Of a DNA stretch of 64,000 nt, positions 1 to 64,000 are shown piece by piece. The notes below the pieces were generated by a model. It had not been told where the DNA came from. It saw only the letters and a program-made list of their open reading frames with translations, and did not search any database. The stretch is from Hymenobacter oligotrophus (GTDB lineage Bacteria; Bacteroidota; Bacteroidia; Cytophagales; Hymenobacteraceae): the NCBI RefSeq assembly GCF_003574965.1, contig NZ_CP032317.1:2418001-2482000 (forward strand), in the 5' to 3' direction. A program made the position numbers and the translations under genes. The stretch's first letter is position 1. Each line of letters starts with the position of its first letter.

Positions 1-1
1 G

Positions 2-511
2 GTGGTAAATGCCATTGCCGTGGACGGCGCCAACCGCAAGTGGTTTGGCACCGACAACGGCCTGTGGCTGTTCAGCCCCGATGGCGACGAAGGCCTGTTT
101 CATTTCACCACCGACAACAGCCCGCTGCCCACCAACCGCATTGTTGATGTAGCCGTTGATGACTACACCGGCGAGGTGTGGGTGGCCACCGAAGGCGGCT
201 TGGTGAGCTACCGCGGCTCCGCTACCGTTACGGAAGGCAAAATCGAATGCGCCAAGGTGTTCCCGAACCCGGTGCGAGCCGAGTATAGCGGGCAAGTGGG
301 CATTTCGGGGCTGGCTAACAACGCGGAGGTAAAGATTACCGATGTTACGGGCACGCTTGTGTACCAAACCCGCGCCACCGGCGGCACCGTCGTCTGGAAC
401 CTCACCGACTACAACGGCCGCCGCGTGCAATCGGGCGTGTACCTAGTGCTGACGGCCGATGCGCAAGGCAAAAACGGCTGCATTTCGAAGGTGGCCGTAC
501 TGACAAAATAA
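2..511 (+). CDS. PorZ-like beta-propeller protein with type IX sorting domain, 3' part only
   Basis: Only the last 169 residues are in the window; the 5' part lies upstream of base 1. The visible N-terminal part has two propeller-type blades (motifs such as DGANRKWFGTDNGLW and DDYTGEVWVATEGGL, as in two-component-regulator propellers). The last ~85 residues form a type A T9SS sorting domain: it begins KVFPNPV, has the GLANNAEVKITDVTG strand, and ends with GVYLVL and a short basic tail. A propeller followed by such a domain, next to recO, fits PorZ, a surface component of the type IX secretion attachment complex in Bacteroidota. Another secreted propeller protein cannot be excluded because most of the protein is missing. 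The TAA stop lies at the left edge of a heptad inverted repeat that fills the gap to recO. Confidence 0.6.
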   Translation: MVNAIAVDGANRKWFGTDNGLWLFSPDGDEGLFHFTTDNSPLPTNRIVDVAVDDYTGEVWVATEGGLVSYRGSATVTEGKIECAKVFPNPVRAEYSGQVGISGLANNAEVKITDVTGTLVYQTRATGGTVVWNLTDYNGRRVQSGVYLVLTADAQGKNGCISKVAVLTK

Positions 512-586
512 GGAAGAACAAAGAAGGAATAAGGAGGAACAATTGTTCTACTTATTCTTCCTTTCGCCTTCCTCATTCTTGTTTTT
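508..586. repeat. heptad-periodic inverted repeat between porZ-like gene and recO
   Basis: The left arm reads as successive 7-mers (AAGGAAG, AACAAAG, AAGGAAT, AAGGAGG) and the right arm is the imperfect reverse complement (TTGTTCT, ACTTATT, CTTCCTT and so on). The pair folds into one long hairpin around AATTGTT. It overlaps the upstream stop codon and ends 8 nt before the recO ATG, so it fills the whole spacer. It shares its architecture, not its sequence, with the elements at 7949, 15426, 19721, 21269 and 45723. Confidence 0.75.
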
Positions 587-594
587 CCATCAGC

Positions 595-1314
595 ATGCTG
601 ATCAAAACCCGGGGCATCGTCCTGAACTACCTGAAATACCGCGAAACCAGCATCATCGCGCGCATTTATACCGAAGAGCGCGGGGTGCAATCGTACATCG
701 TAAACGGGGTGCGCAAGGCCAAGCCGCCGGGGCGCATCGCGCTGTTTCAGCCCTTTACCCTGCTCGATATGGTGGCGTACGTGTCGCCGCGCGGCGGGCT
801 CACGCGCTTGTCGGAGTACCGGTGCCTGCGCCCGTTCCGCAGCATTCCGTACGACGTGCGCAAGAGCAGTGTGGTGCTCTTTCTGTCGGAAGTAGCCGGC
901 CGCACCCTGCGCGAAGAAGAAGAAAACCCCGCGTTGTTTGAGTTTCTGTACGACGCCATTGTGGCCTTCGACGAGCAGCAAACCGGGTTCGAGAACTTCC
1001 CGCTCCTGTTTCTGCTGAACCTAGCCAGCTACCTAGGGTTCGGGCCCGAGTCGGGGCAGCAGATTACCGAGCAAGTTGCCTTTGCCTCCGACGTCAACCA
1101 ATCGTCCACGGCCCGCAGCACGGTGCTGCGCTTTCAGGAGTTCGAGCACTTCTACGACGATTTGCTGCACCAGCCCGAGCAGGCTGCCATCCCGAACGGC
1201 CGCGTACGCCGCGATTTGCTCAACATTTTGCTGCGCTACTATCAGCTGCACATCGAAGGCCTAGGCGACGTTCGCTCGCTCGATGTGCTATCGGAGGTGC
1301 TGGCCGAATTGTAG
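595..1314 (+). CDS. recO: DNA repair protein RecO
   Basis: RecO (239 aa) helps RecF/RecR load RecA on gapped DNA and anneals SSB-coated strands. The N-terminus shows the RecO OB-fold pattern: MLIKTRGIVLNYLKYRETS, a strand IARIYTEERGVQSYIVNGVR and the basic KAKPPGRIALFQPF stretch. A helical C-terminal half follows, ending DVLSEVLAEL. Length is normal for Bacteroidota RecO. The start ATG is the first in frame and lies just after the inverted repeat at 508-586. It is probably cotranscribed with the propeller gene upstream, since no promoter motif is seen in the gap. The gene converges on the ferredoxin gene at 1364. Confidence 0.93.
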   Translation: MLIKTRGIVLNYLKYRETSIIARIYTEERGVQSYIVNGVRKAKPPGRIALFQPFTLLDMVAYVSPRGGLTRLSEYRCLRPFRSIPYDVRKSSVVLFLSEVAGRTLREEEENPALFEFLYDAIVAFDEQQTGFENFPLLFLLNLASYLGFGPESGQQITEQVAFASDVNQSSTARSTVLRFQEFEHFYDDLLHQPEQAAIPNGRVRRDLLNILLRYYQLHIEGLGDVRSLDVLSEVLAEL

Positions 1315-1342
1315 CCCGCAACACGCGGCGAGGCCAACCAGC

Positions 1343-1378
1343 TCACCTGTTACGTGTCACATGTTACCTATCACCTAG
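1343..1378. repeat. single-arm heptad repeat at the ferredoxin gene end
   Basis: Five degenerate 7-mers in a row: CACCTGT, TACGTGT, CACATGT, TACCTAT, CACCTAG. No complementary second arm is visible nearby, so this looks like half of the elements found in operon spacers. It sits between the convergent recO and ferredoxin genes and runs into the last codons of the ferredoxin gene (stop at 1364-1366). Confidence 0.5.
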
Positions 1379-1693
1379 GTACTGCACGTGGGGCAGCTGG
1401 GTGGCATCGGGCACGCGGCCTACCACCTCGCCCTGCGGCAGCTGCGCCTGGCAGCTTAGGCGGCAATTGGGTGCCAGCCGGCCCGTGTTGAGGTAACGCA
1501 GCTCGTGCGCGGTGGGCGGGGCCAGGTTTTCGGCTCCGCTTATTAACTCGATGCGGCACGTGGTGCACCGGCCCTTGGCGCCGCAGGCGTGCATCCAGTC
1601 GTGGCCGGCGTCTTGCACAGCCCGCAGCAACGTCTGCCCGCTGCTTACGTTGATAGGCCCGCCGGGCAGGTTTTGCACGGTTAGTGTAGGCAT
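1364..1693 (-). CDS. 2Fe-2S ferredoxin-like protein
   Basis: A 109-aa beta-grasp ferredoxin, predicted cytoplasmic electron carrier. The cluster ligands are visible as HACGAKGRCTTCR (C-x4-C-x2-C spacing) and a fourth cysteine in NCRLSCQ about 30 residues later. ATG 1693 (MPTLTVQNLPGG) is chosen because it begins directly with the first beta strand; the 20 residues encoded upstream lack ferredoxin character. Its start region faces the divergent hypothetical gene at 1734, only 40 nt away, so the two promoters must overlap. The partner reductase or oxidase is not evident from context. The last codons lie inside a heptad repeat, so the C-terminal YLGDR may not be conserved. Confidence 0.82.
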   Translation of the reverse strand: MPTLTVQNLPGGPINVSSGQTLLRAVQDAGHDWMHACGAKGRCTTCRIELISGAENLAPPTAHELRYLNTGRLAPNCRLSCQAQLPQGEVVGRVPDATQLPHVQYLGDR

Positions 1694-1733
1694 TTTGGCT
1701 AACTTGCCTACTTGAAGCAGGCTTTTTTTGAGG

Positions 1734-2996
1734 ATGCAAGATACGTATAGCAACGACCAGCTACTGGCCTACGGCCGCCGGCTGGCGGCCCGCCTCTGCG
1801 ACCAATACTTTGCCACGCAACCCGTTGGCACTACCCTGGATGGCCCCGCTGTGCTGCGGCTCGCCCCCGTTCGGCAACTCAACCTGTACGTGGTGCAGCA
1901 ACTGCTGGCCCAATGGACGCAAGAAATGGCGCGCCTGCGCAGCCCCTACTTCGACTACGAAGACGACGCTGTTCGCCAGGCCTTAACCCAGCTGATGAAT
2001 CTGCTTTCGCGGCGCATCAAGCTTACACGCGCCACTTACGAGCCCCTGCTGGCTCAGGCCGTGGCCGATACGCTGCGCACCGCCCTCGACCCAGCCGCCA
2101 TTTTCGAAAGCAAGCTGCTGCCTGCCGAGCAAGCGGCCGTTGCGCCGGCCCAACTGCGCGATATGCTGCGCTACATCGAGGTAAACAAACCGCTTTACCA
2201 AGAGTTTATCGACAGCTTGCCGGCCGAACTGCCCCAGGAGCGCGATGCCCTGCTTACCCGCTTCCGGGTTTATGCCGACGCGCGCTACCAAGAGGTGAAA
2301 ACGCTAAGTGCTTTGCTGGCCGAACTGAGCACGTTGCTGCCCGTTACGGCCAGCGAGTTGCGCCAACCCCAAGTCGCCGCTCCCGCTGCGCCCTCGGCAA
2401 CGCCCGAGCCCGCTGTTACGGCCACCACCTCCTCCGCACCGCCACAACCGGTTGACGCCGACGCTCGCCCGGCAAGCGAGCCAACGCCCGAGAGCCCGGA
2501 GCCGACGGCGGCCGCAGCTGCTTCGCCGGAGCCCGCTCGCGCTGCCGAGCCCGTTGTCGCCCCTGCCCTTGTGCCCGCCGAGGCACCGGCGGCCCAGCCA
2601 ATGCCCGCTGCCCCCGACGCGCCCCGGCCCAAGCCGCTGGCCGAAGCGGTGCAGCCCATCAACACGCTCAACGACAAGCTGGCCAGCAACCGCCCGGTGG
2701 CCCTAGGTGAAAAGCTGGGCGTGAAGGCCAACGGGAGCACCATTGCCGAGGCACAGCCCAAAATTGATTCGCTGCGCGGGGCTATTTCCATCAACCAGCG
2801 CTTCAGCTTTATCAACGAGCTGTTCAACGGCGAAAACATGGAGTACCACGCCGCCATAGAGCACTTGGATGGGCTGCCCACAGCCGATGCAGCCCGCTCG
2901 TACGTTACCGACGAGCTGGCCCAACGCTACCAGTGGGTGCGCAAGGACGAGCACGTAAACAAGCTGCTGCGCCTGATTGACCGCAAATTTGCGTAG
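1734..2996 (+). CDS. conserved protein of unknown function with Pro/Ala-rich linker
   Basis: This 420-aa protein has three parts. Residues ~1-200 are a helical N-terminal domain rich in Leu, Ala and Gln. Residues ~205-310 are a low-complexity Pro/Ala/Glu linker. Residues ~320-420 are a C-terminal domain with the patterns IDSLRGAISINQRFSFINEL and FNGENMEYHAAIEHLDGL. I recall that C-terminal pattern from hypothetical proteins of other Bacteroidota, without a known role. No signal peptide or membrane segment is seen, so it is likely cytoplasmic. ATG 1734 is preferred to the in-frame TTG at 1728. It is followed by a clear terminator and seems to be a single-gene unit divergent from the ferredoxin gene. 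Confidence 0.75.
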   Translation: MQDTYSNDQLLAYGRRLAARLCDQYFATQPVGTTLDGPAVLRLAPVRQLNLYVVQQLLAQWTQEMARLRSPYFDYEDDAVRQALTQLMNLLSRRIKLTRATYEPLLAQAVADTLRTALDPAAIFESKLLPAEQAAVAPAQLRDMLRYIEVNKPLYQEFIDSLPAELPQERDALLTRFRVYADARYQEVKTLSALLAELSTLLPVTASELRQPQVAAPAAPSATPEPAVTATTSSAPPQPVDADARPASEPTPESPEPTAAAAASPEPARAAEPVVAPALVPAEAPAAQPMPAAPDAPRPKPLAEAVQPINTLNDKLASNRPVALGEKLGVKANGSTIAEAQPKIDSLRGAISINQRFSFINELFNGENMEYHAAIEHLDGLPTADAARSYVTDELAQRYQWVRKDEHVNKLLRLIDRKFA

Positions 2997-3046
2997 CTGC
3001 ACCGCCTAGGTGCGCGGGCGGCACCGAGGCTGCCAGAGCATGCAGT

Positions 3047-3099
3047 CAGCCCGTTTCGGAAGGTATCGACGGCTACCTTACCCGAAACGGGCTGTTTGT
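3047..3099 (+). terminator. intrinsic terminator after the 1734 gene
   Basis: A 13-bp stem (CAGCCCGTTTCGG paired with CCGAAACGGGCTG) has an inner helper stem (AAGGTA/TACCTT) and is followed by TTTGTTTTT on the plus strand. Confidence 0.85.
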
Positions 3100-3139
3100 T
3101 TTTGGCGGGCCTCGCCTAACCTAGGGCTGGGCCGGTGGG

Positions 3140-4429
3140 CTAGCGCACCAAATCCTGCTTGCGGTAGGCGTCGATGGCCAGCAGAATGAACAGCAGAATG
3201 GTGAATGACCACAGCGAGGAACCGCCGTAGCTGAAAAACGGCAGTGGAATGCCTACCACCGGCGCCAATCCAATGGTCATGCCGATGTTCACGCAGAAGT
3301 GGAAGAAGATGATGCTGGCTACGCAATAGCCGTAGGTGCGCCCAAACACCGATTTCTGGCGCTCCGCCACGTAAATAATGCGGACTAGCAGCGTCATGAA
3401 CAGCACCACGGTAAGCATGGTACCAAACCAGCCCCACTCCTCGCCCACCGTGCAGAAAATGAAGTCGGTGCTTTGCTCGGGCACGAAGTCGAAACGGGTT
3501 TGGGTGCCCTCAAGAAAACCTTTGCCCAGCAGCCCACCCGAGCCAATGGCAATCTTCGACTGCGTAACGTTCCAGCCAAAGCCCAGCGGATCGGCCGAGG
3601 GGTTGATGAGCACCTCGATGCGCTTGCGCTGGTGGGGCTGCAACACGCTGTTGTAGAAAAAATCGACGCCGAACACCATGCCTACCACCACCGCGTAGGT
3701 GGACAAGGCAAGCGGGAGGTGGTGGCGGAAAATGCGGCTATTGAACACGAACACCAAGGCCAAAATTACCGTGAACACGCCCACCAGCCACAGCTTGGGC
3801 ACCAGCAGCGACAAAATCAGCACCACGGCGGCAGCGGCCAAAATCAGCAGAATCAGCGGCGACATACCCTCGCGGAAGTACGCCAACAGAAAGGCCCCGA
3901 ACACCAGTGCCTGCCCCGTTTCGTTGGAGGCAATGATAAGCGCTGGGGGCAACAGCGTAAGCCCCACCAGCACCATCTGCTGCCGAAAATTGTGCTGCCG
4001 CAGGTTGATGCCAGCCATAAACCGCGACACGGCCAGCGCAGTGGTAAATTTGGCAAACTCGGCGGGTTGCAGGCGCACGGGGCCCAACTCCAGCCAGGAG
4101 CGCGAACCAGCAATGGGGCGCGCAATTACCAGCGTTACCAGCAGCAGGACAATCATGCCCCCGTAGAGCACGTAGGCAAAGGTGTCGTAGGCTTTGTAGT
4201 CGATTACCACCAGCACCACAATCAGCACCACGGCCGCCCCAATCCAAACCAGCTGCTTGAACCAGTTGAAGGCCATCAACCCGCTCCAATCAGAGGAAAA
4301 TACCCTGGAAAAAGGCATTTCGGGCGAGTACGAGGCTGCGTAAACGTTCAGCAAGCCCACCCCCACCATCAGGATGTAAAGCAACAGCGTTACCCAATCG
4401 ATGCTGCGGCTGTAGCGTACCTGGTTCAC
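3140..4429 (-). CDS. rodA: rod shape-determining SEDS glycosyltransferase RodA
   Basis: RodA is the SEDS-family peptidoglycan polymerase of the elongasome. It works in the inner membrane with PBP2, whose gene lies directly upstream. About ten hydrophobic segments span the protein. Family hallmarks include GSRSWLELGPVRLQPAEFAK, the loop NPSADPLGFGWNVTQSKIAIGSGG with GLLGKGFLEGTQTRFDFVPEQ, and the C-terminal GIPLPFFSYGGSS. Length (about 429 aa) is typical. GTG at 4429 or TTG at 4435 can serve as start; neither has a strong ribosome-binding site, as is usual in Bacteroidota. It is the last gene of the mre/mrd cluster. Confidence 0.95.
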   Translation of the reverse strand: MNQVRYSRSIDWVTLLLYILMVGVGLLNVYAASYSPEMPFSRVFSSDWSGLMAFNWFKQLVWIGAAVVLIVVLVVIDYKAYDTFAYVLYGGMIVLLLVTLVIARPIAGSRSWLELGPVRLQPAEFAKFTTALAVSRFMAGINLRQHNFRQQMVLVGLTLLPPALIIASNETGQALVFGAFLLAYFREGMSPLILLILAAAAVVLILSLLVPKLWLVGVFTVILALVFVFNSRIFRHHLPLALSTYAVVVGMVFGVDFFYNSVLQPHQRKRIEVLINPSADPLGFGWNVTQSKIAIGSGGLLGKGFLEGTQTRFDFVPEQSTDFIFCTVGEEWGWFGTMLTVVLFMTLLVRIIYVAERQKSVFGRTYGYCVASIIFFHFCVNIGMTIGLAPVVGIPLPFFSYGGSSLWSFTILLFILLAIDAYRKQDLVR

Positions 4430-4491
4430 GGGCAACGGGTAATTAGATGCGAGGAAAAAATGCTGTTCGAAGTGCCTCTATTGGCTGATAA

Positions 4492-6330
4492 TCAATGACG
4501 CGTCACGAAACGCTCGGCGGGGCCGGGCAGCCACTGCTCCCACCGATTGCGCCACGGCGAAACTTTGCCACGCAGGTACTTCTCGATCATCAAACCCGCC
4601 AGTGGCGCAGCCGATGACCCGCCAAAACCAGCGTTTTCGATGAACACCGAAATGGCGATTTTGGGGTCTTCGGCGGGGGCAAAAGCGGCGAAAGTGGCGT
4701 GGTCGTCGCCGTGGGGGTTTTGCACGGTGCCGGTTTTGCCGGCCACCCAAATACCGGCATCGGATAGGTTGGCGTTGATGCCGGTGCCACCGCGTTGGTT
4801 TACCACCGCCAGCATGCCGGGTATAATCGACTCGAAATGTTGCGGTGCTACCGTGGTGTAGTGTTTTTGCGTGAACTGTGGCAGCGGCCCGCCGTTGCCG
4901 ATGCGACGCACGAAGTGCGGGGCATAGTACCAGCCGCGGTTGGCAAAGATGGCCATCAGGTTGGCCATTTGCAGGGGCGTAATGCCAATCTCGCCTTGCC
5001 CAATGCTGAGCGAATACACCGTTTTGTAGCCCCAGCGGTTTTGGCCGTAGCGCTTGTCGTAAAAGTTAGGCGACGGAATCAGCCCCATTCGTTCGCCCGG
5101 AATATCGACCCCTAGGTGCTGCGCCAGCCCGAACGAAGTAACATGCTTGCGCCACTCGGCTAGGCCCAGGGCGGCATCCTTGAACTTATTGGTGGAGCGC
5201 CCGCGCCGCACGGTGGCCAGCATTACCTGGTAGAAGTACGGGTTGCAGCTGTTCTTGATGGCAATGGTGGAGTTGGCCGGGTACTCGTGGCGGTGAGTGC
5301 AGCGCACCAGGCGTTGGTTGCACGCAAAGCCCGTTTCGGGCGTTACTACGCCTTCTTGCAGCGCTATGGCCTCGTTGACGAGCTTGAACACCGAGCCCGG
5401 CGGATAAGTAGCCGCGAGCGGGCGGTTGAACAACGGGCGCGACTCGTCGCGCAGCAGCTCCATGTAGCGGTTGCCCAAGCCTTTGCCCGTGAGGCGGGTG
5501 GGCTCGAAGGCCGGCGCCGACACAAATGCCAGTATTTCGCCGGTTTTGGGGTCGATGGCTACGACGGAGCCCCGCTTGCCCTGCATCAGAAACTCGCCGT
5601 ATTTCTGCAGCTCCGCATCGATGCTGAGGTGCAAGTCCTGCCCGGCCACCGACAGCGTATCGAACTCGCCGTCGCGGAACGCGCCTTTCTCCACGCCGCG
5701 CACGTTTACCATGCGGTACTGTATGCCGCGGCGGCCCATCAGCTCCTTTTCGTAAAACGACTCGAGGCCGCTGATGCCCAAAAAGTCGCCGGGTGTGTAC
5801 TTGGCGTACTTGGGCTTTTCGAGCATCATGGGCGAAATAGGCCCCACGTATCCTAGGGCGTGCGCCATGTTCTCGGTGCGGTAGGCACGAGCCATGCGCG
5901 CCTTGATGCTAAAACCCGGAAAATCGACGAGGTTATCCTGAATAGCGGCCAGCTCGGGCGTGGAGAGGTTTTGCACCAGCGGCGTGGCCTTGGAGCGCGA
6001 ATAAATTTTGGCGGCTTTCAGGCCTTCGCGCAGCTCCTCTATTGGCATTTGCATGAGCTGGCAAAACCGCGCCGAATCGAGGTTCTTCACCTCGCGCGGA
6101 ATCACCAGCAAGTCGTACACGGGCGTGTTGTGCACGAGCAGCTGCCCGTTACGGTCGTAAATCATGCCCCGGTAGGGCGTTTGTACGATGCGCTGCAGCG
6201 TGTTTTTGTCGGCGGCCAGCTTGTAGCTACCATCGAGCACCTGAATGTGGAAGAGCCGCACCGCAAATACCAACGCCACTGCCAGGAAAATCCCCTGCAC
6301 GACAAATTTGCGGCCTTCTAAGTACTGCAA
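4492..6330 (-). CDS. mrdA: penicillin-binding protein 2 (elongasome transpeptidase)
   Basis: A 612-aa class B PBP that cross-links peptidoglycan during side-wall growth. One N-terminal membrane segment (VQGIFLAVALVFAVRLF) is followed by the pedestal domain. The transpeptidase motifs are all visible: SxxK in YPPGSVFKL, SxN in KNSCNPYFY, and KTG in VAGKTGTVQNP. The start is TTG 6330: LQYLEGRK aligns with the MxYLEGRK N-terminus of homologues, and no ATG is available nearby. A TACCTTTG promoter element sits 52 nt upstream, so it may have its own transcript besides read-through from mreBCD. rodA follows after 62 nt. Confidence 0.94.
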   Translation of the reverse strand: MQYLEGRKFVVQGIFLAVALVFAVRLFHIQVLDGSYKLAADKNTLQRIVQTPYRGMIYDRNGQLLVHNTPVYDLLVIPREVKNLDSARFCQLMQMPIEELREGLKAAKIYSRSKATPLVQNLSTPELAAIQDNLVDFPGFSIKARMARAYRTENMAHALGYVGPISPMMLEKPKYAKYTPGDFLGISGLESFYEKELMGRRGIQYRMVNVRGVEKGAFRDGEFDTLSVAGQDLHLSIDAELQKYGEFLMQGKRGSVVAIDPKTGEILAFVSAPAFEPTRLTGKGLGNRYMELLRDESRPLFNRPLAATYPPGSVFKLVNEAIALQEGVVTPETGFACNQRLVRCTHRHEYPANSTIAIKNSCNPYFYQVMLATVRRGRSTNKFKDAALGLAEWRKHVTSFGLAQHLGVDIPGERMGLIPSPNFYDKRYGQNRWGYKTVYSLSIGQGEIGITPLQMANLMAIFANRGWYYAPHFVRRIGNGGPLPQFTQKHYTTVAPQHFESIIPGMLAVVNQRGGTGINANLSDAGIWVAGKTGTVQNPHGDDHATFAAFAPAEDPKIAISVFIENAGFGGSSAAPLAGLMIEKYLRGKVSPWRNRWEQWLPGPAERFVTRH

Positions 6331-6381
6331 GTTGCGTTACGATCTGAAAGTGAGGTGACTGCCCTAGGTGCAATCAGCCAG

Positions 6382-6389
6382 CAAAGGTA
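6382..6389 (-). promoter_or_regulatory. -7 promoter element upstream of mrdA
   Basis: TACCTTTG on the minus strand matches the Bacteroidota -7 consensus TAnnTTTG, 52 nt before the mrdA TTG. No clear TTG -33 box lies 19-21 nt upstream, so this is a weaker candidate. Confidence 0.5.
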
Positions 6390-6492
6390 CCACAACCGCG
6401 GCGTTATCCCTAAGCCCGGGACCGATTGGGCCAAGCAGCTACGCCACAACGCTGCGGCGGGGGCTTTAGCTCCCGGCTTGGCGCGGCCGCCG

Positions 6493-7017
6493 CTACCGCC
6501 GGCGCTTGGCCGGGAAAAACAGCAGCTGCACAATGAGCATGGTAACGCCCGTAAACAAGGTGCTGGCCAACACTTTCAGCAGGGTAAGCCCAACCGCGCT
6601 GAAGCTGCCCAGCTCCAAAAAGAAGAAGGCAAAATGGTGGATGCCCACCAGCAACACCAAATACACCAAAAACCACTGCCAACCCATTTGGTGGATGTTC
6701 ACGGAGTCTTGGGCGTCGTACCCGTCGCGCGGGGTAAGCAGCTTTAGCACCCAAGGGCGCAGGTAACCTAGGAGCACGGCAGCGGCGGCATGCACCCCGC
6801 CCGTGTCGTAAAACAAATCCATGGTAAAACCCGTGACGAAGCTCAGCACCAGCAGCAGCACAATGGGCGTGGCTATCGGCAGAAACAGCAGAAAGCCTAG
6901 GTAAAACAAGCACCAGCCCACATTGAACAACGACAACCGGCTGATGAGCAGCACGTGCACGCCTGCGTAAATGGCAAAACGCAGCAGCTGCAGTAATATT
7001 TGCCCTAGGTTGCCCAT
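6493..7017 (-). CDS. mreD: rod shape-determining protein MreD
   Basis: A 174-aa membrane protein with about five or six hydrophobic segments (for example YAGVHVLLISRLSLF, TPIVLLLVLSFVTGFTMDLFY, QWFLVYLVLLVGIHHFAFFFL). MreD links MreC to the PBP2/RodA complex. The ATG at 7017-7015 overlaps the mreC TGA by one base (TGATG), a translational-coupling arrangement. The reading frame continues far upstream inside mreC, but the GNLGQILLQLLRF start is the expected N-terminus. Confidence 0.9.
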   Translation of the reverse strand: MGNLGQILLQLLRFAIYAGVHVLLISRLSLFNVGWCLFYLGFLLFLPIATPIVLLLVLSFVTGFTMDLFYDTGGVHAAAAVLLGYLRPWVLKLLTPRDGYDAQDSVNIHQMGWQWFLVYLVLLVGIHHFAFFFLELGSFSAVGLTLLKVLASTLFTGVTMLIVQLLFFPAKRRR

Positions 7018-7943
7018 CAGGGTTGCCCTCCTTCCTCGCCCGTGGCGGGCGTACGCAAACCCGAGCGGGTTTCCAGCGTGTCGCGTTCGGCGGCGCGCGG
7101 TTGCGGCCCCACCACGTACACGTAGGTGAGTTTCGAAAAATCGACGGCCAGCTTCACGCGCACCGTCCAGAAGTTCTTGTCGGGCTCCTGCCTGAAGCCG
7201 TCGACCGTGCCAACCATCACGCCGGCCGGAAACACGGCGTTGTAGCCGGAGGTAACCACCGTGTCGCCGCGCAGCAGCTTGTTTTGGCGCGGAATGTAGT
7301 CGAGCAGCGCGTGGGTGGGGTCTTCGCCCAGCCACTTAATGGTGCCAAACGTGCCGTCGCGCAGCAGCTTGGCCGACAGATTGGTTTTGGAATGCAGCAC
7401 CGACGTAACGGTAGCGTAATGGGCACTTACCTGCCGCACCCGTCCCACTACCCCACCGGCCGTAAGCACACCCATACCCGGTTGCACGCCCTGGTTGCTG
7501 CCGGCATTCAATGTCAGGTAGTTATCAACCCGCCGCAGCGTTTGGTTGATGACGCGCGCCGGAATGAGCGGGTAGTCGGAGGAGCGCGTGAGCACCGCCT
7601 GCATACCTAGGGTTAGGGTATCGGGGCGCAGGCGCGTGCCGGTGGTATCGCCCGGCACACCAAGGCTATCGGGCAGGCGGCTGCTCAGGTCGGAGCGGTA
7701 GATTTGCTGGCGCAGCTGTGCGTTTTCGGCTACCAGGGCCTTGTTCACGTCAACCAGCCGGAAGTAATCGTACACCTGCGTTCGAAATTCCAGCACGCGC
7801 CCTACGTAAGCGTTGGACGAGTTGAAGAAAGCGGCGCGCTGGTAGGCGCTGTTGCGAATGAGCATAATCAGGCTCACGATTTCCAATAACGCAAACACCA
7901 GGATGCCCCGGTAGCGAAAAAGGAAAGCGAGCAGATTACGCAT
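7017..7943 (-). CDS. mreC: rod shape-determining protein MreC
   Basis: A 308-aa periplasmic scaffold anchored by one N-terminal membrane segment (YRGILVFALLEIVSLIMLI). A coiled-coil region with the heptad-like VDVNKALVAENAQLRQQI follows, then the beta-rich MreC domain (LNAGSNQGVQPGMGVLTAGG, GEDPTHALLDYIPRQ). It binds MreB, MreD and PBP2. The ATG lies 5 nt from a heptad inverted repeat that separates it from mreB. The last ~25 residues are a variable polar tail. Confidence 0.93.
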   Translation of the reverse strand: MRNLLAFLFRYRGILVFALLEIVSLIMLIRNSAYQRAAFFNSSNAYVGRVLEFRTQVYDYFRLVDVNKALVAENAQLRQQIYRSDLSSRLPDSLGVPGDTTGTRLRPDTLTLGMQAVLTRSSDYPLIPARVINQTLRRVDNYLTLNAGSNQGVQPGMGVLTAGGVVGRVRQVSAHYATVTSVLHSKTNLSAKLLRDGTFGTIKWLGEDPTHALLDYIPRQNKLLRGDTVVTSGYNAVFPAGVMVGTVDGFRQEPDKNFWTVRVKLAVDFSKLTYVYVVGPQPRAAERDTLETRSGLRTPATGEEGGQP

Positions 7944-7948
7944 GAGCT

Positions 7949-8031
7949 AATGAAGAATGAGGAACGAAGAATGAGGAACGAGCAACGGGGCGGCCCCACA
8001 CTTCCTCGTTCCTCATTCTTCGTTCCTCATT
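7949..8031. repeat. heptad-periodic inverted repeat between mreB and mreC
   Basis: The left arm consists of consecutive 7-mers AATGAAG, AATGAGG, AACGAAG, AATGAGG, AACGAGC. The right arm (8001-8031) is nearly their exact reverse complement (CTCGTTC, CTCATTC, TTCGTTC, CTCATT). A GC-rich loop (GGGGCGGCCCC) joins them. The element starts 5 nt upstream of the mreC start and ends 4 nt after the mreB stop, filling the whole spacer. It is the clearest member of the class. Confidence 0.85.
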
Positions 8032-8035
8032 GCAC

Positions 8036-9061
8036 CTAGGTAAGTAGGACGCTGCGGAAGCCTTGGATGTTTTTAATGGCAGCACCAGTGCCGCGCACTA
8101 CGGCGCGCAGCGGGTCTTCGGCCACGTGGATAGGCAGCTTGGTTTTGGCAGCCAGGCGCTTGTCGAGGCCGCGCAGCAGTGCGCCACCGCCCGTCAGGTG
8201 AATGCCGTTGTCGTAGATGTCGGCCGAAAGTTCGGGCGGAGCAATTTCGAGTGCTTTCAGGGTAGCTTCCTCGATTTTGGCCACCGACTTATCCAGCGCA
8301 ATGGCAATTTCGGCGGAGGTAACCTTGATAACCTTCGGGATGCCGGTCATCAGGTCGCGGCCGCGTACTTCAAAATCGGGCGGCGTTTGCTCCAGTTCGG
8401 TTAGCGCCGCACCTACCTCAATCTTGATTTTCTCGGCCGAACGCTCGCCAATCAGCAAGTTGTGTTGGCGTCGCATGTAGTCGAGAATGTCCTGGTTGAA
8501 CACGTCGCCGGCCGTTTTGATCGACTGGTCGCACACGATGCCCGACAAGGCGATTACCGCAATTTCGGTGGTACCACCTCCGATGTCGATGATCATCGAA
8601 CCCACAGGCTGCTCCACATCAATACCGATACCAATGGCCGCGGCCATCGGCTCCTGAATCATCCACACTTCCTTGGCACCGGCATGCTCGGCCGAGTCGC
8701 GCACGGCGCGCTTCTCCACCTCCGTGATGCCCGAGGGAATGCAGATGACCATGCGGTGCGAGGGCTGAAAAAGGCGCGTTTTCGCATCAATCATGCGAAT
8801 CATGCCTTTGATCATCTCCTCGGCGGCGTGGAAGTCGGCAATTACGCCGTCCTTCAGCGGACGAATGGTTTTGATATTGTCGTGGGTCTTTTCGTGCATT
8901 TGCTGCGCTTGCCGGCCCACGGCAATTACTTTATTGGTCGTACGGTCCTTAGCAATTATGCTGGGCTCATCAACCACAATTTTGTCGTTGTGAATAATGA
9001 GCGTGTTGGCCGTGCCCAAGTCAATGGCGATGTCGCTGGTAAGGAAGTTGAAAAATCCCAT
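8036..9061 (-). CDS. mreB: actin-like cell shape protein MreB
   Basis: A 341-aa actin homologue forming membrane-bound filaments that guide the elongasome. Nucleotide-binding motifs are present: phosphate 1 IAIDLGTANTLI, phosphate 2 MIIDIGGGTTEIAVIAL, and the adenosine motif GIHLTGGGALLRGLD. An N-terminal amphipathic start MGFFNFL fits membrane binding, so ATG 9061 is preferred over the longer frame to 9130. The -7 box at 9118-9125 is compatible with this start. It is the first gene of mreB-mreC-mreD-mrdA-rodA. Confidence 0.96.
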   Translation of the reverse strand: MGFFNFLTSDIAIDLGTANTLIIHNDKIVVDEPSIIAKDRTTNKVIAVGRQAQQMHEKTHDNIKTIRPLKDGVIADFHAAEEMIKGMIRMIDAKTRLFQPSHRMVICIPSGITEVEKRAVRDSAEHAGAKEVWMIQEPMAAAIGIGIDVEQPVGSMIIDIGGGTTEIAVIALSGIVCDQSIKTAGDVFNQDILDYMRRQHNLLIGERSAEKIKIEVGAALTELEQTPPDFEVRGRDLMTGIPKVIKVTSAEIAIALDKSVAKIEEATLKALEIAPPELSADIYDNGIHLTGGGALLRGLDKRLAAKTKLPIHVAEDPLRAVVRGTGAAIKNIQGFRSVLLT

Positions 9062-9117
9062 TGATTTAGAGGCAATTGAAAAAGAAAGCGTGTGTTGTGC
9101 GCTTACAAAAAGGTGGG

Positions 9118-9147
9118 CAAAGGTAAGCACTCTTCGGCGAAGCCCAA
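9118..9147 (-). promoter_or_regulatory. promoter of the mreB operon
   Basis: Minus strand: TTG at 9147-9145, 19-nt spacer, then TACCTTTG at 9125-9118. This matches the Bacteroidota sigma-A consensus TTTG-N19-TAnnTTTG. The mreB ATG lies 56 nt downstream. Confidence 0.8.
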
Positions 9148-9191
9148 CTCCTTTGCAACGGCAGAAACTTACCGATTGGGCCCCTAAACGT

Positions 9192-9229
9192 AAAAGACCC
9201 GGCTGTTATTCCTCAGCCGGGTCTTTTTT
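9192..9229. terminator. terminator after purH
   Basis: Stem AAAAGACCCGGCTG/CAGCCGGGTCTTTT with T-runs on both sides. It lies just downstream of the purH stop on the minus strand and upstream of the mreB promoter, insulating the two units. Confidence 0.88.
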
Positions 9230-9248
9230 CTGCTAAGTGGCTAAGCGC

Positions 9249-10829
9249 TTAGTGCTTAAAATGACGTACGCCCGTTAGCACCATGGCCATGCTTAGGCGG
9301 TTGCAAGCGTCGATGCTGTCCTGATCTTTGATGGAGCCGCCGGGCTGCACCACCGCCCGAATGCCCGCCGCCCCGGCAATTTCTACGCAGTCGGGGAAGG
9401 GGAAGAACGCATCCGAAGCCATAACGGCGCCTTGCAGATCGAAGCCGAACGAACGCGCTTTCTCGATGGCCTGCTTGAGGGCATCGACGCGCGAGGTTTG
9501 GCCTACACCCGAAGCCAGCAACTGGCCCGCTTTGGCCAGCACAATGGTGTTGCTCTTGGTGTGTTTGCACACTTTTAAGGCAAACTCCAGGGCTTCTACC
9601 TCATCAGCAGTAGGCGCGGTTTCGGTAACGGTGCGGAACTCGTTGCGGCCTTCCACCACGCGGTCGAAATCCTGCTCGATGACGCCGTTGAGCAAGGTCT
9701 TAATTTGCTTTTGCGGAAAAACCACCGGTTTCTGGCGCAGCAGAATGCGGTTCTTTTTGCTTTGCAGCGTGGGCAGCGCAGCGGCCGCAAAGCTGGGGGC
9801 AATCAGCACCTCAAAAAACAGCTTGTTCAGCTCGTCGGCGGTAGCAGCATCCACCTCTTTGTTCACGATGATGACGCCACCGAACGCCGAAATGGGGTCG
9901 CAGGCCAGCGCGTTCAGGTAGGCTTGCTGCAGCGTATGGGCTTGGGCCACGCCGCAGGCGTTGGTGTGCTTGAGGATGGCGCACGCGGGCTGGCTTTCCT
10001 GGAATTCCTGCATCAGAAGCACGGCGGCATCTACATCAACCAGGTTGTTGTAGCTCAGCTGCTTGCCGTGTAACTGCTCAAACAGCGCGCCTAGGTCACC
10101 ATAGAACGTGCCTTGCTGGTGGGGGTTCTCGCCGTAGCGCAGCGGCGTGGCCGGGCTTTGGCTCATCTTCAGGGCGCTGCCGGCCAGCTCGGTACCTAGG
10201 GCTAGGTAGTTGAAGATTTCGGTATCGTAGTGAGAGGTTTGGTTGAAGGCGGCGGCGGCGTAGTGGCGGCGCTGATCCAGGGTGGTGCCGCCGTTTTGGC
10301 CCTCCAGCAACTCGGTTACGGCCTGGTACTGCTCGCGCGAGCTTACCACCAGCACATCGCGGTAATTTTTGGCAGCGGCGCGCAGCAGCGAAATTCCGCC
10401 AATGTCAATCTTTTCAATCACGTCGGCTTCGGCAGCACCGCTCGCCACGGTTTCCTCAAAAGGATATAGATCGACGATTACCAAGTCGATGGGCGGAATC
10501 TGGTGCTGCTCGGCCTCTTGCAAGTCGCCGGCCTCGTGGCGGCGGTGCAAAATGCCGCCGAACACTTTGGGGTGCAGGGTTTTTACGCGGCCGCCAAACA
10601 CCTCCGGAAAGCCCGTAAGCGACTCCACCGCCGTTACCTCGGCACCTAAGCCTTCGATGAACTTAAGCGTGCCGCCCGTGGAATACAGCTTTACGCCGTG
10701 CTGGTGCAACAGGCGCACCAAGGGCTCGAGCCGGTCTTTGTAGTACACGGATACGAGGGCAGCGCGGATGGGCAACAGCTGCGCCTCGGCAACCGACTCG
10801 GGGGTGGTGAGCGACGGCACGGTAGACAT
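9249..10829 (-). CDS. purH: bifunctional AICAR formyltransferase / IMP cyclohydrolase
   Basis: Catalyses the last two steps of purine synthesis: AICAR to FAICAR to IMP. The N-terminal MGS-like cyclohydrolase domain (about residues 1-150) contains LYSTGGTLKFIEGLG and VIEKIDIGGISLLRAAAKN. The C-terminal transformylase domain contains LRYGENPHQQG, ILKHTNACGVA, DPISAFGGVI and the final QPGGSIKDQDSIDACNR. ATG 10829 (MSTVPSLTTPE) is chosen: it gives 526 aa and is the first in-frame ATG after the TACCTTCG box at 10862. It is a single-gene unit bounded by its own promoter and terminator. Confidence 0.96.
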   Translation of the reverse strand: MSTVPSLTTPESVAEAQLLPIRAALVSVYYKDRLEPLVRLLHQHGVKLYSTGGTLKFIEGLGAEVTAVESLTGFPEVFGGRVKTLHPKVFGGILHRRHEAGDLQEAEQHQIPPIDLVIVDLYPFEETVASGAAEADVIEKIDIGGISLLRAAAKNYRDVLVVSSREQYQAVTELLEGQNGGTTLDQRRHYAAAAFNQTSHYDTEIFNYLALGTELAGSALKMSQSPATPLRYGENPHQQGTFYGDLGALFEQLHGKQLSYNNLVDVDAAVLLMQEFQESQPACAILKHTNACGVAQAHTLQQAYLNALACDPISAFGGVIIVNKEVDAATADELNKLFFEVLIAPSFAAAALPTLQSKKNRILLRQKPVVFPQKQIKTLLNGVIEQDFDRVVEGRNEFRTVTETAPTADEVEALEFALKVCKHTKSNTIVLAKAGQLLASGVGQTSRVDALKQAIEKARSFGFDLQGAVMASDAFFPFPDCVEIAGAAGIRAVVQPGGSIKDQDSIDACNRLSMAMVLTGVRHFKH

Positions 10830-10861
10830 AGTAAGCAGGAAAATTGGGGTGAAACGCTGGG

Positions 10862-10892
10862 CGAAGGTAGCCGCTGCCGCCGGTACCCTCAA
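10862..10892 (-). promoter_or_regulatory. promoter of purH
   Basis: Minus strand TTG (10892-10890), 20-nt spacer, TACCTTCG (10869-10862). One base differs from TAnnTTTG. The purH ATG is 33 nt downstream. Confidence 0.6.
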
Positions 10893-10992
10893 CCCAACTG
10901 CGTTACCGAATTGTTATTCGCTGCCTTACCTCTGTAGCGCCCGCCCACCTACGTTCAACCTAGGCCAAGCCGGCAACCGCGGGGGTGCCCCA

Positions 10993-12165
10993 CTAAAACG
11001 CTTCGTTGAAAGCGAAGTACAACCCGCTCGACTGCCCCGAGCCCACGGCGTAATCGATGCGAATGGCCAGGCGGTCTTTGCGGTTGACGGCGATGCGCAA
11101 ACCCGCCCCGCCGGCCACGTTGAAGTCGTTGAGGCGAAATTGGCTGAGCTGGTTGTGCACCTGCCCGGCCGCCCCGAACACCACACCACCTAGGCGCCAA
11201 AACAACTTCTGGCGCAGCTCGAGCTGGGCCGCGAGCATTTGCCGGTCGCGGAAACGGCCTTCGTAAATGCCGCGCATCATTCGTTCGCCGCCTAGGTTGG
11301 CCAGCTCCCGAAAAGGCACCTGCCCCGTATGAAACTGCCCCAGCACTTGCCCCGCCAAAATAGTGTTGGTGCTGCCTTGGCGCAGCGGCCGGAAATGCCG
11401 CGCATCCACCGACAAGCGCGTGAAACCGTAGTCGCTGCCGAGGTAGCGGCCCATGAACAGCGAGGTGGCCTCGAGGTAGTTGCCGCGCCAAGCACTCAGG
11501 ATGTTGTCGCGGTTGTCGTACAGAAACGTGGGGCCTACGCCCGAGGTCAGGGTGGTTTCACGCTCGCGGGCACTGCGCTCGAGCAGTAGGTTGGGGCGCG
11601 AGGCGTCGTCGGTCAGCGGGTCGTCGATGCGGATGTGGTGCATGTCGGTGAGCCGGTAGCTGAGGCCGGCAAACACGTGCGGGCGCAGGTTTCTGAGCAC
11701 GCGCTGCGTGGCAATGACGAGCTTGTAGGAAATGTCGCTCTTCTCGGCTTTGCGGGTGTCGTTGCCGATGCCGTAGTAGTAAATAGGCAGGTTGAAATAG
11801 AACACCTCGCCACTCAGCGCCCACTTTTCGCCAGCCGTAAAAATGGTGTAGGTGAGCGAGGCGCTCGACTGCTTTTTCTGGGTATAGTAGCCCAGCAAGC
11901 GGGCCGTGGAGCTGCGCGTGGCCGTATCGGTACCGAAGCGCCACACCGGCAGCACCGCCGCGCCGTAGGCAATGCCGGTTTCGGGCTGCGAAAACACGAT
12001 GGGCAGCGCCGCCACCTTCACGCGCCGCTCCGGGCGCGGGGCCGCGGCGGTTGGCCCCGCGGCGGGCTCGTCGGCGGCAGGCGGGGGCGGCAGGGTTTGG
12101 GCTTGGGCGGTACGGGCGGCAAGCGGCAGCAGGCCCAGCGCCAGCAGTAGTAAGCGGCTACGCAT
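10993..12165 (-). CDS. BamA/TamA-like outer-membrane barrel protein (copy 1)
   Basis: A 390-aa protein with a signal peptide (MRSRLLLLALGLLPLAARTAQAQ) and a Pro/Ala-rich stretch. The remainder is a C-terminal Omp85-type (surface antigen D15) barrel: alternating strands, ANLGGERMMRGIYEGRFRDRQ (the region of the Omp85 lid-lock RGF-like motif), and a terminal beta-signal ending in FNEAF. No POTRA repeats are visible, so it is a short Omp85 relative rather than BamA itself. Its role is unknown; lipid or protein export are possibilities. It is closely related to the gene at 12272 (same ends, same motif order), indicating tandem duplication. ATG 12165 begins the signal peptide. Confidence 0.8.
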   Translation of the reverse strand: MRSRLLLLALGLLPLAARTAQAQTLPPPPAADEPAAGPTAAAPRPERRVKVAALPIVFSQPETGIAYGAAVLPVWRFGTDTATRSSTARLLGYYTQKKQSSASLTYTIFTAGEKWALSGEVFYFNLPIYYYGIGNDTRKAEKSDISYKLVIATQRVLRNLRPHVFAGLSYRLTDMHHIRIDDPLTDDASRPNLLLERSARERETTLTSGVGPTFLYDNRDNILSAWRGNYLEATSLFMGRYLGSDYGFTRLSVDARHFRPLRQGSTNTILAGQVLGQFHTGQVPFRELANLGGERMMRGIYEGRFRDRQMLAAQLELRQKLFWRLGGVVFGAAGQVHNQLSQFRLNDFNVAGGAGLRIAVNRKDRLAIRIDYAVGSGQSSGLYFAFNEAF

Positions 12166-12176
12166 CAACGTAAAAT

Positions 12177-12203
12177 AGCAGCCGCCCAACCCGGGCGGCT
12201 GCT
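12177..12203 (-). terminator. terminator between the two barrel genes
   Basis: Stem AGCAGCCGCCC/GGGCGGCTGCT, followed on the minus strand by ATTTTA. It ends transcription of the 12272 gene just before the start of its paralogue. The downstream copy is therefore either read through or driven from a promoter I cannot see. Confidence 0.75.
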
Positions 12204-12271
12204 AAATGTACAGCATTAATGCCATGAAAAGATGAGCTTGCCCGGAGCCGTTTTTGGCTTGGCCGCCTAGG

Positions 12272-13435
12272 TCAGAAGGCTTCGTTCACGCCGAAATAAA
12301 GCCCGCTGTTGCCGCCCGTGCCCACGCCGTAATCAAAGCGCACGTTGATTCGGTCGCGGCGGTTGAACTGGAAGCGGATGCCTGCTCCGCCGGCCACGTT
12401 GAAGCGCCCGAACCCAAAGTCGTTGACGTGGGGCGCTACTTGGCCCACGCCGGCAAACACGGCCCCGTTGATGCGCCAGAACAAGTGCTGCCGGATTTCG
12501 GTTTGGGCCGCCACCAATTGCCGGTCGCGGAAACGGCCCTCGTAAATGCCGCGCAGCAAGCTAATGCCGCCTAGGTTGGCCAGCTCCCGAAACGGAACGG
12601 AGCCGTTGTGGAACTGCCCGATAACCTGCGAGGCCCAAATGGTATTGGTGCTGCCGAAAAGCGGTTGGTAGTGGCGGGCATCAACCAGGTAGCGCGTAAA
12701 GTTGTAGTCGCTGCCCAAGCCTTTGGCGTTGAACAAGGCCTGCAGCTCGAGGTAGTTGCCCGTAAAGGAGCTCAGAATGTTGTCGCGGCTGTCGTGAATG
12801 ACGGTGGGCCCCAGACCCGAAATACGGGTGGGCTGCCGTTCGCGCTCCGTCAGGCCCAGCAGCAGGTTGGGCGTGTCGCCGTCGTTTACGGTGGGCTTGT
12901 CGGCCTTGATGCTGCGCGTATCGGTGAAGCGGTAGGTAGCACCGGCAAACCAAAAGGGCCAGAAGCGCCGGAGCCCGCGCTGCTGCACAATCAGCAGCTT
13001 GTAGGAAATCTCGCTTTCGTTGCGCTCCTCGGTGTCGTTGCCGATGCCGTAGAAGTAGATGGGATAATCGAAAAACAGGATGTCGCCCATCACGAGGTAG
13101 CGCTCCTGCCGCGTGAAGATGGTGTGCGAAAGCTGCAGGTTCAGCTGCTTTTTTTGCGAGTACCACCCGCCAATGCGCCCGTTGGATTTGCGCACCGTGG
13201 TATCGCGGCCGTGGCGCCACGTGGGCAAAAAGGTGGCGCCTACCGCAAACCCGGTTTCGGGTTCGTAGAACACCACGGGCGCCGGCACAAAGTTGGGCTT
13301 GTCGTGTGGGTCTTTGGGGGGCTGCGTAGCAGCGGGCGCCGCCGGAGCGGCGGCGGTAGAGTCGGGGGTTTGGGCTTGGGCCGCCGTAACGGCCGCAAAG
13401 CACAACCCGCACACGAAGCAAAGCCGGAGTAGCAT
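12272..13435 (-). CDS. BamA/TamA-like outer-membrane barrel protein (copy 2)
   Basis: A 387-aa paralogue of the preceding gene. The signal peptide MLLRLCFVCGLCFAAVTAAQAQ is followed by a Pro/Ala linker and the Omp85-type barrel. Shared landmarks are FYEPETGFAVGATFLPTW (copy 1: FSQPETGIAYGAAVLPVW), YYGIGNDT, ANLGGISLLRGIYEGRFRDRQ, and the terminal SGLYFGVNEAF. ATG 13435 starts the signal peptide; the frame upstream is not credible. The function is unknown. Its arrangement upstream of copy 1 suggests recent duplication followed by divergence. Confidence 0.8.
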   Translation of the reverse strand: MLLRLCFVCGLCFAAVTAAQAQTPDSTAAAPAAPAATQPPKDPHDKPNFVPAPVVFYEPETGFAVGATFLPTWRHGRDTTVRKSNGRIGGWYSQKKQLNLQLSHTIFTRQERYLVMGDILFFDYPIYFYGIGNDTEERNESEISYKLLIVQQRGLRRFWPFWFAGATYRFTDTRSIKADKPTVNDGDTPNLLLGLTERERQPTRISGLGPTVIHDSRDNILSSFTGNYLELQALFNAKGLGSDYNFTRYLVDARHYQPLFGSTNTIWASQVIGQFHNGSVPFRELANLGGISLLRGIYEGRFRDRQLVAAQTEIRQHLFWRINGAVFAGVGQVAPHVNDFGFGRFNVAGGAGIRFQFNRRDRINVRFDYGVGTGGNSGLYFGVNEAF

Positions 13436-13557
13436 GTAGTGGGCACGAATAGGCCGCGGGAAGCAACGGTACCTTACCGCGCTGCCAACCGCAGCAAGTG
13501 GGCAACGCAGTGCTAACGGCCCTCTGGCCCTTGCGGTTGCCGCCAGCACCTAGGCCG

Positions 13558-14460
13558 CTACCGCCCTAGCACCAGCATCGAGAGGACGCCCGCCAACATG
13601 ATAAGCTTGCAGAGCAAGCTCAGCTGGGCAAAGTGTCGTTTTCGGTCGGCCCGAGGTAGCTGCCAGGCCATCATCAGCATGGGGCCCAGCACGGCACCTA
13701 GCAGCCACAGCCCCAGGCGCCAGTACCCGGCCACGAACCCCTCCCCCACGGCGGCCGTTACCAGCCACCCGAGGCTAGCCAGAAACAGCCCAGCCACCCA
13801 TTTGCTGCGGGCAATGCCTATTACCAGGGGCAATGTGCGGCAATCGTGGGCGGCATCGCCGCGCATATCCTCCAGGTCTTTTACTATTTCGCGCACCACC
13901 GTTAGCAAAAAAGCTGCCAGCGCGTAGGCCCACACGGCCGTGCTGCCGGTGCGCTGCAACAGCTCGGGCAGCAGCACCAGGGCCGCCGTTAGCAAGCCAA
14001 TGCTGAGGTTGCCCACTAGCGGCAGCCGCTTAAACCGCGCCGAGTAGCCCCAGAGCAACAGCGCTGCCCCCAGGGTTACCACGCCCACCACGCGGCTTAG
14101 CACGACCGCCACCAATACCCCCTCCAGCGACAAAATAAGGTGGGCCACCATGGCGGCGCGGCGGCCTACGCTGTGGCCTACCACCAACTGCCCTGGCCGG
14201 TTGATAGCGTCGATCTTGACGTCGTAGTAATCGTTGATGATGTAGCCGCCCGCCGCCACGCACAAGGTGGCCAGCAGCAGCAGCAGAAAACGCTCGCTGA
14301 GCAGGGCCTGCAACGGTTGCTGCGGAAACAACAGGCACGTTTGCGTCAGCGTCAGGCACAAGGCCATGATCAGCAAGTTGGGCAAACGCACCAACCGCCC
14401 TAGGTGGCGCCAGCGGGCAGCCACGCCCTGGGGCAACGAGGCACTGACGGGGGTTGGCAT
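13558..14460 (-). CDS. UbiA-family prenyltransferase
   Basis: About 300 aa with eight or nine hydrophobic segments, an integral membrane prenyltransferase. Both Asp-rich Mg-prenyl-diphosphate motifs are present: NDYYDVKIDAINRPGQ (NDxxDxxxD) and DLEDMRGDAAHDCRTLP (DxxxD). Bacteroidota homologues are commonly annotated geranylgeranylglycerol-phosphate geranylgeranyltransferase-like; substrate cannot be told from sequence. ATG 14460 is preferred to the GTG at 14466. A TAGCTTTG box lies about 50 nt upstream. Confidence 0.82.
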   Translation of the reverse strand: MPTPVSASLPQGVAARWRHLGRLVRLPNLLIMALCLTLTQTCLLFPQQPLQALLSERFLLLLLATLCVAAGGYIINDYYDVKIDAINRPGQLVVGHSVGRRAAMVAHLILSLEGVLVAVVLSRVVGVVTLGAALLLWGYSARFKRLPLVGNLSIGLLTAALVLLPELLQRTGSTAVWAYALAAFLLTVVREIVKDLEDMRGDAAHDCRTLPLVIGIARSKWVAGLFLASLGWLVTAAVGEGFVAGYWRLGLWLLGAVLGPMLMMAWQLPRADRKRHFAQLSLLCKLIMLAGVLSMLVLGR

Positions 14461-14506
14461 AAGCACAAAGTAACATGGGCCTGGGCGTTGCGCCGGCCCA
14501 GCGCTG

Positions 14507-14514
14507 CAAAGCTA
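14507..14514 (-). promoter_or_regulatory. -7 element upstream of the UbiA-family gene
   Basis: TAGCTTTG on the minus strand fits TAnnTTTG, 47 nt before the ATG at 14460. No TTG at the usual spacing was found. Confidence 0.5.
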
Positions 14515-14550
14515 GGGGCCTGCCCCCTACCTAGGCAGCCGGCAACATAA

Positions 14551-14585
14551 AAAAGACCCTCCCGCAGCACGCGGGAGGGTCTTTT
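14551..14585 (-). terminator. terminator of the cold-shock gene
   Basis: 15-bp stem AAAAGACCCTCCCGC/GCGGGAGGGTCTTTT with a 5-nt loop, followed by a T-run on the minus strand, 32 nt after the cold-shock gene stop. Confidence 0.9.
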
Positions 14586-14617
14586 GAGAGGGTAACGCGA
14601 AAACGCGCAATTGTAAC

Positions 14618-14812
14618 CTATACCTTCTTCACATTAACTGCGTTGATACCCTTACGGCCTTCGCGGGTATCAAACTCCACGCGGTCGTGCTGCTGAATTT
14701 GCAGCCCATTCAGGCCAGTGATGTGCACGAAGAAATCTTCCTTGGTGGCATCTTCCGTAATGAAGCCGTAGCCCTTCGACTCATTAAAGAATTTGACGGT
14801 TCCTGTTTTCAT
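14618..14812 (-). CDS. cold-shock domain protein
   Basis: A 64-aa single-domain CSD protein, an RNA chaperone that keeps mRNA single-stranded. RNP1 is seen as SKGYGFITED and RNP2 as DFFVHITGL; length and composition are those of CspA-type proteins. Which Csp paralogue it is cannot be said. It is monocistronic, with a strong terminator and a 5' region of about 100 nt carrying a perfect palindrome (14844-14863), which may be a structure controlling expression. Confidence 0.93.
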   Translation of the reverse strand: MKTGTVKFFNESKGYGFITEDATKEDFFVHITGLNGLQIQQHDRVEFDTREGRKGINAVNVKKV

Positions 14813-14843
14813 TGGTACGCGAAAAGGGAAAAGGTGAATAATG

Positions 14844-14863
14844 TTCCGGTAAATGTACCGGAA
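14844..14863 (-). promoter_or_regulatory. palindrome in the 5' region of the cold-shock gene
   Basis: Perfect 8-bp arms TTCCGGTA / TACCGGAA around a 4-nt loop, 31 nt upstream of the ATG. It may be an mRNA hairpin or an operator; the sequence alone does not decide. Confidence 0.45.
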
Positions 14864-14926
14864 TATCTCACACTTGCAACCCCAATATCAAAGCGGGCTA
14901 ATGTTAAGGAATTGTAAATGCGTGGG

Positions 14927-15400
14927 CTACCATTTGCCTTGCGCTTTCATCACATTTTCGATCAATTCGCGCGCAGCGCCGTGGCCGCCAGGCAGTTTGG
15001 CAATGTACTGGCTGATTTCGATGACGTCGGCTGCGGCGTCGGCGGGGCACGCGGCAATGTGGCAGCGGCGCATCACCTCCAGGTCGGGCACGTCGTCGCC
15101 CATGTAGGCCACGCGGCCCGGCTCGAGGCCGCACGCGCCAAACACTTTCAGCTTGTCGTCGACGCCCAGGTAAATCTCCGTCACATCGAGCGACTCCAGG
15201 CGCTTGCGCACGCCTTCCTCTTGGCGGCCCGAAATGATAACGACCCGGTAGCCCTGGCGCAAGGCGTGCCGAATGGCAAACCCGTCGCGGATGTGGAAGC
15301 TGCGCACTTGTTCGCCCGTGCTCAGGGCCAGCAAGGTGCCGTCGGTCAGTACGCCGTCGACATCGAACACGAAGGCCTCGACGGCCGAAAAATCGAGCAT
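14927..15400 (-). CDS. kdsC: KdsC-like HAD phosphatase
   Basis: A 157-aa C0-type HAD hydrolase. Motif I is FVFDVDGVLTDG with the two catalytic Asp, motif II VVIISGR, and motif III/IV KLKVFGACGLEPGRVAYMGDDVPDL shown by its GDDVPD core. Length and lack of a cap domain fit 3-deoxy-D-manno-octulosonate 8-phosphate phosphatase, which makes Kdo for lipopolysaccharide. Other small phosphatases of this clade (for example acylneuraminate-associated) are possible. ATG 15400 (MLDFSAVEAF) is preferred over 15433, which would start inside the inverted repeat. Confidence 0.85.
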   Translation of the reverse strand: MLDFSAVEAFVFDVDGVLTDGTLLALSTGEQVRSFHIRDGFAIRHALRQGYRVVIISGRQEEGVRKRLESLDVTEIYLGVDDKLKVFGACGLEPGRVAYMGDDVPDLEVMRRCHIAACPADAAADVIEISQYIAKLPGGHGAARELIENVMKAQGKW

Positions 15401-15425
15401 GTATAAAATTTGCGTGTAGCCCTTA

Positions 15426-15472
15426 AGCAACAAGCGACCGGCAACACCTGCTACCGGTCACTTGCTGCTCGC
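15426..15472. repeat. short heptad-type inverted repeat between iscX and kdsC
   Basis: Left arm AGCAACA, AGCGACC, GGCA. Right arm TACCGGTCACTTGCTGCT is its near-exact reverse complement. It is the shortest member of the class and lies 25 nt before the kdsC start. Confidence 0.6.
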
Positions 15473-15486
15473 CAAGCGGTTTGCTG

Positions 15487-15726
15487 CTATTTTTGGTTGT
15501 CGCGCCACTCGTACACCCACTTGGCCTGAATTTGCTCCAAGTGGCCTTCGTTGGCTTGCTCGCGGGTGCCTGCAAAGTTGGGCAGGCTCAAAATCCACTC
15601 GAGCAGATCGGTGAAGCGGATGCGGTAAATTTTTGCCTCGGTAAAGTCGTCGCCGAACTTTTCGTACAGCGCCATGGCAATATCCTCGTGGTCTTGCCAC
15701 TGTATGGGCGGCTCGAAATGAGTCAT
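15487..15726 (-). CDS. iscX: IscX-family iron-sulfur assembly protein
   Basis: A 79-aa acidic protein with the IscX pattern: W-x-D-x-x-D-I-A-x-A-L-Y near residue 10, RIRFTDLLEWILSLPNF in the centre and a conserved W near the end (QAKWVYEW). IscX binds IscS and iron and modulates cluster assembly. The neighbouring ferredoxin (15792) supports the Fe-S context, but no iscS/iscU lies in the window. The family usually ends about 66 residues in; this one carries a slightly longer N-terminus. Confidence 0.85.
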   Translation of the reverse strand: MTHFEPPIQWQDHEDIAMALYEKFGDDFTEAKIYRIRFTDLLEWILSLPNFAGTREQANEGHLEQIQAKWVYEWRDNQK

Positions 15727-15791
15727 ATTCGAAGTTGTCGGTTGGTGAGTACGCAGGCCGCGGCAAGGCGCCCGGCCGAACGCCTCGGTGA

Positions 15792-16124
15792 TTAATGACC
15801 TAGGAAATCCTGCGGCGGCACCTCAATTACGAGGTTTTCGCTGGTGGTTTGCACCACGCACTGGCAAGCCAGGCGCGAGTTAAGGCGCGGGTTTACTGCC
15901 CGGTCGATAAAGTCTTCCTCCTTGTCGCTGATTTCGGGCAACTCGTCGCCGCCTTGCAGCACGTACACGTGGCAGGTGCTGCAACCGCACACGCCGCCGC
16001 AGTTGTGTTGCAGCTGTATGCCGTTGTTGAGCGCTACGTCGAGCACCGACTCGCCCTCAGCGGCCACGTGGGTTTGCTCGGGCTGCCCGTCCGAAAACTT
16101 GAAGGTGATATTGACGGCTTTCAC
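15792..16124 (-). CDS. fdx: adrenodoxin-type 2Fe-2S ferredoxin
   Basis: About 110 aa with the ISC-type ligand pattern HNCGGVCGCSTCHVYV (C-x5-C-x2-C) and a fourth Cys in SRLACQCVV. The acidic ELPEISDKEEDFIDRA stretch is typical of the adrenodoxin recognition helix. It probably supplies electrons for Fe-S assembly, in line with iscX just downstream (66-nt gap). The start is GTG 16124 (VKAVNITFKFSD); another GTG at 16166 would add 14 residues of non-ferredoxin sequence. Confidence 0.88.
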   Translation of the reverse strand: MKAVNITFKFSDGQPEQTHVAAEGESVLDVALNNGIQLQHNCGGVCGCSTCHVYVLQGGDELPEISDKEEDFIDRAVNPRLNSRLACQCVVQTTSENLVIEVPPQDFLGH

Positions 16125-16199
16125 TGAATTCTGTGCTGTTACGAATGCGGCCGCGAAGGTACGCACGCCTTTCCATAAAGCCTGAACCTGCTCAGATGT

Positions 16200-16997
16200 T
16201 TAGGCTTGCGGGCGCGTGGCGGCCGTTTCCTGAATGCTGGCCGTGAGCAGTTGGTACAGTTGCTGCCAAGCGGGGTGCGCACCTAGGGCCCGCGTGTGCA
16301 ACGCAACGGTAGACGCATCGTGGCGCACGGCCGGCCCGGTTTGCACCGCGAAGGGCGGATTGGCCAAGGCTTTATCCACGGTTTCGCGAATCAGCGGCGT
16401 GAGCAAGTCGGCAGGTAAGTGGGCGTCGGCAAGCAGCGCATCGGCAATGCCCAACAAGTGATTGGTGAAGTTGCAGGCAAACACGGCCGCCACGTGCAAC
16501 TGCTGCCGCGCCGGGGTGGGCACGCGCAGCACGCGTTGGCTCAGCGAGCGGGCCACAGCCTCGAGCACCGCTAAATCGGCCTCCTCGTCAGCTTCGAGGC
16601 ACAAAGGCACCGTGCTCCAATCGAGCACGCGGCCCGGGCTAAAGGTTTGGAGCGGGTAAAAAACGCCACCGCGCACCTGCTGCTGCGCGGCAAACACGCC
16701 TAGGGGCAGCGCGCCGGAGGTATGCGCCAGCAGCGCACCGGCGGGCCATTGGGCAGCCTGCAGTACTTGGGCTACGGCGTCGTCGGGTACGGCCAGCAGG
16801 TATAGGTCGGCGGCAGCGGTGACGGTGGCAAAATCGGGTTTGCTGCCATGCAGCGGCACAGCCCCGGTTTTGCTGGCCAAGAGCTGCGCCGACGGCTCGC
16901 TGCGGCTCCATACGGCCACCACCTCATGGCCAGCCTGCGCCAGTGCCGGCGCCAATTGGCTAGCCACCCGCCCGGCCCCGATTATAGCAATGCGCAC
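16200..16997 (-). CDS. Rossmann-fold oxidoreductase with DUF2520 domain
   Basis: 265 aa. The N-terminus has a dinucleotide-binding GxGxxA motif (IAIIGAGRVASQLAPALAQAG) and resembles the NADP-binding domain of pyrroline-carboxylate-reductase-like enzymes. The helical C-terminal half (HVAAVFACNFTNHLLGIADALL, LIRETVDKAL) matches DUF2520. Proteins of this architecture are widespread in Bacteroidota without a proven substrate. The start codon is GTG. It lies upstream of the fdx-iscX-kdsC set with a 75-nt gap and could be cotranscribed. Confidence 0.85.
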   Translation of the reverse strand: MRIAIIGAGRVASQLAPALAQAGHEVVAVWSRSEPSAQLLASKTGAVPLHGSKPDFATVTAAADLYLLAVPDDAVAQVLQAAQWPAGALLAHTSGALPLGVFAAQQQVRGGVFYPLQTFSPGRVLDWSTVPLCLEADEEADLAVLEAVARSLSQRVLRVPTPARQQLHVAAVFACNFTNHLLGIADALLADAHLPADLLTPLIRETVDKALANPPFAVQTGPAVRHDASTVALHTRALGAHPAWQQLYQLLTASIQETAATRPQA

Positions 16998-17088
16998 AGT
17001 CCTAGGTCAAAAGTTGAAGTTCTGAAGCAGACAACCCATAGCAGCCGCGCATGGCTGAGCGAGTGCGGGGCAAAGTTGCTTTGAAAAA

Positions 17089-17124
17089 CCGAAGCCCGCC
17101 CGCAGTTGTGCGGGCGGGCTTCGG
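17089..17124 (-). terminator. terminator of the ccm operon
   Basis: 16-bp stem CCGAAGCCCGCCCGCA/TGCGGGCGGGCTTCGG with a 4-nt loop, followed by TTTTTC on the minus strand, 15 nt after the ccmF stop. Confidence 0.92.
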
Positions 17125-17139
17125 CGTAAGTAAGCCGCG

Positions 17140-19713
17140 TTAGGCAGCTTGTACTTGCTTTATGATAGCCTTAGCAGCTGCCGGTGCCACTTTGGGCTGG
17201 CGGCCGCGCTGGTAAATGGCTATGGCAAAACCCAACCCCATGAGCAAAGTGCCGCTCCAGAGCAAGTTGATGAAGGGCTTTTCCATGGCTTTCAGAATGA
17301 CGTAGTCTTTCTGAGTGGTGCTTACCCCAAAGGTGAACTTGCCCTTCTGCGGGTCGATGTTGTCGAAGGTGATGCGCAGGCCTAGGTCCTCCACTTCGTC
17401 GGGTACGCGGCCAACCATGCCGTTGCGCACCACAAACACGGGGTGCACGTGGTACTGGCGGCCTTTCTCGCCGTACACGATAATGTCGCCCTGTACGGCA
17501 ATATCGTCTTTGCCTAGGCCCAGGCCGGCGGTGTTGCGGGCCGGCTCGGCGCTCTTGAACACGGCAAAATAGTCGTTCAGGAACAAAGTGTCGTTCATCG
17601 AAACGACGAATTCCTTGGCCTCGCTCCAGTCCTTTTCCTTCGTCGGATCAGGTACCGACGACACGTGCGAATAGATGTCGTGGTCCCAGAACAGCTTAAT
17701 ATCGGGCGAAGCCAGCAGGCCGCCCATTTCTTCATTTACCTGTGCCCGCGGAAACAGAACAAACTCCTCGCCTGAGTTCTGGTGCTTGTATACCACGCGG
17801 TAGTACGTGTCTTCGGGGCGAATCTCCAGCGTATCGCCGGCTTTGTAGTACGACTTGTCGCCTACCTTAATTTCGCCACGCGCTACGGCCTTGTACTCGT
17901 CGTTGAGCACCGGGAAGAGCAGCTCTTTGTTCACGTACTCCGGCACGCTGGGCACATCGAAGTACTGGCCGGTGTAGGTGAGCTCGTAAGGGCCCATTTT
18001 GGTGACGTCGTTGCGCCACAAGAGCACGTTGTCGCGGTTGATTTCCTCGGGCATTTCGCGCGAGTACAGCAGGCCCGAGGTGTTTTTGGAAATAATATTG
18101 GAATAACCGGCCGAAGCTAGGATGCCAAGTAGCATCAGCGCAATGCCAATGTGCGACACTGCTCCGCCCGACAAGCGCACCTTACGACGTACCAATTGCA
18201 GCAGCATGCTCAGGTTGGCCAGCACGCCAAACAGGCCCGTGGTAAGCAAGGCAATGTAGGGCAAGCTCATCTGCTGGCCGTTTTGGCGCACGAGCAGAAT
18301 AACGAGCGCAGCGCCCAGCAGCGTAAGCATCGCCGGAATGGTGAACGTGTTTGTTACGCTCTCCTTATCGTTTTTCTGCCACCACATCAGCTGCGCGATG
18401 CCCGAGAGAACGGCTACGCCCACGCCCATCCAGAGCTGAATTTTGGTGTAGTGCGCAATTTGATCGGCAGGCAAGGCCAAGTTCGACTTCACGCCGAAGA
18501 AGCCCACAAACGCGTTATAAACCGGAATGCTAGTAGTAACCAACACCTGGAAAGCACCTAGGCACAACACCGTAGCCCCGATGAACACCCAAAGCTCGGG
18601 GTTGTACATCGTCAGCTCCTTTTCCGAAACCGGAATTTGCTGCCAGCGCCACACCAGCATACCCACGCTCAGCACCACAAATGCGGCCAAGTACACAATC
18701 AGCTGACCCGATAGGCCTAGGTCGGTAAAGGAGTGCACCGAGGCATTGCCCAACACGCCGCTGCGCGTGAGGAAGGTAGCATACAGCACCAGCAAGAAAG
18801 TGGTGACTACCAAGGCAAAAGCTGTACGCAGGCCAGTGCGGCCGCGCTGCCACAGCACCAGGGCGTGCAAGCCCGCCACCAGCACCAGCCACGGAATGTA
18901 CACGGCGTTTTCAACCGGGTCCCAGTTCCAATAGCCGCCGAAGTTCAGGGTTTCGTAAGCCCAGTAAGCACCCATCATAATGCCGATGCCGAGTACGCCG
19001 CCGCCCCACAGGCTCCAGCGAATAGCCGGCTGCACCCATTTGGTAAGCTCGCCTTTCCAGAGGCCTGCAATAGCGTAAGCAAACGGCACCAGCGTAAGGG
19101 CAAAACCCAAAAACAGCGTGGGTGGGTGAATCACCATCCAGTAGTTCTGGAGCAGCGCGTTCAGGCCTTTGCCATCCTGGGGTACCCAGTCGGGATTCAA
19201 CTTATACACCGGCAAATCGGGCATGAACTCGCGCATCAGAATAAACGGCGACGAGCCAATTTTGAGCGAACCGAACGTGACGCCCAAAATCATCGACATC
19301 AGGAACAGCTGCACGCCCGCAAACACAGCCATCACCGGGGCCTCCCACTGCCGCGCGCTGCGCATCAGCAGGGCACCTAGGAGCACGTGCCAGAAAATCC
19401 AGAGCAAAAACGAACCTTCCTGCCCTTCCCAGAAGCAGGAAATCATGTAGTACACCGGCAAGTGGTTGCTGGAGTGCGACCAAGCGTAGTAGTACTCGTA
19501 GCGGTGGCCGTAGATGATGGCAAACAGCGTTACGATTACGCTGATAACCGCCAAGCTGTGCACGGCAAAACCGCCACGGCCCAGTTTCAGCCAAGCCGGA
19601 TCGACCTCGCCCAGCGCCCGGCCCCGCGCTGCCATATAATACCCAAACGCCGACACTACCGCTGCCACAAAGGCCACGATAACGCTTAAATGTCCCCAGT
19701 CGCCGATGCTCAT
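17140..19713 (-). CDS. ccmF: cytochrome c haem lyase CcmF
   Basis: An 857-aa polytopic membrane protein of the system I cytochrome c maturation pathway. It takes haem from holo-CcmE and ligates it to apocytochrome CxxCH in the periplasm. The Trp-rich haem-handling motif is visible as GGYWNWDPVENAVYIPWL. N-terminal segments include YYMISCFWEGQEGSFLLWIFW and NPDWVPQDGKGLNALLQNYW. The C-terminal third is a long periplasmic region (DVPSVPEYVNKELLFPVLND and onwards) before a last membrane helix, longer than the ~650-residue proteobacterial form and usual in Bacteroidota. It is the last gene of the operon, and its ATG is 8 nt from a heptad inverted repeat. Confidence 0.95.
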   Translation of the reverse strand: MSIGDWGHLSVIVAFVAAVVSAFGYYMAARGRALGEVDPAWLKLGRGGFAVHSLAVISVIVTLFAIIYGHRYEYYYAWSHSSNHLPVYYMISCFWEGQEGSFLLWIFWHVLLGALLMRSARQWEAPVMAVFAGVQLFLMSMILGVTFGSLKIGSSPFILMREFMPDLPVYKLNPDWVPQDGKGLNALLQNYWMVIHPPTLFLGFALTLVPFAYAIAGLWKGELTKWVQPAIRWSLWGGGVLGIGIMMGAYWAYETLNFGGYWNWDPVENAVYIPWLVLVAGLHALVLWQRGRTGLRTAFALVVTTFLLVLYATFLTRSGVLGNASVHSFTDLGLSGQLIVYLAAFVVLSVGMLVWRWQQIPVSEKELTMYNPELWVFIGATVLCLGAFQVLVTTSIPVYNAFVGFFGVKSNLALPADQIAHYTKIQLWMGVGVAVLSGIAQLMWWQKNDKESVTNTFTIPAMLTLLGAALVILLVRQNGQQMSLPYIALLTTGLFGVLANLSMLLQLVRRKVRLSGGAVSHIGIALMLLGILASAGYSNIISKNTSGLLYSREMPEEINRDNVLLWRNDVTKMGPYELTYTGQYFDVPSVPEYVNKELLFPVLNDEYKAVARGEIKVGDKSYYKAGDTLEIRPEDTYYRVVYKHQNSGEEFVLFPRAQVNEEMGGLLASPDIKLFWDHDIYSHVSSVPDPTKEKDWSEAKEFVVSMNDTLFLNDYFAVFKSAEPARNTAGLGLGKDDIAVQGDIIVYGEKGRQYHVHPVFVVRNGMVGRVPDEVEDLGLRITFDNIDPQKGKFTFGVSTTQKDYVILKAMEKPFINLLWSGTLLMGLGFAIAIYQRGRQPKVAPAAAKAIIKQVQAA

Positions 19714-19720
19714 GCTTCGC

Positions 19721-19824
19721 TAAATTCTGAATTCTGAATGGTGAATTCTGAATTGGTCGTGCTGAATTCCGGCACCTGATCAGGGCTGGGTAATTCAGAA
19801 TTTAACATTCAGAATTCATAATTG
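19721..19824. repeat. heptad-periodic inverted repeat between ccmE and ccmF
   Basis: Left arm 7-mers ATTCTGA, ATTCTGA, ATGGTGA, ATTCTGA, ATTGGTC. Right arm TTCAGAATTTAACATTCAGAA and following. It fills the gap from 7 nt after the ccmE stop to 8 nt before the ccmF ATG. Confidence 0.8.
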
Positions 19825-19831
19825 GCCGGCC

Positions 19832-20257
19832 CTATAGCCCAGCCGTAGCTCCCTTCACCTCGTTTTCTACGTACTTCGAGGGGCACTTCAGCAGGATCTT
19901 GTCGGCCACAAACACATCGTTGCGCATGTTGCCGGTTATCACCACTTGCTCCGACTTCTCGAAATCCTGAGGCTTTGGGTTGAAGTAAACCACTTGCTGG
20001 TGCACGCGGTTCGTGTCGACGAGCACAAAAGTGAAGTAGTTCGGGTCGAGCGTGGGGTTGTACTGCATGCCCACAATGTCGTTGTTGGCATTGTGGGGCA
20101 GGCGCCCCACCACGTGCACCTTGCGCAAGTCGCCGTCGGCAGCCAGTTCTTTGGCTTCCTTAAACGATACATACACGCTGGCGTCGCCAGCAGTGGCCAT
20201 CACAATGCCGATGGCCAGGGCAATAACCACAAGGGCTAACAAATGTGTTTTTTTCAT
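19832..20257 (-). CDS. ccmE: haem chaperone CcmE (CxxxY variant)
   Basis: A 141-aa periplasmic OB-fold haem chaperone anchored by one N-terminal helix (THLLALVVIALAIGIVMATAG). It carries haem from CcmC to CcmF. The family normally binds haem through the His of an HxxxY motif. Here the equivalent segment reads ILLKCPSKYVENE, so a Cys replaces the His (CxxxY). CxxxY forms of CcmE are known in some archaea and sulfate reducers. Order and direction match ccmB-C-D-E-F. Confidence 0.93.
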   Translation of the reverse strand: MKKTHLLALVVIALAIGIVMATAGDASVYVSFKEAKELAADGDLRKVHVVGRLPHNANNDIVGMQYNPTLDPNYFTFVLVDTNRVHQQVVYFNPKPQDFEKSEQVVITGNMRNDVFVADKILLKCPSKYVENEVKGATAGL

Positions 20258-20367
20258 GGTGCTTACCTAGCAAAGCAGCCGGAAAATAGGACCAACTGCT
20301 CGGCAGCCAGCCCATTTTGAACAACCACGAAGGGCGGAAAAAATCCGCGTCTTCGAAATGATTTTTA

Positions 20368-20613
20368 TCAATCGCGCAGCTCGCGCTCCAAGCGGCTCAC
20401 CTTGCGGTCGATGGCCACGAGGTAGAGCAGCAGGCCCACTAAAATCACCAACACCACAGCCACCACCACGTAAATCTTACCGTCTTGGCGCAGTTGGTCG
20501 GCCATTTCGGGCGAGGTAGTTTGCTGCGCCAGCGCGGGTAGCCACGGCAGCAGCACGGCCGCCAGCACCAACAAGGCGCGGCGACCTAGGCGATTAAGCC
20601 AATTGTTTTTCAT
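20368..20613 (-). CDS. CcmD-like small membrane protein
   Basis: 81 aa: a hydrophobic N-terminus (RRALLVLAAVLLPWLPALAQ, possibly a signal peptide), then a membrane helix YVVVAVVLVILVGLLLYLVAI and a charged tail DRKVSRLERELRD. Position between ccmC and ccmE and the helix plus charged tail fit CcmD, which helps release holo-CcmE from CcmC. CcmD proteins are too short and variable for certain assignment. Its start overlaps the ccmC end by 20 nt, which indicates coupling. Confidence 0.75.
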   Translation of the reverse strand: MKNNWLNRLGRRALLVLAAVLLPWLPALAQQTTSPEMADQLRQDGKIYVVVAVVLVILVGLLLYLVAIDRKVSRLERELRD

Positions 20614-21265
20614 AGAGCTTGTGTTTGACGAAGGTCAGGCGGGCCGACACGTTCGTAATCCAGACGCCGAGCAGCGTCCAGCCAATCACGGCCGGGTAAA
20701 ACACCAGGCGCATGTTATTGTCGAGGTCGTACTGGTTGAAGCCCGGGTTGCCGCCGGCGCCGGGGTGCAGCGAGTCGGTGAGGCGCGGCAAGATGAACAG
20801 CAGCGGAATGGCCGCGCAGAAGGCGAAGATGTTGTACACGGCCGAAATGCGGGCGCGCTGCTGCTCATCGACAATGGAGGAGCGCAGCACCAGGTAGGCA
20901 CCGTAAATCAGCACGGCCACGGCTGCTCCGTTCAGGCGCGGGTCGGCCGTCCACCACGTACCCCAAGTGAAGCGCGCCCACGTGCCACCGGTAGCCAGGC
21001 CCAGCACGGCCAGTAAAATACCGGTGCGTGCGGTTTGGTACGCCCACACATCCAGCCGATCGGAGGGCTTGCGCAAGTACAGCACCGAGTATACCACCGA
21101 GGCAAACAGGATGATGGTCATGCCGAACCACATCGGCACGTGGAAGTACAAATTGCGAATGGTTTCGTTGAGGATGGCCAGCCGGGGCACTTGGCCCATC
21201 AGGCCCATCACCACTGAATAAATCAGCAGCACCACCGTCAGAACTTTCCACCAAGCGTTTTTCAT
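20594..21265 (-). CDS. ccmC: haem exporter/ligase CcmC
   Basis: A 223-aa membrane protein with six hydrophobic segments, which loads haem onto CcmE. The Trp-rich periplasmic motif is WARFTWGTWWTADPRLNGAA; the VWDA of proteobacteria is replaced by TADP, as I recall from other Bacteroidota. Flanking His residues are in LYFHVPMWFGMT and SLHPGAGG. ATG 21265 is 3 nt from the heptad repeat separating it from ccmB. Confidence 0.93.
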   Translation of the reverse strand: MKNAWWKVLTVVLLIYSVVMGLMGQVPRLAILNETIRNLYFHVPMWFGMTIILFASVVYSVLYLRKPSDRLDVWAYQTARTGILLAVLGLATGGTWARFTWGTWWTADPRLNGAAVAVLIYGAYLVLRSSIVDEQQRARISAVYNIFAFCAAIPLLFILPRLTDSLHPGAGGNPGFNQYDLDNNMRLVFYPAVIGWTLLGVWITNVSARLTFVKHKLYEKQLA

Positions 21266-21268
21266 CGA

Positions 21269-21358
21269 GGGAGTTAGGAGTTAGAAGCTAGGAGTCAGGA
21301 GTAAAAAGCGGTTGCAGAGCACTTATCATCATTCTAGCTCCTAGCTTCTAACTCCTGT
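21269..21358. repeat. heptad-periodic inverted repeat between ccmB and ccmC
   Basis: Left arm 7-mers GAGTTAG, GAGTTAG, AAGCTAG, GAGTCAG, GAGTAAA. Right arm CTAGCTCCTAGCTTCTAACT is the reverse complement with few mismatches. It ends 11 nt after the ccmB stop and begins 3 nt before the ccmC start. Confidence 0.82.
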
Positions 21359-21369
21359 ATTCTCTTAAG

Positions 21370-22032
21370 TCACGTTCGCCACAAAAACGGGTAGAGCAAA
21401 TAAGAAACCGCCACCACCAGCAAACTCAGGCCCATTAGCATGTACAAGGGCTGCGGCGAAGCGTCGAGGCCGTCGAGTGCATTTTTGGCAGCCTTGATGA
21501 GCTGCAGCAGAATAGGAATGACAACCGGGAAGCCCAGCACCGGCATGAGGGTATTGCTGTTGGCCGCTTTGGCTGCAATGCCCGAAATGAGCGTGAGCGA
21601 AGTGGCAAAGCCTACGGCGCCTAGGGCTACCACCAACGTAAAGCGGGGCACATCTTGCACGGGGTTGCCAAGCACCAGAGCGTACGCACCGAAAGCCACC
21701 ATACCCAACCCCAACAGCAGCAAGGTATTGTAGGCTATTTTGGCCAGAATTACGGCTTCGGGGCGGGCCAGGGTGTAGTAGTAGAGCAGTCGGCCGCGGC
21801 TTTCCTGCAAAAAACTCTTGGCTACGCCGTTGATGGCTGTAAAGAGCAGAATAATCCAAAGCAGTGCGTTCCAGGCTGGCGCAGGTAATTGGCCTCCGCG
21901 CACAAAGCTGAGGTAGCACACGTATACCGTGCTGCCCACGTATAGCAACATGCCATTGAGGGCTGAACGCTGCCGCCATTCCAGGCGGAAGTCCTTCTGC
22001 ATCAGGTACCAAATCTCGCGTAACAGCTGCAC
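21370..22032 (-). CDS. ccmB: haem exporter ABC permease CcmB
   Basis: About 220 aa with six hydrophobic segments, the permease of the CcmAB complex that releases holo-CcmE from CcmC. Recognisable segments are MQKDFRLEWRQRSALNGML (N-terminal amphipathic start), FLQESRGRLLYYYTLARPE and the Gly-rich LMPVLGFPVVIPILLQL. The longest frame begins at a TTG (22074) upstream of the -7 box and cannot be the start. GTG 22032 or ATG 22002 are the plausible starts. No ccmA lies next to it, so the ATPase must be encoded elsewhere. Confidence 0.88.
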   Translation of the reverse strand: MQLLREIWYLMQKDFRLEWRQRSALNGMLLYVGSTVYVCYLSFVRGGQLPAPAWNALLWIILLFTAINGVAKSFLQESRGRLLYYYTLARPEAVILAKIAYNTLLLLGLGMVAFGAYALVLGNPVQDVPRFTLVVALGAVGFATSLTLISGIAAKAANSNTLMPVLGFPVVIPILLQLIKAAKNALDGLDASPQPLYMLMGLSLLVVAVSYLLYPFLWRT

Positions 22033-22058
22033 GGCCAGTCGGTGGGTAAGCGAAAGTG

Positions 22059-22066
22059 CAAAGATA
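22059..22066 (-). promoter_or_regulatory. -7 element of the ccm operon
   Basis: TATCTTTG on the minus strand, 27 nt upstream of the GTG chosen for ccmB. The -33 box is not clear. Confidence 0.55.
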
Positions 22067-22230
22067 CAACCCAACGCGCGGAAAGGGGTTGGACTAGTCC
22101 GAATATGTGACCAGCTCCTCCGTACAGACCTGGCAACAAGGGCTACGCATGATAGGCCTCACCTCATTGTGCTATGCAATTGCCGTAGCTGCCCGGCTTC
22201 CTTTTAGGCCAAACCACCTAGGCCACAAAA

Positions 22231-22268
22231 GGCACCGCCCGGCTATTAGCGCATAGCCGGGCGGTGCC
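22231..22268 (-). terminator. terminator of the TolB-like gene
   Basis: 16-bp perfect stem GGCACCGCCCGGCTAT/ATAGCCGGGCGGTGCC with a 6-nt loop, followed by TTTTGTGG on the minus strand, 24 nt after the stop. Confidence 0.9.
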
Positions 22269-22292
22269 GTTGTCAGGAGCTCAAGGGCGACG

Positions 22293-25200
22293 TTAGAAGT
22301 CGTAGCCCAGCGTGAAGTAAAACTTTGGGCCTCGCTCCTGGCCGTTTTCGCGGCCCCAAGCCGCGTCGAGCTTGCCATAGAAACCCAGCAACGTAGTACG
22401 AGCACCGGCGCCGTAGCCCACCAAAAACGGATTCTGGAAGTTGGTAACCGTGCCGGAGAAAGCGTTGTCGTTGCCGGCGTAGGGGCGCGTGTTGAAGGAG
22501 TTGTTGACGTTGAAGGGGTTAGAGCCGCGATACGCAGTGCCGGCATCCACAAAGCCCGTGAGTTGCAGGTTACGGAAGAAACCCGAGTAAATGGGCTTGC
22601 GCGAGAAGTACTGGATGATGGGCACACGCAGCTCCGAGTTGAACAGCACGTACTTAGGCCCCGAGCGCGTGTTGTAGTTGAAACCGCGTAGGTTGGTTAC
22701 GTACTGCTGGTAGAAGAAATCGGTAGGCGAGGCATCGATCTGCGGACGCACTTCGCGGAAATCGTCGGTGCGGGCATTCAACCAGTTATCCATGCCACCG
22801 AGGCGGAACTGCTTGGGCGAGCTGCCAAAGAACTGCCCATACGAAGCGCGGTTGGCCCAAATGATCTGGCGATGCACCTTTTGGTAGTGGCGCAAATCAA
22901 CGTACACCTTGCCAAAGTCGCCGTCGGCGTCGTTGAGCTCGCGCAACTTCATCACGCCCACTTTCATGCGCGAGCCTTCGAGCATGTTTACGCCGGTGGC
23001 CACGGAGTTGTCGAACACCAGCTCGCCGCTACCGCCGTAGTAATGCTCGCGCCGGTCGCCGCGCGAAATGTCGTCGAGGTAAGAAATGGTGCTGGCTACG
23101 TAACGCAGGTTGCCCCGCACGCTCAGGTTGTGCGTGAGCGGGTACGAGATGCCCGGCGTAACCTCGTAGCGGCCCATGCGCACCTGCGCGCCAGTTTCCT
23201 CGAGCTGCACGTAGTTGCTCTGCTTCTGAAAGCCGATGCTCCAGTCGTAGCGGTGCTTGAGGTTGGTGTACTCGGCAAAAATGTTGCTGGTGCGCAAATC
23301 GGTGAGGGCAAAAATGCCTGCCCGGATGCGGTGGTCCTCAAACAAATCCGACATCGAGGCTTGCCCCACCAGGCCGATGCCCAGAAGCGGATCGGCGTAA
23401 ATCGTCGATACCACATTATCGAGGCTGAAGCGGGTGTCGTAGCGCATGGGGCCGGTAAGCCCTAGGTCGGGCGCTGCCGCGGCTGCCTGCTGGGCCACGG
23501 GCGCGTTGCTGCGGCGACGAAGCTGCGGGGTATCTTCCTCGAATTGGTAGTCACTCACGTCCACGCCCTGGTTGCGGGCCGGGGCGGCCGGCTGCGCGGC
23601 GTTGTTGCCGGGCTCGGTGGTGGCCGGCGCCGTTTGCTGCGGCTGCGCTTGCGGGCGTGGCCGGGCGGCCGCGGCCGAGCGGTCTTCCAGAATTTCCTGG
23701 CGGGCGGTTTTGCTTAGCCTCAGGCTTTGCGGCAGCTCGTATTTCGGATAAGCATACACGAAGTCGCGGGCGCGGTCGGCGGCTACAAATCCCAGGGAGC
23801 CGCTGCTGGCATTGTAGTCGAAGCTCTTAAGATTGTTGAGGAAATTGGTAACCGGCGTACGCTCGCGCGAAGCGAGGTTGTAGCGGTACACGCTGCGCAC
23901 GCCGCTTTCCTCGCTCAGGTACAGCAGCTCGTTGGCCGACAATGCCCTAGGTCGGGTTTCGTTGGAGATGGTAGCCACCAACCCCTCCACGGGCTGGGCG
24001 CTGCCGTCGAGGCGGTAGCGAAACAGGTCGTAATTGTTCACGACCGCGCCAAAGGAGCCTTTGGCTGTGCCGGCCGAATCGAGCCACCGGTTGGAGCTGA
24101 ACACGAGCGAGTTGCCATCGGGCATAAACACCGGATGCACATCGTCGAACACGTCGTTGGTGAGGCGCTCGGGCTGCCGGCTACCGGCGCGCAGCAAGTA
24201 CAAATCGGCCTGCCCGTTGCGGGTGGCGCTAAATGCCAGGGCCTTGCCATCGGGCGAGTAGGCCATGCTGTGCACCTGCGAGAAAGGGTTGAAGGCCGAC
24301 GAGCCCTTGTCGGCGAAAGGCAGGGCTTCTTTCAGGCGCGCAAACACGCCAAATGCGCCGCCATCGGCCGAGCGCAAGCGCAGCGACACCAGCCCGCGTA
24401 CCTCCTCGGCAATGGCCAGTTGCGCGTTGTTGCGCCAAGCCAGCACCGGCAGGCGGCGGTCTATTTCCTGATCGGGCGTGCGGTAGCCGCCCGAGTACAC
24501 CACGTGGCGGCCCGAGCCATCCACCCCCGTTACAATCACGCGGTAGTGGCCGCGGTCGAGCTCGGTGTAGGCCAGCCGTTTGCCATCGGGGCTAATCACG
24601 GGCTCGTTGAAGCTCAGGTTGCGCTTGTTGCGGTGCATCACCTGCCGCTGCTCGTCGGGCAGAGCGTAGGCCGTTTCGGGTTGCGCGTTCAGCTGGCGGT
24701 AGTAGCCCAGCCAATCGCGCAAAAACTGGCGGTACGGCACGTTCAGCGACGAGCTGATGCCCGTTTCCACGTCGCGCGTAATGCGCGTCAGGTTCAGTAT
24801 GTTCTGAACGCTGGTGTAGCCGTAGCGCTCGGCAATGTAATTCCACACGCTTTGGCCGGCCAACTCGGGGTTGCGCACGAAAAACTGCGCGGCTTTGTCT
24901 TTGTCGACCTTCTGCGTCATGTCGCGCATGTAGTCGTCCATTTCCACGCTCCACCCTTCGGCGGCGTAGGCCGAAGCCCCCGCCACAAACCAATCGGGCA
25001 GCTGCAGCAGGTAGCTGCTCTGGATTACCTCCTTCAGCGAGCCGCCGTACATCATGTCGTTCAGCAGCACCTTGGTAATCTGGTAGCTGAGGTCGCGCTT
25101 AAACAACGTTTGCTGCCCCTGAAACGCCAGCTGCACCTTCGTCATGCGCAGCAGGGCGGTTTCGCCGCCGGTCTGGTACTTATCGGCGTTCAGGCCCACG

Positions 25201-25538
25201 TTGCTCTGGCGCAGGTCGCCCACCGAGTTGTAGAGCATCAGGGTGGTTTTCGAGTACGGATAATACCCGATGAGCGACGTAATGCGCTGCAATTCCTGCT
25301 CGGCGTACTCGGCCGCGCGGCGTGCCGTGGCTTGGCCCCCGCCGTAGTAGTACACGTTGAAATTGGCCGTGCTGAGCAGTTGCCACTCAAACTGTTTGTA
25401 CTGGATGCGGGTACGGCCAAAGCTTTCCTGCGCGGTTTGCCCTACCGCCGCTCCGGCCGGAGCCAGCAGCGCCAGCAACAAAGCCGGCAGGCTTACACCC
25501 CAACGCAGGCGGGGCGACAAGTTGGACAAGTGCATCAT
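22293..25538 (-). CDS. TolB-like beta-propeller protein with N-terminal peptidase-MA-like domain and C-terminal barrel
   Basis: A 1081-aa secreted protein (signal peptide near residues 10-35). Residues ~50-280 resemble a gluzincin/peptidase-MA domain (ANFNVYYYGGGQATA, LQLPDWFVAGASAY), but the place of HExxH reads SYQITKVL, so it should be catalytically dead. Residues ~290-620 contain PD40/TolB-type blades (NEPVISPDGKRLAYTELD, VHSMAYSPDGKALAFSAT, HPVFMPDGNSLVFSSNRW). A Pro/Gln-rich linker then leads to an outer-membrane barrel ending KFYFTLGYDF. I recall the same organisation in unnamed Bacteroidota proteins annotated translocation protein TolB; the role is unknown. Two consecutive ATGs (25538, 25535) can start it. 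Confidence 0.78.
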   Translation of the reverse strand: MMHLSNLSPRLRWGVSLPALLLALLAPAGAAVGQTAQESFGRTRIQYKQFEWQLLSTANFNVYYYGGGQATARRAAEYAEQELQRITSLIGYYPYSKTTLMLYNSVGDLRQSNVGLNADKYQTGGETALLRMTKVQLAFQGQQTLFKRDLSYQITKVLLNDMMYGGSLKEVIQSSYLLQLPDWFVAGASAYAAEGWSVEMDDYMRDMTQKVDKDKAAQFFVRNPELAGQSVWNYIAERYGYTSVQNILNLTRITRDVETGISSSLNVPYRQFLRDWLGYYRQLNAQPETAYALPDEQRQVMHRNKRNLSFNEPVISPDGKRLAYTELDRGHYRVIVTGVDGSGRHVVYSGGYRTPDQEIDRRLPVLAWRNNAQLAIAEEVRGLVSLRLRSADGGAFGVFARLKEALPFADKGSSAFNPFSQVHSMAYSPDGKALAFSATRNGQADLYLLRAGSRQPERLTNDVFDDVHPVFMPDGNSLVFSSNRWLDSAGTAKGSFGAVVNNYDLFRYRLDGSAQPVEGLVATISNETRPRALSANELLYLSEESGVRSVYRYNLASRERTPVTNFLNNLKSFDYNASSGSLGFVAADRARDFVYAYPKYELPQSLRLSKTARQEILEDRSAAAARPRPQAQPQQTAPATTEPGNNAAQPAAPARNQGVDVSDYQFEEDTPQLRRRSNAPVAQQAAAAAPDLGLTGPMRYDTRFSLDNVVSTIYADPLLGIGLVGQASMSDLFEDHRIRAGIFALTDLRTSNIFAEYTNLKHRYDWSIGFQKQSNYVQLEETGAQVRMGRYEVTPGISYPLTHNLSVRGNLRYVASTISYLDDISRGDRREHYYGGSGELVFDNSVATGVNMLEGSRMKVGVMKLRELNDADGDFGKVYVDLRHYQKVHRQIIWANRASYGQFFGSSPKQFRLGGMDNWLNARTDDFREVRPQIDASPTDFFYQQYVTNLRGFNYNTRSGPKYVLFNSELRVPIIQYFSRKPIYSGFFRNLQLTGFVDAGTAYRGSNPFNVNNSFNTRPYAGNDNAFSGTVTNFQNPFLVGYGAGARTTLLGFYGKLDAAWGRENGQERGPKFYFTLGYDF

Positions 25539-25571
25539 AGAAGCCGCGTATAGGCTGAAGGGGAGGGTAAC

Positions 25572-26669
25572 TCAGGCGGGCGACGCCGTTGCCGAAGCAG
25601 CAGCAGTATACAACGCCTGATAACGTATAATATTGACTTCTGGCCAAAGCTGTTTTTCAGATTCCAGGGCATCGGCCAACACCTGTGCTAAGCGCGGTGC
25701 CAGCAGCACGCCTTTTGAACCCAGGCCATTGAAAACCGCCAGTGCCGGATGCACCGGGTGTGTGCCCAACAAGGGCTTACGGTCGCGCACGGCAGGCCGT
25801 ACGCCTACCCGCTGCCCCACCACGCGAAAAGGCACCGTGGTCAGGTCGCGCAAGCGCTGCGTAAGCTCGGCGCGAGCCTCGGCCGTTGGCTGCAGCTCAA
25901 AAGGCGGCCAACGGTAAGTTGCTCCTACTCGCACCTGGCCATTGCCCAAGGGCACCACGTAGGCGCCGCGGTTGAGCACGTAGCCGGCGGGCAGTTCGGG
26001 CGCTTCCACATCGAGTACTTCGCCTTGGTTGGGCGTAACCGGCAACCAGCTAAACCACGGGTTGCGCACCACCGCCGCGCCTTCGCAGAATACCACGTGG
26101 CGGACCCGCAACTCGCGGCCGTAACTTACGCCCAACTCATCGGGAACAAGCAGCTCCGACACAAAAGTTTCGGGGCGCAACCAGCCCTGTTCGCGCCCTT
26201 GGTTACCTAGGGCATCGAGCAGCGCCGTGGTATCAACCCAGCCGCCGTGCTTTAGTTGCAAACCTCCGAAAGGGTGCAGCAGGCCGGGCACCTCGGGCAG
26301 ACCTAGGGCCGGATCGGCCACGTAGTCGCCCCACGGCTGATCGGCCGAGCGGCCAAGTACGTCGTTCTGCTCGCGCACCGACGAAAACAGCTTCAGAATA
26401 GGTGTTTCGAAAAAGAAGCGGCGCCCAAATTCGGTCTCCAACGCTTGGTAAAATTCCTGCGCGGCAGGCAGCAAATCATCGATGCGCCAAGCCAGCGCAA
26501 ACCGCTTGCCGGCCACGGGATTGATGAGCCCGGCGGCCACGCGCGTGGCCGAGTTGGGCTGGTGTTCATCGAGTACTACCACGCGCAAACCACGGCGGCG
26601 CAGCTCCCACCCGAGGGTGGCGCCGGCTATACCGTGGCCTATAATCAGGTAATCGGCTTGCTCTTGCAT
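25572..26669 (-). CDS. FAD-dependent oxidoreductase of the DAO family
   Basis: 365 aa. The N-terminal dinucleotide-binding motif is YLIIGHGIAGATLGWELRRRG, followed by the Glu/Asp end of the second strand (VVVLDEHQPNS). C-terminal motifs include VRVGATYRWPPFE, GVRPAVRDRKPLLGTHP and the FAD-contacting FNGLGSKGVLLAPRLAQVLAD. This pattern fits glycine/D-amino-acid oxidase-like proteins, and the substrate cannot be assigned. ATG 26669 (MQEQADYLIIG) is chosen because the 22 residues encoded before it lack family character. Confidence 0.85.
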   Translation of the reverse strand: MQEQADYLIIGHGIAGATLGWELRRRGLRVVVLDEHQPNSATRVAAGLINPVAGKRFALAWRIDDLLPAAQEFYQALETEFGRRFFFETPILKLFSSVREQNDVLGRSADQPWGDYVADPALGLPEVPGLLHPFGGLQLKHGGWVDTTALLDALGNQGREQGWLRPETFVSELLVPDELGVSYGRELRVRHVVFCEGAAVVRNPWFSWLPVTPNQGEVLDVEAPELPAGYVLNRGAYVVPLGNGQVRVGATYRWPPFELQPTAEARAELTQRLRDLTTVPFRVVGQRVGVRPAVRDRKPLLGTHPVHPALAVFNGLGSKGVLLAPRLAQVLADALESEKQLWPEVNIIRYQALYTAAASATASPA

Positions 26670-26760
26670 TCCTAGCAAAATACGCACTTTCCGTTGCTGA
26701 ATGCGTAACTTACCCTCCCTTTGTATGCCGCTCACCTAGGGCTGGCCTTTTCCTGACTGC

Positions 26761-27399
26761 ATGATTGTTTCGGGCTTTACGTTCAACGCCTTCTCCGAAA
26801 ACACCTACCTGCTGCACGATGCCTCCGGCGCCTGCGCCATCGTCGACCCCGGCTGCTACGACCGCGCCGAACAGCAGCAACTTCGCCAATTCATCACCGA
26901 CCAAGGCCTGCGCGTGGAGCTGCTGCTGAACACGCACTGCCACATCGACCACGTATTTGGCAACCAGTTTGTGCTCGATACCTGGCCCGGCACGCCTTTC
27001 CTCATCCACGAGGCCGACCTGGCTACTTTGCGCGCTGTGCCCACCTACGCTCCGGTGTACGGTTTCCCGCACTACACCCCCGCCGAACCTACCGGTTTCC
27101 TGAAGCCGGGCGAACCGCTGATGTTTGGCGACACCGAGTTGGAGGTGCGCTTTGCCCCCGGCCACGCTCCTGGCCACGTGGTGTTCTACCATGCCCCCAG
27201 CAAGGCGGTAATCGGCGGCGACGTGCTGTTCCAGAGCAGCATCGGCCGCACCGACTTACCCGGCGGCGACTTCGACACCCTGATTCGCAGCATTCGGGAG
27301 CAGTTGTTTACCCTGCCCGACGACGTAACGGTATACCCCGGCCACGGCCCGGCCACCACCATTGGCGTAGAGCGCCGTACCAACCCATTTCTGCGCTAG
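26761..27399 (+). CDS. metallo-beta-lactamase-fold hydrolase (glyoxalase II-like)
   Basis: A 212-aa cytoplasmic MBL-fold enzyme. Metal ligands: THCHIDHVFG (HxHxDH), FAPGHAPGHVVFY (third His), GGDVLFQSSIGRTDLPGGD (bridging Asp) and YPGHGPATTIGVER (last His). The IGRTDLPGG signature belongs to the YcbL/glyoxalase-II-like group, whose members often hydrolyse thioesters. It is followed after 13 nt by pssA and probably forms an operon with it. Confidence 0.9.
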   Translation: MIVSGFTFNAFSENTYLLHDASGACAIVDPGCYDRAEQQQLRQFITDQGLRVELLLNTHCHIDHVFGNQFVLDTWPGTPFLIHEADLATLRAVPTYAPVYGFPHYTPAEPTGFLKPGEPLMFGDTELEVRFAPGHAPGHVVFYHAPSKAVIGGDVLFQSSIGRTDLPGGDFDTLIRSIREQLFTLPDDVTVYPGHGPATTIGVERRTNPFLR

Positions 27400-27412
27400 G
27401 CTTCAGGCTGAC

Positions 27413-28144
27413 ATGGCAATCAAAAACCATATTCCGAACGCACTCACCTGCGTCAATCTGCTGTGCGGTTGCGTGGCGCTGAGCATCATCCTAGGTACCA
27501 ACACCAGCACATTCCGGCCAGGCACCGATTGGCAAGCGCTACTGCCAGCCGCCGTGCTCATCGGTATTGCCGCTATTGCCGACTTCTTCGACGGTTTGGT
27601 AGCCCGCGCCTTGCGCGTTTCGTCTCCGATCGGCAAAGACCTGGACTCGCTGGCCGACATGGTTTCGTTTGGCGTGGTGCCAGGCGCCTTCCTGTTCAAG
27701 CTGCTGCAAAACGCTACCGCAGCCAACGACTCGCCCTTGGCTTATTTGGCCTTTACGGTCAGTATTTTCTCGGCGCTACGCTTGGCCAAGTTCAACAACG
27801 ACACGCGCCAGTCCGATTCGTTTATCGGCCTGCCCACGCCGGCTTGCACCATTTTGGTTACCTCGCTGCCCATCATTCTGCTGAACGACCAGTTTGGCGT
27901 GAGCGGCATTATCCTGAACCAATGGGTGCTGCTGGCACTTACGTTGGTGCTTTCGGGTTTGCTGGTTGCTGAATTGCCACTGTTTGCGCTTAAATTCAAG
28001 AACCTAAGCTGGCAAGACAATTCGCTGCGTTTCGTGTTTCTGATTGCGACGGTAGTCTTGCTGATGCTCCTCAAAGCTTCGGCGGTACCGCTCGTTATTT
28101 TGCTGTACGTGCTGCTCTCGGTGCTGCGCCCTTCGCACGGATAG
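27413..28144 (+). CDS. pssA: CDP-diacylglycerol-serine O-phosphatidyltransferase
   Basis: A 243-aa membrane enzyme that makes phosphatidylserine, the precursor of phosphatidylethanolamine. The CDP-alcohol phosphatidyltransferase motif D-G-x2-A-R-x8-G-x3-D-x3-D is seen as DFFDGLVARALRVSSPIGKD followed by LDSLADMVSF. About six hydrophobic segments are present, including GIAAIADF before the motif and TVVLLMLLKASAVPLVILLYVLL at the end. Length is usual for the subclass II enzyme. Confidence 0.93.
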   Translation: MAIKNHIPNALTCVNLLCGCVALSIILGTNTSTFRPGTDWQALLPAAVLIGIAAIADFFDGLVARALRVSSPIGKDLDSLADMVSFGVVPGAFLFKLLQNATAANDSPLAYLAFTVSIFSALRLAKFNNDTRQSDSFIGLPTPACTILVTSLPIILLNDQFGVSGIILNQWVLLALTLVLSGLLVAELPLFALKFKNLSWQDNSLRFVFLIATVVLLMLLKASAVPLVILLYVLLSVLRPSHG

Positions 28145-28260
28145 TGCCCACAATATTTTGTGTGAGCGGCAGTTGTAGCTGCATCTAGTGTGTTGGCCCG
28201 GCTTTATTTTATCGAACCTACCTAGGCGCTGCTCAGCCCCACTTAGTTGCTCGTTTGTTC

Positions 28261-31200
28261 ATGCGCTTTTTTACCTCGCTTCTCGTTCTGGCAATAATGG
28301 GTTGGTCGTGGGCCGCTTGGGCGCAGGCTCCGGCTCAGCGGGTTCAGCTCACGTGGCGTGGGCAGGGAGTGGCGTTTCCGCAAGGCGGCCAGGGCGTACG
28401 GGTGCCCACGTTCACCGCCGGCGTTTTCGGGGCGGGCCAGCGGGTGCCCAGCCTGCACCTGCGCCTAGGTGGCTACGTTACCGAAGTACAACTGCAGGCC
28501 ACGCAGTATGCCGCTTTCACGGCGCAAGAGGCCGCTGCGTTTGGCAATGCCAACATTGGCCCGGCGCCGCAGGTGCAACTGCGCTACGGCACCGAAAACC
28601 GCCAGCCCGTTACGCTAGCCGCGGTGGTGCCGCTGCGCCGCAACCCCCAAAGCGGGCAGCTCGAAAAGCTGGTTTCGTTTGAATACACCTACCGTACCGG
28701 CAGCAGCCCGGTGCAGGCGCGCACCAACCGCACCTACGCCCCCAACTCGGTGCTGCGCCAGGGCGAGTGGTTTAAAATTGGCGTTACCAACACCAGCTTG
28801 GGCAACGGCAACGTGTTCAAGCTCGACAAAACGTTTTTGCGCAACCTAGGGCTGCCTGTTCAATCGCTCGACCCTAGACGGCTGCAGCTATACGGCCACA
28901 GCATGGGCATGCTGCCGCAGGCCAACAGCGCCCCGCGCCCCGACGACCTCGAGGAAAACGCCATTTACTTTGCCGACAACGGCAGCAACAACGCTGCCCT
29001 CGACGACGACGAGTTTTTTCTGTTTTACTCGCCCGGCCCGCACACCTGGGAGCTGAGCGGCGGGCGTTTCCGGCACCGGCTTAATCTCTACACCGATACG
29101 GCTTATTACTTTCTGACCGTAGGCAGCGCGCCAGGCAAACGCGTAGCGCCGGCGCCGGCTGTAAGCGGCACCCCCACGGCCGAAATCCGCGAATACACCG
29201 ACCATTTTTTCTACGAGCGCGACCTGATCAACCTGCTGAAGTCGGGCCGGCAGTGGTTGGGCGAAACGTTCAGCGGCAACACCGGGCTGCAAAAGGAGTT
29301 TACGTTTGCCAATGTCACTGATTTGGTGCCCGGCAGCCCGCTGCTCATTACATCGTCGGCGGCCGCCAGGGCCTTGCCACCAGGCGGCACTACTTCCTTC
29401 AGCCTCACGCTCAACGGCGTAAACCTAGGCACCCAGATCATTCGCAACATAAGCTGCAACCCTGGCACGGCCTTTTGTTACGAAGAAGCCGCCAACACCG
29501 AGGTCGGCACCTACACCGCCGCGGCCCCAGCCGGGCCCGATGTGCGCGTTGGGCTCAGGTACTCCCCTACCCCCGCCGACCTTTCGGCCTCGGGCTACCT
29601 CGATTATTTGGAAGTGCAAGCGCGGCGGCAGCTTAGGCTAGGCAACACGCCGTTGTTGTTTCGCTCGCTCGAAAACACATTTTCGGGCGCCCTGAGCACC
29701 TTCGTGTTGCAAAACGCCAATAACGCTTTGGTGTGGGATGTAACCGAAGCCCGCACGCCGCAAGCTGTGGCCCACACCGGCGGACGCTTCTTGGCGCGCA
29801 CCAGCCAAGCCCGCGAATATGTGGCCTTCAACCCGGCCGGCAGCTTCGAGGCACCTAGGGCTTTTGGCCGGGTGGCCAACCAAAACCTGCACGCCATCGG
29901 GGCCGGTGCACCCGTCGACTTAGCCATTGTTACGCATCCGCTGTTTGTGGCCGAAGCCGAGCGCCTGGCAGCCCACCGCCGCACGCACGACGGCTTGCGC
30001 ACCGCCGTAGTAACCACCCATCAGATTTACAACGAGTTTAGCTCGGGCGGGCAGGACATTACGGCCATCCGCGACTTCGTAAAGATGCTGTACGACCGCC
30101 GAGGCGGCACGGCAGGCCTCTACGTGCTGCTGCTAGGCGACGCCTCGTACGACTACAAAGCCGACGCGAGCAACGCCGCCAATCAGCTCCCGGCTTGGTG
30201 GAAAGACAGGCAGATCAAGGACGCCGACAACCAAAACCTGGTGCCCACCTACGAGGCCATCGAGTCATTTGCCCGAGTCTCACCGCGCTACAACGGGCAA
30301 GGCGTGTCGTACTGCTCCGACGATTACTATGCTTTCCTCGACGATAACGAAGGCGCTTGGGCCGAAGACGGCTCGGCTGGGGCGCAGGTAATGGATGCCG
30401 CTGTGGGGCGCTTACCGGTTCGTTTCACCAGCAAGCAAGCCAACACTGCCGCCATGGCCGCCGAGGTGGTGCGCAAGCTGGTTGAATACGACCAAGCCAC
30501 GGCCCACGGCAAATGGCGCAACCGCCTCACCTTCGTGGCCGACGATGGCGACAGCAACTTGCACCTCAGCAATTCCGAAGACACTGCCAATCCCTTGGTA
30601 AGCACTCAGCCGGGTTTTCAGGTAAACAAGGTTTACCTCGATATGTACCCGCAGGTAAGCACTTCGGGTGGGCAACGCTCGCCTAATGCTACCGCAGCCC
30701 TCGATGCCGCCATCGAGCAAGGCTCGCTTATCGTAAGCTACGCTGGCCATGGCGGGCCCACGGCCTGGGCCGATGAAAAGCTAATCACCGAGGCCTCGGT
30801 GCAGCAGCTGCAAAACCGCCAGCGGCTTACCTTCATGTTTACGGGCACCTGCGATTTTGCCCAGTACGACGACCCCGGCCTAACCTCGGCCGGCGAGCAG
30901 ATGCTTACCGACACGCCCAACGGCGCCATTGGCTTGCTCACTACCACGCGCTTGGTATACGCCCAAAACAACCAAGCTTTGGCCAATGCTTTTTACCGGC
31001 ACCTGTTTCAGCGCAACGCGGCCACGGGCCGTTGGCCGCGCCTAGGTGATGCCGTGGTGTTTGGCAAAAACAACGACTTCGAGGACGTATACAACCGCAA
31101 CTTCTCGTTGCTCGGCGACCCGTCGATGCGCTTGGCTATGCCGCATCTGGTGGCCCGTAGCACGCGCATCAGCGATGCCACCGACCCGGCCCGAACCCCG

Positions 31201-32235
31201 CTCGATACCGTGCGGGCGCTGCAGCGCGTACGGCTCGAAGGCGAGGTAGTCAACTCCGTGGGCAGTGCCTTGCAGAGCGACTTCAACGGCAAAGTGCAGG
31301 TAACGGTGTTTGAAAAAACCGACACCCTACGCACGCTAGGCAATGAAAACCCGCCGACCGCCGTTGCGGTGCAGCGCAACGTAGTGTACGACGGCCAAGC
31401 TACCGTACGCAACGGCCGCTTTGCCGTGCAATTCGTAGTACCCAAAGACATCAACTACCGCTTCGGGCTGGGCAAAATCAGCTTGTACGCTTCCGATTCG
31501 GTGCGCAACATCGACGCCCACGGCGCCAACCCGCGCATTGTGGTGGGCGGGGCCGCCCAGGCGGGGCTTACCGATACCATTCCGCCCGCCATCCGGCTGG
31601 CTATGGATACGGAGTCGTTTGTGTTCGGCGGCCTTACCCGGCCCAACACCACGCTGCTGGCCAGCCTGAGCGACTCGAGCGGTATCAACACCGCCGGCAC
31701 GGGCATTGGCCACGAGCTTACGGCCACGCTCGACAACGACCCCGGCAAAGTGACGGTGCTTAACGAGTTCTATACCGCTGACCTAAACAAATTTACCAGC
31801 GGCCGGGTACGCTACTTGTTTAAGGGCCTGACCCCGGGGCCACACGTACTACGGGTAAAAGCCTGGGATAATTTCAACAACTCCGGCGAGCGAGAAATCG
31901 AGTTCATTGTGGCTCGCGACGAAAAATTAGCGCTAAGCCATATTATAAACTACCCCAATCCGTTTGCTACCCATACGGCCTTTCACTTCGACCACAACCG
32001 CCCAGGCGAAGATCTTGATATACAAGTGCAGATTTTCACCGTTTCGGGCAAACTCGTACGTACCCTCTCCGCGTATGTGCCCGCAAGCGAGTCTCACGTC
32101 AAGACAATTACTTGGAACGGCCGCGACGAATACAACGACCAGCTCGCCCGGGGCGTGTACGTGTACCGCTTAAGCGTGCGCACCTCGCGCGATGCGCCGG
32201 TAAGCAAATACGAGAAGCTGGTTCTTCTTAATTAA
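28261..32235 (+). CDS. porU: type IX secretion sortase PorU
   Basis: A 1324-aa surface protease of the gingipain (C25) family that removes T9SS C-terminal signals and attaches cargo to lipid. Signal peptide MRFFTSLLVLAIMGWSWAAWAQ; the start is ATG 28261, as the frame only extends to a TTG further up. The C25 catalytic region shows VLLLGDASYDYKA, the catalytic His in IVSYAGHGGPTAW and the catalytic Cys in FMFTGTCDFAQYDDPG, followed by TTTRLVYAQNNQALANAFY. The C-terminal ~90 residues keep a sorting-domain-like fold (IINYPNPFATHTAF, ARGVYVYRLSV). The adjacent porV encodes its partner. Confidence 0.95.
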   Translation: MRFFTSLLVLAIMGWSWAAWAQAPAQRVQLTWRGQGVAFPQGGQGVRVPTFTAGVFGAGQRVPSLHLRLGGYVTEVQLQATQYAAFTAQEAAAFGNANIGPAPQVQLRYGTENRQPVTLAAVVPLRRNPQSGQLEKLVSFEYTYRTGSSPVQARTNRTYAPNSVLRQGEWFKIGVTNTSLGNGNVFKLDKTFLRNLGLPVQSLDPRRLQLYGHSMGMLPQANSAPRPDDLEENAIYFADNGSNNAALDDDEFFLFYSPGPHTWELSGGRFRHRLNLYTDTAYYFLTVGSAPGKRVAPAPAVSGTPTAEIREYTDHFFYERDLINLLKSGRQWLGETFSGNTGLQKEFTFANVTDLVPGSPLLITSSAAARALPPGGTTSFSLTLNGVNLGTQIIRNISCNPGTAFCYEEAANTEVGTYTAAAPAGPDVRVGLRYSPTPADLSASGYLDYLEVQARRQLRLGNTPLLFRSLENTFSGALSTFVLQNANNALVWDVTEARTPQAVAHTGGRFLARTSQAREYVAFNPAGSFEAPRAFGRVANQNLHAIGAGAPVDLAIVTHPLFVAEAERLAAHRRTHDGLRTAVVTTHQIYNEFSSGGQDITAIRDFVKMLYDRRGGTAGLYVLLLGDASYDYKADASNAANQLPAWWKDRQIKDADNQNLVPTYEAIESFARVSPRYNGQGVSYCSDDYYAFLDDNEGAWAEDGSAGAQVMDAAVGRLPVRFTSKQANTAAMAAEVVRKLVEYDQATAHGKWRNRLTFVADDGDSNLHLSNSEDTANPLVSTQPGFQVNKVYLDMYPQVSTSGGQRSPNATAALDAAIEQGSLIVSYAGHGGPTAWADEKLITEASVQQLQNRQRLTFMFTGTCDFAQYDDPGLTSAGEQMLTDTPNGAIGLLTTTRLVYAQNNQALANAFYRHLFQRNAATGRWPRLGDAVVFGKNNDFEDVYNRNFSLLGDPSMRLAMPHLVARSTRISDATDPARTPLDTVRALQRVRLEGEVVNSVGSALQSDFNGKVQVTVFEKTDTLRTLGNENPPTAVAVQRNVVYDGQATVRNGRFAVQFVVPKDINYRFGLGKISLYASDSVRNIDAHGANPRIVVGGAAQAGLTDTIPPAIRLAMDTESFVFGGLTRPNTTLLASLSDSSGINTAGTGIGHELTATLDNDPGKVTVLNEFYTADLNKFTSGRVRYLFKGLTPGPHVLRVKAWDNFNNSGEREIEFIVARDEKLALSHIINYPNPFATHTAFHFDHNRPGEDLDIQVQIFTVSGKLVRTLSAYVPASESHVKTITWNGRDEYNDQLARGVYVYRLSVRTSRDAPVSKYEKLVLLN

Positions 32236-32287
32236 GCTGCTGCCTGCTTTTTTCTACCTTCCGCCTTTCCGAACCTTTTCTCTGCAT

Positions 32288-33475
32288 ATGCCCTCTTCGA
32301 AGTCGACAGCCATGCGTTTGCTACTGCCAGCACTGCTCGGCACAGCTGGCGCTGCGCAGGCCCAAAAGCTACCCAACACCATTACCACAGCTGTACCGTT
32401 CATTACCATCAGCCCCGATGCCCGATCGGCGGCCCTAGGTGATGCTGGCGCTGCCATTTCGCCGGATGCGAATGCACCGTTCCACAACGCGGGAAAGCTG
32501 GGCTTTTTGCGCAACCCCTACGGCGCTTCGGCCTCGTATTCGCCCTGGCTGCGCAACGTTACCGACGACATGAGCATTTCGGCCCTGTCGGGGTACAAAA
32601 AACTTGGGGAACGTTCGGCCCTGGCTGCCTCACTGACTTATTTTGACCTAGGCTCCATCGATTTTCGCAGCAGCACCAATCAGCCCGAAGGTACTTTCAA
32701 CCCGAAGGAATATTCGGTAAGTGTTACCTACGGTCAGAAATTGAGTGAGTACTTAGGCGTGGGCGTTACCACTCGCTACATTCGCTCGAACCTTACCGGC
32801 AGCCAAATTGCCGATAGCCGCCCCGGCAACGCCTTCGCCGTCGACCTAGGAGCTTACTACTCACGCGACGTGACCATCGGCGCCGGCGACTACAACCTGG
32901 CTTTTGGTGCCGCTGTATCGAACATCGGCAACAAGATTACCTACACCCGCGCCGACCAAGCCGATTTCCTGCCCACTAACCTGAAGCTGGGCACGGCCAT
33001 TACGCGCGAGTTAGATGCTTTCAACAAGATTACCCTCACCGTGGATGCCAACAAACTGCTGGTGCCCACGCCGTATTACATCGACGGTGTTGATTCGTCG
33101 GACCCGGCCGTTGTGGCGGAGAACGACCGGATTTCCCGCAAGTCTATCGTAAGCGGCATCCTAGGTTCTTTTAGTGATGCACCTGGCGGCGCCAGCGAAG
33201 AATTTAAAGAAATTAACCTCTCGGCCGGCGCCGAGTACTGGTACAACGATTTGCTAGCCGCCCGCGTAGGCTATTTCTACGAAAACCCGCTTAAAGGCGA
33301 CCGTCAGTACCTATGCTTGGGCCTAGGCCTACGCTACCAGGTGTTTGGAGTTGATGCTGCCTACCTGGTGCCCAACTCCCGCGCCAATCCGCTTGCCAAT
33401 ACTATTCGGGTTTCGCTCCACTTCAACTTCGGAAACGCCAGCGACAACGCCTCTTCCGGCGATTCCTTAAACTAA
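32288..33475 (+). CDS. porV: type IX secretion outer-membrane protein PorV
   Basis: A 395-aa outer-membrane barrel (14-stranded, FadL-like family) that receives T9SS cargo from the SprA translocon and delivers it to PorU. The signal peptide lies near residues 9-26 (MRLLLPALLGTAGAAQAQ). The mature start TAVPFITISPDARSAALGDAG is the characteristic PorV N-terminus, and barrel strands such as SALAASLTYFDLGSI and KEYSVSVTYGQKLSEYLGVG follow. ATG 32288 or ATG 32312 could start it. It lies 52 nt after porU in the same unit. Confidence 0.95.
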   Translation: MPSSKSTAMRLLLPALLGTAGAAQAQKLPNTITTAVPFITISPDARSAALGDAGAAISPDANAPFHNAGKLGFLRNPYGASASYSPWLRNVTDDMSISALSGYKKLGERSALAASLTYFDLGSIDFRSSTNQPEGTFNPKEYSVSVTYGQKLSEYLGVGVTTRYIRSNLTGSQIADSRPGNAFAVDLGAYYSRDVTIGAGDYNLAFGAAVSNIGNKITYTRADQADFLPTNLKLGTAITRELDAFNKITLTVDANKLLVPTPYYIDGVDSSDPAVVAENDRISRKSIVSGILGSFSDAPGGASEEFKEINLSAGAEYWYNDLLAARVGYFYENPLKGDRQYLCLGLGLRYQVFGVDAAYLVPNSRANPLANTIRVSLHFNFGNASDNASSGDSLN

Positions 33476-33481
33476 TTGTCG

Positions 33482-34765
33482 ATGCTGAATCGTCAACTTG
33501 CTCCCCCGACCCGGCCAATTGGCCGGGTCGCTTTGCCTACGGCCACCGTTACCCAGCTGCCCAACGGCGCTCGGCTTCATATATTGCCGCATGATGCACA
33601 ACCGGTTGTTCGCTTACAAGTAGTATTGCCGGCTGGCCGTTGGTACGATCCTTTGCCGGGGGTATCCTTGCTTACCGCCCGCACGCTCCTCGACGGCACG
33701 CGCACGCGCACGGCTCGCCAAATCGCCGACGAAATAGCTTTCTACGGCGCCTCGTTGGAGTGCGACCAAGGGTTCGACAGGGCCACGCTTACGCTTTACT
33801 GTTTGTCTCGTCACTTGGAGAAGCTACTTCCGTTAGTTCACGATGTGCTCCTGAACGCCAGCTTCCCCGACAAAGAGATTGAGCAGTTGAAGACGCGTAC
33901 CGTCCAAAATATTCGGGTGGAGCGGCAAAAGACAAGCTATCTAGCATCGGAACGTTTCTCGCAAAACCTGTTTGGCCCGAAGCACCCGTACGGTCGTCCG
34001 TTCAGCGAGGAGTCATTTCAATTGCTTTCTGCCAACGAAGCGCGCAGCTTTCATGGCCAAGCATACGATTTAAGCATAGCAGAGCTTTTCTTGTGCGGCG
34101 ACGTATACGACGACCACACACACCTCATCCATAGCTTGCTTGGCAAGTCTAATACATCAGCTCTGTTAGTTGACAAACCAACAAGTCAAGGTGAAGCACA
34201 ATCAACGCGAAACGATTACGTGCCTGTTGGCGGGAGCATACAGGCCTCGTTGCGCTTAGGCCGCACTTGGCCATCCCCATTACATTCTGACACGCACAAG
34301 TTGCAATTTTTGGTAAAAGTGCTTGGCGGATACTTCGGCTCCCGGTTGATGAAGAATATTCGGGAGGATAAAGGCTTCACATATGGTATCTACGCCAGCA
34401 TAAATCACCGCGAGCATGGCAGCAACTTACTTATTGGTTCGGATGTGAATGCTCAAAACGCAGAAGCGGCAGTAACGGAAATATATCATGAAATGCGCAA
34501 GCTGCAGGAAGAACCCGTACCCGCCGATGAACTAGAGACGGTCCGGAGTTACATTCTAGGCAAGTTCCTGAACGAGCTTGGGACAATTTTTGAGCAAGCA
34601 GATAAATACAGAACCAGAATACTGCTGGGCCTTCCAATAGACTTCCACGCCCGCTTCGTAGCAGACGTGGAAACGGTAACAGCAAAAGAACTGCAAGCCC
34701 TAGCGCAAACTTACCTTTCACCCGTAGAGCTTATTGAAGTAGTGGCAGGACCCGAACGGAAATAA
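33482..34765 (+). CDS. M16-family protein lacking the zinc motif
   Basis: 427 aa with the two-domain M16 (insulinase/PqqL-like) fold. The first domain should carry HxxEH, but the aligned segment reads GVSLLTARTLLDGTRTR, so no zinc site is present. The second domain keeps the non-catalytic R/Y pattern FGSRLMKNIREDKGFTYGIY. It therefore resembles the inactive partner subunit of heterodimeric M16 peptidases, yet no active partner is next to it. It begins 6 nt after porV. From about 34000 on, the gene is visibly less GC-rich than its neighbours. Confidence 0.85.
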   Translation: MLNRQLAPPTRPIGRVALPTATVTQLPNGARLHILPHDAQPVVRLQVVLPAGRWYDPLPGVSLLTARTLLDGTRTRTARQIADEIAFYGASLECDQGFDRATLTLYCLSRHLEKLLPLVHDVLLNASFPDKEIEQLKTRTVQNIRVERQKTSYLASERFSQNLFGPKHPYGRPFSEESFQLLSANEARSFHGQAYDLSIAELFLCGDVYDDHTHLIHSLLGKSNTSALLVDKPTSQGEAQSTRNDYVPVGGSIQASLRLGRTWPSPLHSDTHKLQFLVKVLGGYFGSRLMKNIREDKGFTYGIYASINHREHGSNLLIGSDVNAQNAEAAVTEIYHEMRKLQEEPVPADELETVRSYILGKFLNELGTIFEQADKYRTRILLGLPIDFHARFVADVETVTAKELQALAQTYLSPVELIEVVAGPERK

Positions 34766-34816
34766 TCTTCCCTGCTGCGCGAATAATGTTGTAAGCAAAG
34801 ACTTGGGGTATAAATC

Positions 34817-34878
34817 AAACAGATGAGGCCGAAACGGGGGGCGAGTTAATTCGCCACCCGTTTCGGCCTCATCTGTTT
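34817..34878 (+). terminator. terminator after the porU-porV-M16 unit
   Basis: A very long stem (about 28 bp with one bulge): AAACAGATGAGGCCGAAACG pairs with CGTTTCGGCCTCATCTGTTT, then GGCGA/TCGCC around TTAAT. It lies 51 nt after the M16 stop. Confidence 0.85.
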
Positions 34879-35150
34879 GGCTATCATGTTAGCCCAATAC
34901 CTAGGTAACCTTTCCGCACTAAAGCAGCTAACGATGATATTCTGGATAAAGCTTACAAACTATTATACGATCGTCTATTATCTCTATAGTCGTTAAATCG
35001 CATTCAGCTCAAGTATGAGCCGTTTAAACGAGTGTCATAATGGTGCGTATAAACCATACTCAAAAGGCTATAGAACCTTTGACACCGCCAGGAATCCGGA
35101 CGGCACTGATGCGCCTGCATAGGCGCCATGCAACCAGGGCGATTAAACGC
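34879..35150. other. gene-free stretch between M16 terminator and rRNA operon
   Basis: About 270 bases, AT-richer than the surroundings at 34920-35060. I see one CCTAGG (34900) and no convincing ORF, RNA gene, promoter or repeat. Confidence 0.4.
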
Positions 35151-35182
35151 AAAAGCCCCCCCGCGGCGGACCGCGGGGGGGC
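35151..35182 (-). terminator. rRNA operon terminator
   Basis: Stem CCCCCCCGCGG/CCGCGGGGGGG with a 4-nt loop, followed on the minus strand by TTTTGCGTTT, 11 nt after the 5S gene. Confidence 0.88.
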
Positions 35183-35192
35183 GTGGGGACAA

Positions 35193-35304
35193 GGGTTGGC
35201 GGCGACCGACTCTCCCGCCGGCGAAGGCAGTACCATGGGCGCTCCGGGGCTTAACGGCTCTGTTCGGAATGGGAAGAGGTGAACACCCGGGCTAAAGCCA
35301 CCAT
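35193..35304 (-). rRNA. rrf: 5S ribosomal RNA
   Basis: About 112 nt. The minus strand contains the conserved core CACCTCTTCCCATTCCGAAC, then the helix IV/V region CATGGTACTGC and GGGAGAGTCGGTCGCCGCC. Ends are approximate. It is the last gene of the rRNA operon, about 100 nt after 23S. Confidence 0.9.
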
Positions 35305-35404
35305 TGTCGTGCGCGGACACCTGCTTGCGCGCGGGCAAGCGGGGCCGTGAAGCGTTGACGCACGGCCAGCAAACGCAGGGGAAGAAGAAAAATGCAAGAG
35401 CGGG

Positions 35405-38320
<2,916 letters not shown>

Positions 38321-38418
38321 CGACCCAGAGTAATCATGGGTCTGTCGTTTGCTCGTGCGATGCCCGTCCAACTTACTGGACAGGCCTATTTCTTCTACTA
38401 TGTTTGCTAGCCGTTACG

Positions 38419-38427
38419 TCAAAGAAC
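38419..38427 (-). promoter_or_regulatory. boxA antitermination site before 23S
   Basis: GTTCTTTGA on the minus strand between tRNA-Ala and 23S. The same 9-mer occurs in the leader of 16S (40495-40503). A boxA before both large rRNA genes is the known arrangement for Nus-dependent antitermination. Confidence 0.7.
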
Positions 38428-38499
38428 GTGCGCCGGGCCTGTTGCCCGGCGGCGGGGAAGCGCTTTCCGCAAGGAAAAGCGCTTCCGCAAAAAGGAAAG

Positions 38500-38573
38500 T
38501 GGAGAATAACGGATTCGAACCGTTGACCCCCTGCGTGCAAGGCAGGTGCTCTAGCCAGCTGAGCTAATCCCCC
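38500..38573 (-). tRNA. tRNA-Ala (TGC)
   Basis: 74 nt; the minus strand starts GGGGGATTAGCTCAGCTGG, has anticodon loop TTTGCAC (anticodon TGC) and the T-arm GGTTCGAATCC, and ends TTCTCCA. The 7-bp acceptor is intact. Confidence 0.96.
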
Positions 38574-38609
38574 GTCGCACGAGTCGCCGCGGCCGGACGC
38601 CGAAGCGAG

Positions 38610-38683
38610 TGGGCCTGCGTGGACTCGAACCACGGACCTCGACATTATCAGTGTCGCGCTCTAACCACCTGAGCTACAAGCCC
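38610..38683 (-). tRNA. tRNA-Ile (GAT)
   Basis: 74 nt; the minus strand starts GGGCTTGTAGCTCAGGTGG, has anticodon GAT in CTGATAA and T-arm GGTTCGAGTCC, and ends CAGGCCCA. The Ile-Ala order in the 16S-23S spacer is the classic one. Confidence 0.96.
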
Positions 38684-38807
38684 GGGCCTTCGGTCTTTTC
38701 CCCACCGGGGAAAAGCGAATCCTCGTGTCTCAAAATCATTGAGCGAGTGCGAAAACAACAGGTTAAGCGATTGAACGCCCGATCCGGCGGCGCGGCAAAA
38801 GCGCTCC

Positions 38808-40319
<1,512 letters not shown>

Positions 40320-40494
40320 AAAAGTTTGTTGCTGCTGCTTCCAGCAGCGATTTGTCCTAGCAATCTTTTGCCGCCGCCCTTCCCGCTGGAAGGGCGCGCC
40401 GACAGGATCGGTTTGTTCGTTTCGCTTGGTTCGCCGCTTGCCCGCGCCTCGCGGCGCCGCAACCGGCTACTACCTTGTCGTTTTCAACACTCTC

Positions 40495-40503
40495 TCAAAG
40501 AAC
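40495..40503 (-). promoter_or_regulatory. boxA antitermination site in the rRNA leader
   Basis: GTTCTTTGA on the minus strand, about 180 nt upstream of 16S and downstream of all three promoters. Confidence 0.7.
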
Positions 40504-40569
40504 GGGCGGACACCGGTCGTGTCCGTAGCGCCGCGCATCCCGCGGCCCGTGTTTTTGTGGTTGGGGCTG

Positions 40570-40601
40570 CAAAGGTAAGCAGCTCTTTCCCGCTTTCGCA
40601 A
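40570..40601 (-). promoter_or_regulatory. rRNA promoter P3 (proximal)
   Basis: TTG (40601-40599), 21-nt spacer, TACCTTTG (40577-40570). It is identical in design to the two upstream copies. Confidence 0.78.
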
Positions 40602-40678
40602 CCCCCGGCGCCAACTTTTTTTTCGCCGCGCCGTCCGACTTGTTTTCTATTCCCCGACTCGCGTTCCGAACCGGGCTG

Positions 40679-40710
40679 CAAAGGTAATAAACTCGTTCGC
40701 TGCTTTGCAA
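40679..40710 (-). promoter_or_regulatory. rRNA promoter P2
   Basis: TTG (40710-40708), 21-nt spacer, TACCTTTG (40686-40679), embedded in the same context as P3 (TTGCAGCCC follows the -7 box). Confidence 0.78.
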
Positions 40711-40757
40711 GTTCCAGCGCCGTTTTTTTAACAATCACTTCCGTTTGAAGCGGGTTG

Positions 40758-40789
40758 CAAAGGTAATGTCCTTGAAGAAACAAAAGCAA
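40758..40789 (-). promoter_or_regulatory. rRNA promoter P1 (distal)
   Basis: TTG (40789-40787), 21-nt spacer, TACCTTTG (40765-40758). The region beyond, to 41020, is AT-richer and holds no gene I recognise; it may act as an UP-like region. Confidence 0.75.
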
Positions 40790-41020
40790 GAGCTGAGCAA
40801 GATTTTCAACTTCTGCTTTTTAACCAAGCACTATCCTAAAAGACCGCAAACAACCTTGTTTGGCTTGTTTTCCATACCGCGTTTCGGTTTGGGAGTGCAA
40901 AAGTGGCGGATGGACTTGAGTTAAGCAAGGGCTGGTCAAACATTTTTTCTTGTTGGATAAACGCCCAAACAGACTATGCACTGTATATGTGGCTGTTGAG
41001 CTTTGTTAATGTATCCACGT

Positions 41021-42298
41021 TCACTGCTTGTTCCGCTCTGTTTTCAGGTTAGTGCGTGCATGATCCGCTTCGAATTGATAAATGGTTTGCCCTAGGGCTT
41101 GCAGGAAGGGCAGGCCAACGGATGTGTATTCGTATTGACCGTCGTTCAAGATTCTGTCCCGGTTGACGTACAAAATGGCACTCAGCATGAACTCGACACC
41201 GGCTTGCTGATCGGCGAAGTAAGCGCAATCGGCTAGGTAGCCGTGCGACATGCCTACTATATTATATATGCGTAGGCCGCCTTGTGGCTGGGCCGACCGT
41301 TGGCGGCCGTAGAACAAATACTTCTTGTACGCCGGATAAAAGTCGGGGGAAGCGTACCGGCGAATACCGGATTCGGCTGGGGTACTCCCTAGGTACTTGC
41401 GTAAAAATGCGTAGTCGGTATCTGTCAGAGCAAAGCTTGGGGCCGTGCCCTGCTCATCTGGAAACAAGGTATACCGAAGCAATTCATCGACGACTCGCAG
41501 TGGCAGGTAGTTGGCCGTGGTAAAATCGTAGGGCAGCGGCACGTATTTGCCTGCTTGGTAATAACCGCGCCCTTTTACGATCCGCCCCAGAGGCGGCTTG
41601 GGCGCAGCAGGGTTGCAGACTGCGGGTTGGTGGTAAAGTTGCTTGCCGGTTGCGTCATAAAACGTAATGGGATTGGTATAGCGGTTGGCTGCGGTGTCGC
41701 AGGGGGCAAACCGCCGAACGATACGCACCGAGGGGTACCCGGCTTTTGCGAGCCGTTGATGTATGTACTGTTGACCTAGGAATTCATATAACCTGTTATA
41801 AGCTTGATTATCGCTCACAAGCAGCATTCGCTTTATATAGTTGCCTAGGGTAGCTGTGTTGCTGGTATCGGCAGGAGCGGCGAACGGCACAGCCGTTTGG
41901 CAGCGCCCCGCCACACCCGTTGCCATAATGCTTTGGCGCGATAAAGCGGGTACCTGTCGGCGAAGCGCATTCAGCTTTTCAAGTGAAAGCAGGGCTATCG
42001 GCAGCTTTACTAGGCTAGCTGGGTTGAAATAGGCTTTATCATTCAGCCGATAAGTGAACTGCTGAAAACGCGGCTTACCCTGAGCGTTGCGTTGAATGCG
42101 CGTATAAATCACCTGCAATTCGTACTGCTCAGCCTTATTTACTACAGGTGACAGCGCCGGGGTATTGTATAGTAAGCTATCTAATGGGTTTGCGGCTAGA
42201 CTTGGTGTACGCCCGAGCTGGTTTGTTGGTGAAGCGTTAAAATTGGCGCTTACACAGCCTAATACCCCCCACAACATTAACCTGCCGCGCTTCAACAT
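41021..42298 (-). CDS. beta-lactamase-like serine hydrolase lipoprotein
   Basis: 425 aa. The N-terminus MLKRGRLMLWGVLGCVS has a lipobox (VLGC), so a lipoprotein is likely. The class A serine-hydrolase motifs SxxK (NPASLVKLP) and SDN (LLVSDNQAYNRLYEF) are present at the expected spacing of ~75 residues. A clear KTG was not found; GMSHGYLADCAYF is in the region where it is expected. It is thus a penicillin-recognising-fold hydrolase whose substrate may not be a beta-lactam. The gene is less GC-rich than the average here. Confidence 0.75.
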   Translation of the reverse strand: MLKRGRLMLWGVLGCVSANFNASPTNQLGRTPSLAANPLDSLLYNTPALSPVVNKAEQYELQVIYTRIQRNAQGKPRFQQFTYRLNDKAYFNPASLVKLPIALLSLEKLNALRRQVPALSRQSIMATGVAGRCQTAVPFAAPADTSNTATLGNYIKRMLLVSDNQAYNRLYEFLGQQYIHQRLAKAGYPSVRIVRRFAPCDTAANRYTNPITFYDATGKQLYHQPAVCNPAAPKPPLGRIVKGRGYYQAGKYVPLPYDFTTANYLPLRVVDELLRYTLFPDEQGTAPSFALTDTDYAFLRKYLGSTPAESGIRRYASPDFYPAYKKYLFYGRQRSAQPQGGLRIYNIVGMSHGYLADCAYFADQQAGVEFMLSAILYVNRDRILNDGQYEYTSVGLPFLQALGQTIYQFEADHARTNLKTERNKQ

Positions 42299-42352
42299 AG
42301 CTCTGGGTTAATACCTATTTATACTAGGGAGCATTGCTTGTGCTATGATATG

Positions 42353-43597
42353 CTAAGTTTTGGGTTGGTTGCGCTTTTGGGCAAGTAGTAGGTTGGAATC
42401 ATTGACGCGCCAGTTGTAGCCGGTACCAAACGGAAGTGGGCGTGGTTTGCGTATTGTGTCTTGGTACGCAGCGGTAAGCGCTGGCTGATAGTACATGGCA
42501 AACATGGGAATGGGTTTGCGGTACGTGCCGTAGTGCACAAAGCGCCAGTCGTCCGGTTTAAAATACTTCATAGCAATTCCTGAATCGTCTTGAAGAACGC
42601 ACCGGCTCTGCTCCAAAATAAGGTTACGCACCTTGCTAAAATAGGGCTTGTGCATGAGGTAGGTAGCCGACTTCACGTAAGTAGTAAGCGGACCTAGGTT
42701 TCGCATGTAGGTGAGCACGGCGCCGTTGGTTTGAGCTAGCTTCCAGTCGCTGAGGTCAGCTGAGAAATAGTATACCTTCTTCTCGTGCCCGCTTGAGGAG
42801 CGTAGTTTTAGCAGTACCCCCGGAATGAGAGTATTTGCGGCGGCAGTATTGTCAACCGAATCGGCGGGCAACAACTCGCCCTTGCGGCTGAGGCGCAGGT
42901 GCTGCACATCGGTGATTAGATGGTTGGTGCGCGCTGCAAACAGCATGATTAGGGGCAGCGCGCCGTCGAGTTCTAGCGACTTCAAATCGACGGCCATGCT
43001 GTTGGTGCGAAAGAAGCTAAAGCTCAGCACCGACCACAGCGAGGTTTTGATTGCGTGAAAAAGCTTGGGGCTCTTAAGTGATGCCTGCCCGGGCACAGAG
43101 CCGACCGGCTCCAGCCCCACCAGCACAAAGCTTTGGCTGTTCGGGAACATGGTGGCCGCGTTCAACAAATCGGGGCCGCTGAACGGGTAAAACACCACCG
43201 GGCTCTGCTGCTGCAGGCTGTCGAGCTCTTGCTTGGCCCAAGCTTCTATTTTGGTGGTGCGGGTGGCATGGTACTTCGCCCAACTTATATTGGCATCGGC
43301 GGCGAAGGCCTGCCACCCGGGGTTGTTCGTTAAGGCACGTAGCTCTGAGCCACGCTTCACGGGCATGCCGGCCAAGTAAGCGGCTACGTCGTGCGCGTCG
43401 GAAGTATCGGAAGGAGCTGGCGCCACTACTGGCTGCGCACTAATCGGTTGGCTTGCTGGGTTGGTTACCGCCGGGGCTGCGGCAGTATCGGGTGCAGGTT
43501 GGGGCGGCTGAGCCACCGATGAGGTACGCTGTTCGGAACAAGCCGAAAATGCAACAACGAAAACCGGCATCAACCACCGGCACAAGGAGAAACGCAT
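42353..43597 (-). CDS. lipoprotein of unknown function
   Basis: 414 aa. Signal peptide with lipobox: MRFSLCRWLMPVFVVAFSAC. Residues ~22-65 are a Pro/Ala/Thr-rich linker, then a globular domain (FAADANISWAKYHATRTTKI, FPNSQSFVLVGLEPVGSVPG, LLKLRSSSGHEKKVYYFSAD). I do not recognise the family. It is 54 nt upstream of the serine hydrolase gene and in the same direction, so the two are probably cotranscribed and could act together in the envelope. Confidence 0.7.
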   Translation of the reverse strand: MRFSLCRWLMPVFVVAFSACSEQRTSSVAQPPQPAPDTAAAPAVTNPASQPISAQPVVAPAPSDTSDAHDVAAYLAGMPVKRGSELRALTNNPGWQAFAADANISWAKYHATRTTKIEAWAKQELDSLQQQSPVVFYPFSGPDLLNAATMFPNSQSFVLVGLEPVGSVPGQASLKSPKLFHAIKTSLWSVLSFSFFRTNSMAVDLKSLELDGALPLIMLFAARTNHLITDVQHLRLSRKGELLPADSVDNTAAANTLIPGVLLKLRSSSGHEKKVYYFSADLSDWKLAQTNGAVLTYMRNLGPLTTYVKSATYLMHKPYFSKVRNLILEQSRCVLQDDSGIAMKYFKPDDWRFVHYGTYRKPIPMFAMYYQPALTAAYQDTIRKPRPLPFGTGYNWRVNDSNLLLAQKRNQPKT

Positions 43598-43727
43598 CGC
43601 CTAAACAAACGCTGATTTGCCGGGAAGTTACTAAACCTCGTCGGGTGATAGCGCTAGAAGCAGCAGCGTGTCCTAGGTCCTGTAAGGCCCGAGCTGACTA
43701 CGGCATACTGGTGCGTAAGCCCCTCTC

Positions 43728-45059
43728 CTACCCGATGGCCTTTTGCTTGGCTGCACCTAGGGCGTAGATGACGGCATAGATAACCAACCCCAATGCTACA
43801 GTACCCAGGCCCAAAAGTGATTCGAGGGTTTGGTCGCGGAGCAGATAAACCAGCGTCCAGGCGTTGAGTGCCAAAAACAGCAGCGGTGTGAATGGGTAAC
43901 CCCACGTACGGTACGGGCGTGGTAACTCGGGCTGGCGCCAGCGGAGCACAAACAGCCCCAACACCGTGAGGAAGGTAAACAGGTTGAGGACGAAACCAGC
44001 ATACACCAACACAGCCTCGAACGTACCCGACACGATAAATATCAACGTGAGACCGGTTTGGAATAGTGTGGCCCGCACAGGCAGCCCCCGCCGGCTGCGG
44101 CGCGCCAACCACCGCAAGGCTGGCAAATCTTCGCCCATGGTTTGCACAATGCGCGGGCCCGCAAACACCATGGAGCTAACAGTTGAGACTAGCAGCAGCG
44201 CAACCAGTAAACCCATCAGCTGCCCTATTGCCACGCCAAAAATCTGATTGGCCGATAAAAACCCGATTTCTACCTGCCCGGCTAATACCTTGATGGGGGT
44301 GGTGCGCAGAAAGACGTAGTTGAGCAGCACGTAAAGCAGCGCCACAATGCCCGTGCCGGTAAGCAAAATGCGCGGCAGGTTGCGCTGCGGCTGCTCCACC
44401 TCACCGGCCATGTATACGGCCGCATTCCAGCCCGAATAGGCATAGGAAACATAAATAAGCGACACCGCAAACGAAGGCTGCAGCAGTTGCCGGGTAGCTT
44501 CGGCCGTTGGCGCAAACGAAAACGGTTGGGCTTCGGCCAAGAGCCCTGCCGCGATAAAGAAAATCAGCAAGCTTATTTTCAGCAGCGTAACTACCACCTG
44601 AAAGCGGCTGCCCACCTGCCCGCTGATCAGGTGCACTACGGTAACAACAGCCACTACCGCCACCGAAAGCAAGTTGGCATGCGCTGCGGGCCATACACTG
44701 GCCGTATATCTACCCAGGGCAATGGCTGCCAAAGCCGTGGGAGCTGCAAAGCCAACGGTAGCCGAAATCCACCCCGACAAAAACCCTACTGCCGGGTGGT
44801 AGATACGCGAGAGGTAGTGGTACTCGCCGCCCGACCTAGGCAGTGCCGCGGCCAGTTCGCCGTAACACAAGGCGCCGCACAAAGCTATTACGCCGCCCAC
44901 TACCCACAGCATCAGCAAAGCAAAGCCGCTGGTGGTGCCCAGTACCTGGTAACCCAAGCTCGTGAATACGCCGGTGCCCACCATGTTGGCTACCACAATG
45001 GCAACCCCGGTGTAAAACCCAATGCGGTATACTGGCTTACTGAGTACAGGCTGGCTCAT
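43728..45059 (-). CDS. APC-family amino-acid permease
   Basis: 443 aa with about 12 hydrophobic segments, an inner-membrane amino-acid/polyamine/organocation transporter. The first helix carries the APC unwound-helix motif VVANMVGTGVFTSLGY. Other landmarks are YGELAAALPRSGGEYHYLSR and a loop VQTMGEDLPALRWLARRSRRG. This pattern is closest to LAT/SteT-like exchangers; substrate is unknown. ATG 45059 is chosen because the frame upstream lacks membrane character and covers a large hairpin (45092-45172). Confidence 0.88.
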   Translation of the reverse strand: MSQPVLSKPVYRIGFYTGVAIVVANMVGTGVFTSLGYQVLGTTSGFALLMLWVVGGVIALCGALCYGELAAALPRSGGEYHYLSRIYHPAVGFLSGWISATVGFAAPTALAAIALGRYTASVWPAAHANLLSVAVVAVVTVVHLISGQVGSRFQVVVTLLKISLLIFFIAAGLLAEAQPFSFAPTAEATRQLLQPSFAVSLIYVSYAYSGWNAAVYMAGEVEQPQRNLPRILLTGTGIVALLYVLLNYVFLRTTPIKVLAGQVEIGFLSANQIFGVAIGQLMGLLVALLLVSTVSSMVFAGPRIVQTMGEDLPALRWLARRSRRGLPVRATLFQTGLTLIFIVSGTFEAVLVYAGFVLNLFTFLTVLGLFVLRWRQPELPRPYRTWGYPFTPLLFLALNAWTLVYLLRDQTLESLLGLGTVALGLVIYAVIYALGAAKQKAIG

Positions 45060-45091
45060 GCGGCGAATTACTAAAGAAACGGGCACAAAAA

Positions 45092-45172
45092 GCGCCGTGC
45101 CAAGCGGTGCGAAGCAAAAGTGTGCCCCGGAGCGGCACAACAAGAATGCTTCTGCTACGCTTGGCACGGCGC
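45092..45172. repeat. long nested hairpin between DUF2480 gene and permease gene
   Basis: Perfect 15-bp outer arms GCGCCGTGCCAAGCG / CGCTTGGCACGGCGC, an imperfect middle stem (GAAGCA/TGCTTC) and an inner stem (TGTGCC/GGCACA). The 7-nt period is not obvious; a 10-nt pattern (GTGCCAAGCG, GTGCGAAGCA) fits better. It could terminate DUF2480 transcription or structure the permease leader. Confidence 0.7.
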
Positions 45173-45207
45173 ACTAAGTTGCCCAACGCAACTGCTACTG
45201 CCCCGAC

Positions 45208-45717
45208 CTAGGCTTTCGGACGCTTGTACAGCGGCACGGTGCTGCACGGTTCGCCGTACATAATGCTGCCAGCCACCGGCAAAAGTTTTTGCATGATGGC
45301 CACGTAGGCGTAAGTGGGTATCGGGTCGTTGCCGCAGCCTTTTACTACAATTTTGGCGTCGCGGTATTCCTCGGCGTCGACGCCAGCAATGGCTTCGTGA
45401 AACAGCTCCTGCTCCAGCGCCTCGAGGTTGCCGAACACGTAGCGGTGCGCGTGGCCCTGCAGCTTGCTAGCCAACAGCATGTAAGCCCAAGTGGGCACAA
45501 TGGCATCGGCCGAGCAGATGATGGCCACGTTTTTACCGGCGTACTGGCTCCAATCGTGGGTTTTCAGAAAGTCGCGGAAGTCTTTCTCGCGCAAAATCAG
45601 GCCGTGGTACAGGTTATCCTTGATGTCGTACACGACCCGCTCGCCTGGGTGCTTCAACTCCTCGAGGTTGAAGCTGACCAGGGCACTTTGCGCAACGCGG
45701 TTGATGATTTCGTCCAT
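45208..45717 (-). CDS. DUF2480 family protein
   Basis: 169 aa, soluble, no signal peptide. The pattern LVSFNLEEL near the start, HDWSQYAGKNVAIICSADAI, VPTWAYMLLASKLQG and VVKGCGNDPIPTYAYV matches a small family confined to Bacteroidota and known only as DUF2480. The function is unknown. A cysteine in VVKGCG and two in the C-terminal half are conserved as far as I recall. It follows tsaB in the same direction across a heptad repeat. Confidence 0.85.
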   Translation of the reverse strand: MDEIINRVAQSALVSFNLEELKHPGERVVYDIKDNLYHGLILREKDFRDFLKTHDWSQYAGKNVAIICSADAIVPTWAYMLLASKLQGHAHRYVFGNLEALEQELFHEAIAGVDAEEYRDAKIVVKGCGNDPIPTYAYVAIMQKLLPVAGSIMYGEPCSTVPLYKRPKA

Positions 45718-45722
45718 GGAGG

Positions 45723-45791
45723 AAGTATTCAGTAGTTGGTACTTCGTAGTGAGCTTTCGTTGAGCCTAGGCCAACTACTCACTATGCAATA
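45723..45791. repeat. heptad-periodic inverted repeat between tsaB and DUF2480 gene
   Basis: Left arm 7-mers AGTATTC, AGTAGTT, GGTACTT, CGTAGTG. Right arm CCAACTACTCACTATGCAAT is the imperfect complement. It begins 5 nt upstream of the DUF2480 ATG and ends 4 nt after the tsaB stop. Confidence 0.7.
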
Positions 45792-45795
45792 CACA

Positions 45796-46491
45796 TTACA
45801 AAAGGGCTTTGTTCGGAGTGGTGGTGTACACCTCCTTCAAGTAAAAAGGCTCGTAGTACGCCACGTCTTTAAACGCTTGCCGGGCGTAGGCGGCTTCGGC
45901 CAATTGCGCTACGGCTATGGCCGAGGGGTGCACGTTGGTCAGAAACTCGGCGTTGGGCTTATCAGCTACCAGCGGCTGAAACTTGGCTGCTCCGCTACCG
46001 AAAAACAGCACCGGCCCTAGGTCTAGCTCGGCGGCCCAGCTGTCGGCATCTAGTATTACCGGCGCCGGAGCTTGCAGTTCCTGGCCATCGGCAGAATACA
46101 ACGCGGCGTATACCTCCATGCGGCGCGCATCGAGCAAGGGGCAAAAGCGGTAACGCGCGGCCCTAGGTACCTGCTGGGCAACTTGGTGCGCCAGCGCCGG
46201 CAACGTGCCCACTGCCACCAACGGCAGACTTAGGGCGTAGCACAACCCTTTGGCAGCCGCTGCCCCAATGCGCAGCCCCGTGTACGAGCCCGGCCCGTCG
46301 GAAACCGCAACGGCCGAAACCTGCTCGAGCGCAACGCCTGCATTGCTCAGCAATTGCTCGATCAGTACGGTTAGATGCGACGAGTGCGACTTCTCGAGCC
46401 GCAACTCAGTAGCGGCAAGCAATGCGCCGTCGTGCGTCAGGGCTACTGAGCAAACGGGCGAGGAAGTTTCAAGAGCGAGGATGAGGGGCAT
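45796..46491 (-). CDS. tsaB: tRNA t6A threonylcarbamoyl-modification protein TsaB
   Basis: A 231-aa ASKHA-fold protein that scaffolds TsaD in making t6A37 on ANN-decoding tRNAs. The N-terminal MPLILALETSSPVCSVALTH with phosphate-type loop, AVAVSDGPGSYTGLRIGAAAAKGLCYAL and VAVGTLPALAHQV are the classic TsaB blocks. The C-terminal half is shorter and variable. It is preceded by an intergenic gap of 244 nt containing the ctpA terminator. Confidence 0.94.
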   Translation of the reverse strand: MPLILALETSSPVCSVALTHDGALLAATELRLEKSHSSHLTVLIEQLLSNAGVALEQVSAVAVSDGPGSYTGLRIGAAAAKGLCYALSLPLVAVGTLPALAHQVAQQVPRAARYRFCPLLDARRMEVYAALYSADGQELQAPAPVILDADSWAAELDLGPVLFFGSGAAKFQPLVADKPNAEFLTNVHPSAIAVAQLAEAAYARQAFKDVAYYEPFYLKEVYTTTPNKALL

Positions 46492-46685
46492 TGAGAAGTA
46501 CTTCGAAGCAATACTACGCAGGCTGGGCGCCAGTTTCTACCAACGTTTCAGTCTTACGCGCAGCGAAAAGTTGATTGGTCCGTGGATGCAGAAACCATAT
46601 CCCTATTTGGCTGGCTTATGAATCATGCTCAGCCTTTGGCGTGTGGCAATCCATTCGCTAATAGAACACTTGTCGTTTCAACAAA

Positions 46686-46712
46686 AAAGCAGACTCGATT
46701 TGAGTCTGCTTT
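46686..46712 (-). terminator. terminator of ctpA
   Basis: 11-bp stem AAAGCAGACTC/GAGTCTGCTTT with a 5-nt loop; on the minus strand it is followed by TTTTTTGTTG. It lies 24 nt after the ctpA stop. Confidence 0.85.
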
Positions 46713-46735
46713 CGAATACAAAGGTATGCTAAACC

Positions 46736-48436
46736 TTACTGCTTGCCCGGAGTGCCGGCGCTCTTCATGGCGCTGGCGGCTTTGCCACCTGGCTTTAAGA
46801 GGGTAGTGTAACGCGACTGGTCGTTGAGCAACTGCACGGCGGCCAAAATATTGGGGTCGTCGTTGAAGGTGGCCTCGATCTGCCCTTTCTGGAAGTAATA
46901 CCGCGACACAATTTCCTGCTCCAGCAGCTCCCGGATTTCGGGCTTGAAGCGGGTAAGGTCGTTGGCTTTGTTGGTGGTTACTTTCTTGCGAATGGCATCA
47001 AGCTCCAGCTTCACGTCCTCGTAGTGCTTCTCCTCCTTGGTTTGGGCCGTGAGGCTAGCCAAGGCCTTTTCGGCGGGTGTCGAGTAGCTAATGTCTTTGC
47101 CTTGCACCCACTGCGTAAACTTCTGGTACTCGGCGTCAGAAAGCTTGAAGTCGCGAGCGGGCGGAATGCTTTGGTGCTCGGCGCGGTAGCGGGTGGCGTA
47201 ATCAAACAGGTAATTTTTCTGGAGCAGCACCCGCGTGATGTCGGCAATTTCCTTGTCCTTCACCTCCACATCGGGCGCCACGCCGCCGCCGTCGTACACC
47301 AAGCGGCCTGCGCGCGTTTTAAATGCCGTGCGCAACGAGTCGGGCACCTTACCTAGGGTACCGTCCTCGGCGCGGTGCGAGTAATCAATTTCCTGAATGC
47401 AACGGCCGCTCGGAATGTAGTACTTGGCCGTCGTCACCTTCAGCTGCGAGTTGTACGACAGCGGGCGGGTGGCTTGCACCAAGCCCTTGCCAAACGTTCG
47501 CTCGCCCACCACCACGGCGCGGTCGTAATCCTGAATCACCCCGGCCACGATTTCGGAAGCCGAAGCCGAACGGCCCGAGGTAATAATTGCCATCGGAATT
47601 TGCGTGTCGAGCGGCGCGTCGAGGGCTTTGTAGGTCTTGTTCCACTCCGTCACCTTGCCCTTGGTGCTCACGATATCGAGGCCCTTGTCCACGAACAGGT
47701 TCGAGATGTTCACGGCCTCGTTGAGCAAACCGCCGGGGTTGTCGCGCAGGTCGAATACGATCTTTTTGGCCCCTTGCTCCTTTAGCTTGGTTACGGCGTT
47801 GCGTACCTCGCGCGAGGCATCCACCGTGAAGCCCGACAGCTGCAAGTAGCCGATGTCGGTAGTAATCATGCCGAAGTATGGCACGTTGTCTACCTGAATC
47901 TTGTCGCGCGTGATGTTGACTTCGATGGGCTGCTCCTGGCCGTAGCGCGTCACCATTAGCTTCACGGTGGAGTTGGCCTGGCCTTTCAGCAGCTTGCTGA
48001 TGTCGGAGTTATTCTTCTTCTCAACCGTTACGCCGTTAATCGACAGAATCTCATCGCCGGGCAGCAAACCGGCTTTTTGGGCCGGAAAGCCTTCGTAAGC
48101 GGTTTGCACCACGGTTTTGCCGCTGCGCTTCACCACAATGGCCCCGATGCCGCCGTACTGCCCGGTCGTCATCGTGCGAAAATCCTCGATGTCGTCCTCC
48201 GGAATGTAGTTCGTGTACGGGTCGAGCGACTTGAGCATCGCGTCGATGCCCGTTTTCACGAGCTTTGCGGGCGGTACCTCGTCCACGTAGTAGGTATTCA
48301 CCTCCTTGAAGAGGGTAGCGAAAATGTCGAGGTTCTTCGCTATTTCAAAATACCGTTCGCTGTCGGTGGCCGAGGTAAGAGAGAATACTAAGGCAGCACC
48401 AGCAGCTAAACCTAGGGTAGTTTTGCGGACGTTCAT
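46736..48436 (-). CDS. S41 C-terminal processing peptidase with PDZ domain
   Basis: 566 aa, targeted by an N-terminal signal anchor (TTLGLAAGAALVFSLTSATD). A PDZ domain (~residues 85-170: GQYGGIGAIVVKRSGKTVV, GLLPGDEILSINGVTVEKK) is followed by the protease core. The catalytic Ser lies in TSGRSASASEIVAGVIQD and the Lys in ERTFGKGLVQA. A long helical C-terminal extension (KYYFQ-type repeats, ~residues 400-550) resembles CtpA/Prc proteins of Bacteroidota. It is likely a periplasmic processing enzyme. rnpA and rpmH lie upstream in the same direction. Confidence 0.93.
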   Translation of the reverse strand: MNVRKTTLGLAAGAALVFSLTSATDSERYFEIAKNLDIFATLFKEVNTYYVDEVPPAKLVKTGIDAMLKSLDPYTNYIPEDDIEDFRTMTTGQYGGIGAIVVKRSGKTVVQTAYEGFPAQKAGLLPGDEILSINGVTVEKKNNSDISKLLKGQANSTVKLMVTRYGQEQPIEVNITRDKIQVDNVPYFGMITTDIGYLQLSGFTVDASREVRNAVTKLKEQGAKKIVFDLRDNPGGLLNEAVNISNLFVDKGLDIVSTKGKVTEWNKTYKALDAPLDTQIPMAIITSGRSASASEIVAGVIQDYDRAVVVGERTFGKGLVQATRPLSYNSQLKVTTAKYYIPSGRCIQEIDYSHRAEDGTLGKVPDSLRTAFKTRAGRLVYDGGGVAPDVEVKDKEIADITRVLLQKNYLFDYATRYRAEHQSIPPARDFKLSDAEYQKFTQWVQGKDISYSTPAEKALASLTAQTKEEKHYEDVKLELDAIRKKVTTNKANDLTRFKPEIRELLEQEIVSRYYFQKGQIEATFNDDPNILAAVQLLNDQSRYTTLLKPGGKAASAMKSAGTPGKQ

Positions 48437-48465
48437 AGAAGGCAGCAGCTGTAAAATACAGACAC

Positions 48466-48894
48466 TTATACCGCCGGAGGAGTTGCGTTGTTCGGCACAG
48501 ATCCAGCCTCGGTGGCGCGTAACAAACGCTCCAGTCCTGAAATTAATTTATTCTGCACGACGGTGAAAGGCTTTTTTTCCTTGCCCGTGTAGATAAGCGC
48601 CAACTGGCCCACATGGTGGCCGCCAGCTGCCTCGGTAAGCAAGTGCTTATTGAGGCGGTAAGCTTCGCGCAACAAACGCTTAAGGTGATTGCGGTCGACG
48701 GCCCGCTTAAAGGTGCGTTTCGACACGCTGATGAGCACCTGGGGCGGCGCAGTAGTAGGCTCCCTAAGGGGCAGCCACACCATGCGCAGAGGATATAAAC
48801 CAAAAGAAGAACCCCGGCCGAAAAGCTCGTCGATGAGCTTTTTACGGCACAAGTGTTCTTCTTTCGAAAACGTGTAAGCGCGCGCGCCCGGCAT
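48466..48894 (-). CDS. rnpA: ribonuclease P protein component
   Basis: A 142-aa basic protein subunit of RNase P, which helps the RNA bind precursor tRNA. FSKEEHLCRKKLIDELFGRG (N-terminal block), the RNR-type signature KRTFKRAVDRNHLKRLLREAYRL and LALIYTGKEKKPF are the family marks. Ordinary bacterial RnpA is ~120 aa; the N- and C-terminal tails are slightly extended. ATG 48894 (MPGARAYTF) is preferred to the GTG at 48909. It lies 61 nt after rpmH, the usual rpmH-rnpA order. Confidence 0.93.
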   Translation of the reverse strand: MPGARAYTFSKEEHLCRKKLIDELFGRGSSFGLYPLRMVWLPLREPTTAPPQVLISVSKRTFKRAVDRNHLKRLLREAYRLNKHLLTEAAGGHHVGQLALIYTGKEKKPFTVVQNKLISGLERLLRATEAGSVPNNATPPAV

Positions 48895-48955
48895 GAAAAC
48901 TCGGGGCACGGCTAAGCGAGCTATATGCTAGCCAGCCAGCCGTGCGACGGGGCTA

Positions 48956-49114
48956 TTAGCGCTTGTGTTTGTGCTCGTCCGATACGGTGAGCTTTTTGCG
49001 ACCTTTCTTACGGCGGGCGGCGAGTACGCGGCGGCCGTTAGCAGATTCCATGCGCAGACGGAAGCCGTGCTTGTTACGGCGCTTGCGCTGAGAAGGCTGA
49101 AACGTTCTTTTCAT
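48956..49114 (-). CDS. rpmH: 50S ribosomal protein L34
   Basis: 52 aa: begins [20 protein letters not shown], continues with [20 protein letters not shown] and ends with a short tail ([11 protein letters not shown]). This is the canonical L34 sequence, very basic. It is first in the rpmH-rnpA transcript, with a well-formed promoter 27 nt upstream. Confidence 0.98.
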
Positions 49115-49140
49115 GACGGGGCACGGTTATGTAAGGCCGG

Positions 49141-49171
49141 CAAAGGTAAGGAGTTATATTTAAAAAGGCAA
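49141..49171 (-). promoter_or_regulatory. promoter of rpmH-rnpA
   Basis: TTG (49171-49169), 20-nt spacer, TACCTTTG (49148-49141) on the minus strand. Confidence 0.8.
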
Positions 49172-49244
49172 TCGATTATCCGAATGGTTGCTACAAAGTT
49201 CTATTTCCGTTGCCTTACCCCAAGCAGACTGCCCTTTTCCGCCG

Positions 49245-49252
49245 TAGCTTTG
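49245..49252 (+). promoter_or_regulatory. -7 element of the M61 peptidase gene
   Basis: TAGCTTTG, 27 nt before ATG 49280. This decides the start: the long upstream reading frame cannot be translated from this transcript. Confidence 0.55.
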
Positions 49253-49279
49253 CTAAGCACTTCGGTGCCTCTTCGCGCC

Positions 49280-51016
49280 ATGATTCAGTACCACGTTTCG
49301 TTTGCCAACCCGCTCACTTTTTACCTGCAAGTACAAATGCAGCTCGCCGTGCCTGCCCAAGAGGCGGCACCGCTCGAGCTGCAATTGCCAGCTTGGCGGC
49401 CAGGGCGTTACGAAATTCAAAATTTCGGGCAGAAGATCCAGCGCGTAGAGGCCTTTGATGCCGACACGGCCGAGCCGCTGCCCTTGCGCAAGCTTACCAA
49501 GGACCGTTGGGAGGTAGCCAACGCTACGGGCCGCACGGTGCGCGTGCAGTACAATTTTTACGCCCACCAGATGGATGCGGGCGGCTCCTGGCTCGATGAA
49601 TCGCAGCTGTACCTAAACGGCATTCAGTGCTTTATGTACGCCGAAGGCCGCCAGGCCGAACCCTGCCAGCTTACCCTTGCGCTGCCCGATGGCTGGCGCA
49701 TTGCCTGCGGCATGACGCAGACGGCCCCGAATGTACTGGAGGCGGCCTCGTTCGATGTGCTCGTTGATTCGCCGCTGATTGCCTCCCCTACCCTGCAGCA
49801 CGCCAGCTACGAGGCCGGCGGGTTGCCTTTTCACGTGTGGGTGCAGGGCAACGAGGCCCGGCCCAACTGGGAGGTAATTGTGCGCGACTTCAAAGCGTTC
49901 AGCGAAGAACAGCTGCGGTTGTTTGGCTCGTTTCCGGCCGCAGATTATCATTTCCTGAACGAGATCCTGCCTTACAAGCACTACCACGGAGTAGAGCACA
50001 TCAACTCCACCGTGATTACCCTAGGTCCGGCCGAGCAGTTGATGAACGAGGAGCTGTACAAGGATTTTCTGGGCGTGAGCTGCCACGAGCTGTTTCATGC
50101 CTGGAACATCAAGAGCATCCGGCCCGCCGAGATGATGCCCTACGATTACACCCGCGAGAATTATTTCCGCACGTGTTTTGTGGCCGAAGGCATTACTACC
50201 TACTACGGCGAGTATTTGCTGGCCCGCGCCAACGTGCGCACCGCCTGGCAGTATTTCGACGAACTGAATACGGTGCTCCGCAAGCATTACGACGACCACG
50301 GTCGCGCCAATCTTTCGGTGGCCGATGCTTCCATGGATTTGTGGCTCGATGGCTACAAGGCGGGCGTGCCCGACCGCAAGGTATCGGTGTACCACAAAGG
50401 GGCGTTAGTAGCCTTGCTGCTTGATTTGCACATCCGACGCCGGCACAACCACCGACGCAGCCTCGACGACGTGATGCGCCGCTTGTGGCAGGAGTTCGGC
50501 CAAACGGGCATTGGCTACACCGAGCAAGATTACCAGCGTGTGGTAACCGAGGTGGCCGGCGAAGACATGAACTGGTACTTCGATGGGCACATTTACGGCA
50601 CGGCCGAGCTCGAAGGCCCGCTTGATGAGGCTTTGCGTTTTGCGGGCTGCTGCCTGATGGTGCAACTGAACGGCTCTTTTGCCGAAGGGCGCCTTGGTTT
50701 CCGAACGGTGCAGAAAGGCGACCGTACCGAGGTAACCGATATTCATCCCGACTCGCCCGCCAGCCACAACCTCACCGTCGACGATCAGATTGTGGCCGTA
50801 AACGGACGCCGCGTAAGCGGCAACCTGCAAAGCCTGTTAAACAACGGGCAGCTGCAACACGAGGTTACCGTGTTCCGGCAAGATCGGCTGGTAACCGTTG
50901 AACTACAACCGAGCTCGGAGCGGTTGTACTGGCCGCGCATCACGGTGGCCAAGCTAGCCGAGGCCACCGCTGCGCAGCAAGCAAGTTTCAGCCAGTGGCT
51001 AAACCAAGCTTTCTAG
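49280..51016 (+). CDS. M61 glycyl aminopeptidase-like protein with PDZ domain
   Basis: 578 aa. The N-terminal beta domain (MIQYHVSFANPLTFYLQVQM, LPAWRPGRYEIQNFG) matches peptidase_M61_N. The zinc site is intact: GVSCHELFHAWNIKSIRP (HExxH), with the third ligand expected in FVAEGITTYYGEYLL. The C-terminal PDZ domain covers ~residues 470-540 (GFRTVQKGDRTEVTDIHPDS, DDQIVAVNGRRV). No signal peptide follows from ATG 49280. M61 enzymes remove N-terminal Gly/Ala residues from peptides. The following lipoprotein gene starts 26 nt later. Confidence 0.9.
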   Translation: MIQYHVSFANPLTFYLQVQMQLAVPAQEAAPLELQLPAWRPGRYEIQNFGQKIQRVEAFDADTAEPLPLRKLTKDRWEVANATGRTVRVQYNFYAHQMDAGGSWLDESQLYLNGIQCFMYAEGRQAEPCQLTLALPDGWRIACGMTQTAPNVLEAASFDVLVDSPLIASPTLQHASYEAGGLPFHVWVQGNEARPNWEVIVRDFKAFSEEQLRLFGSFPAADYHFLNEILPYKHYHGVEHINSTVITLGPAEQLMNEELYKDFLGVSCHELFHAWNIKSIRPAEMMPYDYTRENYFRTCFVAEGITTYYGEYLLARANVRTAWQYFDELNTVLRKHYDDHGRANLSVADASMDLWLDGYKAGVPDRKVSVYHKGALVALLLDLHIRRRHNHRRSLDDVMRRLWQEFGQTGIGYTEQDYQRVVTEVAGEDMNWYFDGHIYGTAELEGPLDEALRFAGCCLMVQLNGSFAEGRLGFRTVQKGDRTEVTDIHPDSPASHNLTVDDQIVAVNGRRVSGNLQSLLNNGQLQHEVTVFRQDRLVTVELQPSSERLYWPRITVAKLAEATAAQQASFSQWLNQAF

Positions 51017-51042
51017 TCGTTTCGCCACTTCGTATCCGCCGT

Positions 51043-51879
51043 ATGTACTCGCTGCGTCCGCTGCCGGCCCTGCTGGGCCTGAGCCTGCTGACTTCTTGCA
51101 CGCTGCGTATGCAGCCGGCGGAACGCGCCAAGCCGGGCGTGCCGGGCTCGTCGCCGTATCCGCCGCTTAGCCCGTCGGCGGGCGCGGCCAGCAGCCCCAA
51201 GCGCCCCGTGCCGCCGCCCATATACCGGTACGGGCGTTTCGATACGCTGGTGCTCGGCCAGAGGGTGCTGCGCCTGTACCCCGGCACGCGCGAGGTATAC
51301 GAGCGCCTGCCTTTGCAGCCGTGGCTGGAAAGCAGCTCCGCAGCCGAAGGCGACGAGTTCGACCCCGAAGCCGAGGAGCGCCGCCGCTTGCGCAAAGCCG
51401 CAGCCGATGTAAAACGCCTAGGTCAGGTGCTGGTGTTGCGCTGCCGCAGAGGCAAGGAGGTACGCCTCGTGAACAACCCCACCGAGGATTACGAAACCAG
51501 CGTGGTGTACGAGTACGTGGCCACGTTGCCCAGCATCAGGCAATGGCTGGTGGCCGTGCGCCTCTACGAAGGCGGGTATTATTTGCTGGTCGATCAGCAA
51601 ACCGGCCGGCAAACGGTGGTGTGGAGCCCGCCTTCGGTAGCGCCCGACGGGCAGCATTTCGTGTGCGGCTCCTCCGATGTACTGGCCCGCTACGAACCTA
51701 GTGGCCTGCAAGTGTGGAGCATGGCAGGCGGCCGACCGCGCCTGTTGTGGGAGCGGCAAACAGAGTGGGGCGTAAGCCAGCCAAGGTGGTTGGATAACCA
51801 CAACGTCTTGTTTGAGCAAGACTTTATCTACAACGGCGACGTGGATACGCGCGTGATGCGCATTAAAGTGGTGAACTAG
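51043..51879 (+). CDS. lipoprotein of unknown function
   Basis: 278 aa with a lipobox near residue 19 (LLGLSLLTSC). A Pro/Ser-rich linker (~residues 25-60) is followed by a mostly beta domain (RYGRFDTLVLGQRVLRLYPG, YEYVATLPSIRQWLVAVRLY, YLLVDQQTGRQTVVWSPPSV) that looks propeller-like near its end. I do not recognise the family. ATG 51043 starts the signal peptide. It probably shares a transcript with the M61 gene and ends at a bidirectional terminator. Confidence 0.7.
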   Translation: MYSLRPLPALLGLSLLTSCTLRMQPAERAKPGVPGSSPYPPLSPSAGAASSPKRPVPPPIYRYGRFDTLVLGQRVLRLYPGTREVYERLPLQPWLESSSAAEGDEFDPEAEERRRLRKAAADVKRLGQVLVLRCRRGKEVRLVNNPTEDYETSVVYEYVATLPSIRQWLVAVRLYEGGYYLLVDQQTGRQTVVWSPPSVAPDGQHFVCGSSDVLARYEPSGLQVWSMAGGRPRLLWERQTEWGVSQPRWLDNHNVLFEQDFIYNGDVDTRVMRIKVVN

Positions 51880-51921
51880 AGCACTTCCTAGGTCGAATGT
51901 CGCACGGTACGCATTAGCACC

Positions 51922-51971
51922 ATAACCGAAAAAGCCCCGCCAGACGAATCTGGCGGGGCTTTTTCGGTTAT
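51922..51971. terminator. bidirectional terminator
   Basis: A 23-bp perfect stem (ATAACCGAAAAAGCCCCGCC on the left arm, its complement on the right) with a 4-nt loop and A/T runs inside both arms. It lies between the convergent lipoprotein gene and the small gene at 51983. Confidence 0.92.
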
Positions 51972-51982
51972 CAGCTTTCAGG

Positions 51983-52273
51983 CTAGTCAGCCTTGCGGCC
52001 GGGGCCTTTTTGGTTGTTGTCAACCGACATGGGCCAGTTGCCTTGCGGGTTGCTGCGCGGCTTGTTGGAGGCGTTCGAACGGATTTCGTCTTTGTTGCCG
52101 CCGGCAGCGTTGTTTCGAATCTGGTTGCCTTCTTCCGAAATCGGGTTGCGGCTTACGTTCTGCACTTTGGTGCCGTCGCTGTTCGACGAAGGCACTTTGC
52201 TGTTTTCCAGATTCGAGCCCGGAATGAGTTCTTGATTCTTGTTATGGTTATGCTTGCTCTTGCTCTGAGACAT
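51983..52273 (-). CDS. small Asn-rich, hydrophilic protein of unknown function
   Basis: 96 aa with very high Asn, Ser, Lys and Gly content and almost no hydrophobic residues (SQSKSKHNHNKNQEL, NQIRNNAAGGNKDEI, NNQKGPGRKAD). It is predicted to be disordered. It has its own terminator, and ATG 52273 is the only start. Composition recalls small stress or hydrophilin-type proteins, but that is only an impression. Confidence 0.6.
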   Translation of the reverse strand: MSQSKSKHNHNKNQELIPGSNLENSKVPSSNSDGTKVQNVSRNPISEEGNQIRNNAAGGNKDEIRSNASNKPRSNPQGNWPMSVDNNQKGPGRKAD

Positions 52274-52339
52274 GGCGTTGGGTCGTTTAGAAGGTAAACG
52301 GATACCCTCTTTTACCCCGAGCCCGGCCGCAAGGTTGTG

Positions 52340-53263
52340 TTAAGCCAGCACTTCTTCTACGCGCACCAAGTCAGCGAACTGCTTTTCGCGCTCCTGAATT
52401 TCCTCTTGCGTGAGGTTGAGCAGGCGCTCGGTGCCGAATTTCTCGACGCAGAACGAGGCCATGGCCGAGCCGTGAATAACAGCGCGCTTCAGGTTTTCGA
52501 ACGAGCAGTCGTCGGTAGCGGCGATGTGACCGATGAAGCCACCCGCAAACGTATCGCCGGCACCGGTTGGGTCGAATACTTCTTCGAGCGGCAGCGCTGG
52601 GCAGAAAAACACCTGCTTTTTGTGGAAGAGCAAGGCGCCGTGCTCACCCTTTTTAATGATCAAGAACTTGGGACCTAGGGCCAAAATCTTGCGGGCCGCC
52701 TTCACGAGCGAGTACTCACCCGACAGCTGACGCGCCTCTTCGTCGTTGATGCTCAGCACGTCTACCATCTGGATGGTCTCGAGCAGGTCTTCCATGGCCG
52801 TATCCATCCAGAAGTTCATCGTATCCATCACGATGAGCTTGGGGCGGTTCACGAGGCGCTGAATAACCAAGCGCTGAATTTGGGGCGTAAGGTTGCCCAG
52901 CATCAGGTACTTGCAGTCCTGGTACGCATCCGGAATAACGGGGTCAAACGTAGCCAGTACGTTCAGCTCAGTAGCCAGCGTATCGCGCGAGTTCAGGTCG
53001 TTGGCATACTTACCCGCCCAGAAGAACGACTTCTCGCCTTGCTTGATTTGCAGACCTTCGGTATCAACCCCGTGCTGCTGCAACATGGCGATGTCGCTTT
53101 GCTGGAAATCGTCGCCCACTACCGAAACAATCTTAACGGGCTTGACCGAATAGGAAGCGGCCAGGGAAGCAAACGTGGCAGCGCCACCCACGATTTTGTC
53201 GGTTTTGCCAAAGGGCGTTTCGATAGCGTCGAAGGCTACCGTGCCGATTACGACCAGGCTCAT
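52340..53263 (-). CDS. PfkB-family sugar/nucleoside kinase
   Basis: 307 aa. The ATP-binding/catalytic signature is FDPTGAGDTFAGGFIGHIAA with the catalytic Asp; the N-terminal substrate region is GGAATFASLAASY. Ribokinase/adenosine-kinase-like fold; the phosphorylated substrate cannot be assigned. tRNA-His with its own terminator lies upstream in the same direction. Confidence 0.9.
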   Translation of the reverse strand: MSLVVIGTVAFDAIETPFGKTDKIVGGAATFASLAASYSVKPVKIVSVVGDDFQQSDIAMLQQHGVDTEGLQIKQGEKSFFWAGKYANDLNSRDTLATELNVLATFDPVIPDAYQDCKYLMLGNLTPQIQRLVIQRLVNRPKLIVMDTMNFWMDTAMEDLLETIQMVDVLSINDEEARQLSGEYSLVKAARKILALGPKFLIIKKGEHGALLFHKKQVFFCPALPLEEVFDPTGAGDTFAGGFIGHIAATDDCSFENLKRAVIHGSAMASFCVEKFGTERLLNLTQEEIQEREKQFADLVRVEEVLA

Positions 53264-53331
53264 AAGCAGTTAAATTCAGGAGTTGATGTAGACGTGAAGT
53301 TGCGCTGTAAAACCGCAAAGGCAATAAAAAA

Positions 53332-53357
53332 GTCCCCGGAGCTTAAGTTCCGGGGAC
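53332..53357 (-). terminator. terminator after tRNA-His
   Basis: Stem GTCCCCGGA/TCCGGGGAC, followed on the minus strand by a run of T, 8 nt beyond the tRNA. Confidence 0.85.
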
Positions 53358-53364
53358 CTAGTGG

Positions 53365-53439
<75 letters not shown>

Positions 53440-53455
53440 GTGTTTGTTTGGATGG

Positions 53456-53486
53456 CAAAAGTAGAACGCGAGGTGGTTTTAGGCAA
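53456..53486 (-). promoter_or_regulatory. promoter of tRNA-His
   Basis: TTG (53486-53484), 20-nt spacer, TACTTTTG (53463-53456) on the minus strand, 17 nt before the tRNA. Confidence 0.75.
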
Positions 53487-53559
53487 GTCTTACCCCAACT
53501 TTTTTTCTGTGCAAAAGCCTCCCAAATGCTATTTGCCTGAGCCTCCCACTACTTCGGCG

Positions 53560-53567
53560 TACCTTTG
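53560..53567 (+). promoter_or_regulatory. -7 element of the DEAD-box helicase gene
   Basis: TACCTTTG, 24 nt before the ATG. The nearest TTG is 24 nt upstream, outside the usual spacing. Confidence 0.55.
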
Positions 53568-53590
53568 CGGTTGCCCATTGCAGCTACCTC

Positions 53591-55033
53591 ATGACCGAAC
53601 CTACCCCCGAACAAGCCGCCGCTCCCCTATCGTTTGAGGATTTCAAACTCAACAAGCAGCTGCTCACGGCCGTGGCCGAAGCGGGTTTTGAGCGCCCCAC
53701 GCCGGTGCAACAACAAGCCATACCGTTGCTGCTCGCCGGCCACGACCTCCTAGGTGTAGCGCAAACCGGTACCGGCAAAACGGCCGCTTTCGGCTTGCCG
53801 CTGCTCATGAAGGTGAAGTACGCTCAGGGCACGCACCCCCGCGCCTTGGTGCTGGCCCCCACGCGCGAGCTGATTTTGCAGCTCGAAACGCACCTGCGCA
53901 AGCTGGCCGCCTACACCGATTTGCGCATTGTGGCCGTGTATGGCGGCGTAGGCGTCAAAACGCATTCCGAGGCGGTGCGCAACGGTGTAGATATTCTGCT
54001 GGCCACGCCGGGCCGCCTGATGGAGCTGTACTCCAAAGGCGACTTGGTGCTGAAGGAACTGAAAACGCTGGTGCTCGACGAGGCCGACAAGATGATGGAC
54101 ATGGGCTTTATGCCCCAAATCCGGCGTTTGCTCGAAATCATTCCGCGGAAGCGCCAAAACATGCTGTTCTCGGCCACCATGCCGCCCAAGGTGGAGGAGC
54201 TAAGCGCCGAGTTTCTCGAATTTCCGGTAAAAATTGAGGTAACGCCTTCGGCCGCGCCGGCCTCCACGGTACAGCAAACACTGTACGAGGTACCCAACTT
54301 CCTGACCAAAATTCACTTACTCGAGCACTTGGTGGCCGATGTGGAGGTGTTTAATCGGGTTATCATTTTCGCCCGGTCTAAGGAAACCGCCGACAACATT
54401 TTCCACTTCCTTAACCGCAAGATCGAGGGCGAATCGCGCGTAATTCACGGCAACAAGGGCCAGAACACCCGCCTGAATTCAATGGATGCCTTCCGCGAAG
54501 GCGGTGTGCGCTTTCTGGTAGCTACCGATGTGGCGGCGCGCGGTATTGATATTCCGGAAGTAAGCCACGTCATTAACTTCGATGTGCCGGTGGTGTACGA
54601 CGACTATGTGCACCGCATTGGCCGCACGGGCCGGGCCGAGCGCACGGGTGCCGCCGTTACGTTTGCTACGCCAGCCGAAATGCCGCATGTGCAGCGTATC
54701 GAAGAGCTAATGCGCCAACCAATTCCGCAGCACCCCCTGCCGCCCGAGGTAAAAATCTCCGAAACGCCCTTTGAAGAGGCCCAGCGCATGGCGCGCGAGC
54801 TGGATACGCTGCGCCGCAAAGCCGACCCCAACTACAAAGGCGCTTTCCACGAAAAACAGGAGTGGCTGAAAACCGGCGTTACAATTGACAAACGCACGGG
54901 CAAAACTTACGACGGCCCGCAGCGCAGCAAAAAGGGCAGCAAAGCAAACCCCTCGAAGGGCCGAGCCTCCTCGCCCACAGCAAAGGCCAGCAAGGCCGCA
55001 GCCGCCAAAAACCGCCAGCAACGCCGCAAATAG
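53591..55033 (+). CDS. rhlE: DEAD-box RNA helicase, RhlE type
   Basis: 480 aa. The helicase core is complete: Q motif FERPTPVQQQAIP, motif I AQTGTGKTAAF, Ia PTRELILQ, Ib TPGRL, II VLDEADKMMDMGF, III SATMP, V TDVAARGID, VI HRIGRTGRAER. A basic, Lys/Ser-rich tail (~residues 430-480) follows, as in RhlE. It remodels RNA, commonly in ribosome assembly and cold growth. It is monocistronic with its own terminator. Confidence 0.94.
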   Translation: MTEPTPEQAAAPLSFEDFKLNKQLLTAVAEAGFERPTPVQQQAIPLLLAGHDLLGVAQTGTGKTAAFGLPLLMKVKYAQGTHPRALVLAPTRELILQLETHLRKLAAYTDLRIVAVYGGVGVKTHSEAVRNGVDILLATPGRLMELYSKGDLVLKELKTLVLDEADKMMDMGFMPQIRRLLEIIPRKRQNMLFSATMPPKVEELSAEFLEFPVKIEVTPSAAPASTVQQTLYEVPNFLTKIHLLEHLVADVEVFNRVIIFARSKETADNIFHFLNRKIEGESRVIHGNKGQNTRLNSMDAFREGGVRFLVATDVAARGIDIPEVSHVINFDVPVVYDDYVHRIGRTGRAERTGAAVTFATPAEMPHVQRIEELMRQPIPQHPLPPEVKISETPFEEAQRMARELDTLRRKADPNYKGAFHEKQEWLKTGVTIDKRTGKTYDGPQRSKKGSKANPSKGRASSPTAKASKAAAAKNRQQRRK

Positions 55034-55045
55034 GTAGCAGGGTCG

Positions 55046-55099
55046 AAAACGCATTGAGTCTGGTTTGGCAACTTCGCCGAGCCGGACCCAATGCGTTTT
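55046..55099 (+). terminator. terminator of the helicase gene
   Basis: 11-bp stem AAAACGCATTG/CAATGCGTTTT around an imperfectly paired inner part (TCTGGTTTGGC and GCCGGACC), followed by GTTG, 12 nt after the stop. Confidence 0.75.
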
Positions 55100-55116
55100 G
55101 TTGCGCCCTAAAAGCA

Positions 55117-55148
55117 CTGCGGCCCCGCGCCATGGCGCGGGGCCGCAG
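55117..55148 (-). terminator. perfect 32-bp palindrome, probable terminator
   Basis: CTGCGGCCCCGCGCCA directly joined to its exact reverse complement, with no loop base. It lies 25 nt after the stop of the 55174 gene on the minus strand, followed there by TGCTTTTAGG. Confidence 0.7.
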
Positions 55149-55173
55149 CAGCAAAGTGCTTGTGCCGGAAAAC

Positions 55174-55623
55174 TCAGCGGTGAAAAATGGGCAGGTGGCT
55201 GAACTTGATGGTTAGAAACGTGAAGGCTGCCCCCCAAAACATGGCGCTCCAAAGCATGTGCAGCAGAATGTGCCGGCGCTTCACGCCCAGCAGCGTGGCA
55301 ATAACGGTTCCGCCAATGGGCGTAAACAACACCGGTGTAAGGAACGCAATGCCCCCGATGCCGAAGCGCCGGAACACGCGCACGATTTGCCGGGCCCTAG
55401 GGGTGAAAACCGGTTTGTGCCGCAAGCGACGCCGGCGCTGCAGGTGCGCCACAAACACACGCCCCAGCCCCGAAAACACCAGCACGCTCGTCATCATGCC
55501 GGCTACGGTAAGCACCCACGTAGGCACAAACGATAGCCCCGCGGCAGCACCAGCCAGCGGCCCTCCAAAGAACTTTACCATGCTCAGCAGGAAAACGGAC
55601 GCGTATTTCACGGCGTGCGGCAT
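55174..55623 (-). CDS. small multi-pass membrane protein
   Basis: 149 aa with about four hydrophobic segments (FLLSMVKFFGGPLAGAAAG, WVLTVAGMMTSVLVFSGLG, GIGGIAFLTPVLFTPIGGTV, LLHMLWSAMFWGAAFTFLTI) and a basic loop RRRRLRHKPVFTPRARQIVR. The layout is reminiscent of the small multidrug-export/DedA-like proteins (GGIAFLTPVLFTPIGG resembles their GP motif), but I would not assign it. ATG 55623 is preferred to the GTG at 55626. Confidence 0.65.
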   Translation of the reverse strand: MPHAVKYASVFLLSMVKFFGGPLAGAAAGLSFVPTWVLTVAGMMTSVLVFSGLGRVFVAHLQRRRRLRHKPVFTPRARQIVRVFRRFGIGGIAFLTPVLFTPIGGTVIATLLGVKRRHILLHMLWSAMFWGAAFTFLTIKFSHLPIFHR

Positions 55624-55734
55624 CACGGGCGTTCAGACGTTGATCGTTTTAGGCAAAGCCAGGTACTTACACAGATAATTCGGTGCGGGCCCAAGAGCGG
55701 TTACGAAACTGTGCTAATTATTTGACAGGCAGAC

Positions 55735-56373
55735 TTACAGCTTGCTTCCGTAGGCCAAGTCGCCCGCATCGCCTAGGCCCGGAACAATATACGCATGTTC
55801 GTTCAGGTGGTCGTCGAGGGCGGCCAGCCAGATGTGGGCTTCCGGAATTTCCTCGAGTACGTGCTTCAGGCCCTCGGGCGAAGCAATTACGGCCGCAATG
55901 TGCACCTGCCGCGGCTGGCCGAAGCGGAGCATGGCCCGGTACGTAAGCGCCAACGACTTGCCCGTGGCCAGCATAGGATCGGCCAAGATCAGTACGCGCC
56001 CGTTGAGGTTGGGGGCCGAGAGGTAATCAACCTGCACCTCTACCCGCGAAGTAGCCTCGATGCGGTAGGCGGCCACAAACGCGCTGGGCGACTGATCGAA
56101 GTAATTGAGAAATCCTTGATGGAACGGCAAGCCCGCGCGCAGTACCGTGGCCAGTACCGGAAAATCCGACAGCAACTGCCCGCTCGACTCAGCCAAGGGC
56201 GTTTGTACTGTTTTTTCGGTGTACTGCAGCTGCGAGCTGATGCGGTAGGCAATGATTTCGCCGAGGCGCTGCAGGTTGCGGCGGAAACGCAGCGAATCGC
56301 GCTGCACGTGCACATCGCGCAGCTCAGCCAAAAAATGGTTGGCAATGCTCGGCTCGGAGGTCACGATGTGCAC
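55735..56373 (-). CDS. upp: uracil phosphoribosyltransferase
   Basis: Salvages uracil with PRPP to give UMP. The PRPP loop is ILADPMLATGKSLALTYRAML and the uracil-binding C-terminal pattern is IVPGLGDAGDLAYGS; the N-terminal block SIANHFLAELRDVHVQRDSL is typical. GTG 56373 gives 212 aa, the usual length, and leaves 14 nt after the preceding gene's stop. The longer frame begins at a TTG (56439) and would overlap that gene by 52 nt. It is cotranscribed with the 56388 gene. Confidence 0.9.
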   Translation of the reverse strand: MHIVTSEPSIANHFLAELRDVHVQRDSLRFRRNLQRLGEIIAYRISSQLQYTEKTVQTPLAESSGQLLSDFPVLATVLRAGLPFHQGFLNYFDQSPSAFVAAYRIEATSRVEVQVDYLSAPNLNGRVLILADPMLATGKSLALTYRAMLRFGQPRQVHIAAVIASPEGLKHVLEEIPEAHIWLAALDDHLNEHAYIVPGLGDAGDLAYGSKL

Positions 56374-56387
56374 TCGGCCGCCTTGGG

Positions 56388-57332
56388 TCAGCGCATCCAG
56401 GTCAGGTACCACGGGCGGGTAGTTTGGGTGAGAGAACAATACGGCACAGGCCGCGCCCCGAAATTCGCAAAAAAGCGGGCAATACTAGGTATGGTGCCGC
56501 CCTCAAAGTCCAGCACTAGATCGGGTGTGCCGGCGTGCCGGGCAATTACGTAATCGAGCAGCAGCATAGGCGCGTGCTGCTTTTTGCCGGCCGCCGAAGC
56601 CGCCGCAAACAGGTACGTAACGCGGTTGGGGCTGTGCACAAACAACGCTCCGGCCAGCAGCTCGCCGTTGCCGGGTTGCCGCACCTCCAGTATTTCGCCG
56701 TGGGCACCTAGGGCGTGCGTTAGGTGCTGCAGCCGCGCAAAGTGCCTGTTGTACAGACGCGTTTGGTGGTCGGGCTTGTAACTCCGAAACAAGGCAACTG
56801 TTGGCGCCAACGAGCCGGCCGGCACTACTTGCAGCGGCATAGCTTGCTCGCGGTGTTGCCGCAGCCGGCGCCTGAACTCGGGCGTGTAGTGCGCCAGCAA
56901 CGTGCCGTAATCGGCCGATAGCCCTAGGTGGTAGGTAGTGCGTTCCGTTGCTTGCCAGCCGGCCGGTAGGCCGCTGGGGGTAGCGTTGCCGGTATTCAGT
57001 TGAAGATGCAAGCGCACAAACCGCCCGCTTAACAAGGCTAGGTACTCGGCGGGGTTGCGGTGCTGGCTAGCGGCGGTAGTCAGCAAGCCCAACTGCTGTG
57101 TAAAAGGCGGCTGCAAGCTTTCGGTGCCCCACAGCCGGCGCTGCACCGGCACCGGAAAAACCGAGGCGTAGCCACCGCCGGGCTTGGGCTCTACTATGGC
57201 CTCCCAGGTTGGGCCGTTGGTTGCATCAAGCCAATGGGCTTGGGCATACGGCACACGTTCCTCGGCTTGGGCTACGCAGGCCTGCCAATCGGCCATATCG
57301 AGCTCAGAACGTTGGAGGTAGCAAAGTGGCAC
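56388..57332 (-). CDS. FemAB/BioF2-like GNAT-fold protein
   Basis: 314 aa with the duplicated GNAT fold of FemAB-type acyl/aminoacyl-transferases: LQRSELDMADWQACVAQ, YTPEFRRRLRQHREQAM and LLLDYVIARHAGTPDLVLDFEGG then IPSIARFFANFGA are the characteristic blocks. The substrate is unknown; the nearest known activities modify peptides or cell-wall precursors. The conserved N-terminus (PLCYLQRSEL) requires the GTG at 57332, which lies at the expected transcription start of the TACCTTTG box 57337-57344. The mRNA may therefore be leaderless. Confidence 0.75.
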   Translation of the reverse strand: MPLCYLQRSELDMADWQACVAQAEERVPYAQAHWLDATNGPTWEAIVEPKPGGGYASVFPVPVQRRLWGTESLQPPFTQQLGLLTTAASQHRNPAEYLALLSGRFVRLHLQLNTGNATPSGLPAGWQATERTTYHLGLSADYGTLLAHYTPEFRRRLRQHREQAMPLQVVPAGSLAPTVALFRSYKPDHQTRLYNRHFARLQHLTHALGAHGEILEVRQPGNGELLAGALFVHSPNRVTYLFAAASAAGKKQHAPMLLLDYVIARHAGTPDLVLDFEGGTIPSIARFFANFGARPVPYCSLTQTTRPWYLTWMR

Positions 57333-57336
57333 AGCG

Positions 57337-57344
57337 CAAAGGTA
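57337..57344 (-). promoter_or_regulatory. -7 element of the GNAT-upp unit
   Basis: TACCTTTG ending only 4 nt before the proposed GTG start. No -33 TTG at normal spacing was found. Confidence 0.5.
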
Positions 57345-57427
57345 ACGCCTGCCAACCGCCAGCGCACTTAGGCCATACTACCTCAACAGTGCGCCGAGCT
57401 ATATTTACCCAACCTTTACTCTGATAC

Positions 57428-58435
57428 ATGCCCTACGTTTCTGGCCGCCACACTCCCAAACTTTTGGCGGTGCTTGCCGGCGTGGTGTACGCCTTGGCTT
57501 TTCGTTTTGTGTTCAACACGGGCCCGTTCGAGCGGTTCGGCGGGCTGCTGATGCTGTCGTTTCTGATAGCGGTGCCGTTTGGCCTGGGCATTCTTACGGC
57601 GCACTACACCCCAGCCAGCCGCGGCAATGCGTGGCGTTACGTGTTTGCGCCTTGGATTGCCACCACCCTGTTCTTGCTCACGGCGTTTGTGGCGCACCTA
57701 GAGGGTGTCATCTGCCTGATCATAATTCTGCCGCTGTTCTACTTCGTGTCGTGGTTGGGGGCACGGCTTTACGCATGGTTAGAGAAGCACCGCAACAACA
57801 AACCCGACGATTATGCCCTGGTATCGGCCGTAGCGTTGTTGCCTTTTGTGGTAGCTTTTGCCGAAAGCCGCTTTACCACCCCCGATAGTTTGCGGCGGGT
57901 GCAAAACGTGGTGGAAATAGCTGCTCCGCCGGCCGTGGTGTGGCGGCACATCGTGCGCGTAGCCCCCATCAGCCCCGCCGACCTAGGGCCCAGCCTTGTC
58001 GATGATATTGGTTTTCCGCGGCCTGTGCAGGCTACGCTTACGCACGAGGGCATCGGCGGAGTACGCCATGCCACTTTCGAGCGAGGCGTCGAGTTCATCG
58101 AAACCGTGGACGAATGGATACCGGAGCAAAAACTTTCCTTTGGTATCAAGCCCAACACAGCTACCATTCCACCCATTACCTTCGACGAGCACGTAATTGT
58201 GGGCGGGCGCTTTTTCGATGTGCTGCGCGGCACCTACGAGCTGCAGCCGTTGCCCAACGGCCACACGCGCTTAGTGCTGTTCAGCCAACAGCGCCTGAGC
58301 ACCAACCTCAACCCCTACGCCGGGCTCTGGACGGATTACGTAATGAGCGAGATTCAGCGGCGCATTTTGCTAGTAGTAAAGCGCCGCTGCGAGGCATCCG
58401 AAAAGGGCTGCTGCCCTACGGTTTCGGAAAATTAG
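57428..58435 (+). CDS. membrane protein with SRPBCC-type C-terminal domain
   Basis: 335 aa. The N-terminal ~140 residues hold four hydrophobic segments (LLAVLAGVVYALAFRFVF, LLMLSFLIAVPFGLGILTA, FAPWIATTLFLLTAFVAHL, VICLIIILPLFYFVSWLG). From ~residue 160 an SRPBCC/polyketide-cyclase-like lipid-binding domain follows (VQNVVEIAAPPAVVWRHIVR, FETVDEWIPEQKLSFG-type strand, RGTYELQPLPNGHTRLVLFS). The fusion suggests a membrane-tethered lipid or cofactor carrier; this is inference. Another membrane segment may lie at ~residues 128-148. Confidence 0.7.
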   Translation: MPYVSGRHTPKLLAVLAGVVYALAFRFVFNTGPFERFGGLLMLSFLIAVPFGLGILTAHYTPASRGNAWRYVFAPWIATTLFLLTAFVAHLEGVICLIIILPLFYFVSWLGARLYAWLEKHRNNKPDDYALVSAVALLPFVVAFAESRFTTPDSLRRVQNVVEIAAPPAVVWRHIVRVAPISPADLGPSLVDDIGFPRPVQATLTHEGIGGVRHATFERGVEFIETVDEWIPEQKLSFGIKPNTATIPPITFDEHVIVGGRFFDVLRGTYELQPLPNGHTRLVLFSQQRLSTNLNPYAGLWTDYVMSEIQRRILLVVKRRCEASEKGCCPTVSEN

Positions 58436-58443
58436 CGTCAAAA

Positions 58444-58471
58444 AAAAGCGCCAACCGAAGCTGGCGCTTTT
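58444..58471. terminator. bidirectional terminator between SRPBCC gene and dxs
   Basis: Stem AAAAGCGCCA/TGGCGCTTTT with an 8-nt loop and A/T runs on both sides, between two convergent genes. Confidence 0.88.
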
Positions 58472-58494
58472 ACACTGTTTGCTTTGGCGGGGTA

Positions 58495-60438
58495 CTACCG
58501 CAGCAACTGTTGCGTTACGGCTGCCGCTACTTTGTCCTGCATTTCGCGCACTGCTTGGGCAATACCAGCGGCGTCGTAACCGCACTCCTTGTACAGTTCG
58601 TCCTGCGAGCCGTGTTCCACTACTAGGTCCGGAATGCCCAGGCGCTTTACGGGAAGCGAGTAACCGTGGTCGGCCATGAACTCCAGCACGGCCGAGCCAA
58701 AGCCGCCTTGCAAGCAACCGTCTTCTACGGTTACGATGGCTTTGTAGCGGCGCAACACTTGGTGCAACAGTTCCTCATCGAGCGGCTTGCAGAAACGCAT
58801 GTCGTAGTGGCCTGCATCTACGCCCTCGGCCAGCAAAGCTTGGGTTGCTTTTGTGGCGTAATTACCGATGTGGCCGATGCTTAGGATGGCCACTTCGCCG
58901 TTGCCTTCGCGCACGGTCCGGCCCGTGCCCACCGCAATGCGCTGCAAGGGCTTGCGCCACTCCGGCATTACGCCCTCGCCGCGGGGGTAGCGGATGGTGA
59001 AGGGTCCGGCGTTTTCGGGCAGCGTAGCGGTGTACATCAGGTTACGCAGCTCCTCCTCGTTCATGGGGGCGGCCACTACCATGTTGGGCACGCAGCGCAT
59101 GTAGGCAATGTCGTAGGCGCCGTGGTGGGTGGCCCCGTCGGCGCCGGCAAAACCGGCGCGGTCGAGGCAGAACACCACGTGCAGGTTTTGCAGGGCTACG
59201 TCGTGCACCACTTGGTCGTAGGCACGCTGCATAAACGACGAGTAGATGTTGCAGAACGGCACCAGCCCTTGGGTAGCCAAGCCCGCCGAGAACGTAACAG
59301 CGTGCTGCTCGGCAATGCCCACGTCGAAGGCGCGGTCAGGCATGGCCTTCATCATGATATTGAGCGAGCAGCCCGAAGGCATGGCCGGCGTAACGCCCAT
59401 CACCTTGGGATTCTGCTCGGCCAGCTCCACCATGGTGTGGCCAAACACATCTTGGTACTTGGGCGGCTGCGGCTTATCAGGCACCTTCTTGTAAATCTCG
59501 CCCGTAATCTTGTCGAACAAGCCGGGCGCGTGCCACAGCGTCTGGTCCTTTTCGGCCAAAGCGTAGCCTTTGCCTTTTACCGTTACGCAGTGCAGCAGCT
59601 TGGGGCCTGGTATGTTCTTCAGGTCCTTAAGAATGGTGGCTAGGTGCTGCACGTCGTGGCCATCCACGGGACCGAAGTAGCGGAATTTGAGTGCCTCGAA
59701 CAGGTTGCTCTGCTTCATCAAGGTGGCCTTCATGGCCGACTCAACTTTGCTGGCAATCTGCTGCGGATTGGGCCCGAACTTGCTGAGCTTGCCCAGCACG
59801 TTCCACAATTCGTCGCGCACGCGGTTGTAGGTGCGCGAGGTGGTAATATCAGTAAGGTATTCTTTGAGCGCGCCCACGTTGGGGTCGATGCTCATGCAGT
59901 TGTCGTTGAGGATAACCAGCAGGTTGCTGTTCGATACCCCGGCGTGGTTCAGGGCTTCGAAGGCCATGCCGGCCGTCATGGCCCCGTCGCCGATTACGGC
60001 AATGTGCTGCCGATCAAACTCCTTTTTGTAGTCGGAAGCCACGGCCATGCCTAGGGCCGCCCCAATGCTGGTAGAGCTGTGGCCCACGCCAAAAGCATCG
60101 TACTCACTTTCCGAACGCTTCGGGAAACCCGACAGCCCGCCGTACTTGCGGTTGGTATGAAACTGGGCGCGGCGCCCCGTCAGGATTTTGTGCCCGTAGG
60201 CCTGGTGGCCTACGTCCCACACCAGTTGGTCGTGGGGCGTGTTGAACACGTAGTGCAGCGCCACGGTGAGCTCCACCACACCTAGGGAAGCGCCAAAGTG
60301 CCCGCCGTAGATCGAGACCGAGTCGATGATAAACTGCCGTAGTTCTTGGCTGAGCTGGACCAATTGGTCTTCGCGCAGCTCTTTCAGGTCAGCAGGCGAG
60401 TTTATGGCCGCCAGCAGAGGTCCGGGTTCAACAATCAT
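58495..60438 (-). CDS. dxs: 1-deoxy-D-xylulose-5-phosphate synthase
   Basis: A 647-aa thiamine-diphosphate enzyme, first step of the MEP isoprenoid pathway: pyruvate + glyceraldehyde-3-P to DXP. Motifs: VWDVGHQAYGHKILTGRR, the ThDP motif VIGDGAMTAGMAFEALNHAG then NDN (LNDNCMSID), and the transketolase-type DRAGFAGADGATHHGAYD, followed by PRGEGV. Length is normal. It feeds isoprenoids used among others by the UbiA-family enzyme at 13558. Confidence 0.96.
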   Translation of the reverse strand: MIVEPGPLLAAINSPADLKELREDQLVQLSQELRQFIIDSVSIYGGHFGASLGVVELTVALHYVFNTPHDQLVWDVGHQAYGHKILTGRRAQFHTNRKYGGLSGFPKRSESEYDAFGVGHSSTSIGAALGMAVASDYKKEFDRQHIAVIGDGAMTAGMAFEALNHAGVSNSNLLVILNDNCMSIDPNVGALKEYLTDITTSRTYNRVRDELWNVLGKLSKFGPNPQQIASKVESAMKATLMKQSNLFEALKFRYFGPVDGHDVQHLATILKDLKNIPGPKLLHCVTVKGKGYALAEKDQTLWHAPGLFDKITGEIYKKVPDKPQPPKYQDVFGHTMVELAEQNPKVMGVTPAMPSGCSLNIMMKAMPDRAFDVGIAEQHAVTFSAGLATQGLVPFCNIYSSFMQRAYDQVVHDVALQNLHVVFCLDRAGFAGADGATHHGAYDIAYMRCVPNMVVAAPMNEEELRNLMYTATLPENAGPFTIRYPRGEGVMPEWRKPLQRIAVGTGRTVREGNGEVAILSIGHIGNYATKATQALLAEGVDAGHYDMRFCKPLDEELLHQVLRRYKAIVTVEDGCLQGGFGSAVLEFMADHGYSLPVKRLGIPDLVVEHGSQDELYKECGYDAAGIAQAVREMQDKVAAAVTQQLLR

Positions 60439-60535
60439 TGGGTTCGGTTACGGCAACGAGTGGGATGGTAGCGGCTAACCACCGCAGTGGCCAGTTTGTT
60501 GCGGCAGCCTGCAAAGGCGTGCCGGCATTAGCTGG

Positions 60536-60543
60536 CAAAGTTA
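60536..60543 (-). promoter_or_regulatory. -7 element of dxs
   Basis: TAACTTTG on the minus strand, 98 nt upstream of the dxs ATG; it implies a 5' leader of about 90 nt. No -33 box is clear. Confidence 0.5.
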
Positions 60544-60685
60544 CGACATTTTCAGCCTGGCGGTTCGTAGCTTAACGTGCTGCTGCCGGGCTGCGGTTCG
60601 GCTAGGCGCAGCTGCTGGCGGCTACCCGCTTTGCCTTCACCTAGGGCTTCTGATAATTTTAACGACCCTGCCTGGGCCAACTGCG

Positions 60686-60693
60686 TATTTTTG
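60686..60693 (+). promoter_or_regulatory. -7 element of the UPF0104 gene
   Basis: TATTTTTG, 25 nt before ATG 60718, which it helps to choose over the longer frame starting at 60577. Confidence 0.5.
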
Positions 60694-60717
60694 CCTGATC
60701 ACTACCCACCTACTTGC

Positions 60718-61791
60718 ATGACTACTCCCCAGCAGGACCGCCAGCTGCTCGAAAAATTATCGCCTTCGCGGATGCTGCTGCCGGTTGCTATTGGCCTCGG
60801 AGTGGTGGGTTTTATGTTCTGGCGCAGCTACCAACCCGGCGACTTGGCTCCTTTGGCCGACGCGCGCCCGCTGTGGCTGTTGGTGGTGCTGGCCGTGCTG
60901 TTTGTGCGCGATGTAGGCTACATGTACCGCATCCGGCACATTTCGGAACGGCAGCTTTCGTGGCGGCAGAGCATTGATGTGATTATGATTTGGGAGTTGG
61001 CCTCGTGCGTGCTGCCCTCGGCAGTGGGCGGTACCACCGTAGCTACGTTCATCATCAACAAAGAAGGCGTGCCCCTAGGTAAGTCGTTGGCCTACGTAAT
61101 GGCCACCGCCATGCTCGACAACTTGTACTTTGTGGTGGTGGTACCCTTTGTGCTGCTGCTGGCCGGCGATACTATTTACCCCACCGAGGTGCTCGACAGC
61201 GGCTTTATCACCACACTTAAAGTGGCTTTTTGGCTGAGCTACGTGCTCACGTTTATTTACTCGGGCCTGATGGCGTGGGCGCTGCTGATTAATCCGCACG
61301 TGGTAAAGCGCCTGATTATGCGTTTGTTTTCGGTGCGAGGGCTGCGCCGCTGGCGCCGCCGCGCCTGGCAACACGGCAGCGAGCTGGTGTGGGCCTCGGC
61401 GCAGCTGCGCGGCAACGGTTGGGCATATTGGAGCCGGGCGGCACTTTCCACGGCATTCGTCTGGACGGCGCGTTACCTCGTTATCGGCTGCCTGATTGCG
61501 GCTTTCGTGCCCGTAAGCTGGGCCACGTTCGGCATCATTTTCGCGCGTAACCTTGTGTACAAAGTGGTGCTGCTGGTGGCCATTACGCCGGGCGGTGCTG
61601 GCTTTGCCGAAGGCGCTTTCCCGTTCTTCTTCCGCAGCTTCGCCGGCTCGGCCACCATAACGAATTTCATCCTGCTACTCTACCGCATAGCTACCTACTA
61701 CTTGTACCTCGTGCTCGGCTCCGTCTTTCTGCCGCGCTGGGTAGGGCGGGTGTTTAGCAAGAAAGTGGCGCACGAGGTTATGGCTTCCTAA
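60718..61791 (+). CDS. UPF0104 / lysylphosphatidylglycerol-synthase-type membrane protein
   Basis: 357 aa with about eight hydrophobic segments. The patterns WELASCVLPSAVGGTTVATF, FIINKEGVPLGKSLAYV, and LLVAITPGGAGFAEGAFPFF match the flippase-like membrane domain of LPG synthases (without the catalytic C-terminal part). Members are proposed lipid flippases or glycolipid exporters. ATG 60718 (MTTPQQDRQLL) is supported by a -7 box. It is monocistronic with its own terminator. Confidence 0.85.
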   Translation: MTTPQQDRQLLEKLSPSRMLLPVAIGLGVVGFMFWRSYQPGDLAPLADARPLWLLVVLAVLFVRDVGYMYRIRHISERQLSWRQSIDVIMIWELASCVLPSAVGGTTVATFIINKEGVPLGKSLAYVMATAMLDNLYFVVVVPFVLLLAGDTIYPTEVLDSGFITTLKVAFWLSYVLTFIYSGLMAWALLINPHVVKRLIMRLFSVRGLRRWRRRAWQHGSELVWASAQLRGNGWAYWSRAALSTAFVWTARYLVIGCLIAAFVPVSWATFGIIFARNLVYKVVLLVAITPGGAGFAEGAFPFFFRSFAGSATITNFILLLYRIATYYLYLVLGSVFLPRWVGRVFSKKVAHEVMAS

Positions 61792-61813
61792 GACCATGCC
61801 GGCACCTAGGGAC

Positions 61814-61857
61814 AAAGAATAAGCCCCGCGGCATAACTGCCACGGGGCTTATTCTTT
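61814..61857. terminator. bidirectional terminator
   Basis: 18-bp stem AAAGAATAAGCCCCGCGG / CCACGGGGCTTATTCTTT (one mismatch) between the UPF0104 gene and the convergent lipoprotein gene. Confidence 0.88.
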
Positions 61858-61883
61858 CATCGGCAAAACCGGATTGCGGCGTG

Positions 61884-62303
61884 CTATTCGGCTTCCAATT
61901 GTAACTCAGCGCCGTCGGCACTGCGGAGCGTCAGGCGGTCGTCGGTTAGGGTTGCCACGTCAAAGGTGTTCGACATGTTGCCGTTGTCGGGCGTCATGGT
62001 AATCTTCTTGTTGGCCTGATCAAAAGTGTATTTGCCGTTGATCGACTGCGTGGGCGAAGTCATTACGTACTGGCCGTTGGCGAAAAAGCGGATTTCCTCC
62101 TGCTTTTGCTCCGAGGTTTGCTTCACCTTGTCGCCGGTGGCATCTTCTTCGCGGCGGGTTTTCCAGATTTTGCTTTCGGTGCCGTAGAGCATGTTCTGGC
62201 CTTCTACCTTGCCTTCTTTGCTGCCGCAGGCATACATTACGAGCGTTAGCATCAGCAGCAAAGTGCCCAGGTAGTGGAGTGGTGTGTTAAATGCGCGTGT
62301 CAT
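61884..62303 (-). CDS. small lipoprotein of unknown function
   Basis: 139 aa; lipobox near residue 26 (MLTLVMYAC). The mature part is beta-rich with SKIWKTRREEDATGDKVK, EIRFFANGQYVMTSPTQSIN, GKYTFDQANKKITMTPDNG and LTLRSADGAELQLEAE, which resembles the lipocalin-like repeat strands of many Bacteroidota lipoproteins (DUF4923/lipocalin-like). No specific function can be named. Confidence 0.7.
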   Translation of the reverse strand: MTRAFNTPLHYLGTLLLMLTLVMYACGSKEGKVEGQNMLYGTESKIWKTRREEDATGDKVKQTSEQKQEEIRFFANGQYVMTSPTQSINGKYTFDQANKKITMTPDNGNMSNTFDVATLTDDRLTLRSADGAELQLEAE

Positions 62304-62512
62304 GGGGTGTCTGGAATGAAATAGAACAGAAGAGTTCGGCGGGTGCCGCGCGGCCGAGTTGGCAAGCGCTGCGCCGTTACTTACGCGCCTTGCTGCAAAG
62401 GGTTAAGCGCGCAACTATCTGCGGCAGGGTGCGTACACCCAAGCCGAGCCAATGGGCGCTTACTTAAGCCCCAACGCTCTGTTCCGCACCTACTTACCTA
62501 GACCTCACAACC

Positions 62513-62821
62513 ATGGGACTGTTCGATTTCCTCAGCGATAAGGGCGAGAAAAAGCCCGTACAACCTACGCAACCCCAAAAGCCAGCTGGCGGCGCGGCCG
62601 ATTTCTTTGGCAATCCGCAACAAGCTCAGCAAGCACAACCTGCCGCCGCGCAAGGCGAAAGCTATACCGTAGTAAGCGGCGATTCGCTCTCGAAAATTGC
62701 CAAAAAGCATTACGGCGACGCCTCCAAGTGGCACCAGATTTACGACGCCAATAAGTCGACGATTGGCTCCAACCCCGACCACATCGAGGTGGGCCAGGTG
62801 CTGAAGCTGCCCAAATTGTAA
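62513..62821 (+). CDS. LysM-domain protein
   Basis: 102 aa. A Gln/Pro-rich N-terminal half (~residues 1-47) is followed by one LysM domain (~48-101): SYTVVSGDSLSKIAKKHYGD, WHQIYDANKSTIGSNPDHIE and VGQVLKLPKL. LysM binds peptidoglycan-type glycans. No signal peptide is seen, so it resembles the cytoplasmic BON/LysM YgaU-type proteins, which lack secretion signals. It ends with a terminator whose stem is made of two CCTAGG palindromes. Confidence 0.88.
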   Translation: MGLFDFLSDKGEKKPVQPTQPQKPAGGAADFFGNPQQAQQAQPAAAQGESYTVVSGDSLSKIAKKHYGDASKWHQIYDANKSTIGSNPDHIEVGQVLKLPKL

Positions 62822-62845
62822 GCCCAGCTTACTCCCAGAACTGCA

Positions 62846-62876
62846 ACGCCTAGGTCCGACCCCTAGGCGTTTTTTT
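62846..62876 (+). terminator. terminator of the LysM gene
   Basis: Stem ACGCCTAGG/CCTAGGCGT with a 7-nt loop, followed by TTTTTT. Both arms contain the hexamer CCTAGG, which recurs across the window. Confidence 0.9.
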
Positions 62877-62993
62877 ATGACTACTTGGCCCGCTATCAGA
62901 CAAAGCAAATTGCTGATTGCAAATGAATTACACATCAGCATTCAGTTATTAGACTTACAGTTTTCATCACTCTGAAAAAACTTTTTGCCGGAT

Positions 62994-63023
62994 TTGCGTT
63001 TTAGGCAACCGGTACTACCTTTG
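62994..63023 (+). promoter_or_regulatory. promoter of the metY leader
   Basis: TTG (62994-62996; TTTG including the base before it), 19-nt spacer, TACCTTTG (63016-63023). This is an exact consensus match; the transcript should start near 63030, just before the riboswitch. Confidence 0.85.
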
Positions 63024-63059
63024 TGCCAGCCCGGCTTACGGCCCGGCGTTTTTTGAAGC

Positions 63060-63172
63060 ATGGTTTATTCCGAAGCGGCGAGAGAACAGGCTCGATGACC
63101 CGCTGGCAACCACCGGCAACGCACAAGCCGGCAGGTGCCAAGTCCTGCCCCCACCGAGGGGACAAATAAATA
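63060..63172 (+). ncRNA. SAM-I-type riboswitch upstream of metY
   Basis: The core is recognisable: P1 TTTATT (63064-63069) pairing with AATAAA (63165-63170), GCGAGAGAACAGGCTCGATGA, CCCGCTGGCAACC with the conserved GCAACC, a variable P3 stem, then GGTGCCAAGTCCTGC. This is the S-box pattern as it appears in Bacteroidota. It senses S-adenosylmethionine and here precedes a methionine-synthesis gene, as expected. The expression platform is not evident; the short leader ORF begins 8 nt after P1. Confidence 0.85.
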
Positions 63173-63179
63173 GCGTGCT

Positions 63180-63341
63180 ATGGATACCTACCCGCACCCC
63201 TACCACACTCTTTCGCAGTTCCGCGCTACCGCGGCGCCCGCTACAGCTATGCTTGTAGCCGTTCGCCCCGCCCCCGCGACCATGATGCAGCCGCAAGCTA
63301 TGCGTGCTGCCGCAGCGGTGTGTTGTTGCTGTTGTTGGTAG
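63180..63341 (+). CDS. leader peptide ending in five cysteines
   Basis: A 53-codon ORF from ATG 63180. It begins MDTYPHPYHTLSQFRA, contains five Met codons (1, 24, 35, 36, 41) and ends V-C-C-C-C-C-W-stop, the Cys codons being 63321-63335. It starts 8 nt after the riboswitch and stops 207 nt before metY. A run of codons for the amino acid that the pathway consumes or makes, at the end of a short ORF in the leader, is the signature of an attenuation or stalling peptide. Poly-cysteine leader ORFs acting as cysteine-responsive attenuators are known in mycobacteria. Here it is a prediction only. Confidence 0.65.
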   Translation: MDTYPHPYHTLSQFRATAAPATAMLVAVRPAPATMMQPQAMRAAAAVCCCCCW

Positions 63342-63349
63342 TTAGCCCC

Positions 63350-63368
63350 GCGGGCGCTTAAAGCCCGC
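63350..63368 (+). promoter_or_regulatory. hairpin just after the leader ORF
   Basis: Stem GCGGGC/GCCCGC with loop GCTTAAA, beginning 9 nt after the leader stop and followed by a C-rich, T-poor stretch (CCCTACCCCTCCCAC). It could be the structure that a ribosome stalled on the Cys codons would affect. It is not a classic U-run terminator. Confidence 0.4.
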
Positions 63369-63458
63369 CCCTACCCCTCCCACTCTACATTTTGGCCGCC
63401 CCTGCTCGGCGGCACGTGGCTTCGTCGCACCCTAGGTTTTCACTGGGCTTGCGGCTAG

Positions 63459-64000
<542 letters not shown>

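Follow-up and report, generated by a model that had tools for sequence, protein, structure and literature searches.

The window analysed here comprises 64,000 nt of the Hymenobacter oligotrophus genome (NZ_CP032317.1, positions 2,418,001 to 2,482,000), and near its end, on the forward strand, a promoter-like box, a riboswitch aptamer, a short ORF and metY follow one another. The box, TTTG-N19-TACCTTTG (62993–63023), was read directly from the sequence and has what we take to be the Bacteroidota-type promoter consensus; TACCTTTG also lies 32–38 nt upstream of three of the four other SAM-I aptamers of this genome, the exception being the one ahead of metH (L001). The initial annotation had placed a promoter of perfect consensus here: the box stands, and a sigma-70 scan, which covers no other promoter types, found no promoter. 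The aptamer (63062–63172) belongs to the SAM-I (S-box) class, scoring 65.5 bits with the RF00162 covariance model against a cut-off of 44.4. The leader ORF (63180–63341) starts with an ATG at +8 relative to the aptamer end (63172) and has 53 codons with the translation MDTYPHPYHTLSQFRATAAPATAMLVAVRPAPATMMQPQAMRAAAAVCCCCCW*, ending VCCCCCW-stop. Within this Cys5-Trp-stop segment (63321–63341), the Cys run occupies 63321–63335, the Trp codon 63336–63338 and the TAG stop codon 63339–63341. Upstream of the run lies a Met-containing stretch, MMQPQAMR (63282–63305), whose final Met alone falls within the last 14 codons.

The leader stop is followed by a hairpin, GCGGGC-N7-GCCCGC, which has no U tract (63350–63368), and by a C-rich, G-poor tract (63363–63400; 55% C, 13% G) that could serve as a Rho loading site. 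The metY gene starts at 63549, 207 nt past the leader stop, and runs beyond the window (63549–64000). Its product belongs to the O-acetylhomoserine/O-acetylserine sulfhydrylase family (TIGR01326, 674 bits against a cut-off of 495), with its closest named relatives in Hymenobacter (up to 88% identity). A metX-like and then a hom-like gene lie 3′ of metY, forming a metY-metX-hom operon, the MetX family model matching the metX-like gene below its cut-off. Both the 53-codon ORF with its Cys5-Trp-stop end 207 nt before metY and the SAM-I-type riboswitch directly 5′ of it had been proposed from the letters alone, and both are borne out. No Pfam or NCBIfam family above its cut-off was found for the six leaders scanned, the window's included.

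The window has a single run of five TGY codons, where 100 shuffles gave 0.00 on average; genome-wide, on both strands and in any frame, there are 30 such sites, several of which end short ORFs, so that the Cys run by itself is unremarkable. For the sites outside the window, 26 surrounding loci were examined, 15 with a complete in-frame ORF and 11 with none, and some of these ORFs also end in the run, such as L335 (...ACCCCCR). A TAnnTTTG box within 200 nt upstream accompanies one of the 15 complete ORFs, the permease leader L322; the terminal Cys runs of L313, L314/L315, L317, L325 and L335 have no such box and were taken as chance occurrences. This abundance is what could be said for a chance repeat or microsatellite in front of metY, an explanation that we regard as practically excluded, since it is refuted by conservation over many genera, by the mixture of TGT and TGC, by synonymous changes and by the link to the riboswitch. 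What is remarkable is the placement of the run behind a riboswitch, together with its conservation.

Within the genus, eight genomes hold 35 SAM-I elements, whose downstream genes were assigned by tblastn with the proteins of this genome. H. oligotrophus itself has five: those at metY, at a PAPS/APS-reductase-type cysH, at an amino-acid permease gene and at a gene for a RimK-like ATP-grasp protein each have, between aptamer and gene, a short ORF that closes in a Cys cluster, and the one at metH has no Cys leader. When a Cys leader is defined as an ORF with at least three Cys among its last 14 codons, such leaders follow all 27 non-metH elements of the eight genomes (8 metY, 7 cysH, 8 permease and 4 ATP-grasp) and none of the eight metH elements. 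The start codon is an ATG at +8 in the metY leaders and a GTG at +10 to +13 in the other leaders. The metY leader ORF was found in all eight genomes, the Cys5-Trp nucleotides being identical in 8/8 and the nucleotides common to all eight leaders extending through TGTTGTTGCTGTTGTTGG. Over whole tails, a synonymous-change test gave a weak signal (0.245 versus 0.156 at random). The RimK-like ATP-grasp protein encoded downstream in L003, which gives weak family matches and whose gene has a SAM-I element and Cys leader in 4/8 genus genomes, could, at a guess, be a ligase of a thiol compound.

Beyond the genus, we examined the 80 metY loci nearest to the window MetY, out of at least 594, from Hymenobacter, Mucilaginibacter, Pedobacter, Pontibacter, Chryseolinea, Algoriphagus, Saprospiraceae and others; because they were picked for this proximity, their frequencies are not population rates. 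A SAM-I element above the cut-off precedes 76 of the 80, a set that leaves out the first SAM-I element of L099, which belongs to another gene, as well as L005 and the other genus loci. In every one of the 76, an ATG follows the aptamer at +2 to +16. When any ATG at +1 to +22 is allowed, 70 of the 76 leaders carry at least three Cys in their last 14 codons, one or more internal Met are found there in 71, and 66 combine the two features; L100 and L116, whose Cys leader begins at the second ATG, are counted among the 70. The six leaders with no Cys run (L086, L095, L096, L101, L107 and L113) keep an ORF of 13–43 codons starting at +10 to +14, that of L096 ending in HMAMSMPGC and that of L107 having neither Met nor Cys in its tail. 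In the other four of the 80, L066, L067, L068 and L110, no SAM-I element was found even below the cut-off (E up to 1); about 290 nt upstream, L110 has a short ORF whose product ends in GCCWL, and L066 and L068 show nothing clear as a leader ORF. The conservation check set beforehand was thus passed, the run and its placement being kept in 27/27 non-metH elements of the genus and in 70/76 metY loci with SAM-I.

Controls and broader samples delimit this arrangement. Of 95 SAM-I loci listed from other classes of the phylum, an ORF near the aptamer with at least three terminal Cys occurs in 1/95 and an ATG at +1 to +16 in 34/95. Bacteroidia metH controls, 8 of the 22 coming from the genus, show neither a near ATG (0/22) nor a Cys leader (0/22). 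The matches listed for an even phylum sample of 118 genomes include 50 Bacteroidia loci, 12 of them with a MetY of at least 50% identity; at least three Cys are found in four of these 12 (L195, L200, L219 and L250), and in none of the 16 Bacteroidia metH loci listed. Of the remaining metY loci, L164 and L213 have two Cys plus Met, L192 has Met only and L173 is ambiguous, and no Cys leader was found in L156, L161, L207 and L218 (0/4; MetY identity 50–52%). A class sample of 60 genomes, with those already seen left out and genes named by motif, contributed 42 further loci, with a Cys leader at 3/3 metY and 0/31 metH. Given these metY counts in the phylum (4/12) and class (3/3) samples, the arrangement is common without being universal and goes with certain metY lineages.

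Several variants were noted alongside. The Algoriphagus-type metY leaders, L095, L113 and L192, have an ORF at about +10 with no Cys and one or two Met near the end. By eye, the Cys leader and metY are separated by a thioredoxin/peroxiredoxin-like gene in the Hymenobacter loci L047, L052, L054, L055, L057, L058 and L063 (at about 2200–2950), and by an OsmC-like gene in L072 and L079. In L243 (G079, from the family of the window's genome), a SAM-I element and a Cys leader (..GCCCMSSAAACMR) precede a region with no match to the metY, metH, cysH, permease or ATP-grasp proteins of this genome; the next long ORF resembles, by eye, the start of an outer-membrane receptor, and genes resembling it lie behind SAM-I elements without a Cys leader in L174 and L184.

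The tails of the leaders differ sharply in composition from their bodies. Leaving aside the eight first-ATG leaders with fewer than three Cys, the remaining 68 have 1.6% Cys in their bodies versus 42% in their tails, and among non-Cys residues Met makes up 0.8% of bodies versus 19% of tails, the latter value being far above the usual proteome average. In the 70 Cys leaders, 107 of 122 internal Met fall within the last 14 codons, whereas permutation of the non-Cys residues within leaders placed 27.6 there on average and 45 at most (2000 trials). AUG is avoided near start codons in Bacteroidota (reported in PMC6847099), which may be a partial source of the Met contrast between bodies and tails. 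The Cys codons themselves are under coding constraint: over 121 non-independent pairs, their single-base differences comprise 149 synonymous and 114 nonsynonymous changes, besides 103 multi-base ones, while 1 in 9 would be synonymous if change were unconstrained and unbiased. The synonymous bias that the initial annotation had looked to is therefore present, and the leader combines a short ORF with clustered codons for amino acids of the pathway and coding constraint on the run, as expected of a leader attenuator. The proposal that the riboswitch and leader together sense SAM and cysteine gains from this conservation and needs an amendment: given their Met enrichment, the tails seem to read Met-tRNA too, so that the leader probably reads both Cys-tRNA and Met-tRNA.

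Cu(I) is bound by both Cys and Met, which counts for a different use of such a tail, namely that the encoded peptide binds a metal or senses redox state. We consider this very improbable: the linked genes are mostly those of sulfur assimilation behind SAM-I riboswitches, and the ribosome tunnel holds about 30–40 amino acids, within which the run, at the extreme C-terminus, would still sit when the stop codon is reached. The precedent would be the copper-responsive uORF product CruR, reported as a Cys-motif uORF coupled to Rho, but CruR is described as having a CXXC motif and, separately from it, a RAPP arrest motif at the C-terminus (PMC9426467), and none of the six leaders scanned, the window's included, matched its family (DUF2946).

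Bacteroidota rarely use Shine-Dalgarno sites. In front of the 76 leader ATGs, A is over-represented at −14 (0.76), −13 (0.57), −12 (0.71) and −11 (0.58), and also at −6 (0.68) and −3 (0.61); in Flavobacterium johnsoniae, these positions are reported to modulate initiation (PMC6847099). In the window, the 5′ strand of P1, GTTTATT (63063–63069), is complementary, with one G-T pair, to the 3′ strand, AATAAAT (63165–63171), which includes nucleotides −14 to −11 relative to the leader ATG; across the 76 loci, these positions coincide with or abut the P1 3′ strand, often UAUAAA. The initiation signals of the leader thus lie within P1, and P1 closed by SAM would therefore hide the leader initiation region.

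How the leader might act on metY is constrained by what lies between them. Terminator-like sites from the leader end to metY number 2 in 76 loci versus 1.45 in shuffles, which is chance level; in the first 150 nt past the aptamer, they occur in 33/95 of the listed loci of other classes (shuffles 1.1) and in 7/50 of the listed Bacteroidia loci of the phylum sample (shuffles 0.25). Pairing of the Cys codons with downstream RNA, assessed in 68 loci as duplex energy between the last 24 leader nucleotides and the spacer against 200 shuffles, was rejected as a general feature (mean z −0.25, 6/68 below −1.64), and a GCAACA complement of the Cys codons is confined to part of a Cyclobacteriaceae-like group. 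Hairpins 3′ of the leader stop vary by clade and, as the Cys-codon pairing is not general either, no shared switch structure was found. L081, L083, L087, L094 and L114 share a hairpin-like sequence 3′ of the leader (TAGC-TACG..CTGCC..GTGACAGG..TTACGGCTA), preceded in most of the five by the GCAACA complement; Rfam, at its gathering score, has nothing at this sequence.

With terminator-like sites at chance and no general Cys-codon pairing, an intrinsic terminator/antiterminator pair was rejected as the general device, its only look-alike being in L067. A classical attenuator of this kind is accordingly hard to credit for the window, where the terminator scan gave weak sites within the leader (63302–63329), which could be read in its favour, and none in the spacer. 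L067 also speaks for it: in this Chitinophagales MAG (2740–2960), which has no SAM-I element, a Cys leader (..VCCMCCCAS..) begins 5 nt past a TATCTTTG box, and a strong hairpin with a T run, resembling an intrinsic terminator, lies between it and metY. L067 looks like a separable module, a near-leaderless single-input version of the system.

A compositional bias was found in place of a terminator. C exceeds G in 68/68 spacers and 67/68 leader bodies, compared with 37/66 metY coding regions and 31/65 other upstream regions of the same loci; a rank test of spacers against the upstream controls gives about 2e-16 with related sequences treated as independent, and among the genus loci together with a single sister locus, 25/28 spacers show the bias. 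As an indicator of rut sites, C-over-G bias is weak. This genome has a rho gene, so that both C-over-G RNA and the factor itself, as expected of a Rho attenuator, are present; these two points and the missing terminator signal together favour Rho, and L067, with its intrinsic-terminator-like hairpin and without SAM-I, indicates that Rho is not universal. The earlier reading of the leader as an attenuator is upheld in this amended form, without a classical terminator/antiterminator and with signs pointing to Rho.

An alternative without Rho is translational attenuation as in the mycobacterial polycysteine ORFs, the ribosome on the leader refolding the RNA and thereby opening or closing the metY start. 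In Mycobacterium smegmatis, stalling at uORF Cys codons is reported to act on translation (PMC9031893, PMC13236596), initiation in Bacteroidota is reported to be sensitive to mRNA structure (PMC6847099), and several clades do have hairpins past the leader stop. Nevertheless, this remains an unlikely explanation, because the Cys codons have no shared pairing with the downstream RNA, the hairpins that can be named are close to the leader stop, which in most loci is about 80–240 nt away from metY, and the C-over-G bias is not expected under it.

Taken together, these observations make it probable that the metY leader is a two-layer RNA controller, in which the SAM-I element gates a Cys/Met leader and Rho acts downstream. 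When SAM is bound, P1 would close and bury the A-rich initiation region, so that the leader would not be translated; when SAM is low, the leader would be translated and its last 14 or so codons would read charged Cys-tRNA and Met-tRNA. If either of these were short, the ribosome would stall at the 3′ end of the leader. Rho would stop transcription before metY wherever the C-rich leader and spacer RNA is untranslated or vacated, and a ribosome stalled at the leader end would shield this RNA from Rho. The metY-metX-hom operon would then be fully on only when low SAM coincides with a shortage of Cys or Met.

This sign, by which shortage would turn the genes on, is chosen mainly because a like leader precedes cysH. 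The initial annotation had argued that MetY uses sulfide and competes with cysteine synthesis, a logic that would predict the opposite: stalling at low Cys-tRNA would expose the spacer and switch metY off, sparing sulfide for cysteine. MetY does consume sulfide, and the spacer 3′ of the stop is C-over-G as well. We nonetheless find the reversed sign improbable, as turning off at Cys shortage makes little sense for the cysH leaders of 7/8 genus genomes, the Met codons of the tail also fit a demand signal, and MetY matches TIGR01326, a family named O-acetylhomoserine (OAH) sulfhydrylase/cysteine synthase, and may therefore itself make cysteine. More tentatively, and somewhat short of an even bet, the preferred two-layer reading can be extended to a 5′ leader that integrates three sulfur signals (SAM, Cys-tRNA and Met-tRNA), with leader initiation built into P1, the riboswitch as gate and Rho as executor, in a widespread Bacteroidota system of sulfide and sulfate assimilation that spares methionine synthase.

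If the two-layer reading is correct, terminator-less SAM-I riboswitches could work in Bacteroidota by controlling a leader peptide and not the gene itself, and a metabolite aptamer would be coupled in series to a sensor of tRNA charging. The reading also yields a rule for finding missed small ORFs: a start within about 16 nt of a SAM-I element and 14 final codons that include at least three Cys and usually also Met. A comparison of riboswitch regulons, whose main text does not contain the term 'leader peptide', mentions SAM riboswitches from many phyla (PMC3766115). Among the matches listed from open-access full texts, there is no report of a SAM riboswitch combined with a Cys or Met leader peptide, nor, in agreement with the initial annotation, of a Cys leader in Bacteroidota.

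The nearest known systems are the Cys-codon attenuators that the initial annotation had named from mycobacteria and that have indeed been described there (PMC4633059; Canestrari et al. 2020, as cited in PMC9031893 and PMC13236596). These polycysteine ORFs likewise have clustered Cys codons, C-terminal in the case of cysA2, ahead of sulfur or cysteine genes, and are proposed to read out Cys supply. In contrast to these leaderless ORFs, the leaders described here belong to another phylum, lie behind SAM-I elements, contain Met codons and mainly precede metY; the window leader, its ATG lying behind the aptamer and about 150 nt past the promoter-like box, near which we infer the transcription start, is not leaderless. 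The uORFC-8-2 of cysS in Rhodobacterales is a tandem-Cys uORF with predicted ribosome-mediated attenuation, but it has two Cys codons and an intrinsic terminator, with neither a riboswitch nor Met reported in the accessible text (PMC8632094).

As for the riboswitch, the match to the RF00162 aptamer model and the sulfur-gene targets are those of SAM-I, whereas 33/95 of the listed SAM-I elements of other classes are followed by terminator-like sites. The SAM-I elements ahead of metH in Bacteroidia mostly lie 35–90 nt from the gene start, while here the nearest initiation site is that of the leader peptide. Leader peptides coupled to Rho include tnaC, mgtL and corL. As reported for CruR (PMC9426467), such leaders have a C-over-G bubble and leader translation decides whether Rho stops transcription; here, where Rho action is our proposal, the signal would be aminoacyl-tRNA supply combined with a riboswitch. 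Finally, the tandem SAM-I/AdoCbl arrangement of Bacillus clausii metE likewise places two sensors in one sulfur-gene leader, both of them described as aptamers, whereas in the arrangement reported here one of the two would be a leader peptide (PMC2258182).
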